Assembly: GCA_024681935.1 (NCBI GenBank)
Contig: JAIKZX010000155.1
Location: forward strand, 1-34,876
Reading direction: 5' to 3'
Length of the DNA stretch: 34,876 nucleotides
From: Fretibacterium sp.
GTDB lineage: Bacteria; Synergistota; Synergistia; Synergistales; Aminobacteriaceae
Part shown: in pieces, positions 1 through 34,876 of the stretch
How positions within the stretch are numbered: position 1 is the stretch's first letter
How the letters are laid out: each line of letters starts with the position of its first letter
Notes under the pieces: model-generated
What the model saw: only the letters and a program-made list of their open reading frames with translations
Databases searched by the model: none
What the model was told of the DNA's origin: nothing
Program-made: the position numbers and the translations under genes

Positions 1-1
1 G

Positions 2-1285
2 GTGTCTTACACCTACAGCGACAATCTCTTCAGCCTGGATGACGATGACTCCGGCCTGCTGTCCGCGCTTGGGCTGGATCTGACGGACGAGGAGCACTAC
101 ACGGCGGCTCAGGATGCCGTTGTGCTGATTGATGACGATGAAGTGACAATCTCTGACAACTACATCGACTATGATAACGAAGTCCTGAACGGTGTTCGGC
201 TGGACTTCAAAGGCGTGGGCAAGGTGTCCGTGGACGTCACCCAGGACACGGACAAGACCGTCGAGAGCATTGAGACCTTCGTGGAGAGCTACAACACGCT
301 GATGGACTGGATCAACACCCGATCCTCGGAGAAACAGGTCAACACGGACTACTCTGAGGACAGCGACAGCAACTATCTTTCCCGCAGCTCAGACGACTTC
401 CACACAAGCTGGGGCCTGCTGTACGGCAACTCGTACCTCCGCAACACCAAGTCTGCCCTGCGCTCCATCATCTCCCAGGACTACGCTTTCACCTTCAAGG
501 AACGCACGAGCGCCGAGGCCATCTATGGTGATATGTCGAACAACGGCATTAAACGCACAACGCTCAGCAACGGCACGGAAGAGGACGGTAGCGCCACTCT
601 CAGCATCAAGGTCGGGGACCACTCTGCCAACATCACCATCACCTCGTCGGATACGCTGGAAACCATCGCGGCAAAGATCAACGACACTACAGGGACTGAG
701 GATTCCAACGAGGCATGGGGACTTCACCATGATAGTGCAGGAACTCTTCAGAACTACGTCAAGGCCGAGGTCGTAGACAGCAAACTGGTCATCAAGCAGG
801 GGTCGACGGCCGGGACCGACGAGATATCCCTGTCAGGCACGACGGCTCTGAACGCCCTGAAGATGAATACCACTTACAGAGGACTCTACCAGATTGGGAT
901 AGAGACCACGTCGGACAACTATGGCATGAGCGGCGAAATTGAGTTCGATTCCCAGGCGTTCCTCGATGCGATGGAGGAAAACCCGGAGGAGACAGAACAG
1001 CTCATGCTGGCCTTCGCCAAACAGATGGACTCGCAGGTGAAGTCGATGCTCCAGTCGTCCAGCACCTACTCCGGGACGCTGAAGACGGAGATTACGAACA
1101 TCGAGACGCAGATCACCAGCATCGACGAGTACCTGAGCAAATTCCAGGAGCGTCTGGACCGCATGGAAGAGAGCCTGCGCTCGCAGTACGCTGCGGCGGA
1201 GGAACGAATTTCGGAGCTGTCCCAGCAGGCCAGCTCCATCTCCGGCATTCTGAGCCAGCTCAGCGGCGGTGGCAGCGCGTCGTAA
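2..1285 (+). CDS. fliD: Flagellar filament cap protein FliD, C-terminal part (5' end outside window)
   Basis: FliD sits at the tip of the flagellar filament and helps flagellin subunits fold into place outside the cell. The frame is open to the left edge, so the GTG at base 2 is probably internal and the N-terminal D0/D1 region is missing. About residues 35-105 show the typical FliD join: an AQDA stretch, a short strand-rich segment, a TQDTDK motif, then a helix with FVESYNTLMDW. The last 75 residues (about 350-415) are a heptad-rich helix ending in a Gly/Ser tail, as expected for the C-terminal D0 coiled coil. The middle is rich in Asp, Ser and Thr, as surface-exposed cap domains often are. 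An intrinsic terminator follows directly. The identification rests on the conserved C-terminal architecture; only the exact length is unknown. Confidence 0.88.
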   Translation: MSYTYSDNLFSLDDDDSGLLSALGLDLTDEEHYTAAQDAVVLIDDDEVTISDNYIDYDNEVLNGVRLDFKGVGKVSVDVTQDTDKTVESIETFVESYNTLMDWINTRSSEKQVNTDYSEDSDSNYLSRSSDDFHTSWGLLYGNSYLRNTKSALRSIISQDYAFTFKERTSAEAIYGDMSNNGIKRTTLSNGTEEDGSATLSIKVGDHSANITITSSDTLETIAAKINDTTGTEDSNEAWGLHHDSAGTLQNYVKAEVVDSKLVIKQGSTAGTDEISLSGTTALNALKMNTTYRGLYQIGIETTSDNYGMSGEIEFDSQAFLDAMEENPEETEQLMLAFAKQMDSQVKSMLQSSSTYSGTLKTEITNIETQITSIDEYLSKFQERLDRMEESLRSQYAAAEERISELSQQASSISGILSQLSGGGSAS

Positions 1286-1306
1286 CATTCAGCAGAATTT
1301 AATGGG

Positions 1307-1348
1307 AAGGGATAGCCGACAGAATGAGGCTGTCCCTTTTATTTTTTT
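1307..1348 (+). terminator. Intrinsic terminator after fliD
   Basis: An 11-bp stem (1307-1317 with 1328-1338, one G-U pair) with a 10-base loop is followed by a T-rich run to 1348. It lies 22 bases after the fliD stop and just before the ribosome binding site of the next gene, so it ends the flagellar transcript. Confidence 0.85.
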
Positions 1349-1361
1349 GAGGTGAGCTGCG

Positions 1362-2576
1362 ATGAAAAAGTTAGAGGCAATATTCTGCCCTGATTCAAAG
1401 TACAGAGCGTTTCTGCTCTCCGCTGTCACCTTTGGACTGGCCTGCGGGCTGTACAAGGGGGTCATGGACAATTATCTGGCCGAGGTTGTTGCCATGACGA
1501 AGTTTGACCGCGGTGTGCTGGAATTTTTCAGAGAACTGCCAGGGCTCATGCTGATCTTTATCCTTGCGGTGCTCTACACCTTTTCTGCGGAGAGAATATA
1601 CAAGACCGGCGCTTTTATCATGGTGCTGGGAATGGGGATGCTGGCTCTTGTCCCGGCATCCCGTGCCCTCGTTACCCTGTCGATTTTCACCTATTCACTG
1701 GGGGAGCATATGCAGTTTGGCATGAGGAGCACACTGTCTCTGGAGTACTCGCAGGAGGGGCATGGAGGCTCGGCGCTGGGAGTCCAGACCTCGGTGTACG
1801 AGGGGGGAACCCTGATGGGTTACATCGCTGTCGCTGCGGTCTTCTTCCTCATAGGCCGAACACCTGGGCTCTTCCGCCCCATCTTCTGGACGGCCACCGC
1901 TATTTTTGCGCTTGGCTTTGCCGCGTCCCTGAGATTGACAGGGCACAGCGGCGCGGACAGGACCAAAAGCCGCTTCTATTTCCGCAGAAAATACAGCAAA
2001 TTCTATATGCTGGAGGTCTTTTACGGAGCAAGGAAACAGATATTTTTCACCTTTGGTCCTTATGTGCTGGTGCTGTTCTATGGGGCAAGCGCCATGACCA
2101 TCAGCCTGCTCTTCGCCGTGTCCGCAATCAGCTGCTTTATCGCTTCCCCTGTCATAGGCAGAATTATCGACCGGCTGGGTTATAAGATTGTGATGATTTC
2201 TGACACGCTGATTCTGGTGATTGTGTGTTTTTTCTATGGTTTTGCTCATCATATATTCACCATGCGCGTGGCGTTTGTTGTCTGCTGCCTCAATTATGTT
2301 CTTGATTCGGTCATCTCCCTGGCGTCGATGGCATCCAACGTTTATGTACAGGATATCTCCGTCAATGCCGAGGAGGTAAAAGCGACGATTTCAACAGGAC
2401 TTTCTGTCAATCACCTGATAAGTATCCTCATTGCGCTGTTTGGCGGCTGGATATGGCAGACGCTGGGCATTGAGACGCTTTTTGTCCTTTCCGCGATTTT
2501 GGGGCTCTTCAACAGTGCCTACGCCGCGACTATTAAGGTGGAAAAGGTTTGTAACGACGAAAAGGCACTGGCGTAA
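1362..2576 (+). CDS. Major facilitator superfamily (MFS) transporter, substrate unknown
   Basis: A 404-residue polytopic inner-membrane protein with about 12 hydrophobic segments and a central, positively charged loop (about residues 192-210, many Arg/Lys), the usual 6+6 layout of MFS carriers. Length is normal for the family. Secondary transport of a small solute driven by an ion gradient is the family function; nothing in the sequence identifies the substrate. The start is supported by a GAGGTGAG ribosome binding site 6 bases ahead of the ATG. The gene lies between the fliD terminator and mazG. A carrier close to a sugar epimerase (3549-4427) may hint at sugar import, but mazG lies between them, so this is weak. 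MFS membership is secure; specificity is not. Confidence 0.8.
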   Translation: MKKLEAIFCPDSKYRAFLLSAVTFGLACGLYKGVMDNYLAEVVAMTKFDRGVLEFFRELPGLMLIFILAVLYTFSAERIYKTGAFIMVLGMGMLALVPASRALVTLSIFTYSLGEHMQFGMRSTLSLEYSQEGHGGSALGVQTSVYEGGTLMGYIAVAAVFFLIGRTPGLFRPIFWTATAIFALGFAASLRLTGHSGADRTKSRFYFRRKYSKFYMLEVFYGARKQIFFTFGPYVLVLFYGASAMTISLLFAVSAISCFIASPVIGRIIDRLGYKIVMISDTLILVIVCFFYGFAHHIFTMRVAFVVCCLNYVLDSVISLASMASNVYVQDISVNAEEVKATISTGLSVNHLISILIALFGGWIWQTLGIETLFVLSAILGLFNSAYAATIKVEKVCNDEKALA

Positions 2577-2620
2577 ATCGGATATACTATCATTATTTAT
2601 GGATTTGGAGGCGCGTTGCC

Positions 2621-3466
2621 ATGTCAGGTCTGTCGGATGTGAAGGCGGAGAAGGCCGCCGCAAAACATTATTTTGACGAAATTGTGGACATCATTGAGCG
2701 GCTCAGGGCGCCGGACGGCTGTCCCTGGGACCGCAAACAGACGCTGGAAACCCTGCGGACCCCCATCACCGAGGAGGCTTACGAGCTGGCTGATGCCATC
2801 ACAAAAGGTAAAATGGACGCGGTGAAGGAGGAGGCCGGGGACCTTCTGCTGCAGATCGTGTTCGTGGCGTCTCTGGCCCGCGAACAGGGGGCCTTTGGGA
2901 TGAAAGACGTGGTGAGGGGAATTTGCGACAAGCTCATTCGCCGCCATCCCCATGTCTTTGGCACAGCGGACGCGCGAGACAGTGAGGAGGTCCTCCGCAA
3001 CTGGGAACGTATCAAGTTAGAGGAACGGCGCGAGAAGCAGGAGGACCTTTCCATTTTAGCCGGTGTCCCGGACGGACTGCCGCCGCTGCTGAAGGCTAAC
3101 CGGCTTCAGGGCAAGGCCGCGCACGTAGGCTTTGACTGGCCAAAGGGCGACGCCGCTCCGCTGTTTGACAAACTGGACGAGGAAATTGGAGAGTTCAAAG
3201 AGGCCGCCGGGCGGGGTGACGCCCATAACATGGAGGAAGAACTGGGCGACGTGCTGTTCATGGCGGTGAACCTGGCGCGATATTTTAAAATTGACCCGGA
3301 CGCGGCGCTGTCGCGTGTCTGCGGGAAGTTCAAGGCACGCTTCCAGCTCATGGAACAGATGGCCGCGGAGGAAGAGCGGCGGGGGGGCAAGCCGCTGTCC
3401 GGCCGTTCGCTGGATGAGCTGGACACGCTTTGGGACCGTGCGAAGGAGAAGCTGAAAGCTCAATGA
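2621..3466 (+). CDS. mazG: Nucleoside triphosphate pyrophosphohydrolase MazG
   Basis: MazG hydrolyses nucleoside triphosphates to the monophosphate and pyrophosphate, clearing non-canonical nucleotides and, in E. coli, lowering ppGpp. At 281 residues it has the full two-domain form. The first MazG domain shows the start CPWDRKQTLETL, then EEAYEL and EEAGDLLLQIVF. The second repeats the pattern with EEIGEFKEA and EEELGDVLFMAVNLAR. These acidic EExxE/ExxD helices bind Mg2+ and are intact in both copies. The ATG has a GGAGG site 9 bases upstream. The 44-base gap after the MFS gene is AT-rich and could hold a promoter (TATACTAT-like stretch near 2583), but no clear -35 is visible. The protein is cytoplasmic. 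Identification is firm from motifs and length. Confidence 0.93.
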   Translation: MSGLSDVKAEKAAAKHYFDEIVDIIERLRAPDGCPWDRKQTLETLRTPITEEAYELADAITKGKMDAVKEEAGDLLLQIVFVASLAREQGAFGMKDVVRGICDKLIRRHPHVFGTADARDSEEVLRNWERIKLEERREKQEDLSILAGVPDGLPPLLKANRLQGKAAHVGFDWPKGDAAPLFDKLDEEIGEFKEAAGRGDAHNMEEELGDVLFMAVNLARYFKIDPDAALSRVCGKFKARFQLMEQMAAEEERRGGKPLSGRSLDELDTLWDRAKEKLKAQ

Positions 3467-3548
3467 ATGAAGGCGTAAGAGAGCCCCGTCCTGTGCTAAA
3501 ATAGGATAAACAGATTAAGATTACCTTTTTAAAAGGAGGTACGAATCG

Positions 3549-4427
3549 ATGAAATATGGCATTTACGCGCCCTATTGGACGCACGAATGGACATCGGACT
3601 ACGAATACTACATTCCCAAGGTGAAGAAGCTGGGGTTCGATGTACTGGAGATTTCCTGCGCGGCGCTGATGGAGAAGTACACCACGGATGCGCAGCTTCT
3701 TGAGCTGAAACAGCGGGCCGATGACAACGGCATTACCCTGACCGCTGGTTACGGCCCCACCAAGAATGACAACATCTGCTCCAGGGACCCGGCCATCGTA
3801 TCATGCGCGATGGACTTCTTCCAGAAGCTTCTTCCCCGCCTCATGAAGATGGATATCCACATCTTGGGCGGCGGGCTCTACACCTACTGGCCCCTTGATC
3901 CCACTTTGCCCATGGACAAGGAAGGCGACCTGGAGCGTTCCATCAAGAATATGCGCATCCTTGGCAAGACCGCAGAGGACTGCGGCGTCGTGCTGGGCAT
4001 GGAGGTTCTGAACCGTTTTGAGGGCTACATGATCAACACCTGCATGGAGTGCAAGAAGTACATCGATGCGGTGGGCAGCCCCAACGTCAAGATTATGCTG
4101 GACACGTTTCACATGAACATTGAGGAAGATAATATGGCCGCTGCTATACGTTACGCCGGCAAGGATCTGTGCCATCTGCACCTGGGTGAGCAGAACCGGC
4201 GTGTGCCCGGCAAGGGGACGCTTCCCTGGGCGGAAATCGGCCAGGCCCTTCGGGACATCGGCTATCAGGGTGCCGCTGTGATGGAGCCCTTTGTGCTTTC
4301 CGGCGGGACTATCGGCAAAGAGATAAAAGTTTGGCGCGACCTGGTGCCGAACGCCACTGAGGAAAAACTGGACGAGGATGCGCGCGGCGCCGTGCAGTTT
4401 GTGCGCCACGTGTTTGGGGAAAGATAG
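3549..4427 (+). CDS. D-allulose (psicose)/D-tagatose 3-epimerase
   Basis: A 292-residue TIM-barrel enzyme of the xylose-isomerase-like superfamily that should invert C3 of ketohexoses (for example fructose to allulose). The resemblance to characterised D-psicose 3-epimerases extends over the whole length, and the key residues fall at the same numbers as in the Agrobacterium enzyme: metal ligands Glu152 (MEVLNRFE), Asp185 (MLDTFHMN), His211 (HLHLGEQNRR) and Glu246 (VMEPFV), plus His188 and Arg217. Glu152 and Glu246 are the catalytic pair. An AAAAGGAGGT site 8 bases upstream of the ATG is nearly perfect. A TAAAAT box at 3497-3502 may belong to its promoter, though no good -35 is seen. The natural substrate in this organism is unknown; related sugar or inositol epimerases remain possible. 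Confidence 0.88.
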   Translation: MKYGIYAPYWTHEWTSDYEYYIPKVKKLGFDVLEISCAALMEKYTTDAQLLELKQRADDNGITLTAGYGPTKNDNICSRDPAIVSCAMDFFQKLLPRLMKMDIHILGGGLYTYWPLDPTLPMDKEGDLERSIKNMRILGKTAEDCGVVLGMEVLNRFEGYMINTCMECKKYIDAVGSPNVKIMLDTFHMNIEEDNMAAAIRYAGKDLCHLHLGEQNRRVPGKGTLPWAEIGQALRDIGYQGAAVMEPFVLSGGTIGKEIKVWRDLVPNATEEKLDEDARGAVQFVRHVFGER

Positions 4428-4429
4428 CC

Positions 4430-4843
4430 ATGTGGCTGGGCTTGAGTTTTGTTATCCTCTCAATTTTCCTTTTGGGTCTTTTCCAATGGGCACGCAGCGG
4501 GGCGGGTATCTGGAGGATTTTTTCGCTCAGGCAAGAGCATAAGGCGGATCCCCTTGGCAGTGCGGAGAGGAAAGAGGCAGAGGAAGAGGTCAAACGTCTG
4601 GAGCGGGCGACGGACCGGACTCTGCTCATCAGCTTTAAGCTCATAGGCATCATGGCGCTCCTTGTGTGGCTGGTTCTGGGGGTGTCGTTTGTGATTGATG
4701 CCTTTGGGCTCAATGATTGGCTGAATGAAATGTCGATGAGTGCGCATCGGTATTGGTCCAGCGGGGTTACGGACCGTGGCCCGCAGTCCAGCGTTGAGCG
4801 AAAGAATATGCTGCGCAATATCGGTGCGGGCCTGAGGAAGTAA
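4430..4843 (+). CDS. Small two-helix membrane protein of unknown function
   Basis: A 137-residue protein I do not recognise. It has two strongly hydrophobic segments (about residues 2-20 and 67-91) separated by a highly charged stretch (about 30-62, rich in Glu, Lys and Arg), and a charged C-terminal tail with two Arg/Lys clusters. This suggests an inner-membrane anchor with a short cytoplasmic helical linker. The ATG lies 2 bases after the epimerase stop with a GGGGAAAG stretch upstream, so it is probably translated with that gene. It ends 38 bases before the convergent nudC stop. No catalytic motif is evident. The tight coupling makes it likely to be a real gene; function cannot be inferred. 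Confidence 0.6.
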   Translation: MWLGLSFVILSIFLLGLFQWARSGAGIWRIFSLRQEHKADPLGSAERKEAEEEVKRLERATDRTLLISFKLIGIMALLVWLVLGVSFVIDAFGLNDWLNEMSMSAHRYWSSGVTDRGPQSSVERKNMLRNIGAGLRK

Positions 4844-4881
4844 GGTAATCGACAGTAATGCCGCCGGTGCCCCCTGGGGGG

Positions 4882-5649
4882 TCAGGCTTTCTGGCTCAGC
4901 GGTGAGGCAGCAAAGTGGTCAATTAAACGGCGGGAGATGCTGGCAGCGTCCGGAATATTTTGAGGGAGGCTTTGGGGGGCAAACCAACCGGCCTCCCCAA
5001 TTTCTACGCCATCAGGCTTCAGTTCTCCCGATTTCCACCGGGCCGTGAAGCCCAGCATCAGGGAGTGGGGGAATGGCCAGGGCTGGCTCTTAAAGTAGCG
5101 GATATCCTGAACTTCTATTGAGACCTCCTCCCGCACCTCGCGGGCCACTGCCTCTTCAAGGGTCTCTCCGGGCTCCACGAACCCGGCCAGGATGCTAAAA
5201 CGTCCCTGAGGCATCCCCGTGTTGTGGGCAAGAAGCAGTTTCCTCTCCCCATCAAAGTCGCGTTCAATGGCAACGATGACCGCCGGAGAAATCGGTGTAT
5301 AGAAAATCCGCCCGCACTTTGGGCAGCGCCGTCCATGGTCCGTCTCGCTGGGAACCAGTTTCTCACCGCAGAAGGAGCAAAGCCGGACGTTCCACCACCA
5401 GTTGGCGAACTGCCACGCCCCGCCCACCTGGGCAAAGACCGTCTCGCCGTAGCGGTGCCACACCTGGCGCAGACCGATGAATTCCTCTCCCTTGCCTGGG
5501 GCGTAGTCCTCCTTTAACTCGCACCAGGATGGCAGAGCCTGCCAGATTTCAGGGAAGTCCCTCGAACAGAGGACGGCCCCCACCGGAACCTCTTCGCAAT
5601 CCAGAAGCCCGTTACGAATCAGCACGTTATTTCCTTGAAAGACGAACAT
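4882..5649 (-). CDS. nudC: NAD(+)/NADH diphosphatase (Nudix, NudC family)
   Basis: Cleaves NAD(H) to NMN(H) and AMP; E. coli NudC also removes NAD caps from RNA 5' ends. The 255-residue protein has a four-Cys zinc ribbon (C91, C94, C109, C112), then the Nudix box from G156 (GFVEPGETLEEA, REVREEVSI). Downstream is the NudC hallmark SQPWPFPHSLM (188-198), which separates it from other Nudix enzymes. The penultimate glycine of the Nudix box is Ser177; the Mg2+-binding REVREE core is intact. The ATG at 5649 has a GGAGGTG site upstream. The frame is open further upstream but there runs through the tRNA-Pro gene, so the longer form is false. A terminator hairpin ends only 22 bases before the start codon. 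Confidence 0.92.
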   Translation of the reverse strand: MFVFQGNNVLIRNGLLDCEEVPVGAVLCSRDFPEIWQALPSWCELKEDYAPGKGEEFIGLRQVWHRYGETVFAQVGGAWQFANWWWNVRLCSFCGEKLVPSETDHGRRCPKCGRIFYTPISPAVIVAIERDFDGERKLLLAHNTGMPQGRFSILAGFVEPGETLEEAVAREVREEVSIEVQDIRYFKSQPWPFPHSLMLGFTARWKSGELKPDGVEIGEAGWFAPQSLPQNIPDAASISRRLIDHFAASPLSQKA

Positions 5650-5671
5650 ACGCACACCTCCAAAAGGCCAG

Positions 5672-5702
5672 ATAAAAAAAAGGAGGCCGCCTTTGGCCTC
5701 CT
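5672..5702 (-). terminator. Intrinsic terminator between tRNA-Pro and nudC
   Basis: Perfect 8-bp stem (5695-5702 with 5681-5688) and 6-base loop, followed on the minus strand by eight or more T residues. It lies 12 bases after the tRNA 3' end and 22 bases before the nudC start codon, so nudC mRNA would have to read through it or start inside it. Confidence 0.85.
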
Positions 5703-5714
5703 CACTTTTCTTAA

Positions 5715-5792
<78 letters not shown>

Positions 5793-5805
5793 AACAACGC
5801 TGGAT

Positions 5806-5834
5806 ATCTTACCATTTTCTCTCCCTGGCGTCAA
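5806..5834 (-). promoter_or_regulatory. Sigma70-type promoter of tRNA-Pro
   Basis: On the minus strand a TTGACG -35 box (5829-5834) and a TAAGAT -10 box (5806-5811) are separated by exactly 17 bases. The -10 ends 13 bases before the tRNA 5' end. The -35 box begins 4 bases after the stop codon of the copZ-like gene. Confidence 0.82.
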
Positions 5835-5838
5835 ATGG

Positions 5839-6054
5839 TTATGCCGCCTCAACGGAGAGCACCTTGTAGCCTTCGTCCACCACCGCCTGGGTCAGAACAC
5901 CGTCCGCCACGTCAGAGGAGAGCGTTACCGCTGCCGTCTTTGCCGCAAGCTGGACATCCACTGCCGTCACGCCGGATAGCTTTTCCAGCGCCTCTTTGAC
6001 GTGCTTTGCGCAGTTGGGGCACATCATGCCCTCCACGTGCAGAATCTTTTTCAT
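5839..6054 (-). CDS. Heavy-metal-associated (HMA) domain protein, CopZ-like
   Basis: A 71-residue, single-domain HMA protein with the metal-binding loop GMMCPNCAKHVKEAL near the N-terminus (Cys residues about 12 and 15) and the usual beta-alpha-beta-beta-alpha-beta length. Such free-standing domains are cytoplasmic metallochaperones, most often carrying Cu(I) to P-type ATPases. The second residue of the CxxC spacer being Asn is less common than Ala/Ser/His, so the exact metal is open. A GGGGGGA site precedes the ATG. No copper ATPase or repressor lies nearby. It follows the tRNA-Ser terminator by 37 bases, so it may depend on read-through from the tRNA promoter. Confidence 0.87.
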   Translation of the reverse strand: MKKILHVEGMMCPNCAKHVKEALEKLSGVTAVDVQLAAKTAAVTLSSDVADGVLTQAVVDEGYKVLSVEAA

Positions 6055-6091
6055 CGCTATCCCCCCTTTCCAGGAACAGAGCTTTCGTTAC

Positions 6092-6115
6092 AAAAAAAAC
6101 CGCCCTCAAAGGCGG
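6092..6115 (-). terminator. Intrinsic terminator between tRNA-Ser and copZ-like gene
   Basis: A CCGCC/GGCGG stem (6111-6115 with 6100-6104) with a 6-base loop, followed on the minus strand by eight T residues (6092-6099). It lies 20 bases after the tRNA-Ser CCA end and 37 bases before the copZ-like ATG. Confidence 0.82.
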
Positions 6116-6135
6116 CTGCATCGAATTCCCCAAAA

Positions 6136-6223
6136 TGGCGGAGACGTAGAGATTCGAACTCTAGGAGCATTGCTGCTCAGACGCTCTCCAAGCGCCCGCC
6201 TTCGACCACTCGGCCACGTCTCC
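6136..6223 (-). tRNA. tRNA-Ser (anticodon GGA)
   Basis: An 88-base class II tRNA on the minus strand with encoded CCA. The acceptor stem GGAGACG pairs with CGTCTCC. The anticodon loop TTGGAGA sits on a GGCGC/GCGTC stem and gives anticodon GGA (serine TCC/TCT). A long variable arm (GAGCAGCAATGCTC) identifies serine. The T loop is GTTCGAATC. Confidence 0.96.
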
Positions 6224-6243
6224 GCAGGAAGAACACGAGGGGT

Positions 6244-6272
6244 ATTATACACGAACATCCCGTTTTTGCCAA
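6244..6272 (-). promoter_or_regulatory. Sigma70-type promoter of tRNA-Ser
   Basis: On the minus strand TTGGCA (6267-6272) and a perfect TATAAT (6244-6249) are 17 bases apart, with the -10 ending 20 bases before the tRNA 5' end. This is one of the two best promoters in the window. Confidence 0.85.
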
Positions 6273-6330
6273 CAAGGACTTATTCCCATAAAGTAAAAAA
6301 CGCCAGCATCAGAAGAGCCCGGAGGACATA

Positions 6331-6411
6331 TTTTTAAACTGTCCCCATGACATAACGTAGTGAAATGCATAAAGGAGTCCGCCTGAAGGGGGAAGCGGGG
6401 ACGTTTAGAAA
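6331..6411. repeat. Imperfect inverted repeat, possible remnant of a small mobile element
   Basis: The arm TTTTTAAACTGTCCCC (6331-6346) recurs in inverted form as GGGGACGTTTAGAAA (6397-6411), with one base missing and one mismatch, about 50 bases apart. The stretch between has no gene. Together with 6273-6330 and 6412-6453, which show nothing recognisable, it makes up the gap between the tRNA-Ser promoter and the yedF terminator. A MITE-like or REP-like relic is the simplest reading, but it is an inference. Confidence 0.4.
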
Positions 6412-6453
6412 TTTCAGAAAAGAGATATTGCTGTTAAGGCAATTCATATTATT

Positions 6454-6488
6454 AAAAAAGGCACCGGCCGCGAAGCCGGTGCCTTTTA
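6454..6488 (-). terminator. Intrinsic terminator after the yedE-yedF operon
   Basis: A perfect 13-bp stem including the A/T ends (6456-6468 with 6475-6487) with a 6-base loop. The minus-strand T-run is longer (6454-6459), which fits the end of the yedF transcript 22 bases upstream. The plus strand also ends in TTTT, so it may work both ways. Confidence 0.85.
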
Positions 6489-6509
6489 AGTGTCCACAGG
6501 TGTGCGCGG

Positions 6510-6728
6510 TTATTTCTCCAGGATTACTTTGTACCCGCCCTCGCGCTCCTCTGTTGTGACACGCCAGCCCTTGTTCTCGCCGAAGCGGGAGACGTTATTC
6601 CGGGACGTGGCCGTGTCCACCAGCACCTCGACCCGCCCGGAACTCAGGCCGGAGAGGGCCTTTTTTGTTTCAATCACTGGCTGCGGGCAGGAAAGCCCGG
6701 AAGCATTGACCGTAATCGTATCGCTCAT
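6510..6728 (-). CDS. yedF: TusA/SirA-like sulfurtransferase, YedF type
   Basis: A 72-residue TusA-fold protein with the active-site motif SGLSCPQPVIETKKAL, where the CPxP cysteine carries persulfide or, in selenium-linked relatives, possibly selenium. The rest matches the family: a DTATSRNNVSRF strand-helix turn and a C-terminal EGGYKVILEK strand. The ATG at 6728 has a GGGAGGT site; the frame extends upstream but only into yedE. It lies 13 bases after yedE. This pairing matches the YedE/YedF combination found with selenium metabolism, where YedF often has a further C-terminal domain. This protein is the single TusA domain only, so tusA is an equally fair name. It could handle sulfur rather than selenium. 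Confidence 0.8.
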   Translation of the reverse strand: MSDTITVNASGLSCPQPVIETKKALSGLSSGRVEVLVDTATSRNNVSRFGENKGWRVTTEEREGGYKVILEK

Positions 6729-6741
6729 GACAGGACCTCCC

Positions 6742-7857
6742 TTAACTATTGCTGGGCCGGAAGAGGAACCCGACCGCCAGACAGAATACCAGACCAATGA
6801 CCGTCACATGTGCGCCCATAGGGCCAATGCCCGCCCCGCTGGAGGCAGCGGCGAAGTTATGCGCCACAGCGGCACCCACCAGCATCCCAAGGACGAAGAT
6901 GCCCGCGTCGCTGTCGCCCTCGCCGGCCATGATGAGCTGACGGCCGGGGCAGCCGCCCGCCAGGGTGAAGGCCAGACCGGAAAGGACCATGCCCAGGAAG
7001 TTCCAGAGCTGGTCTGTGTGCGCTACAGGCTGGGGAACGGCCTTGACGCCCTCTGCGGCAGGGGTGATGACGAAGCCGGGGTGGAAGTACCCGAGGGCGT
7101 AATTGGCGGCGAAGGCCACAACGGTGAAGGCCACAATGCCCTTAAACAGGTGGGCGTCGCCCATCATGAAGAGGTCGCGCAGGGCGCCGACAGTGCAGAA
7201 GCGGCTGCGCTGCGCAAGCCATCCAACGATGAGCCCTGCCCCCAGGGCCATAAAGATGGGCGCGTGCTTGGAGCCGGGGCCGGAGGTGGAAAAGAAGATG
7301 GGGGCCTTGCCCGCCTCGCCAAAGGTGGGCGCCAGGAACAGGAAGGCCAAAAGCGCAACGGCGATGAGCGGCATGATGAGGCCCGCCGCCTTGGGATTGT
7401 TCTCGGCCGCGCCGAGGCTGAAGCCGTGCCACAGGAACCCGATGCCGATCAGAACGCCAACGGCCAGTCCCGCGACACCGTAAAGGGCATTCCAGTCACC
7501 GCCCGCTACACGCAGGTAAGCCCGCCAGGGGCAGCCCAGGAAGACCAGCGCGCCCAGCATGGCAAAAATGCCCAGGCCAAAGCGCACCGCAGGGGATGAA
7601 CCGCCGCGGGGTGAGTATTCGCGGAACAGGAGCGCGGAAAGGAAAGAACCCAGGATGAAGCCGGGAATCTCCGGCCGGATATACTGAACAACCCCGGCGC
7701 GGTGAAGCCCCAGGGCCCCCGCGATGTCGCGGGTGAAACAGGCCACGCAGAACCCCATGTTGCCGGGGTTGCCAAAATGAGCCAGCGCAACGGCGATGAG
7801 ACCGATAATCCCGCCGGCAATCCAGGGACCGTGGCGTGAAGTCAAGACCTTATCCAT
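6742..7857 (-). CDS. yedE: YeeE/YedE family membrane transporter (putative selenium or thiosulfate importer)
   Basis: A 371-residue polytopic membrane protein with about nine to ten hydrophobic segments and the twinned motifs of the YeeE/YedE family. The N-terminal part contains GNMGFCVACFTRDIAGAL and VQYIRPEIPG, which I associate with the YedE branch linked to selenium rather than the shorter thiosulfate carriers. Later come a conserved QRSRFCTVGALRD stretch and GGCPGRQLIMAG, in which Cys residues line the transport path in the related thiosulfate channel YeeE/TsuA. A CTGGAGG site precedes the ATG. The yedF-like gene follows by 13 bases. Substrate assignment is by family resemblance and context, not by a visible binding site. 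Confidence 0.82.
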   Translation of the reverse strand: MDKVLTSRHGPWIAGGIIGLIAVALAHFGNPGNMGFCVACFTRDIAGALGLHRAGVVQYIRPEIPGFILGSFLSALLFREYSPRGGSSPAVRFGLGIFAMLGALVFLGCPWRAYLRVAGGDWNALYGVAGLAVGVLIGIGFLWHGFSLGAAENNPKAAGLIMPLIAVALLAFLFLAPTFGEAGKAPIFFSTSGPGSKHAPIFMALGAGLIVGWLAQRSRFCTVGALRDLFMMGDAHLFKGIVAFTVVAFAANYALGYFHPGFVITPAAEGVKAVPQPVAHTDQLWNFLGMVLSGLAFTLAGGCPGRQLIMAGEGDSDAGIFVLGMLVGAAVAHNFAAASSGAGIGPMGAHVTVIGLVFCLAVGFLFRPSNS

Positions 7858-7872
7858 AAAATAACCTCCAGA

Positions 7873-7989
7873 TTATACAATAAAAAACTTACCTCCCTCC
7901 GCTCCGGGGCGGAAGGATGTCACAGAAAGCGCAGAAAAGCCGCACACCCTGGCGGGCGCAGGCAAAAAGCCTGAACTACATCACGTCAT
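7873..7989 (-). CDS. Possible selenocysteine-containing mini-gene or leader peptide before yedE
   Basis: A strong AAGGAGGG site on the minus strand sits 9 bases before ATG (7989), but the frame reads ATG ACG TGA. If the TGA (7981-7983) is read as selenocysteine, the frame stays open for 38 residues, starting M-T-U-C-S-S-G, with a second Cys at 16, and stops at 7873-7875, 15 bases before the yedE ATG. No other start near this ribosome binding site gives more than two codons. It begins 33 bases after the stop of the upstream gene, like an operon member. A recoding hairpin is not convincing: CAGGC/GCCTG lies 12 bases after TGA at the start of its loop, and a 4-bp CCTG/CAGG stem lies 22 bases after. 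It could instead be a two-codon leader or chance. Confidence 0.3.
7882..7916 (-). promoter_or_regulatory. Hairpin with T-run in the yedE leader (possible attenuator)
   Basis: On the minus strand an 8-bp stem (7909-7916 with 7895-7902, one G-U pair) with a 6-base loop is followed, after seven bases, by six T residues (7882-7887), 25 bases before the yedE start. The gap between stem and T-run weakens a terminator call. It could couple yedE expression to translation of the mini-frame upstream. Confidence 0.4.
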
Positions 7990-8022
7990 CCTGTCCACCC
8001 TCCTTTTTTAACCTGTTTCCCG

Positions 8023-9531
8023 CTAATCGTCGCTTGAACGGGGCGCCAGCATCTGTCTGAAAGTCTTGGACGTCTCGCTCGACAGGACACGGTAACCCTT
8101 TTTCTCCTTTGTCATCCACAGGAAGTAGTCCTTGTAGAATGAGTCAGCCATGGCAATCAGGTTCTTCTTCCTGTTCTCCTTTATCTGTTCGTATGGGTTC
8201 TTCAGATGACGGTCCTCATCGCTGTCCCAGCGGTACGCCGCGAGCGCATAGCTGAGAGATTTGCTCGCTCCTCCCGAAGGGAAAACAGGGATAAGCAGGC
8301 TGTTGTCTGACCAGTCGTAAGTTCCCAGCCCCTGACCGGGCACGAAGATGACCCGGGGAATGCCGTACATACGGACGCGCGGCACATTGAACATATCTAT
8401 GTCCATCGCGCTCATGGACTCAAGCTCCGCAGCGGACGCCCTGAAGTCAATGGGGGGGGCATCCGTGGGGCAGAAAGGCGACTCGTCACAGCGCGCATGC
8501 TTGGCAGGGACAGTAAGATATTCCTTCTTTTTAACCAACAGGGAGCGCAGCTCGTGCCACCGCATTTGAGTCGAAAAGTCAGTGCAGGATTCGGCAAGCT
8601 TCTTTGCGCGCCGTTTGATCTTCTTCTCGTCATTCCGGCTGTAGAGGAGCTTCTTGGCCAGGACCTTTGTATTTTCCTGGATATCGATAAAGCGCTCCGC
8701 GTACTCCGGCGGCAGAACCCCATTCTTCTGAGCCGAGGAGATCATGAGGAGTACAGCTTCTTCCGCCTCATAATAAATGACCCGTTCCTGGCGGATCTGA
8801 TGCCGGACGGACTCCTCCGCCTCACGGTATTCCGGCACGCGCGTGAAAACCTTCATCGCCGAGAGCAGGCAGTTGTCCATGTCCCCCGACAGCTTCCGCA
8901 GATCCAGAGGGGTGTCGGGCAGAAATTCCTCCCAAATCTTCTTAAGCAGGGCAGCGCGCTGGTACTGAGCCCTCTCAAGCTGACCCTGGAGGATCATTTC
9001 ACGCTCCGAGGCCTCAGGCCCCGCCAGGGGAACCGGGCCGGGGGTTTCCATGAGCATTGCCCAGGTCTCCGCAATATAATCCGAGAATGAGAGATATGGA
9101 AAGATTCCCCCATCGCTCCGGGAGCTCATGAGCGTACTCATGTCAAGGTCCCTGTAGAAGGGCAGTGTCCAGTCGGCGAGGATGCCAAAATCGATGAAAA
9201 GCCGTTCCGTCTTGTCAAAGGCGAGACTTGTAGGGGAATGGCTCGCCTGAGGATCAATCTGGGCCTCCAGGAGGGCGAAAAGCACATCCCAGTAGCAGCT
9301 TGACATGTCAGACCATATCTTCTTGGCCTGGACGCGGTCATCCGTGTTCTTGGACGTGAGGAGCGGGGCACGTTTTTTTGCCAGCCCCTTAAGCTTGGTG
9401 ACGGCCTTCTGGACCACAGGAACTTCTCTCCAGCGGGGAAAGAGGACCGTCCCCCGGATATCCTGCATTTTATCAATAGTGCTCTGCATCTGGGCGATGC
9501 TGGGAATTTTAACGGGACCAGATTTTGGCAT
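8023..9531 (-). CDS. Conserved-looking 502-residue protein of unknown function
   Basis: I do not recognise this protein. It is soluble (no hydrophobic segment long enough to cross a membrane and no signal peptide), mostly helical and charged. About residues 270-345 form a Lys/Glu/Arg-rich helical region. A more globular patch near 390-430 (RMYGIPRVIFVPGQGLGTYDWSD) looks beta-rich and could be a compact domain with an exposed glycine loop. Near the C-terminus Trp, Tyr and charged residues alternate (YKDYFLWMTKEKKGYRVLSS). The ATG has an AGGAGGT site. It lies 26 bases after the sirtuin stop on the same strand and before yedE, suggesting co-transcription. No catalytic motif was found. Codon use matches the neighbours, so it seems native. 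Confidence 0.75.
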   Translation of the reverse strand: MPKSGPVKIPSIAQMQSTIDKMQDIRGTVLFPRWREVPVVQKAVTKLKGLAKKRAPLLTSKNTDDRVQAKKIWSDMSSCYWDVLFALLEAQIDPQASHSPTSLAFDKTERLFIDFGILADWTLPFYRDLDMSTLMSSRSDGGIFPYLSFSDYIAETWAMLMETPGPVPLAGPEASEREMILQGQLERAQYQRAALLKKIWEEFLPDTPLDLRKLSGDMDNCLLSAMKVFTRVPEYREAEESVRHQIRQERVIYYEAEEAVLLMISSAQKNGVLPPEYAERFIDIQENTKVLAKKLLYSRNDEKKIKRRAKKLAESCTDFSTQMRWHELRSLLVKKKEYLTVPAKHARCDESPFCPTDAPPIDFRASAAELESMSAMDIDMFNVPRVRMYGIPRVIFVPGQGLGTYDWSDNSLLIPVFPSGGASKSLSYALAAYRWDSDEDRHLKNPYEQIKENRKKNLIAMADSFYKDYFLWMTKEKKGYRVLSSETSKTFRQMLAPRSSDD

Positions 9532-9557
9532 TAATAAAACCTCCTAAATCTTTCGCA

Positions 9558-10265
9558 TCATCGGGACAGCAGGGCATCCCGCATAAGGGCAAGGCCCTTC
9601 GAGGCCCCCTCGTGGAAGACGGTGAAGTGCAGACTGGAGGGCACAGATACCTCTTTGGGGTCAATCAGGAAAGCGCGGGTGCTGCCGCGCAGATCATGAA
9701 CCAAACCCGCAGCGGGATACACGTTCAGAGATGTGCCCACAACGGCGAAGATGTCCGCGGACCTCACCCACCGGGAAGCCTCGGAGATCATGGGGACGGC
9801 TTCGCCAAACCAGACGATGTGAGGGCGCAGCAGGGCCCCGTCCTCTCCCCTTTCGCCATACTCCATCCGCCGGTAGCCGATGTCGTATATTTTGTTCTCG
9901 TCGTTTACGCTTCGGGCCTTTGTCAACTCGCCATGGAGGTGCAGGACATTTGTGCTTCCGGCCCTCTCGTGGAGGTCGTCCACATTCTGCGTAACAATCC
10001 TCACTTCGAAGAAATCCTCCAGCTTCGCTAAGATATAGTGCCCCTCATTGGGCTCCGCTTTTTCAAGCTGAGTGCGCAGGCCATTGTAAAAGTCGACCAT
10101 CAGACGGGGGTTTCGGTACCACCCGTCGATACTTGCAACGTCATCCACGTTGTAGTTCTCCCAGAGCCCTCCGGCGTCGCGGAAGGTACTGAACCCGCTC
10201 TCTGCGCTCATTCCCGCCCCGGTCAGTACAACCAGGCGTTTTTTTTCATCCTTCGTGGCGCTCAC
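9558..10265 (-). CDS. Sir2-family NAD-dependent protein deacylase lacking the zinc-binding cysteines
   Basis: Sirtuins remove acyl groups from lysines using NAD+, releasing nicotinamide and O-acyl-ADP-ribose. The 235-residue protein has the NAD-binding GAGMSAESGFSTFRDAGGLW (about 16-35), TQNVDDLHERAGS (92-104) and the catalytic His111 in VLHLHGEL. LRPHIVWFGEAVP and GTSLNVYPAAG close the Rossmann core. The zinc module usually placed between the catalytic His and LRP contains no cysteine here (residues 112-145). A zinc-free version of this segment is, as I recall, also seen in sirtuins of Bacteroidetes. The only sensible start is GTG at 10265, with GGGAAG upstream; earlier starts lie far into intergenic DNA. 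It precedes the unknown 502-aa gene on the same strand. Confidence 0.9.
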   Translation of the reverse strand: MSATKDEKKRLVVLTGAGMSAESGFSTFRDAGGLWENYNVDDVASIDGWYRNPRLMVDFYNGLRTQLEKAEPNEGHYILAKLEDFFEVRIVTQNVDDLHERAGSTNVLHLHGELTKARSVNDENKIYDIGYRRMEYGERGEDGALLRPHIVWFGEAVPMISEASRWVRSADIFAVVGTSLNVYPAAGLVHDLRGSTRAFLIDPKEVSVPSSLHFTVFHEGASKGLALMRDALLSR

Positions 10266-10351
10266 ACTCCATTCTTCCCATAATCTCGAATACGCTATAA
10301 TAATATAGAAATTATCGCACACTTTGGCGAAAAAAACAGCGGAGGCATGGC
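10266..10351. promoter_or_regulatory. Divergent promoter region between sirtuin and methyltransferase genes
   Basis: An 86-base AT-rich gap between divergent genes. A TATAAT box lies at 10296-10301 on the plus strand and an overlapping TATTAT is readable on the minus strand. No convincing -35 hexamer is visible for either. A CGGAGG ribosome binding site (10341-10346) serves the plus-strand gene. Confidence 0.45.
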
Positions 10352-10963
10352 ATGAAAGGAAGAAAAATAACAAATAAAGGGCAGAAATCCCACCTTGGGC
10401 AGGACATGGTGTTCCTGCGGCGCTTTTTTGGAGCCCCGCGACAGGTGGGCAGCGTCGCTCCCAGCTCACGTTTTCTGACCCGCGCAATGCTGGACCGTGT
10501 GGACTGGGTCAACGCGCGCAGCGTGGCCGAGCTTGGGGCGGGGACAGGGGTCTTTACCCGCGAGATTGTGAAACGCGCCCACCCGGATGCCAAGATTTTG
10601 GTCTTCGAGGTGGATCCCGCGCTCCAGGCCCTGATCCGCGCGGAACATCCCACCCACCCGGGCCTGCGGCTCTACGGCGACGCACAGGAGCTCACCGCCA
10701 TCATGAAGGACGAGGGCATCGAGACCCTGGACTTCGTGATCTCCAGTCTGCCATTCACAGTGCTGCCGCAGGAGGTCTCCGAGAACATCCTGAACGCCGT
10801 CCAGAATGCGCTGAAGCCGGACGGACGTTTTGTTGCCTATCAGTACTCCTCAATCATGAAGTCCAGGCTGGCCGCACGTTTTTCCGACATTCGGACGAAG
10901 TTTGTCCCCCTCAACATTCCGCCGGCCTTTGTCTATGACTGCGGGGCACAGCTCCGCTCCTGA
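10352..10963 (+). CDS. SAM-dependent methyltransferase, phospholipid N-methyltransferase-like
   Basis: A 203-residue class I methyltransferase. Motif I is ELGAGTGVFTREI (about 60-72), motif II ends in an acidic residue (VFEVDPAL), and the segment FGAPRQVGSVAPSSRFLTRAML just before it is typical of the PmtA-like/COG3963 family that methylates phosphatidylethanolamine. The SSLPF motif (about 131-135) and a QYS stretch also fit. Related rRNA adenine dimethyltransferases share parts of this pattern, so rRNA or another substrate cannot be excluded. The first ATG (10347) runs into TGA after two codons, leaving ATG 10352 with CGGAGG 5 bases upstream as the start. It stands alone between a divergent promoter region and a strong terminator. 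Confidence 0.75.
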   Translation: MKGRKITNKGQKSHLGQDMVFLRRFFGAPRQVGSVAPSSRFLTRAMLDRVDWVNARSVAELGAGTGVFTREIVKRAHPDAKILVFEVDPALQALIRAEHPTHPGLRLYGDAQELTAIMKDEGIETLDFVISSLPFTVLPQEVSENILNAVQNALKPDGRFVAYQYSSIMKSRLAARFSDIRTKFVPLNIPPAFVYDCGAQLRS

Positions 10964-11001
10964 CGAATCAAAGACGAACGCCGCCAGACTCAAAGCCGAT
11001 T

Positions 11002-11037
11002 AAAAGACCGGTCCTGAACAGGGCCGGTCTTTTATCT
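11002..11037 (+). terminator. Intrinsic terminator after the methyltransferase gene
   Basis: A 13-bp stem (11002-11014 with 11021-11033, one G-U pair) and 6-base loop, followed by a short T-rich run. It isolates the methyltransferase gene from the island that follows. Confidence 0.88.
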
Positions 11038-11092
11038 ATCCATTATAATAATAGTATAGAAAGACGACGGATATTATTACGGAGAGCGAAGG

Positions 11093-11257
11093 ATGGACCA
11101 GAAGGACGTGAGGACGAAACATATCAACCCGGCGTTGGGCGCCGCCGGCTGGGAAGGCGCAGACTATCTTCTGACGCATCGCACCACGGCCTGGAAAAGG
11201 AACGGAGCAGACTGTGAGGAGGAATCAAAATGCGGATTAAGAACATCCATCTTTTGA
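11093..11257 (+). pseudogene. Relic of a type I restriction HsdR (or related helicase) N-terminus
   Basis: A 54-codon frame starting with M-D-Q-K-D and containing VRTKHINPALGAAGW followed by EGADYLLTHR. HsdR and related restriction/DEAD-box proteins begin with an ETR..xIDPALKAAGW stretch and, some 35 residues later, show ADYILRYR before the nuclease PIAVVEAK motif. Here those two blocks are joined directly, as if the stretch between were deleted, and nothing matching the nuclease core follows. The tail of the frame (after about 11190) reads into the ribosome binding site and first 28 bases of the next gene and is probably meaningless. It could instead be a short functional peptide. The 52 bases ahead are AT-rich with TATAAT at 11044-11049 but no clear -35. 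Confidence 0.45.
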
Positions 11258-12495
11258 ATTACCGCGGCATGGAGGACCTGACCGTGGACTTCGGCCCCGG
11301 GGTCAATCTCATCATAGGCGACAACGCCGCGGGAAAGTCGTCGCTGCTGAGTGGGCTCAGCGTGGCGCTTGCTCATTTGCTGACAGGGAACGGGGAGCCT
11401 TTTTTCCACATGGACAAGGAGGATGTCCGCGCCGCAGTCCATCCCGCCGGTGACGCGACGACGAGCGTGGAATATTATACGCCGACAATCGTCGAGGGTG
11501 AATTTGAATTTCGCGGCGGTTCCTGGCATTATTCCTGCAGAAAGGACAACGAGGTGAGCGTTCCTCATGTCGATATTCCATCGGGTAAGGCCGAATGGGA
11601 TAAAATGCAGGAAATGTTCAACGACAACAGCGCCACCCTGCCGCTGATCAGTTATCAAAACGATGAGCGGAGCCTGATTCCATTCGATGAAGCGATGCAG
11701 CCGGACGGCCAGATTGAACGCCGGCAGGGCTATCATAACTGCCTGAGCGGAAAGCCTTTTTTTGAAAGCGTGCAGAACTGGTGCGCCCGGATGGATTACA
11801 TCGGGTACAAGCTGAAGCATGAGCCCGTGGAGTATGGGCTGTTCAAGAGGATCGCGTCAAGGTTCATAACGGAGCTCACGGAGAGCGCAGACGCTGTGCA
11901 GGTCGACTTTTCACCCGCGCTGAACCGCCTCGTGTACTCCGAGGGCGGAAACAGCTACTTTATCCACAACCTCAGCGCGGGGTATCAGAGTGTTCTGTGT
12001 CTCATCATGGAACTGGCCTACCGGACGGCTCTGCTGAATCCCCGTCTGGATAACCTGAGCTCTTTGGAGGGAGTTGTGCTGATAGACGAAATAGATCTGC
12101 ACCTTCACCCCCGCTGGCAGTGGAAGATTCTCGGGGCGCTGCGGGCGACATTCCCCGGCGTCCAGTTCATCATCGCCACGCACTCGCCCATTGTCATCTC
12201 CTCGGCGGAGGACGCAAAACTGATTCTCATGGAGGGTTCCGGCACGGTTAAGGAACTTCCGGACGCCTACGGCTATAACATCGGCGACGTTCTGGAACTG
12301 GCACAGAGCAGCATGGATATGCCGCAGGAGGTCATGAAATGGCGGCGTGAGATTGAACAGGCACTTGACGAGAACGATCTGCCCCGGGCCGAGGGCATAG
12401 TCCGGGCGGCGGAGGTTAAACTGGGGAAGGACTCGTCCGCGGTAAAGAGAATGCGGGATTTTCTGGAAGTCAACAAGTGGATTGTGGATGAGTAG
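11230..12495 (+). CDS. ptuA: AAA/ABC-type ATPase, Septu PtuA-like defence protein
   Basis: A 421-residue SMC/ABC-class ATPase of the OLD/RecF-like defence type. Walker A is GDNAAGKSS (30-38), the signature is LSAGYQ (248-253), Walker B is GVVLIDEIDLHLHP (281-294) and the switch histidine lies in IIATHSPIV (315-322). The start MRIKNIHLLNYRGMEDL is typical of these proteins. The inserted middle (about 60-240) probably forms the family-specific arm. A GAGGAGG site precedes the ATG. Immediately downstream is an HNH nuclease gene, the arrangement of Septu phage defence, where PtuA holds and releases PtuB. Retron-associated copies look similar, but no reverse transcriptase is present here. ATPase identity is certain; the Septu assignment rests on the pairing. 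Confidence 0.72.
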   Translation: MRIKNIHLLNYRGMEDLTVDFGPGVNLIIGDNAAGKSSLLSGLSVALAHLLTGNGEPFFHMDKEDVRAAVHPAGDATTSVEYYTPTIVEGEFEFRGGSWHYSCRKDNEVSVPHVDIPSGKAEWDKMQEMFNDNSATLPLISYQNDERSLIPFDEAMQPDGQIERRQGYHNCLSGKPFFESVQNWCARMDYIGYKLKHEPVEYGLFKRIASRFITELTESADAVQVDFSPALNRLVYSEGGNSYFIHNLSAGYQSVLCLIMELAYRTALLNPRLDNLSSLEGVVLIDEIDLHLHPRWQWKILGALRATFPGVQFIIATHSPIVISSAEDAKLILMEGSGTVKELPDAYGYNIGDVLELAQSSMDMPQEVMKWRREIEQALDENDLPRAEGIVRAAEVKLGKDSSAVKRMRDFLEVNKWIVDE

Positions 12496-12497
12496 CC

Positions 12498-13211
12498 ATG
12501 CTGTACATCAAAAAATCTCAGCCTTCAGGAAGGGTCATCAATGACATCAGCCGGATTAAAACTGAGCATAAGGACCTTCTGGACAGGCACAGCTCCTCAT
12601 TTGGGCGGAAAGCCTTTGACTATCTGGACAAGTCCCTGATCCGGAAGTGCCTTCTCAGAGAACAACATGGGCTTTGCGGGTACTGTATGAGGCGCATCAG
12701 TGAGGATAACACAACGATAGAACATTACGAGCCCATAGATAAGAATCCGGACGGCGCTCTGGATTATGAGAATATGCTTGGAACCTGTGACGGGGGCAGA
12801 ACAATAGACAGAGCGGACTGGGTGGATGGCCGCCATATCTTATGCTGTGATGCGGCAAAAGGGAATCGGGAGCTTACAATAAGCCCATACGACAAAAGCC
12901 ACATGGACAAAATCCGATACAGCGAGGACGGCAGGATATACACGCACCCAAAGGACGAGGCGCTCGAAAGGGATATCAACGAAATCCTCCACCTCAATGG
13001 GAGGGATGGCCTCGACACATCGACAGGGCTCCTTCGCGGAAGACGGGAGGCGTACAGGTCGTATGCTGAAAAAATGAGGCGTCAGGGCAGGGACCTCAGC
13101 CGGGCTTATATTGAAAGGCGAATAAAAGCCATAGAGAGCCAGGAAATCTATCCGGAGTTCGCCGGGGTCATCCTGTTTCTCCTGAAAAGGAAACTCAGAC
13201 AGATTTTGTAG
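12498..13211 (+). CDS. ptuB: HNH endonuclease, Septu PtuB-like effector
   Basis: A 237-residue protein of the HNH type seen in PtuB and retron-linked nucleases. The metal-site pattern is CGYC (60-63), IEHYEP with His76, LDYENML with Asn92, Cys97, then ILCCDAAKGN (114-123); the family usually has His-Cys-Asp where this has Cys-Cys-Asp. Family members cut nucleic acid when released by the partner ATPase. The ATG lies 2 bases after the ptuA stop, so the two are translationally coupled. Base composition is lower in GC than the housekeeping genes around it, in keeping with horizontal transfer. No terminator with a T-run follows; the 313-base gap downstream holds an inverted repeat and a structured leader. 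Confidence 0.7.
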   Translation: MLYIKKSQPSGRVINDISRIKTEHKDLLDRHSSSFGRKAFDYLDKSLIRKCLLREQHGLCGYCMRRISEDNTTIEHYEPIDKNPDGALDYENMLGTCDGGRTIDRADWVDGRHILCCDAAKGNRELTISPYDKSHMDKIRYSEDGRIYTHPKDEALERDINEILHLNGRDGLDTSTGLLRGRREAYRSYAEKMRRQGRDLSRAYIERRIKAIESQEIYPEFAGVILFLLKRKLRQIL

Positions 13212-13243
13212 TACACAGGACATCAGGGGATAACAGCTCTTTT

Positions 13244-13319
13244 GTGCCCCCATTGTCCATCATGAGAAATCGTTATTGAGGGCCTTGCCGGAGAATCTGT
13301 TGCCGTTTATGGGGGGCAC
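13244..13319. repeat. Inverted repeat downstream of the ptuB-like gene
   Basis: GTGCCCCCAT (13244-13253) recurs inverted as ATGGGGGGCAC (13309-13319), one extra G, 55 bases apart. It sits at the right side of the putative defence island. It could be a transcript-end structure or the edge of a lost mobile element; I see no gene within it. Confidence 0.35.
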
Positions 13320-13340
13320 TCAGTATCCCGGCGATTGTAA

Positions 13341-13524
13341 TATAATAGACATAGAGTGCAACATGGCGGCAGGGAAAAGACCGGGTGTTTCGCCAGGGAT
13401 ATGCTGGGCCCCCGGGAAGCGCCCCACGCTTCCCTACGACATAGCCGACCGGCCGAACGCCGCCCTCCCTTGGGGGGGTGCGTAAGCTCGGCCGTCTGGC
13501 CAGAGAGGAGCTGTAAGATTTCCG
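13341..13524 (+). promoter_or_regulatory. Promoter box and structured leader ahead of the rluB-like gene
   Basis: A TATAAT box lies at 13341-13346 (no clear -35). The roughly 170 bases from there to the ATG can fold strongly. Hairpin A is GGGAAGCG/CGCTTCCC (13414-13421 with 13427-13434, 5-base loop). Hairpin B is CGGCCGA/TCGGCCG (13450-13456 with 13488-13494), extended inside by ACGC/GCGT (13457-13460 with 13480-13483) and a C-run/G-run stem. A GGCC/GGCC stem (13491-13494 with 13499-13502) competes with B. The ribosome binding site GAGGAG (13505-13510) follows. I could not match it to a known riboswitch or housekeeping RNA. Confidence 0.5.
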
Positions 13525-14268
13525 ATGAGGCTCAATGCCTACGTGGCCTCGTGCGGCGTGGCTTCGCGGCGTAAAGCGGACGAGCTCGTCCGGGCGGGGA
13601 GGGTGCAGGTCAACGGAAAGATTATTCTTGCTCCGTTCTTCGCTGTTGGGGCGGAGGATGAGGTGCTGTGTGACGGACAGAAGCTGAAACCCTCCCGTCT
13701 GGTGTACCTGGTGATGAACAAGCCTGCCGGAGTGGTTTGTGCAGTGAGTGACAATTATGACCCTGTGGTGGTGGATCTTCTGCCGGCGGATGTGCGGGCT
13801 CTCCGCGTCTATCCGGCGGGGCGGCTGGATCGTGAGAGCGAAGGGCTCCTTCTCCTCACGAATGACGGTGCGTTCGCTCAGAGCATTCTCCACCCCTCAA
13901 AAGGGGTTCATAAGGAGTACGAGGCTCTGCTGAATATTGAGATTAACGAGCGCCAGCTTGAACGGTGGCGGGCCGGTTTCGATTTTGAGCTGGAGGACGG
14001 CGGGCATCCCGGCGAAAGCCGTCATGTGGCGCCTCTTTCCCTGACCGTTTTGGAGCGGGCGCCGCAGGGCCGATGGGTCTCCATTGTCATCGGAGAAGGG
14101 CTGAAGCGGGAGGTTCGCGTCATGGCGAACCGGGCAGGCTTTTCCGTGCAGAGGCTGATTCGGCGGCGTATTGGGAAACTGACTTTGACTAAACTTCGTC
14201 CGGGAGAATTTATGGATTTGTCTTTTTCCGAACTCTCTACTAAAATAGTCAACGGAGGAGAAGTCTAA
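13525..14268 (+). CDS. rluB: 23S/16S rRNA pseudouridine synthase, RluB/RsuA family
   Basis: Isomerises a specific uridine in rRNA to pseudouridine. The 247-residue protein starts with an S4 RNA-binding domain (about 1-60, ASCGVASRRKADELVRAGRVQVNG) and continues with the catalytic domain: MNKPAGVVC, then GRLDRESEGLLLLTNDG with the catalytic Asp, then KEYEALL and the C-terminal GLKREVRVMANRAGFSVQRLIRR. All are family hallmarks. RluB modifies 23S and RsuA 16S RNA; the presence of the S4 domain does not separate them, so the exact target is inferred from the usual cmk-linked RluB context. The ATG is 14 bases from the GAGGAG site, longer than usual, and follows a strongly folded leader. The HDOD gene follows after 42 bases. 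Confidence 0.88.
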   Translation: MRLNAYVASCGVASRRKADELVRAGRVQVNGKIILAPFFAVGAEDEVLCDGQKLKPSRLVYLVMNKPAGVVCAVSDNYDPVVVDLLPADVRALRVYPAGRLDRESEGLLLLTNDGAFAQSILHPSKGVHKEYEALLNIEINERQLERWRAGFDFELEDGGHPGESRHVAPLSLTVLERAPQGRWVSIVIGEGLKREVRVMANRAGFSVQRLIRRRIGKLTLTKLRPGEFMDLSFSELSTKIVNGGEV

Positions 14269-14310
14269 ACCACCTGTATGGGGGATGGACGTAATTAAGG
14301 AGGATGGGGC

Positions 14311-15204
14311 ATGAGTGGAATCGATGAGCACTCGAGAGAACTGATAAAGACTCGGATCCTCAGTAAACTGAAGGATGTCAAGTCCTTTCCTCAGTTTGTC
14401 CTGGAGACGATGCGCAAGCTGAACGACCCCACCAGCAGCGTGTCGGACGTCTCCAAGAGCCTGTCGAGGGATGAGGGCCTTGTTCTGCGCGTCCTGAAGC
14501 TGGCTAACTCGGCTGCCTATGGCATGACGCGCAATATCTCCAACATCTCCGAGGCAATTGCCCTTCTGGGATATAAGAGTGTGAGCAATATCGTCCTGGC
14601 TGCTCAGGTTTATTCCGCCATGGACAAGGGGCTCTCCGGCTACGCCCTCGACAGAGGGGAGCTCTGGCGTCACTCCCTGATGGTGGCCTACGCTGCCCGC
14701 TATATCGCAAAGAAGACGCCCAACGTCTCTTCAGAGGATGCCTATGTTGGCGGGCTGCTTCACGACATTGGAAAGATTATCCTGAACGACTACGTTCGGT
14801 TCGGCTACGGAATCATCGTCAAAATGGTGGAGGAGGAGCAAATCCCCTTTATCGATGCGGAACTCAAGGTCCTTGGGTTTGACCACGCGATGGTGGGGGC
14901 GATCCTGACGGAGAAGTGGGATCTGCCGGAGTCCTATCAAACGGTGGTGGCCTACCACCACAAGCCCAACGAACTGCCGGCGGACAAGGCAGAGTACCAG
15001 CCGATACTGGACGTTGTCAGTGTCGCCAATTCCGTCTGCCTGATGCTGGGCATCGGTCTTGGGGTCGATGGGCTTCAGAACTATATGTTCCCGGAGCCGC
15101 TTGAACGCCTGGGGATTGGCAACATTGAGGAACTGATGGGAGATCTGGTGGACTTTGCGGGGAAGATCTCCCTGGAAATGTCTGGGATGGAAGATTCTAA
15201 ATAG
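14311..15204 (+). CDS. HDOD domain signalling protein
   Basis: A 297-residue protein consisting almost wholly of an HDOD domain (about 18-225), a divergent HD-fold found in regulators of motility, adhesion and stress signalling. Visible family features are FPQFVLETMRKLNDP, the SRDEGLVLRVLKLANSAAYG segment, LLGYKSVSNIVL, LWRHSLMVA (His121), GGLLHDIGK (His151-Asp152) and the AYHHKP motif (216-217). The last Asp of a catalytic HD site is Asn240 here, and HDOD proteins are generally thought to be non-enzymatic, so it probably acts by binding partners. It is cytoplasmic. The ATG has AAGGAGGATGGGG upstream. Its stop overlaps the ribosome binding site of cmk, suggesting one operon. Its signal and partner are unknown. 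Confidence 0.88.
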   Translation: MSGIDEHSRELIKTRILSKLKDVKSFPQFVLETMRKLNDPTSSVSDVSKSLSRDEGLVLRVLKLANSAAYGMTRNISNISEAIALLGYKSVSNIVLAAQVYSAMDKGLSGYALDRGELWRHSLMVAYAARYIAKKTPNVSSEDAYVGGLLHDIGKIILNDYVRFGYGIIVKMVEEEQIPFIDAELKVLGFDHAMVGAILTEKWDLPESYQTVVAYHHKPNELPADKAEYQPILDVVSVANSVCLMLGIGLGVDGLQNYMFPEPLERLGIGNIEELMGDLVDFAGKISLEMSGMEDSK

Positions 15205-15215
15205 GAGGCATTCTC

Positions 15216-15890
15216 TTGGCCTACGTTCTGACGATTGACGGGCCTGCCGGAGCAGGAAAGAGCTCTGTTGCAAAACGTCTGGCTCAGCTATTGGGAATCC
15301 ATTATCTTGACACGGGGGCGATCTACAGGGCGATCGCCCTTGTCCTTGCTGAGGAGGGGGTTCGTCCTGAGGAGTCGGAGTCCCTTACTCAGGCTCTGCC
15401 CGGTATCCGCATTGAGCTGAGGGGCGGTGCTGTCCTGGCCAATGGTGTGGATGTGAGCCGTGAGATACGAACGCCGCGTGCCGACAAACTGTCCTCCGTC
15501 TATTCTGCCCTGCCCTCTGTCCGCCGGGCCCTTCTGGGGCTGCAGCGGGATCAGGAGCAATACGGATCCCTGGTGGTAGAGGGGCGGGACGAGGGGAGCG
15601 TGGTGTTCCCCAAAGCCCCCCTGAAATTTTTTTTGACCGCGACCCCGGAGGCCCGGGCACGGCGCCGTTGCCTTGAACGTGAGCGCAGGGGGGAGCCAGT
15701 CTCCTACGAGGAGGTCCTGGCCGCAATCAGGGAACGGGACATCGCCGACAGCAGCCGTGAGGTGTCGCCCCTCGTCCAGCCGGAGGGAGCTGTCCGGATT
15801 GACACGTCGGACATGACCGAGGATGAGGTCGTGGAGTGCCTTCTGAGCCGCGTCCGGGATGCCCTGGCGAAGGGGGAAATCTCCGCATGA
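15216..15890 (+). CDS. cmk: Cytidylate kinase
   Basis: Phosphorylates CMP and dCMP with ATP in pyrimidine nucleotide recycling. The 224-residue protein has the P-loop GPAGAGKSSVAKRLA near the start, the CMP-binding DTGAIYRA, the VEGRDEGSVVFPKA loop (usually GRDIGTxVFP) and the lid/ATP region RERDIADSSREVSPL followed by IDTS. Length is normal. The start is a TTG at 15216, which begins the typical YVLTIDGPAGAGKS sequence and has AGGAGG 7 bases upstream, overlapping the stop of the HDOD gene. No ATG lies nearby in frame. The stop overlaps the plsC ATG by 4 bases (ATGA), so the two are coupled. Identification is secure. Confidence 0.95.
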   Translation: MAYVLTIDGPAGAGKSSVAKRLAQLLGIHYLDTGAIYRAIALVLAEEGVRPEESESLTQALPGIRIELRGGAVLANGVDVSREIRTPRADKLSSVYSALPSVRRALLGLQRDQEQYGSLVVEGRDEGSVVFPKAPLKFFLTATPEARARRRCLERERRGEPVSYEEVLAAIRERDIADSSREVSPLVQPEGAVRIDTSDMTEDEVVECLLSRVRDALAKGEISA

Positions 15891-16543
15891 AACAGAATCG
15901 CGTGTTCTACGCAATCGTCCGTAATTTTTTTCGCCTGCTTCTGATGCTGTGGAACCGCTGTTCCACACGCTGGGAGGAGCCTCTGTCCGGGGATCGGATG
16001 ATTGTCGCCTGCAATCACTGCAGCAACCTTGATCCCCTGGTGGTGGGGTGCTTCTTTCCAAGGCGTCTGCGCTATTTCGCTAAGGAAGAGCTCTTCCGGT
16101 CATGGTTCCTGGGAACCTCCATCCGCGCTTTGGGGGCGGTCCCTGTCTCCCGGTCAAGCAGCGCCTCTGCCGCGGGAGCTCTGAAGGGATTTATGAAGCT
16201 CTATCAGGAAGGGAATGATGTCCTGATCTTCCCGGAGGGAGGGCGTTCTCCAGATGGGAAACTCCAGCCTCTGGAGGCCGGTGTGGCCCTTCTTGCCTCC
16301 CATGAGCAGGCGCCCATTCTGCCTGTGTTCATCCGCGGCTCCTTCAAGGCCATGCCCCCCGGCGCGCATTTCGTTTGGCCCAGCAAGATTTCTATAACGT
16401 TCGGCAAGCCCCTGCGCTTTCCCGAGGAGGTCTACAAGAGCCGTAAGGGGCGGGAGATCATCATGGAGAGCCTGACGGAGGCTATGAAGGCCCTTGACTC
16501 AGGGGGCTCTGAGCCAAGGGGCTGTAAAACAGCTTCAGAATAG
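15887..16543 (+). CDS. plsC: 1-acyl-sn-glycerol-3-phosphate acyltransferase (PlsC family)
   Basis: Adds the second acyl chain to lysophosphatidic acid at the inner membrane to make phosphatidic acid. The 218-residue protein shows the HX4D catalytic motif as NHCSNLDP, the glycerol-phosphate motif as VLIFPEGGRS (usually FPEGTRS) and the third motif ILPVFIRGS. A hydrophobic N-terminal helix (about residues 8-22, VRNFFRLLLMLW) probably ties it to the membrane. The ATG at 15887 overlaps the cmk stop; the frame extends upstream inside cmk but without a matching start. The C-terminal tail beyond about 205 is Gly/Ser-rich and variable. Related acyltransferases act on other lysolipids, so specificity is by family. 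Confidence 0.9.
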   Translation: MKQNRVFYAIVRNFFRLLLMLWNRCSTRWEEPLSGDRMIVACNHCSNLDPLVVGCFFPRRLRYFAKEELFRSWFLGTSIRALGAVPVSRSSSASAAGALKGFMKLYQEGNDVLIFPEGGRSPDGKLQPLEAGVALLASHEQAPILPVFIRGSFKAMPPGAHFVWPSKISITFGKPLRFPEEVYKSRKGREIIMESLTEAMKALDSGGSEPRGCKTASE

Positions 16544-16561
16544 ACGGAGGACAAAATAAGA

Positions 16562-17455
16562 ATGTTTCTGAGCATGACGGGTTTCGGCCGGGCAATGCGC
16601 GAATTTCCGTGGGGGACGGTTACTTTTGAACTGACCTCTGTGAACCACCGCTATCAGGATTTTTCAGCGCGTCTGCCGAGGGAGCTCTCCTCGCTGGAGA
16701 GCTATTTGATTTCCCTGCTGCGGGGGGCGCTGAACCGGGGCAAGGTTCGTCTCTCTGCGGAGATAGCCTGGAACCCCGGGGCCCGAACCCCCACTCTGGA
16801 TGAAGAGGGGCTGCTCCTTCTCTTCCGGCGTGTGCGTGAGCTGGCCGTTCAGGAAGGGGTGGAGACGCCTTCTCTGTCTTCTTTCCTTTCGCTTCCGGGC
16901 ATCTGTGAGGCAAACCGGGCTCTTGAGCTGACGAAGGATGAGCCCCAGGTGTGGGACGAGCTCCTGAATGCTGCGCTGGAGTCCCTCATGGAGATGAAAC
17001 GGGCCGAGGGGGAGAAGCTGAAGACCGTCATTGAGGCCGACCTGAATGCCTTCGCGGGTATCGTTTCAACCCTTGAAGCGCGTTGGAGGACGTCCTCCGC
17101 CGAGGCGCTGGAGGCGCTTCGGGCACGGATTGAGAAGGTCATGGAGCATTATAAGCTTGAGCTTGACGAGGCGCGGATTGCGCAGGAGGTCTCGCTCATG
17201 GCTGACAAATGGGACGTCTCCGAGGAACTGGCCCGTCTGGCGGCACACATTGAGCGCTTCCGCCAGACGATGGAGGGCACAGAGGCCAGAGGAAAGGACT
17301 TGGCCGGCCGCCGTCTTGATTTCCTGATTCAGGAGATGAACCGTGAGGTCAACACGATGGGCTCCAAGGTGGGGGACGCGGACTTCCGCTGGGGAGTTGT
17401 CGAGGCCAAGTCCTGCCTTGAGCGCATCCGCGAACAGATACAGAACGTGGAGTGA
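16562..17455 (+). CDS. yicC: YicC/YloC family endoribonuclease
   Basis: YicC-type proteins are hexameric endoribonucleases involved in small-RNA decay. This 297-residue protein has the characteristic start MFLSMTGFGRA, then ELTSVNHRYQDFSARLP and ALNRGKVRLSAEI in the N-terminal half. The C-terminal DUF1732 half has the family ending AHIERFRQTMEG, GRRLDFLIQEMNREVNTMGSK and EIK-like KSCLERIREQIQNVE. Length is normal. A GACGGAGGA site lies about 10 bases before the ATG. gmk follows after only 6 bases; the small remA gene often found between yicC and gmk in other bacteria is absent here. Family identification is very secure; the natural RNA targets in this organism are unknown. Confidence 0.93.
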   Translation: MFLSMTGFGRAMREFPWGTVTFELTSVNHRYQDFSARLPRELSSLESYLISLLRGALNRGKVRLSAEIAWNPGARTPTLDEEGLLLLFRRVRELAVQEGVETPSLSSFLSLPGICEANRALELTKDEPQVWDELLNAALESLMEMKRAEGEKLKTVIEADLNAFAGIVSTLEARWRTSSAEALEALRARIEKVMEHYKLELDEARIAQEVSLMADKWDVSEELARLAAHIERFRQTMEGTEARGKDLAGRRLDFLIQEMNREVNTMGSKVGDADFRWGVVEAKSCLERIREQIQNVE

Positions 17456-17461
17456 GACGCG

Positions 17462-18022
17462 ATGGGACGGGGACGGCTGTTCATCCTGTCGGGGCCCAGC
17501 GGCGTGGGCAAGGGAACGCTTCGCAAGCGCGCTCTGAATGACATTAAGGACCTGGTCTATTCCATCTCCTGCACGACGCGCCGTCCCAGGCCGGAGGAAC
17601 AGGATGGTGTGGATTACCGCTTTATTTCCAGCGAGGACTTTGAGGAGCGGGTGAAACAGGGGGCATTTCTGGAGTACGCTCATGTCCATGATGCCTGTTA
17701 CGGCACGCTTCGCGAGGATGTGGAGCGCGAGCTGAGTGCGGGGCGTGACGTTCTGCTGGAGATTGATGTGCAGGGCGCCCTTCAGGTTCGCCGCCGGGTC
17801 CCGGGAGCGGTGTCTGTTTTTGTCTCTCCTCCCTCCCTTGAGGAACTGGAACACCGCCTCCGTGAGCGGGGAACGGAGGATGATGCGAAGCTCCGGCTCC
17901 GGTTGAAAAACGCGGCCGCGGAACTCCGGCGGGCAGGGGAATACGACCACGTCGTCGTGAACGGCGACCTGGATGAGGCGGCCTCGGCCCTGAGGAAGAT
18001 TATTCTGGATTATCGAAATTAA
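17462..18022 (+). CDS. gmk: Guanylate kinase
   Basis: Converts GMP to GDP with ATP, an essential step in GTP and ppGpp supply. The 186-residue protein carries the P-loop SGPSGVGKGTL, the GMP-binding SISCTTRRPRPEEQDGVDYRF and FLEYAHVHDACYGT, and the LLEIDVQGALQVR region. The lid has RLRERGTEDDAKLRLRL. The P-loop Lys is followed by Gly where most family members have Ser/Thr, a variation also known in some guanylate kinases. The ATG follows the yicC stop by 6 bases with only a weak ribosome binding site (GTGGAGTGAG), pointing to translational coupling. rpoZ follows after 15 bases. Secure. Confidence 0.95.
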   Translation: MGRGRLFILSGPSGVGKGTLRKRALNDIKDLVYSISCTTRRPRPEEQDGVDYRFISSEDFEERVKQGAFLEYAHVHDACYGTLREDVERELSAGRDVLLEIDVQGALQVRRRVPGAVSVFVSPPSLEELEHRLRERGTEDDAKLRLRLKNAAAELRRAGEYDHVVVNGDLDEAASALRKIILDYRN

Positions 18023-18037
18023 GCATGGGGTGGAAGA

Positions 18038-18268
18038 ATGAAGTTTTATGACCTTGAGGCGCTGTCCCGGAAGTGCGGGACGGACAATAAGTACGAGATT
18101 ACGGCAAGGATTGCAGCGCGGGCGCGCTGGCTGGGAGAACACAAGACGGTGCTTGAGCACGACGTCAATGAGCGTTACCTCTCCATCGCGCTGAAGGAAT
18201 CCGACCTGGGGCGGGGGATCCCGGCTCCGGGCGACTCCCTGATGTTGTCTCAAAGTGAGACAGAGTAG
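18038..18268 (+). CDS. rpoZ: RNA polymerase omega subunit
   Basis: Omega binds the beta-prime subunit and helps RNA polymerase assembly and, in many bacteria, ppGpp binding. The 76-residue protein has the expected N-terminal helix with NKYEITARIAARARWLGE, matching the conserved K(Y/F)xxxxxAakRArel core. A short acidic tail follows. Position right after gmk is the classical one. A GGGTGGAAG site lies before the ATG. The stop is 5 bases before the coaBC start. Small size and divergence of the tail are normal for omega. Confidence 0.88.
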   Translation: MKFYDLEALSRKCGTDNKYEITARIAARARWLGEHKTVLEHDVNERYLSIALKESDLGRGIPAPGDSLMLSQSETE

Positions 18269-18273
18269 CCCCC

Positions 18274-19512
18274 TTGTCCCGGTCAACGTCGGCTCCCTTT
18301 AAGGGACGGCGGGTCCTGCTCTGCGTGACGGGCGGCATCGCCGCCTACAAAACGCCGGAGCTGGTGCGTTGCCTCGTGAAAGCGGGCTGCGAGGTCGAGA
18401 TAATCCTCACGCGCGCCGCAGAAAAATTTGTGACGCCCCTCACGCTCTCCACGCTGTCGGGCCGCCGCGCCTGGCGGGAGGAGGATCTGCTGTCGGACGA
18501 GCGCGGCTTTGGGATACCCCATATCCGCCTGGCGGAGTGGGCGGAGGCTGTCGTTGTCGCCCCCTGTACGGCTAATACCGCTGCCGTCCTGGCCCAGGGC
18601 CTGGCTCAGGGCCTGATTGGCGCCGCACTCCTTGCGGCGCGCGCGCCGGTGATGGTTTTTCCCGCTATGAATGTCCACATGCTTGAGCACCCCGCGACGC
18701 AGGAGAACCTGAGGGTTCTGGCCGGACGGGGCGTGAGGGTGGTGGAGCCCGCCGTGGGAGCGCTGGCCTGCGGAGAAGAAGGCAGGGGCCGCATGCCTGA
18801 GCCGGAGGAGATTGCGGAGGAGGTCTTTCGCGCTCTGACGCCGAAGGACATGGAGGGATTGCACGTCCTCGTCACGGCCGGGCCAACCCGCGAGTATCTG
18901 GATCCTGTGCGTTTTATCTCCAATCCCAGCACGGGCCGGATGGGCCTGGCGATGGCCCGTGAGGCCTGGCGGCGGGGAGCGGAGGTCCGGGTTGTCCTGG
19001 GACCCATTGAGGCGCCCTGTCCCCTTCATGGATTTGAGGTCCTCCCTGTTGTCTCGGCTCTGGAGATGCGGGACGCAGTGACGGCGTCCCTTCCCTGGGC
19101 TCATGTCATCGTCAAGGCTGCTGCTGTCGGAGACTACCGGGCAAAGCAGCGGGCGGAGCGTAAGGTGAAGCGCGAGGGGCGGGAGGAACTTTCCATCGAA
19201 CTGACTCAGAATCCTGACATCGCTGCGGAGGTTGGGAGCTCCAAGCGCCCGGACCAGATCTTGATTGGTTTTGCCGCTGAAACGGATGACCTGCTGCGCA
19301 ACGCGCGGGCCAAACTGGAGAGCAAGGGACTGGATGCCATTCTGGTCAACGATGTCCTTGCGCCAGGCTGCGGTTTCGCCTCGGAGACCAACACCCTGCG
19401 CCTCATCTGCCGAAACGGAGAGGACAAAAGTTTCTCCGGTCTGAAGGAGGATGTGGCCCGCGCCGCGTGGGGGGCCCTGGCGGGGCAGGGCCTGTTCCCT
19501 CCTATGCATTGA
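18274..19512 (+). CDS. coaBC: Bifunctional phosphopantothenoylcysteine decarboxylase/synthetase
   Basis: Two steps of coenzyme A synthesis: CoaB joins cysteine to 4'-phosphopantothenate using CTP, and CoaC decarboxylates the product using FMN. The 412-residue fusion has the CoaC flavoprotein domain (about 10-185: CVTGGIAAYK, the active-site His in HIRLAEWA, FPAMNVHM, and ACGEEGRGRMPEP with its Cys). The CoaB domain (about 190-400) shows VLVTAGPTREYLDPVRFISNPSTGRMG, KAAAVGDYR and the C-terminal LIGFAAETDD and LVNDV. The only usable start is TTG at 18274: an in-frame stop lies at 18256-18258 and no ATG or GTG falls between. Its ribosome binding site is poor, so coupling to rpoZ is likely. Secure apart from the exact start. 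Confidence 0.94.
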   Translation: MSRSTSAPFKGRRVLLCVTGGIAAYKTPELVRCLVKAGCEVEIILTRAAEKFVTPLTLSTLSGRRAWREEDLLSDERGFGIPHIRLAEWAEAVVVAPCTANTAAVLAQGLAQGLIGAALLAARAPVMVFPAMNVHMLEHPATQENLRVLAGRGVRVVEPAVGALACGEEGRGRMPEPEEIAEEVFRALTPKDMEGLHVLVTAGPTREYLDPVRFISNPSTGRMGLAMAREAWRRGAEVRVVLGPIEAPCPLHGFEVLPVVSALEMRDAVTASLPWAHVIVKAAAVGDYRAKQRAERKVKREGREELSIELTQNPDIAAEVGSSKRPDQILIGFAAETDDLLRNARAKLESKGLDAILVNDVLAPGCGFASETNTLRLICRNGEDKSFSGLKEDVARAAWGALAGQGLFPPMH

Positions 19513-19519
19513 GGGCCGC

Positions 19520-21385
19520 ATGCCCCTCGTTGACGTTATCGTCCCGGGGCCATGGTGGAACGCGCTGACCTACGGGACGGACAGCACCCCGCCCCCTGGA
19601 GTGCGCGTGCGGGTCCCGGTGGGGAGGAGCGTGCGCGTTGGCTTCGTCCTTCGCTCCGCGCAGACGGAGCCTCTCAAAACCATTCGCCCGGTTATTGACA
19701 TTCTGGATGAGACCTGTGCTTTGAATGCCGGACTGTGGGACCTGGCACTGTGGATGGGACGTACCTTCCTCTGCGGTTTGGGACAGGCCATTCAGGCCCT
19801 GTGCCCGCCGCCGTTCCTCAGGGGTGAGCCCGTCCCCCCGGCACCGGAGGAGACATCGGAGCCGGCCGCCTTTCATGAAGTTCATTGTTTTAATCCCTGG
19901 GATGGAGAGCGCCGGGCGTTCTATCTCGATCGCCTTGAAGAAGGGGGGCGGACGCTGCTCCTCTTCCCTGAGGCGCGCGCGGCCAGGGAGTTTTTCACGT
20001 CGCTCCCATCCACTGTTCGTTCTGAGGCGCTGCTCTGGCCCTCGACCGGCGGCAGGAGGCTCTGGGAGAGTTGGTGTGGTGCGCGGGCGGGGAAGGTACG
20101 TATCATCGTCGCCCCGCCGGGCGGAGTTTTTGCTCCCATGAGTGCAGATCGAATCATCGTGGAGGACGAGTCCAACCCGGCTTACGTCTTTCAGAGGCCT
20201 CCGCGCGTCCCCTCTCGCAGCCTTGCGGGCAAACGGGCGTCCCTGACAGGCGCGGAGCTTGTCCTTGGGGGACGCATCCCCTCCGCCAGAACCTTCCTTC
20301 GGACAAAGCCCTCATGTGAGATATTGCCTGAACGAAAAAAACTGATTTTTGCCGATGTGCGCCGTTCTCTCAGGGGAGAGGAGCGCGGGGTGGAGGGGAC
20401 CCTGCCCCTGACGGTCTCTCTGCTGGAGAGGACGCGGGAAACACTGACAGGGGGGCGGCATGTTCTTTGGTTCCTTGACCGCCGGGGGGAGGCCGCGGAG
20501 GTTTTCTGCGCGGAGTGCGGCCACGCAGTCCGTTGTCCCCGCTGTGGGGGGACAATGCGCAGCGAGGAAGCCGGGCGAAGTCTGCGCTGTGTCCGGTGCG
20601 GGGCTCGAGAGAATCTGCCGTCGCGCTGCCCTGACTGTCATGGTGAGCTTTGGTCCGGTCGGCGTCCCGGGCTTGAGGCCCTGGCTTCGATGGCAGGACG
20701 GCTGATTCACGGTTTTCCTGTCCTTCTGCATGAGGGCAAGACATTTCGCCCCGGAGACGGGGCTTCTCCCTCTCTTATCCTTGGGACGCGGGGGGCGCTG
20801 CCGCTCTGCGACGGGCTGGACGTGGGACTGGCGGCCTGGCTGGACCTGGATGCGGAACTCCGCAGGGCCGGGTATGGCGCGCGCTTTCAGGTGTTCAGCA
20901 TGGTGTGGGAATCCTGCTGGCGGGGACTTGAGCCTGGGGCGGGGGGGCGGACTGTGTTGGTTCAGAGCCTCCGCCGGGGCCTGGAGTGGCGGGAACTTCT
21001 CGCAAGGGGCTGGGGGCGTTTCTGGGAGAAGGAGCTGCCGCTCCGCATGGAGCTGGATATCCCGCCCTTTGGCCTGATGGTGCAGATCGACCTTCCGGCC
21101 AGACTGCCCGGCTCACGCACCCCTGAAAGGGGGGCGGCGTTGGACAGGCCGGCTGAGTCGAAGGGAAGTGCGGGGCACTTCCCGGAGGCCCCATCCGGGG
21201 ATCGCGAGGAATTGAGACGTCTGCTGGAGGATGAGGGCCTCTTTGTTATGGACCCTGGGGAGCCGGGGGCCCCTCTGTGGGTGAACGCGCAGTCCGTCCT
21301 GCCTGTGGCGCGGGCGCTGTCCGCCCGTTTCAGCATTGCGCGGTCACGATCCGGTTATCCCTCGATTACTGTCTGGACAGAATAA
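19520..21385 (+). CDS. priA: PriA-like primosomal protein with degenerate helicase motifs
   Basis: PriA restarts collapsed replication forks and reloads the replisome. This 621-residue homologue (usual length about 730) keeps the N-terminal 3'BD-like domain (about 1-100) and the eight zinc cysteines in the right spacing (C330, C333, C339, C342, C357, C360, C370, C373). The helicase core is damaged: the GxTGSGKT Walker A position reads NPWDGERR (about 125-132), the DEEH box reads EDES (215-218), the GTQMxxKGHDF motif reads GTRGALPLCDGL (422-433), and the QVAGRAGR motif reads MVWESCWRG (461-469). It should bind DNA and zinc but not hydrolyse ATP. Actinobacterial PriA proteins are similarly degenerate. 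The ATG at 19520 (GAGGG upstream) lies 7 bases after coaBC; the longer frame overlaps coaBC and is rejected. Confidence 0.85.
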   Translation: MPLVDVIVPGPWWNALTYGTDSTPPPGVRVRVPVGRSVRVGFVLRSAQTEPLKTIRPVIDILDETCALNAGLWDLALWMGRTFLCGLGQAIQALCPPPFLRGEPVPPAPEETSEPAAFHEVHCFNPWDGERRAFYLDRLEEGGRTLLLFPEARAAREFFTSLPSTVRSEALLWPSTGGRRLWESWCGARAGKVRIIVAPPGGVFAPMSADRIIVEDESNPAYVFQRPPRVPSRSLAGKRASLTGAELVLGGRIPSARTFLRTKPSCEILPERKKLIFADVRRSLRGEERGVEGTLPLTVSLLERTRETLTGGRHVLWFLDRRGEAAEVFCAECGHAVRCPRCGGTMRSEEAGRSLRCVRCGARENLPSRCPDCHGELWSGRRPGLEALASMAGRLIHGFPVLLHEGKTFRPGDGASPSLILGTRGALPLCDGLDVGLAAWLDLDAELRRAGYGARFQVFSMVWESCWRGLEPGAGGRTVLVQSLRRGLEWRELLARGWGRFWEKELPLRMELDIPPFGLMVQIDLPARLPGSRTPERGAALDRPAESKGSAGHFPEAPSGDREELRRLLEDEGLFVMDPGEPGAPLWVNAQSVLPVARALSARFSIARSRSGYPSITVWTE

Positions 21386-21421
21386 CGTCTGAATTAAATT
21401 CATTCAAAAAGGAGGGAAACG

Positions 21422-23404
21422 CTATCCCCGCGTCAGCGGATTCCCCTTCACGGCTTCCAGCTTCAGCGACAGATCCTCCCAGGTCTGGTAAGCTGCGGAA
21501 AGTTCTTTCTCAAGGGCGCTGCGCTCCACCATAAGGGCCTGAACGCGCTCAGAATCAGCCAGAACATCCGGAACGCACAGGGCTGAGTTGATTTCCTCCT
21601 GACGGGCCTCCACCTCTTCAATACGCTTTTCGAGTGGGGCCAGTTCTTTTTTGATCTCCCGCGCCGCGCGGAGGACACGCTCACGCTCCTCCGCCGCCTG
21701 ACGCCGGCCCTCACGCGAGCGGTCGTTTTTGACGGGGGCCGTAAAACCATTCCCGCCGTGGGCTTCCGTCCTGCCTGCTCCCTCTTCGGATGGGCGCGCC
21801 AGCATCTCTTCGCGCTTCTCCAAAAACCACGAGTAGTTGCCGGGGTAATCGTAGAGCTTCCCCAGCCGGAGCTCCAGCACGCGTTCTGCCAGGACATCCA
21901 GGAAGTGCCGGTCGTGAGAGACAATCAGCAGCGTCCCCTGATATTGGAGCAGAGCGCGTTCCACCACGTCGCGCGTCGCCGGGTCCAGGTGGTTCGTGGG
22001 CTCGTCCAGCACAAGGAAGTTCGTCTCCTCCAGCATGAGCTTGTAAAGTGCCAGCCGCGCCTTCTCCCCGCCGGACAGGACGGACACGGGCTTGAAAATG
22101 TCCTCGCCGGAGAACAGAAACGCCCCCAGAAGCCCCCGCCGCTCCACGTCGTTCAGCTTCGACGGTGCCGCCCGGGCCTCCTCCCATATCGTGTGGGCGT
22201 AGTTGATGTTCTGAGCGCTCTCCTGAGAGTAGAAGGCAATCTTCACATTATGCCCCAGCTTTACCGTGCCGGACGTGGGCTCCTCCGTCCCGCTGAGAAG
22301 GCGCAGCAGCGTGGACTTCCCCGCGCCGTTCACTCCCACCAGGGCAGTCCTCTCCCCCCGGTTGAGGGTGAAACTGAGCTGGTTGAAAACCTCCAGCGCG
22401 CCGTAGTGCTTAGACAGATCCGACGCCTTCAGCACCTCCCAGCCGCTGGCGGGGGCCTCCGGGATGCGGAAGCGCACGCCCTTCGCCGGGCCTTCCAGAA
22501 CGATGGGCTCTATTTTTTCAAGCTGTTTCAGTCGGCTCTGCACCTGAGCTGCCTTTGTAGCCTTGTAGCGGAAGCGGCTGACAAACGCCTCAATTTTTTC
22601 AATTTGACGTTTCTGTTCCTCCGCCGATTTCTCCAGACGCTCGCGGTTCAGCTGCTTCTCAACAAGATAGTGGTCGTAGCCGCAGGGGTAGAGCGTCAGG
22701 GTTCCACGCTCCAGGTCCGCAATCTGCGTGGCCGTGTTCTCCAAAAAACGCTGATCGTGCGACACAGCTGCTACGGCCCCCCGGTGCCCCCGCAGCCAGC
22801 CCTCCAGCCACTCCATGCTTTCGGTGTCAAGATGGTTTGTCGGCTCGTCCAGCAGCAGCACGTCCGGGGCTGAAAGCAGCAGTGCCGCCATTGCGATGCG
22901 CATTTTCCAGCCGCCGGAGAAGTCCCTGCAGTTCTTCGCACCGTCATCCCGGGCGAAACCAAGACCGTGCAGCACCTTCAGGGCCATGGACTCGAAGGCA
23001 AAGCCCCCCCGCTGTTCAAAGCTCCGTTCCAGCCGCGCGTGTTCGTCCAGCAGGGCGCTCATCTCCAGCGAACCCGGCTCTGCCCCGGCCATTCGTGTCT
23101 CCGTCTCCCGCAGCCGTGCCTCAACTCCGGCCACCCCGGCGCGATTTTTGAGGAAGTCCATCACCGGCACAGGCTCCAGCTCCACAAGGTCCTGAGGCAG
23201 ATAGCCCAATGTGAGGCCGCGCGACCGTTCAATAATCCCATCGTCAGGCTCAACCTCGCCCGTCAGGATGCGCAGCAGCGTCGTCTTTCCAGCCCCATTG
23301 CTGCCTACGATGCCAAGGCGCGCGTTATCCGCAATCTGGCAGTTCACGTTATTGAAGATGACCTTCTCCCCAAAGGCGAGCTTCAGCCCCCTGATGTCGA
23401 TCAG
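21422..23404 (-). CDS. ABC-F family ATPase (Uup/EttA-like), CTG start
   Basis: A soluble protein with two ABC ATPase domains and no membrane part, acting on ribosomes in translation or antibiotic protection. Domain 1 has GSNGAGKTTLL, signature FSGGWKMR and DEPTNHLD; domain 2 has GVNGAGKSTLL, LSGGEKARLAL and DEPTNHLDPATRD. Between them is the charged linker typical of ABC-F proteins, and the C-terminus is a coiled coil of about 100 residues, as in Uup. The family normally starts M-I-x-I-R-G-L, and here I-D-I-R-G-L-K-L-A-F-G-E follows a CTG at 23404 with GGGGAGGG upstream; in-frame TAA sits at 23408-23410. ATT (23405-23407) is the only alternative; the GTG at 23347 would cut off the first strand. 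About 660 residues. Subtype is not certain. Confidence 0.88.
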   Translation of the reverse strand: MIDIRGLKLAFGEKVIFNNVNCQIADNARLGIVGSNGAGKTTLLRILTGEVEPDDGIIERSRGLTLGYLPQDLVELEPVPVMDFLKNRAGVAGVEARLRETETRMAGAEPGSLEMSALLDEHARLERSFEQRGGFAFESMALKVLHGLGFARDDGAKNCRDFSGGWKMRIAMAALLLSAPDVLLLDEPTNHLDTESMEWLEGWLRGHRGAVAAVSHDQRFLENTATQIADLERGTLTLYPCGYDHYLVEKQLNRERLEKSAEEQKRQIEKIEAFVSRFRYKATKAAQVQSRLKQLEKIEPIVLEGPAKGVRFRIPEAPASGWEVLKASDLSKHYGALEVFNQLSFTLNRGERTALVGVNGAGKSTLLRLLSGTEEPTSGTVKLGHNVKIAFYSQESAQNINYAHTIWEEARAAPSKLNDVERRGLLGAFLFSGEDIFKPVSVLSGGEKARLALYKLMLEETNFLVLDEPTNHLDPATRDVVERALLQYQGTLLIVSHDRHFLDVLAERVLELRLGKLYDYPGNYSWFLEKREEMLARPSEEGAGRTEAHGGNGFTAPVKNDRSREGRRQAAEERERVLRAAREIKKELAPLEKRIEEVEARQEEINSALCVPDVLADSERVQALMVERSALEKELSAAYQTWEDLSLKLEAVKGNPLTRG

Positions 23405-23487
23405 AATTTATCCCTCCCCATCAATCTTCCCAATAAAATATATTATACTAATAAACAGAGGCCAAAAAGGAAGGGTGAGGTCGTGAG
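23405..23487. promoter_or_regulatory. Divergent promoter region between the ABC-F gene and the secreted-protein operon
   Basis: An 83-base AT-rich gap. On the minus strand a TATAAT box is readable (about 23442-23447) inside a run of A and T, and on the plus strand TATACT overlaps it. No convincing -35 is visible on either side. The long plus-strand operon up to lpxB probably starts here. Confidence 0.45.
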
Positions 23488-23970
23488 ATGAATAAAAAAA
23501 TGAACAGTACCCTGGCGTGGACTGTGCTCCTTTGCCTTGTCTGTCTGGCGTCCGCCTTTCCCGCTCTGGCTCTGCCGGAGACGGCGGGGAAGTGGCGCTC
23601 GACGGAGGAATATGTTCTGGATTTTGTGCTGACCGCAAAATCCGGGGATGTGGGGCGGTGGACGCAGCGAATCTACACGCAGGCAGACAGGCCTGGCTCC
23701 GTCGAGGTCAACCTGATGGAGGGAAGCGGGCCGGGCCCTCTGCGCGTGCCGGAAAAGGCGGAAAGTTATGACGGGGTTATCAAGTCCCGGGCGGAGTATC
23801 AGGTTCTTGAGATAGCGGATTGCCGTGCTGTGCTGGAGCGGTATCCGTATCTGCCTCTGGCGCTGAGCGTGGCCGTCAGCCCGGATGCGGTGCTGACATT
23901 GGAAAGTCCCGTGGCTGATGAGAAAGAGTTGGCAGGACTGGCCGAAAAGATAATCGAAAACTTAAAGTAG
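23488..23970 (+). CDS. Small secreted protein of unknown function
   Basis: A 160-residue protein with a clear signal peptide: KK at the N-terminus, a hydrophobic core (about residues 9-25) and a predicted signal peptidase I cut after ALA (about residue 29). The mature part of about 130 residues is soluble and mixed in composition, with one or two cysteines and no motif I recognise. There is no lipobox, so it should be periplasmic or exported. A GGGTGAGG site lies upstream of the ATG. The phosphomannomutase gene follows after a few bases, so they are probably co-transcribed, but this says little about function. Confidence 0.65.
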   Translation: MNKKMNSTLAWTVLLCLVCLASAFPALALPETAGKWRSTEEYVLDFVLTAKSGDVGRWTQRIYTQADRPGSVEVNLMEGSGPGPLRVPEKAESYDGVIKSRAEYQVLEIADCRAVLERYPYLPLALSVAVSPDAVLTLESPVADEKELAGLAEKIIENLK

Positions 23971-23982
23971 GGGATGAGCTGC

Positions 23983-25359
23983 GTGAAAGTTGGGGCGGAT
24001 ATTTTCAGGGAGTACGATATACGTGGCGACGCGGACCAGGATCTGACGGACGGGGTGGTGGAGGCTATCGGCAGGGCCTACGGCACATGGCTGCGGCGTA
24101 AGGGGGTGAGCCGGGCTTCCCTCGGCGGGGACGTCCGCCTCTCGACAGGACGTATCCGCGCTGCCGTCACGCGCGGACTTCTCGTAGCGGGGATTGATGT
24201 TGCGGACATTGGGGAGGTGACGACTCCTCTGCTCTATTGGAGCCTCCGCCATCTGGAGCTCAAGGGCGGCGTGATGATCACCGGCAGCCACAACCCGCCC
24301 AACATGAACGGACTGAAGCTCTGCTGGGATAAGGGTACGCTCTGGGGCGACGAGGTGCAGGCTATACGGCGTCTCATCGAGGCGGATGACTTCGAGACGG
24401 GGAAGGGGACCTTGACACGGCAGGATTTATCCGGCTCGTACCTGGAGATGCTGGCGTCGAAGTTTCAGCCGTTCAAACGAAAGTTCCGTGTGGTCTGCGA
24501 CAGCGGCAACGGCACGGCGGGCCCCCTGGCGCGGCGCTTCTTCGAGTCCCTGGGCTGCGAGTGCGTCCCGCTCTTCGAGGAACCGGACGGGCGTTTCCCC
24601 AACCATCATCCCGACCCGCAGAAGCGTGAAAATCTTCAGGCACTCATCGCAAAAGTGCGGGAGACGGGCGCGGACGTGGGGTTTGCCTTCGACGGCGACG
24701 CGGACAGGATCGGCGTTGCGGACGAGCATGGCGAGGTGGTGTTCGGGGACAGGCTCATGGCCCTCTACTGGCGCGACATTCTGAAGACCCATCCCGGGGC
24801 CGAGGCCATCATTGAGCCCAAGTGCAGCATGGCTCTGGAGGAGGAAGTGGTGAAGTGCGGCGGACGTCCGCTTTACTGGAAGTCCGGCCACTCAGTCATC
24901 AAGGCCAAGATGCGGGAGATTAACGCGCTTTTTGCGGGGGAGTACTCCGGACATATGTTTTTTGCCGACGAATATTACGGATTCGACGATCCGTTCTACG
25001 CGGCGGGGCGTCTGCTGCGCATCCTCTCGAACGAGGGCAAAACGCTGGGCGAGCTCATGAGCAGCATCCCTCTTTATCCCATCACGGAGGAGGTCCGCAT
25101 TCCCTGTCCCGATACGCAGAAGTTTGATGTCGTGGCCCGCATCCGGGACGCGGCCCTGAAGGACCACGAGGGCATTACCCTGGACGGGATACGCATCCTT
25201 TACAAGGATGGCTGGGGGCTTATCCGCGCGTCGAACACCCAGCCGGTCATCACGGTCCGCTGCGAGGGACGGGACCGGGAGTCCCTGACCCGCGTCATGG
25301 ATGACGTGAAGAGGCGGGTCAGGGCTGAGGGGCTGCCGGACTTCACATGGACGTTCTGA
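23983..25359 (+). CDS. Phosphomannomutase/phosphoglucomutase
   Basis: Interconverts hexose 6-phosphate and 1-phosphate through a phosphoserine, feeding nucleotide sugars for LPS and glycans. The 458-residue protein has the four alpha-D-phosphohexomutase signatures: catalytic Ser102 in GVMITGSHNPPNMNG, the Mg2+ loop FAFDGDADRIG, the sugar loop GEYSGHMFF and the phosphate loop RASNTQPVITVRCEG. GEYSGHMFF places it with bacterial PMM/PGM (AlgC/ManB) rather than GlmM. GTG at 23983 has GGGG 9 bases upstream and begins KVGADIFREYDIRG, as in relatives; ATG at 23974 is in frame but lies directly against those G residues, so is less likely. It overlaps trmB by 13 bases. Substrate preference is unknown. 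Confidence 0.92.
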   Translation: MKVGADIFREYDIRGDADQDLTDGVVEAIGRAYGTWLRRKGVSRASLGGDVRLSTGRIRAAVTRGLLVAGIDVADIGEVTTPLLYWSLRHLELKGGVMITGSHNPPNMNGLKLCWDKGTLWGDEVQAIRRLIEADDFETGKGTLTRQDLSGSYLEMLASKFQPFKRKFRVVCDSGNGTAGPLARRFFESLGCECVPLFEEPDGRFPNHHPDPQKRENLQALIAKVRETGADVGFAFDGDADRIGVADEHGEVVFGDRLMALYWRDILKTHPGAEAIIEPKCSMALEEEVVKCGGRPLYWKSGHSVIKAKMREINALFAGEYSGHMFFADEYYGFDDPFYAAGRLLRILSNEGKTLGELMSSIPLYPITEEVRIPCPDTQKFDVVARIRDAALKDHEGITLDGIRILYKDGWGLIRASNTQPVITVRCEGRDRESLTRVMDDVKRRVRAEGLPDFTWTF

Positions 25360-26306
25360 CGGAAAACTGTCCCCGCTACGGGGTGATTCTCCTTCCCCAG
25401 GAGGTGCCTCTGCCCATTCCCCCTGAGGGGAACCGGCGTATGGAGCTGGAGATTGGGTTCGGCAACGGGGAGTATACGGTGAAATATGCGCGGGCCCACC
25501 CGGAGGTCATGTTGTTTGGCGTCGAGGTTTCGCCCGCGTGTGTGCTGCGCTGCGCCCGTCGTGCGGGAGGGCTGGATAATCTGCGGCTTATTCGCGCTGA
25601 TGCCCGTCTCATGATGCGGGAGCTCTTCGCGGAGGGCACGCTGGACAAGGTGACGATGAACTTTCCCTGCCCGTGGCCCAAACGCCGCCATGCTCACCGC
25701 CGTGTTACGGCGCGGGATTTTGCCGACAGTCTGGCGGTGGTGCTGAAGCAGGGGGGGACCTTTGAGCTGGTGACAGACGATGAACCCTACGCCCAGGAGG
25801 CGCGGGACCGTCTGGGGGCCCATCCGGCGCTGGTGCTTGAAAATTTTGAGACGAATCCCCTCCGGCCCGTGACGACGAAGTACGAGCGCAGGTGGCTGGC
25901 GGAGGGGAAGTCGATTTACCGGCTGACATTTGTTAAGAACGAAGCGGAAACCGTAGAGAGCTCAACCCCGGCGCGGTATGCCTGGGGGCTGAATCAGAAG
26001 GAGTCGTTGCCCATGCACATCAGGACAGAGCGGCCCGCAACGCAGGGCTTTGCAGAAGCGCTTAACGGGGTATCAGGACAGAACGGCGAGGCCCGGTGGG
26101 CCTTCGGACGCTGCTATGCCAGCCCCCAGGGGGATGCTCTTCTGCTGGAAGTGTTCTCGATTGACGACGAGTTCGAGCAGCGTTATTACCTCCGTCTCTC
26201 CGAGCGGGACGGCGGGGGCCTCGTTCAGATGGACAGGACGGCGAACGCCTTTCTGACCCCTTCTGTGAGGGGGGCGCTGAGGGACGTGGCCTCGCGTTTG
26301 TCATGA
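25347..26306 (+). CDS. trmB: tRNA (guanine-N7-)-methyltransferase TrmB with C-terminal extension
   Basis: Methylates N7 of G46 in the tRNA variable loop. The 319-residue protein is about 100 longer than the usual TrmB of 210-240. The core (1-196) has the SAM motif LEIGFGNGEY (34-43), FGVEVSPACVL, MNFPCPWPKRRHAHRRV (104-120) and the family ending TTKYERRWLAEGKSIYRL (177-193). The FPDPW motif, conserved in most TrmBs, reads FPCPW, so Asp108 is Cys. Residues 197-319 form an additional domain I cannot assign; Aquifex TrmB also carries a long C-terminal region. The start lies inside the phosphomannomutase gene (13-base overlap) and the stop overlaps rsmD by 4 bases (ATGA), so the three are coupled. 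The protein is cytoplasmic. Confidence 0.88.
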   Translation: MDVLTENCPRYGVILLPQEVPLPIPPEGNRRMELEIGFGNGEYTVKYARAHPEVMLFGVEVSPACVLRCARRAGGLDNLRLIRADARLMMRELFAEGTLDKVTMNFPCPWPKRRHAHRRVTARDFADSLAVVLKQGGTFELVTDDEPYAQEARDRLGAHPALVLENFETNPLRPVTTKYERRWLAEGKSIYRLTFVKNEAETVESSTPARYAWGLNQKESLPMHIRTERPATQGFAEALNGVSGQNGEARWAFGRCYASPQGDALLLEVFSIDDEFEQRYYLRLSERDGGGLVQMDRTANAFLTPSVRGALRDVASRLS

Positions 26307-26851
26307 AGGAAGTCCGGCCCACCTCAGGGCGTGTGCGGAGTGCCCTGTTCAATATCCTGGGGACGATGGAGGGCCGCAGTTTCCTGGACCTCTTCGCCGG
26401 GACGGGCCGCATGGGACTGGAGGCAATGAAGCGGGGGGCGGGGCCTGTCGTGTGGGTGGAGTCCCTCCGCGCGCGGGCCCAGGCCATTGAGAAGGAAGCC
26501 TGCGGCGAGGGCGGGGAAAATATCGTGCTGTCTCTGGAGCTTCGCCGCGCCCTTGCCTGGCTGTCGAAGCGCGGGCGGACCTTCGATTATATCTTCGCTG
26601 ACCCGCCCTATCACGAGGGCTGGGGGGCGGAGCTTCTGAAGGTCAGGGGGCTGGAGGGGCTGCTGGCGCCGGAAGGGGTTCTGGTGGTGGAACACTCCGT
26701 CCGCGAGGCTCTGATTCTTACCCCGGCCTGGGAGCTGACCTCTGAGCGGGATTACGGCGAGACTCGATTGTCGTTTCTGTTTAAGCCCGCGGGGGAAAAA
26801 CCCTCTGCCAGCGGGGCGCAGGCTGAAGCTCCCGGATTAAAGCTCACATGA
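26303..26851 (+). CDS. rsmD: 16S rRNA (guanine966-N2)-methyltransferase RsmD, short N-terminus
   Basis: Methylates G966 of 16S rRNA near the P site. The 182-residue protein has RPTSGRVRSALFNIL near its start (usually RPTTDRVREALFNIL), the SAM motif LDLFAGTGRMGLEA and the catalytic DPPY in DYIFADPPYHEGW. Standard RsmD begins about 20 residues earlier with a glycine/arginine-rich stretch (RIIGGKxKGRxL). That stretch is missing here: no ATG, GTG or TTG lies in frame upstream, although the frame itself stays open into trmB. The C-terminal 20 residues are a low-complexity tail. The ATG overlaps the trmB stop (ATGA). Activity without the N-terminal segment is uncertain. Confidence 0.85.
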   Translation: MKEVRPTSGRVRSALFNILGTMEGRSFLDLFAGTGRMGLEAMKRGAGPVVWVESLRARAQAIEKEACGEGGENIVLSLELRRALAWLSKRGRTFDYIFADPPYHEGWGAELLKVRGLEGLLAPEGVLVVEHSVREALILTPAWELTSERDYGETRLSFLFKPAGEKPSASGAQAEAPGLKLT

Positions 26852-26912
26852 TAAAATTGTACGGGGCTTGCCCCAATATCTATCTATAAAAGATGGAGGG
26901 AGACGTTTAATT

Positions 26913-28448
26913 ATGAAGCTGTTGATAGTATTTCTGCTTGCCTTTATGACCCTTTGGACCAACGCCGCGGGCGCGAGTTCCTCCTCGTCCATGCTCACAG
27001 CTCAGACGGTGGATTTCTACCCTTCAGGCGCGATTTTCGTGTTCGCCATTGAGCCCGGCGTCTTTGACGTGGAGCTTCCCGGGGCATTCCGTGCCAGCTC
27101 TGTGCGTCTGCTGAACCCTAACGATGCGGACGATTTCCGTGTTGTCGAGGAGGCGCGGGAGGGCTGGATTCCCCCCGCGCTGACGGACCTCAAGGCGAAG
27201 CTCGATGCTCAGCAGCGTACTGTGAGGGCGCTTTCCGCCCGCAAGGCCGCGCTTGAGCACACACAGGAACTTTTAAAGGGCGTCTGCCCCAAGGATGACG
27301 ATGCCAAGGCTCTTCTTGAGTACATCGAGAAGTCTCAGGAGATGAAGCTCAAGGTCGAAAACGAGCTCTCGGAGCTGGTCTTCACAATAGCTGAAGAGGA
27401 GGAGAAGTGCAGCCGGCTTGAGGATGAGCTTGAGTCCCGCAGGCCCAAGGATTCGGACTCGGTCCTTCGCCTTACGGGAACGGCGCGCGCGCCGCTCAAG
27501 GTTGAGGCGTTCACCTCTGCCGCGCGTTGGATTCCCAGCTACACGATGGATCTGGACAGCTCCTCGGGCAAGATAACCACGCGGCTGGCCGCACGCGCCA
27601 GCCAGCGCACGGGCCTGAACTACACAGGACCTCTCACCTTCCACACGAAGCTTCCCGACGAGAAGGTCCAGACGCCTGTCCTCAATCCCCTGCGGGTCGG
27701 GCTCAAACCAAAGGAGAAGACCAGAGCGCACGGCGCCGCGTCTTATATGGCTGACGAAGTAAGGATGCTGGAGGAGCCCGAGATGAACGATGCTGTGATG
27801 GGGGCCGGTCTTGAAAGAAAAGCCCCGGCCGCACCGGTGATGGAATCCACGCTGGCAGACCGCGCCGTGAAGGGCCAGGGGGCTCTGTCCGGCGACGGGC
27901 GGGAGGCAACGTTCAGTCTGGGCGAGCTGCAGCTGAAGGGCGAGACGCGCCTGGTCCTCATCCCGGAACAGAGGGACAGCGCCTGGATTGTCGTGGAGAT
28001 GGAGGACATCACGACCCCACTCATTCCCGGCACAGCAAACCTGCTGGTGGACGGCCAGCCTGCCGGCACGACGAAGCTCCCGGAATACGGTCTGGGGCAG
28101 AAACAGATCCCCTTTGGCTATGCTCCTCAGATTACCGCAAAGAAGGAGCCCATCGTGGAGAAGACGGGGAACTCCTGGTTCAGCGGCGTTTTCACCAGCG
28201 GCTACACGCTGGAGGTTGTCAATGGCTTTGGTGAGACGAAGACAATCACGGTCCGCGACCGCCTGCCCATCCCGACAGACGATAAGGTGAAGCTGGAGGT
28301 CAGCCGCATCGAGCCTCAGCCGAAGGAACAGGACAAGGAGAACCGTCTGACGTGGGAGCTGGAGCTGAAGCCCCACGAGACGGCGAAGATTGTCGTGGAC
28401 TATACGTTGAGTTATCCTTCCGGTGAGGAGCTTCAGTACCGCCGTTGA
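26913..28448 (+). CDS. Secreted DUF4139 (MuiA-like) domain protein
   Basis: A 511-residue exported protein with a signal peptide (about residues 1-21, KLLIVFLLAFMTLW core). After a DUF4140-like N-terminal strand region (AQTVDFYPSGAIFVFAI) comes a coiled coil (about 90-170) with repeated Glu, Lys and Leu. The DUF4139 part starts near ARWIPSYTMDLDSSSGKITTR (about 208) and ends with the typical VNGFGETKTITVRDRLPIP, TWELELKPHETAKIVVDYTLSYPSG. The family includes the 'mucoidy inhibitor' MuiA of unknown function and is thought to be periplasmic or surface-linked. The ATG at 26913 has GGAGGG upstream; the 15-codon longer frame lacks a ribosome binding site and would place charges before the signal peptide. 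The next gene starts 3 bases after its stop. Confidence 0.8.
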   Translation: MKLLIVFLLAFMTLWTNAAGASSSSSMLTAQTVDFYPSGAIFVFAIEPGVFDVELPGAFRASSVRLLNPNDADDFRVVEEAREGWIPPALTDLKAKLDAQQRTVRALSARKAALEHTQELLKGVCPKDDDAKALLEYIEKSQEMKLKVENELSELVFTIAEEEEKCSRLEDELESRRPKDSDSVLRLTGTARAPLKVEAFTSAARWIPSYTMDLDSSSGKITTRLAARASQRTGLNYTGPLTFHTKLPDEKVQTPVLNPLRVGLKPKEKTRAHGAASYMADEVRMLEEPEMNDAVMGAGLERKAPAAPVMESTLADRAVKGQGALSGDGREATFSLGELQLKGETRLVLIPEQRDSAWIVVEMEDITTPLIPGTANLLVDGQPAGTTKLPEYGLGQKQIPFGYAPQITAKKEPIVEKTGNSWFSGVFTSGYTLEVVNGFGETKTITVRDRLPIPTDDKVKLEVSRIEPQPKEQDKENRLTWELELKPHETAKIVVDYTLSYPSGEELQYRR

Positions 28449-28451
28449 GCC

Positions 28452-29573
28452 ATGGGGAACAACGGAAGCGTGCTTAAGTGGCTTAGTATCCCGCCGGTCG
28501 TCTTCCTCCTCACGCTCATGCTGCCCCGTTTCCTGGGCAGCCCGGAAGATGCCGTCTTTGTGGACCGTTCCGTCTGGGCGATGGCGGTGCTTATGTTTGT
28601 CGTGTTCACCGTACTCTATGGCCTGTACATCATCCACGGGTATGACTCTGGCCTTGTTCCCCTGCAGTGCCTTCTCCAGGGGATGATGCTCTGCCTCCTC
28701 GCCCTGAGTTACGGGGCGAGGATGGTGGAGTGGCTGGGGGTCATTCTGGCCACTGGCGGGGCGGTGGCCCTTGTGTCGGCCTACTATCAGGTTCAGACGC
28801 AGTACGCGCTCGGGGCGGTCCATAAGACCCGGGAGGAGGAATCCCGCATTCCGGTTCCCTTCGCCATCACGGACAATTCGGGGAACATCCTCAACCTCAG
28901 CAACACCCTGTTGGACGTCTCAGGGTTTTCCCGTGCGGAAGTGGATGGACAGAGTATTGGTCTTATTCTGACGCCGGGGGAAGAGACGGTGGAGCTGAAG
29001 GGCAGGAAGTGGAATATCGTGCAGAAGCCTATGGAGGATGACCGTTTCTATTTCCAGCTTGAGGAACCGAAGATAGAGTCTGCGCCTTCTGTCGCCCCGA
29101 CAGCGGACACAGATCCCTTTTTCGACACCACCACAGGCCTGAATACCCTGCGCTATGTGACGACCCGCCTGAACGAGGAGCTTTATCGTCTGAAACGTTA
29201 TGGGAGCCCTCTGACGGTGTTCATGCTGCGGCTTGTCCTTCCAGGCAGTGAGGAGGATGCGAGGATTCCCTTCATCGCCTTTTGCTCTCTTCTGATGAAG
29301 AACCTGAGGGAACTGGATTTCGCAGCCAGTCCCAAGGGGACCGATGTCGTGATTGTGCTTCCGGAATGCCGCGCGGCCTCCGCGGAATCCGTACTCCGGA
29401 GGATACTCTCGCTCATTAACAGTCTCTGCTCCGCCCACGCCGCGTTCTATGATGCGACAACTCTTTCCGTTTCCGTCTCCCCTGAGTCCTCGGAGGACGC
29501 GTCGCCTGACGCCTCGATCCTGCTGGAGCAGCTGGAGGTTTCCATGAAGCAGAAATATTCCCTGGGGGCCTGA
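28452..29573 (+). CDS. Membrane PAS and degenerate GGDEF signalling protein
   Basis: A 373-residue inner-membrane protein with about four hydrophobic segments in the first 120 residues. A PAS-like segment follows (about 130-190: PFAITDNSGNILNLSNTLLDVSGF), then the frame of a GGDEF domain (about 225-373). The opening TTGLNTLRYVTTRLNEELYRLKRYGSPLTVFML matches the usual TGLxNRRxF...ELxRAxRYxxPLSLxM, and LRELDF precedes ASPKGTDVVIVLPE, where GGDEF would be expected. The signature is lost (KGTDV), so it should not make cyclic-di-GMP. It may be a sensor or scaffold. It lies 3 bases after the DUF4139 gene and 2 before lptF/G, hence in the envelope operon. Its ligand is unknown. Confidence 0.7.
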   Translation: MGNNGSVLKWLSIPPVVFLLTLMLPRFLGSPEDAVFVDRSVWAMAVLMFVVFTVLYGLYIIHGYDSGLVPLQCLLQGMMLCLLALSYGARMVEWLGVILATGGAVALVSAYYQVQTQYALGAVHKTREEESRIPVPFAITDNSGNILNLSNTLLDVSGFSRAEVDGQSIGLILTPGEETVELKGRKWNIVQKPMEDDRFYFQLEEPKIESAPSVAPTADTDPFFDTTTGLNTLRYVTTRLNEELYRLKRYGSPLTVFMLRLVLPGSEEDARIPFIAFCSLLMKNLRELDFAASPKGTDVVIVLPECRAASAESVLRRILSLINSLCSAHAAFYDATTLSVSVSPESSEDASPDASILLEQLEVSMKQKYSLGA

Positions 29574-29575
29574 CG

Positions 29576-30685
29576 ATGAGCTTGTTCAGGCCCCGCCTTT
29601 CTGACCGCCTGATTCTGGGGGCCGTTGCAGGGCCATTCCTCTTTGGCATTTTGATTTTTACGTTGATTTTTGTCGCGGGGGACCTGCTCTTTCAGGCGGC
29701 GAAACTGGTTATTGAGCAGGGGGTTTCGCTGGGCGTGGTGTTGCGGCTGTTCTTCTACCGGCTGCCGGAGGTGGTGGCCATGACGCTCCCCATGTCCTCG
29801 TTGCTGGCCACGCTGCTGGGTATGTCCACCCTGGCGGCCGGCAGCGAGCTCATCGCGCTGAAGTCCCTGGGTGTTCCCTTCTCCCGGGTGCTGCGTCCTA
29901 TTGTGACCGCCTCCGTTCTGGTTTCCGTCATCGCGCTTTCCTTCAACGAGACAGTTGTCCCCTTCACCGCCCTTGCGGCCGACCGCCTGATGAGATACGA
30001 GATATTGAAGAATCAGGCCTCGGCCGTCCAGGAAAAGGTCTTTTTGCGCATTGAGGAGGGGGGGGAACTGAGGCGCGTCCTCTACGTTGACCAGCTTGAC
30101 ACAAAAAAGGGCGTCATGAGCGGCATCATGATGCACGAGTTTGAAAAGGACCTCCTGGTGCGTACACTCACTGCCATGCAGGGGGTGTGGCGGGATGGTC
30201 AGTGGTGGATTGAGGACGGCCGTGTCTACGACGTTGACCAGGAGGGGGAGGTGCGTCTGCTGCTCCGCTTTGAGCGGCAGAAGCTGGCCCTGAATCTTTC
30301 GCCTGATCAGCTCCGGATGAGCACGCGGAAGCCTTCCAACATGAGCGCGTACGAGCTGTGGAGTTATATCCGTCAGGCTGGGGCCGTGGGGGCGGATTTG
30401 TCGAAGCTCTGGGTCATGTTTCACCTCAAGCTGGCTGTGCCCTGGGCCTGTGTCATCATGGCGGTGCTGGGGGCCGGGTTCGGCGCGTCGCGTCGCGGAC
30501 GGTCCGGCTCCGGCGTTGGATTCGGGATCAGTGTCGTCATCGTCTTTGCCTACTATGTGGTGATGTCCATGTGCCGTGCCCTGGGCGAGGCAGGGACACT
30601 TCTGCCCGTCCTGGCCGGATGGGGCCCCAACTTTGTCTTTGCCGCCGTGGCGCTCTTCTTCGCGCTGAGGGTGGACCGGATATGA
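29576..30685 (+). CDS. LPS transport permease LptF/LptG (YjgP/YjgQ family)
   Basis: One of the two permeases of the LptB2FGC complex that extracts LPS from the inner membrane and feeds it to the Lpt bridge. The 369-residue protein has the family layout: three N-terminal membrane helices (about 14-120), a periplasmic domain with beta-jellyroll character (about 130-265), then three C-terminal helices (about 275-365). The N-terminal segment SDRLILGAVAGPFLFG and LPMSSLLATLLGMSTLAAGSELIALKSLG are characteristic; the latter contains the coupling helix that meets LptB. LptF and LptG cannot be told apart here, and only one copy is in the window. The stop overlaps lpxI (ATGA). Its presence with lpxI and lpxB shows an LPS-bearing outer membrane. 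Confidence 0.9.
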   Translation: MSLFRPRLSDRLILGAVAGPFLFGILIFTLIFVAGDLLFQAAKLVIEQGVSLGVVLRLFFYRLPEVVAMTLPMSSLLATLLGMSTLAAGSELIALKSLGVPFSRVLRPIVTASVLVSVIALSFNETVVPFTALAADRLMRYEILKNQASAVQEKVFLRIEEGGELRRVLYVDQLDTKKGVMSGIMMHEFEKDLLVRTLTAMQGVWRDGQWWIEDGRVYDVDQEGEVRLLLRFERQKLALNLSPDQLRMSTRKPSNMSAYELWSYIRQAGAVGADLSKLWVMFHLKLAVPWACVIMAVLGAGFGASRRGRSGSGVGFGISVVIVFAYYVVMSMCRALGEAGTLLPVLAGWGPNFVFAAVALFFALRVDRI

Positions 30686-31503
30686 CGGAGACAGTCAGGT
30701 CTCCTCTTGCCCTTATTGCCGGTGAAGGGGTTCTCCCTGTAGCTATCGCCCGAAAATTGTCAGAGGAGGGCAGGCCTCCTCTGATTCTCACTCTGCGGAA
30801 TGATCTGGAGACCTTACGCCCCCTGGCGGGGAAGCTGATTCATCTGCGGGCGCCCAGTATGGGGCGTTGTGTGCGCGAGATCAAAAGCTGGGGTGCCACG
30901 GCGCTCATCATGGCAGGGCGGGTTCCCAAGCGCGTAATCTACTGTCTCCCCCTGCTGTTCGACCCTCTCACACGTTCCATCCTGGCCCGCAGCCTGCGCG
31001 ACGACCACTCCCTCCTCGGATCCATTGTTTCCGCCTTTGAGGAGGAGGGAATTCAGGTGCTGCCCTATTGGCAGATACTTCCGGAGTTTCTGGCCTCTGA
31101 GGGCCGCCTGTCGGAGCGGGACCCAACGGAAAAAGAGTGGGCTGATGTGAACTGTGGACGGGAGATCCTGCGCGTAACGCTGCCCTGCTCCTTCGGCCAG
31201 GCCGTGGCTGTGGCGGACGGGGCCGTCGTGGCTGTGGAGGCGATGGAGGGCACGGACGCGATGATTGAGCGCGCCGGCGCGCTCTCCGGGACGGGCTCCG
31301 TCGTCAAGATGATGAAGGACGGTCAGGACCTCCGCTATGACCTGCCTACCATCGGGCCCGTCACCATTGAGACCATGCACAAAGCGGGGCTAACCTGTCT
31401 CGCCGTCGAGGCGGGGCGCACGTTGATTGTCAATCCGGACGACACCCTCTCGCGGGCGGGGAAATACGGCATCGCTGTGGTGGGGATAATCCCTTCGGTT
31501 TAA
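30682..31503 (+). CDS. lpxI: UDP-2,3-diacylglucosamine diphosphatase LpxI
   Basis: Cleaves UDP-2,3-diacylglucosamine to lipid X and UMP, the fourth step of lipid A synthesis, replacing LpxH in many non-enteric bacteria. The 273-residue protein (former DUF1009) has the N-terminal LALIAGEGVLPVAIAR, the RDDHSLLGSIVSAFEEEG region, PTEKEWADVNCGREIL and the C-terminal active-site segment VVAVEAMEGTDAMIERAG followed by KMMKDGQDLRYDLPTIGPVTI. Catalytic Asp residues are in this last region in characterised LpxI. ATG 30682 overlaps the stop of lptF/G (ATGA); the longer frame from 30358 lies wholly inside lptF/G and is rejected. lpxB, the next enzyme in the pathway, follows after 61 bases. Confidence 0.93.
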   Translation: MTETVRSPLALIAGEGVLPVAIARKLSEEGRPPLILTLRNDLETLRPLAGKLIHLRAPSMGRCVREIKSWGATALIMAGRVPKRVIYCLPLLFDPLTRSILARSLRDDHSLLGSIVSAFEEEGIQVLPYWQILPEFLASEGRLSERDPTEKEWADVNCGREILRVTLPCSFGQAVAVADGAVVAVEAMEGTDAMIERAGALSGTGSVVKMMKDGQDLRYDLPTIGPVTIETMHKAGLTCLAVEAGRTLIVNPDDTLSRAGKYGIAVVGIIPSV

Positions 31504-31561
31504 GATCAGAGGCCCTCTGTTATGAAAAAAAATATTTTAAGCTGTCCGATTTATGGAGGCC

Positions 31562-31588
31562 ATTATGAATAACGCTGTTATTCATAAT
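31562..31588 (+). promoter_or_regulatory. Perfect 12-bp palindrome covering the lpxB start codon
   Basis: ATTATGAATAAC (31562-31573) and its exact reverse complement GTTATTCATAAT (31577-31588) flank GCT. The lpxB ATG (31565-31567) lies inside the left arm and the GGAGG site (31555-31559) ends 2 bases before it. As RNA it would form a 12-bp stem hiding the start codon; as DNA it could bind a dimeric regulator. It is far more AT-rich than the gene around it. Confidence 0.7.
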
Positions 31589-32809
31589 AATATATTTGTG
31601 AGCTGCGGCGAGGTCAGCGGCGACCTCTACGCGGCGGATTTTATCTCGGCGTTGCTGGCACGGAGGCCCGATATGCGAGGCCAGGTCTGGGGAATGATGG
31701 GGCCAAAAGCCCTTGCTGCGTGCGGCGGACCGGGCCTGTGCCCCCCGGCGGAAAAGGGCCTGTTGCCCCATTGGAGCTACGAGGCGCTGAAGATGATGGG
31801 CATAGCCGAGGTCATTCCCGCCCTGCCGCGCATCCTTCGCCTTCGCCGGGCAATGGTCCAGGCCATAATGGAACACCAGCCCGCCGCCGTCGTCCTCATT
31901 GACAGCCCCGACTATCATCTGGCCCTGGCCGCGGCGTTGCGCCGCGCGGGGTACAGGGGGCGCCTCATCAGCCTCATTCCCCCCACCGTCTGGGCCTGGC
32001 GCAGCGGGCGCGTCAAGAACCTGAGGCGGGACTTCGACCTCTGCCTGCCGCTGTTCTCGTTTGAGCACCGCTTTTTGCTGGAGCATGGGGTCCGCTCCCT
32101 GTGGATGGCCCACCCCCTTGTTCAGAGCCTGAGAAACTGTTCCGTTCCTGACGAACTGAAACATCGCCTGTCGGGTTCGCGGCCTGTGGCCCTCATGCCG
32201 GGCAGCCGCCGCTACGATATCAAATTTCACCTGGATACGCTGCTGGGTACGGCGCGTATCCTCAGGGATGAGGGCTTCCTGCCCGTGTTCTCCATCGCGC
32301 CGGGGCTGTCCGCGCCGTTGGCTGAGGAACTGCGCCAGCGCACCCGGGGCTTTGAGGTCTGGGAGGGAGAGGGACGCGAGCTGATGGCTGCCTCCCTGGC
32401 TGTGGCCGGGGTTTCCGGCACGGTAGCGGTGGAGGCCATGCTGCTGCGGCGCTTCATGGTGGTAATCTACAACCTCAACCGCGTGACCTATGCCCTGCTG
32501 AAGCTCATGGTTCGCACCCCGCACATCTCCATTCCCAATTATTTAACGGAGGCTGAGCCACCCGATGAGAGCTCTGAAAAACCCCTGTACCCCGAGCTGC
32601 TCTGCAGCCGGGCGACGCCGGAGGCCATCGTGACGGAGCTGCACCGTTACCTTGATGACCCTGCGAGAAAAACGGAGATAGACCGCCGGCTGGAGGATGC
32701 CCGGGGCGCAATGGGGGTTGATGATGCGGCGGCCTTCTGGGCGAAGTGTGTGGCGGAGGAGATGGAGCAAGGGCAGTCTGGCCCCTTAACGGGCAGAAAG
32801 GCTCTGTAG
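31565..32809 (+). CDS. lpxB: Lipid-A-disaccharide synthase
   Basis: Joins UDP-2,3-diacylglucosamine and lipid X to the lipid A disaccharide at the inner membrane (GT-B glycosyltransferase, family GT19). The 414-residue protein has the N-terminal FVSCGEVSGDLYAADF (usually AGEASGDxxGA), then LIDSPDYHLALAAALR and ISLIPPTVWAWRSGRVKNLRRDFDLCLPLFSFE. The C-terminal half contains LMPGSRRYDI (usually PGSRxxEI) and VSGTVAVEAMLLRRFMVVIYNLNRVTY. ATG at 31565 has GGAGG 5 bases upstream and is preferred to the in-frame ATG at 31553, whose position overlaps that site. Start region and first codons form a perfect palindrome. Product of LpxI is its substrate, so the two make a pathway pair. Confidence 0.93.
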   Translation: MNNAVIHNNIFVSCGEVSGDLYAADFISALLARRPDMRGQVWGMMGPKALAACGGPGLCPPAEKGLLPHWSYEALKMMGIAEVIPALPRILRLRRAMVQAIMEHQPAAVVLIDSPDYHLALAAALRRAGYRGRLISLIPPTVWAWRSGRVKNLRRDFDLCLPLFSFEHRFLLEHGVRSLWMAHPLVQSLRNCSVPDELKHRLSGSRPVALMPGSRRYDIKFHLDTLLGTARILRDEGFLPVFSIAPGLSAPLAEELRQRTRGFEVWEGEGRELMAASLAVAGVSGTVAVEAMLLRRFMVVIYNLNRVTYALLKLMVRTPHISIPNYLTEAEPPDESSEKPLYPELLCSRATPEAIVTELHRYLDDPARKTEIDRRLEDARGAMGVDDAAAFWAKCVAEEMEQGQSGPLTGRKAL

Positions 32810-32860
32810 CGGAACCCAAAGTCAGGGCTGCAAAACACCTCTCATTTTTGCCCCCGTATT

Positions 32861-32891
32861 ATGCCGTCACTGCCCCTTTACGGGACGGCAT
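32861..32891 (+). other. Hairpin in the 3' region after lpxB
   Basis: ATGCCGTC (32861-32868) pairs perfectly with GACGGCAT (32884-32891) around a 15-base loop, without a T-run. It lies in a 232-base gap (32810-33041) with no gene that I can support and could protect the mRNA 3' end. Confidence 0.4.
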
Positions 32892-32980
32892 CACTCCCAC
32901 TCAGTTACGCCGGGCGTCGGTTTTCATGAATTAAAGACAGGGGATAAAGCAAAAAACTCCGCGGCACGAAATCGCAAGGC

Positions 32981-33014
32981 GTTCAGGGGGGCGAAGAGCC
33001 CCCCTGAACTTTTT
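32981..33014 (+). terminator. Strong intrinsic terminator of the lptF/G-lpxI-lpxB operon
   Basis: A perfect 12-bp stem (GTTCAGGGGGGC at 32981-32992 with 32998-33009, 5-base loop) followed by TTTTT (33010-33014). It lies 171 bases after the lpxB stop, so the transcript has a long 3' untranslated region. The minus strand has no T-run after the stem, though the stem could also slow the converging ABC transporter transcript. Confidence 0.88.
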
Positions 33015-33041
33015 AATGTGTTTGTGGGGCGTTTTGTGTCC

Positions 33042-34118
33042 CTACAGCAGATGCGCGCACTCCTTGTCAAAGGAGATCCACGCGTCCTCTCCCACGCGGA
33101 ACACTCTGCGCCCGATGGGGCAGTTGTCCGCCACCTTCACCAGCGTTTCGCCCACGCGCACATGGTAGTTCTGGTAGGAGCCCATGAAACAGCTCAGCTC
33201 CACCCGGCAGGGCAAAAGCCCGCTGTCACCGATTCGAACTGCCTCGGGGCGCAGCACGATTTCCCTGGTTTCTCCCACCACAGGCTCACCGCTGCAAACG
33301 ACGCTGACTTTTCTGCCGTCCACGTCCATCACGGCCTCACCCGGCCGCTGCTCCGCAATGACGCCCTTCAAAAAGCTGCACTCGCCGATGAAGTCCGCCA
33401 CGAACTCGCTGTTGGGGTGATAGTAGATATCAAACGGGGTCCCTATCTGTGATATCCGGCCTCCATTCAGCAGGATGATCCGGTCCGAGATGGACATGGC
33501 CTCGCTCTGGTCGTGGGTGACGTATATGGCGGTGATACCCAGCTGCTGCTGGATGCGGCGTATCTCGGTGCGCATCTGTACGCGCAGTTTGGCGTCCAGG
33601 TTGGACAGCGGCTCGTCGAACAGGAGCACGCCGGGCTCAAGCACAAGGGCGCGGGCCAGGGCGACACGCTGCTGCTGGCCGCCGGAGAGCTGGTTGGTGT
33701 AGCGGTTCTCCATGCCGCTCAACCCCACAAGGTCCATCATGCTGAATACCTTGTCGCGGATCTCCTGCTTGCTGAACTTGCGCAGCTTCAGGCCATAAGC
33801 GATGTTGTCGAAGATGTTGATGTGGGGGAACAGGGCATAGCTCTGGAACACCATGGCAGTATCGCGCTTGTTGGGCGTCAGCTCGTTGATGGGCTCGTCT
33901 CCGAGATAGATTTCACCGGCGTCAGGGCTCTCGAACCCGGCAATCATGCGCAGTGTGGTGGTTTTGCCGCAGCCGGAAGGCCCAAGCAGGGTGACAAATT
34001 CGCCGGGGGCAATATCTATGGAGATGTCGTCAACCGCGTTGAACTGTTTTTTTGTCTTCGGATCCAGATATATCTTGGATACGTTTTCCAGGCGCACGCC
34101 TTTTTTAACCTTACTCAT
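33042..34118 (-). CDS. ABC importer ATP-binding protein (FbpC/PotA type)
   Basis: The ATPase of a binding-protein-dependent importer of the ferric iron/polyamine/phosphonate group. The 358-residue protein has Walker A GPSGCGKTTTLRMIAG, the Q-loop MVFQSYALFPHINI, signature LSGGQQQRVALARAL, Walker B GVLLFDEPLSNLDAKLR and the H-loop IYVTHDQSEAMSISD. A C-terminal TOBE-like regulatory domain (about 240-358) is present, as in FbpC and PotA. Within this group, the partner permease (iron-type) suggests Fe(III) or aminoethylphosphonate. ATG 34118 overlaps the permease stop (ATGA); the longer frame to 34232 is inside the permease gene and is rejected. The substrate-binding protein would lie outside the window. 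Confidence 0.88.
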   Translation of the reverse strand: MSKVKKGVRLENVSKIYLDPKTKKQFNAVDDISIDIAPGEFVTLLGPSGCGKTTTLRMIAGFESPDAGEIYLGDEPINELTPNKRDTAMVFQSYALFPHINIFDNIAYGLKLRKFSKQEIRDKVFSMMDLVGLSGMENRYTNQLSGGQQQRVALARALVLEPGVLLFDEPLSNLDAKLRVQMRTEIRRIQQQLGITAIYVTHDQSEAMSISDRIILLNGGRISQIGTPFDIYYHPNSEFVADFIGECSFLKGVIAEQRPGEAVMDVDGRKVSVVCSGEPVVGETREIVLRPEAVRIGDSGLLPCRVELSCFMGSYQNYHVRVGETLVKVADNCPIGRRVFRVGEDAWISFDKECAHLL

Positions 34119-34876
34119 GCCCACACTTTCCTTTCTGCGCGTTCCTGCCGGCGGCTGGTGCCAAAGACGCTCAGCAGCAGATTCATCAGCGCAATGGCGC
34201 AGTACACGATGGCCATCAGCATCGTGGCCCATGCGCAGGCCTCAGAATACTCGCCCCTGTCCACAACAGTCATAATCTGTGGCGTAATCAGCTTCCACGC
34301 TGGAGAGATAAGGAATATCACCGCGCTGGTGGCCGTGATGGAACGGGCGAAAGTCGTCACCAGTCCGCTGATAAAGGAGTCCTTGATCAATGGCAACGTG
34401 ACGGATGTGAACACCTTTCCGCTGTCAGCGCCCATGTCGTAGGCGGATTCCTCAAGGGACTTGTCAATCTGCCGCAGCGCTGCCACACCGGAGCGGGTGC
34501 CGACGGGCAGGCTGCGCACCACAAACGCGATGACCAGTATGCTCCCCGTCCCGGCCAGAACCATTGCGCCGCTGTTGAATATCCCCGTGATGTAGCCGCG
34601 CAGCAGGGCAATGCCCAACACCGTGCCGGGCACGGCCATGGCGAACATGGTCACGAACTCCATGGCACTGCGGCCTGGGAACCGGCGCTTCACCACCAGA
34701 TAGGCAATGATCATGGACATAAAGGCCGTGATGAAGGCCGCAATCAGGGACAGCAGCATGGAATCCCAGAAGGGCTGAAGCCCGCGGTCAAACACCTTCT
34801 GGAAATGGGTCGTGACCAGCGTGAAACGCCGGCCCCACTGCTGGAACAGCGCTCCAAGGGGGATCAGCGCGTACAT
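34115..34876 (-). CDS. ABC importer permease (FbpB-like), C-terminal part; 5' end beyond the window
   Basis: The membrane component partnering the ATPase downstream. The 253 residues in view have about six hydrophobic segments and the EAA coupling motif KSLEESAYDMGADSGKVFTSVTLPLI-type loop (about 140-165) that docks to the ATPase. FbpB-type iron permeases are double-length fusions with two such halves; this is probably the second half, because the frame is open to the right edge and the ATG there looks internal. The stop overlaps the start of the ATPase gene. Transport of ferric iron or a related anion complex is likely by family; it could also be a polyamine or phosphonate system. Confidence 0.82.
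   Translation of the reverse strand: MYALIPLGALFQQWGRRFTLVTTHFQKVFDRGLQPFWDSMLLSLIAAFITAFMSMIIAYLVVKRRFPGRSAMEFVTMFAMAVPGTVLGIALLRGYITGIFNSGAMVLAGTGSILVIAFVVRSLPVGTRSGVAALRQIDKSLEESAYDMGADSGKVFTSVTLPLIKDSFISGLVTTFARSITATSAVIFLISPAWKLITPQIMTVVDRGEYSEACAWATMLMAIVYCAIALMNLLLSVFGTSRRQERAERKVWA

Follow-up and report, generated by a model that had tools for sequence, protein, structure and literature searches.

A candidate selenocysteine-sensing leader ORF upstream of the putative selenium transporter gene yedE

Introduction

The yedE gene of a Fretibacterium sp. is preceded by a mini-ORF, ATG ACG TGA, which can with good confidence be read as a regulatory leader ORF having a selenocysteine (Sec) UGA as its control codon. 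The leader probably represents a widespread bacterial sensor: a UGA within a leader ORF, equipped with its own SECIS element, would control selenium transporters through its decoding as Sec. Its targets would be yedE in Synergistota, Desulfovibrionaceae and one Chloroflexi genome and, in Mailhella-like genomes, a PstSCAB-like operon. We could not find this type of sensor described, and it is inferred so far from sequence only. A literature search on Sec leaders, uORFs and attenuation returned nothing relevant, with subscription papers mostly outside the search, and the accessible portions of recent prokaryotic selenium reviews and comparative papers, in which SECIS and YedE are discussed, contain no Sec-sensing bacterial leader peptide (PMC13188914, PMC5322559, PMC9312934). 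If true, the proposal would account for the adjustment of selenium transporters to the supply of Sec, and would extend leader-peptide control to the 21st amino acid, with Sec decoding serving regulation and not protein production. It would also back the proposed involvement of YedE with selenium and single out the PstSCAB-like operon as probably encoding a selenium transporter.

The leader in Fretibacterium sp.

The window, which is the whole 34,876-nt stretch of DNA that was analyzed, was assigned to a Fretibacterium-like member of the Synergistaceae from its closest relatives; all window features given below lie on its minus strand. The yedE gene (6742..7857, with its ATG at 7857) encodes a YedE family putative selenium transporter. 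An earlier sequence-only reading had tied this gene to the selenium branch of the family; it scores 461 bits against TIGR04112 (seleno_YedE), with a cutoff of 200. The gene that comes next after yedE (6510..6728) encodes a small TusA-domain protein (Pfam TusA) resembling the N-terminal part of YedF, with 61.6 bits against TIGR03527, under the cutoff of that model. Upstream of the leader lies a gene (8023-9531) for a 502-residue protein with no match in Pfam or NCBIfam.

The mini-ORF (7981..7989) is preceded by the Shine-Dalgarno (SD) sequence GGAGGG (7998..8003), with an SD duplex of −12.7 kcal/mol. Its ATG occupies 7989-7987 and its TGA, the proposed Sec/stop decision codon, 7983-7981. If the TGA is decoded, the frame encodes 38 residues, M-T-U-CSSGFLPAPARVCGFSALSVTSFRPGAEGGKFFIV, the Sec-extended part (7873..7980) consisting of 35 codons and a TAA (7875-7873) that ends 15 nt before yedE. 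The SD, the mini-ORF, the 38-residue frame and its stop had all been reported in the sequence-only reading, and their coordinates proved exact on direct reading. A SECIS candidate (7940..7958) is located 27-31 nt after the UGA, at a position matching that of the hairpin in the genus-mate L011. Between it and the UGA lies an extra hairpin, CAGGC UUUUU GCCUG (7959..7973), absent in L011. A further leader hairpin, CCUUCCGC-CCCGGA-GCGGAGGG (7895..7916), falls within the extended frame; it may have a regulatory role, and its 5′ arm would be able to base-pair with the region of the mini-ORF SD. The UGA overlaps another start-stop, ATG TAG (7981-7976; TGATGTAG), which is shared by L010 and L011.

The proposal had been made dependent on selB and selC, and both were found in the genome, selB with 351 bits and tRNA-Sec with 75 bits. 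The genome also contains selD (340 bits), with an in-frame TGA at codon 10, and grdA with an in-frame TGA. It is thus a Sec-decoding genome by its selB, selC, selD and selenoprotein genes with an in-frame UGA. In the rumen genus g16, yedE adjoins the tRNA-Sec gene (e.g., G070:C57, G072:C115 and G088:C5), and yedE and selC mostly co-occur genus-wide.

Distribution among relatives

The upstream regions of yedE were gathered from Synergistaceae, other Synergistota, Desulfovibrionaceae and scattered other groups. The leader sequence is nearly all different between genera, yet its design of SD, ATG, UGA and hairpin recurs. The ORF has 1-9 codons in total, a G appears early in the hairpin loop, and the hairpin usually stands 16-31 nt after the UGA. 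The 56 curated leaders come from most Synergistaceae genera, other Synergistota, Desulfovibrionaceae and one Chloroflexi genome; the leader precedes yedE in at least two bacterial phyla, and probably in three. The start and the UGA, whose loss in relatives was to count against the sequence-only reading, are both kept, and ATG-ACN-TGA itself is retained in L010, L011, L014, L015, L113, L117 and L118. Other leaders illustrate the range of sequences (loops in square brackets): L240, ATGTTCCCGGGAGTCACG TGA ... AATGCA[CGGGTC]TGCATT; L189, ATGCCCAAGCGCAAAACC TGA ... GCTTCAC[GTT]GTGGAGC; L159, ATGCTGTACACACGCGAC TGA ... GAACCCAC[GGT]GTGCGGTTC; and the hairpins GATGCGG[GGGAT]CCGTATT of L022, GGATGCGG[GTT]CCGCATTC of L144 and GTGCAC[GTC]GTGCAC of L061, the Chloroflexi locus.

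The leader is absent from many Sec-decoding genomes that carry yedE, was not seen before selD in the 11 genomes examined, and is matched by no Rfam family. The two Rfam SECIS_4 matches, in L120 and L132, are outside the leader, a long way upstream of the uORF. In L120, L132 and L124, yedE is preceded by a gene whose upstream part has SECIS_4 matches or a U-GTCTRCG frame, and which probably encodes a glycine-reductase selenoprotein. In L242 (G007), the sequence before yedE is like that of L138 (G034) up to the mini-ORF SD, and L242 is without the leader, as if it had been deleted, leaving yedE to use the mini-ORF SD.

Specificity for UGA

Could the leader be an accident, in which an intergenic region happens to contain a short ORF and some hairpins unrelated to it? 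The window by itself could be accidental, the direct evidence for its own locus being conservation in L010 and L011 only. A fixed search was defined across loci, requiring an SD duplex ≤ −6, an ATG, at most 12 codons, a stop, and a hairpin ≤ −7 kcal/mol that is placed 15-33 nt after the stop and has G in the first two loop positions. The full motif with a UGA stop was found in 29 of 150 yedE upstream regions versus 9 of 2,016 control segments (Fisher p = 1.5e-27), and with a UAA or UAG stop in 2 of 150 (0 UAA, 2 UAG) versus 13 of 2,016 (p = 0.28), both p values overstating independence, as the sequences are related. By stop codon, the control segments gave 9 UGA, 5 UAA and 8 UAG matches, and shuffles of the 150 yedE regions would be expected to give about 0.7 UGA matches. 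Three of the 29 automatic matches are doubtful: that in L113 is not its real uORF, and those in L035 and L140 are uncertain. Because the genomes are related and the thresholds were chosen after inspection of examples, the UAA and UAG counts in the same regions are the control that we trust most. The stops of SD-ATG mini-ORFs show the same bias, with 48 UGA : 5 UAA : 5 UAG before yedE (n = 58) versus 161 UGA : 71 UAA : 97 UAG in controls (n = 329). These counts support a leader stop that is specifically UGA, with the UAA and UAG versions at background. Such UGA-specific enrichment, along with the hairpin covariation across families described below, makes a chance origin of the leader family extremely improbable.

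Signs of translation before and after the UGA

In the groups with MPKRKT and MFFRNT before the UGA, the pre-UGA differences are all at third positions. A Thr codon stands directly before the UGA in 28 of 54 leaders, with all four Thr codons used, versus 10 of 144 in controls. A leader peptide is recognized by a short leader ORF with a control codon for the pathway product, and the conserved SD-ATG-UGA with synonymous variation corresponds to this. The mini-ORF is thus supported as conserved, and it looks translated.

Past the UGA, 50 of 53 leaders have at least 12 open codons in the Sec frame; the other frames reach this length in 37 and 32 of 53 (69 of 106; Fisher p = 3e-5). A Mann-Whitney test on frame lengths, covering all frames, was not significant (p = 0.12), because the Sec frame tends to close after its open stretch. 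Relative to the yedE start, the stop of the extended frame falls between −34 and +13 in g16 and the window's genus, and about 80-168 nt upstream in Desulfovibrionaceae.

The sequence-only reading had offered a selenocysteine mini-gene or a Sec-sensing leader. As a mini-gene, the frame would encode a small selenoprotein (MTUCSSG...) with a function of its own, yedE following by operon structure, and the frame left open past the UGA in most leaders would indeed give peptides of 20-50 residues. However, L010 has a frameshift against the window beyond the hairpin, and the frame closes 3, 5 and 1 codons past the UGA in L014, L015 and L021, respectively, so the extension is not always needed. No peptide sequence is conserved after the hairpin among relatives, and no match was found in Pfam. 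Conservation of the protein on both sides of Sec, by which selenoproteins are recognized, is thus missing, and a small selenoprotein gene was rejected on the grounds of the unconserved frame, the frameshift and the early stops; we regard this explanation as quite unlikely. The other half of that reading, the Sec-sensing leader, is supported, with selB, tRNA-Sec and selD present and the start and UGA kept.

The SECIS-like hairpin

A bacterial SECIS (bSECIS) has been modeled as a 3-9 nt loop on a 4-16 bp stem, 16-37 nt from the UGA, with G in the first two loop positions and a minimum free energy of ≤ −7.5 (PMC13188914). The window hairpin as folded, CGCCC[GCCA]GGGUG, stands 27 nt after the UGA with about −10.3 kcal/mol and falls within these geometry and energy limits, its loop G being followed by C. 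An alternative fold, CCGCCA[GGG]UG(U)GCGG, stands at 31 nt. The fold energy of the window hairpin is not unusual (z = −1.4); such single-hairpin z-scores were discarded as a test, being uninformative, as even the fdhF stretch of E. coli has a z of −0.85. The hairpin of L011, GGCGCA[GGUUU]UGUGCGGC at 17 nt, is a clear SECIS. The earlier remark that the hairpins downstream of the TGA fit a SECIS poorly is fair for the window alone, whose SECIS is among the less canonical ones of the leader set. Many relatives have a G[G/U] loop, and several are weaker than −7.5.

All 22 Desulfovibrionaceae sequences pair at the four positions of the leader stem that lie outside the inner CAC/GTG. These positions have 28 double changes versus 8.6 in shuffles (22 leaders, a bulged base in eight of them being set aside by hand for the count). 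An independent count on 15 MAFFT-aligned leaders gave 89.5% of cells paired versus 30.5-57.1% when slid. The compensatory changes expected of a bSECIS are thus present in Desulfovibrionaceae; the window's genus has three sequences. The Synergistaceae leader alignment misaligned the hairpins, and no covariance model was built from it. The hairpin geometry of the Desulfovibrionaceae leaders is that of the selD SECIS in the same genomes (GCTCCGGG[GGA]CCTGGAGC at about 20 nt); the selD SECIS of Synergistaceae, AGGTCC[GGC]GGACCT at 17 nt, shares this geometry. The leaders resemble the SECIS of E. coli fdhF in having a UGA and then a hairpin 16-37 nt on with a G early in the apical loop, and the SelB and tRNA-Sec that fdhF requires are likewise proposed for the yedE leader. 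They differ in that the UGA sits in an ORF of 1-9 codons and not in a conserved selenoprotein.

Two other readings accept parts of this design. In the first, yedE is repressed or tuned by a SECIS element of the 5′ UTR to which SelB binds, with the mini-ORF being incidental or merely positioning ribosomes. The conserved SECIS geometry is in keeping with it, and there is a precedent: Thanbichler and Boeck, in 2002, reportedly described a SECIS-like element in the 5′ UTR of E. coli selAB, thought to control expression (cited in PMC8124441). That element and the yedE leader share a SECIS-like RNA upstream of a selenium gene, but the yedE leader keeps its SD, start codon and in-frame UGA, so decoding itself is implicated. 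The UGA spacing, the Thr before the UGA and the synonymous variation are kept as well, all needless for a ribosome-free element, and this explanation is considered unlikely.

In the second, a minimal leader ORF ended by UGA would sense a signal other than Sec, such as the activity of RF2 or a ribosome stalled on a short peptide. The in-frame UGA of prfB serves RF2 autoregulation, so a UGA can sense RF2, and the leader ORFs are very short, reduced to ATG TGA in five loci. In both prfB and the yedE leader, competition in UGA decoding would be the sensor; prfB relies on frameshifting within a gene, whereas in the yedE case the UGA and a SECIS belong to a leader that precedes a transporter gene. 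Sensing of a non-Sec signal would leave unexplained the covarying SECIS-like hairpin at SECIS spacing and the link to selenium genes, and is very improbable.

Proposed mechanism

How would a Sec-decoding leader act on yedE? Ribosomes would load at the strong SD, add two residues, or 1-9 among the curated relatives, and reach the UGA and the SECIS-like hairpin. With Sec-tRNA and SelB present, Sec would be inserted and the ribosome would continue through the SECIS and the leader, in the Fretibacterium sp. genome as far as the stop just before yedE (15 nt). With Sec-tRNA or SelB lacking, RF2 would terminate at the UGA and the leader RNA would be free to fold. The distance that the ribosome travels into the leader would then set yedE expression. 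We infer from the leaders that Sec is actually inserted at the UGA and that its decoding affects yedE, in one direction or the other.

The leader RNAs offer some targets for such a ribosome. Long-range pairing of the post-SECIS segment with the pre-yedE segment was above shuffles in 44 related leaders (combined p = 6e-6), and a run-through ribosome would therefore open that pairing. No general intrinsic terminator was found in the leaders, a hairpin with a T-run being barely over shuffles (p = 0.046), and no shared sequestration of the yedE SD was found, a ribosome halted at the UGA versus run-through giving no consistent change. Neither structure thus indicates the sign of regulation. Some leaders have terminator-like hairpins and long-range stems, which are not general. 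The proposed leader resembles trpL type attenuators in that decoding of a control codon in a short leader ORF would set the ribosome position in a foldable leader, and differs in that the control codon is UGA/Sec and no general terminator-antiterminator pair was found.

The role of the gene leaves the expected sign unfixed too, since one comparative paper also considers YedE a possible exporter (PMC5322559). In the archaeon Methanococcus maripaludis, yedE mRNA is up under selenium starvation (PMC11097638), and by this analogy we lean slightly toward yedE expression being high when selenium is short.

Pairing of the mini-ORF SD with the leader was suggestive among near relatives, with a combined p of 0.001, and not significant for the window by itself (p = 0.32). 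The SD can pair behind the SECIS in L132, L120, L011 and L138, e.g., GGGAGTAAA with TTTACTCCC in L132, and this pairing may possibly control translation of the leader itself.

A PstSCAB-like operon with the leader

A covariance model built from the Desulfovibrionaceae leaders gave strong matches in about 20 genomes, and those checked against yedE coordinates sit immediately before yedE. About seven Mailhella-like genomes gave weaker matches (E 4e-5 to 6e-3), located ahead of an operon of PstS-, PstC-, PstA- and PstB-like genes. Here the leader consists of ATG TTT TTC AGG AAC ACC TGA and a SECIS-like hairpin, which makes the PstSCAB-like ABC transporter a candidate selenium-oxyanion transporter. 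Two further weak matches, L275 and L280, resembled coding sequence. The leaders of the PstSCAB-like operon are L272-L274 and L276-L279, and the operon itself can be seen in L283:376-3785.
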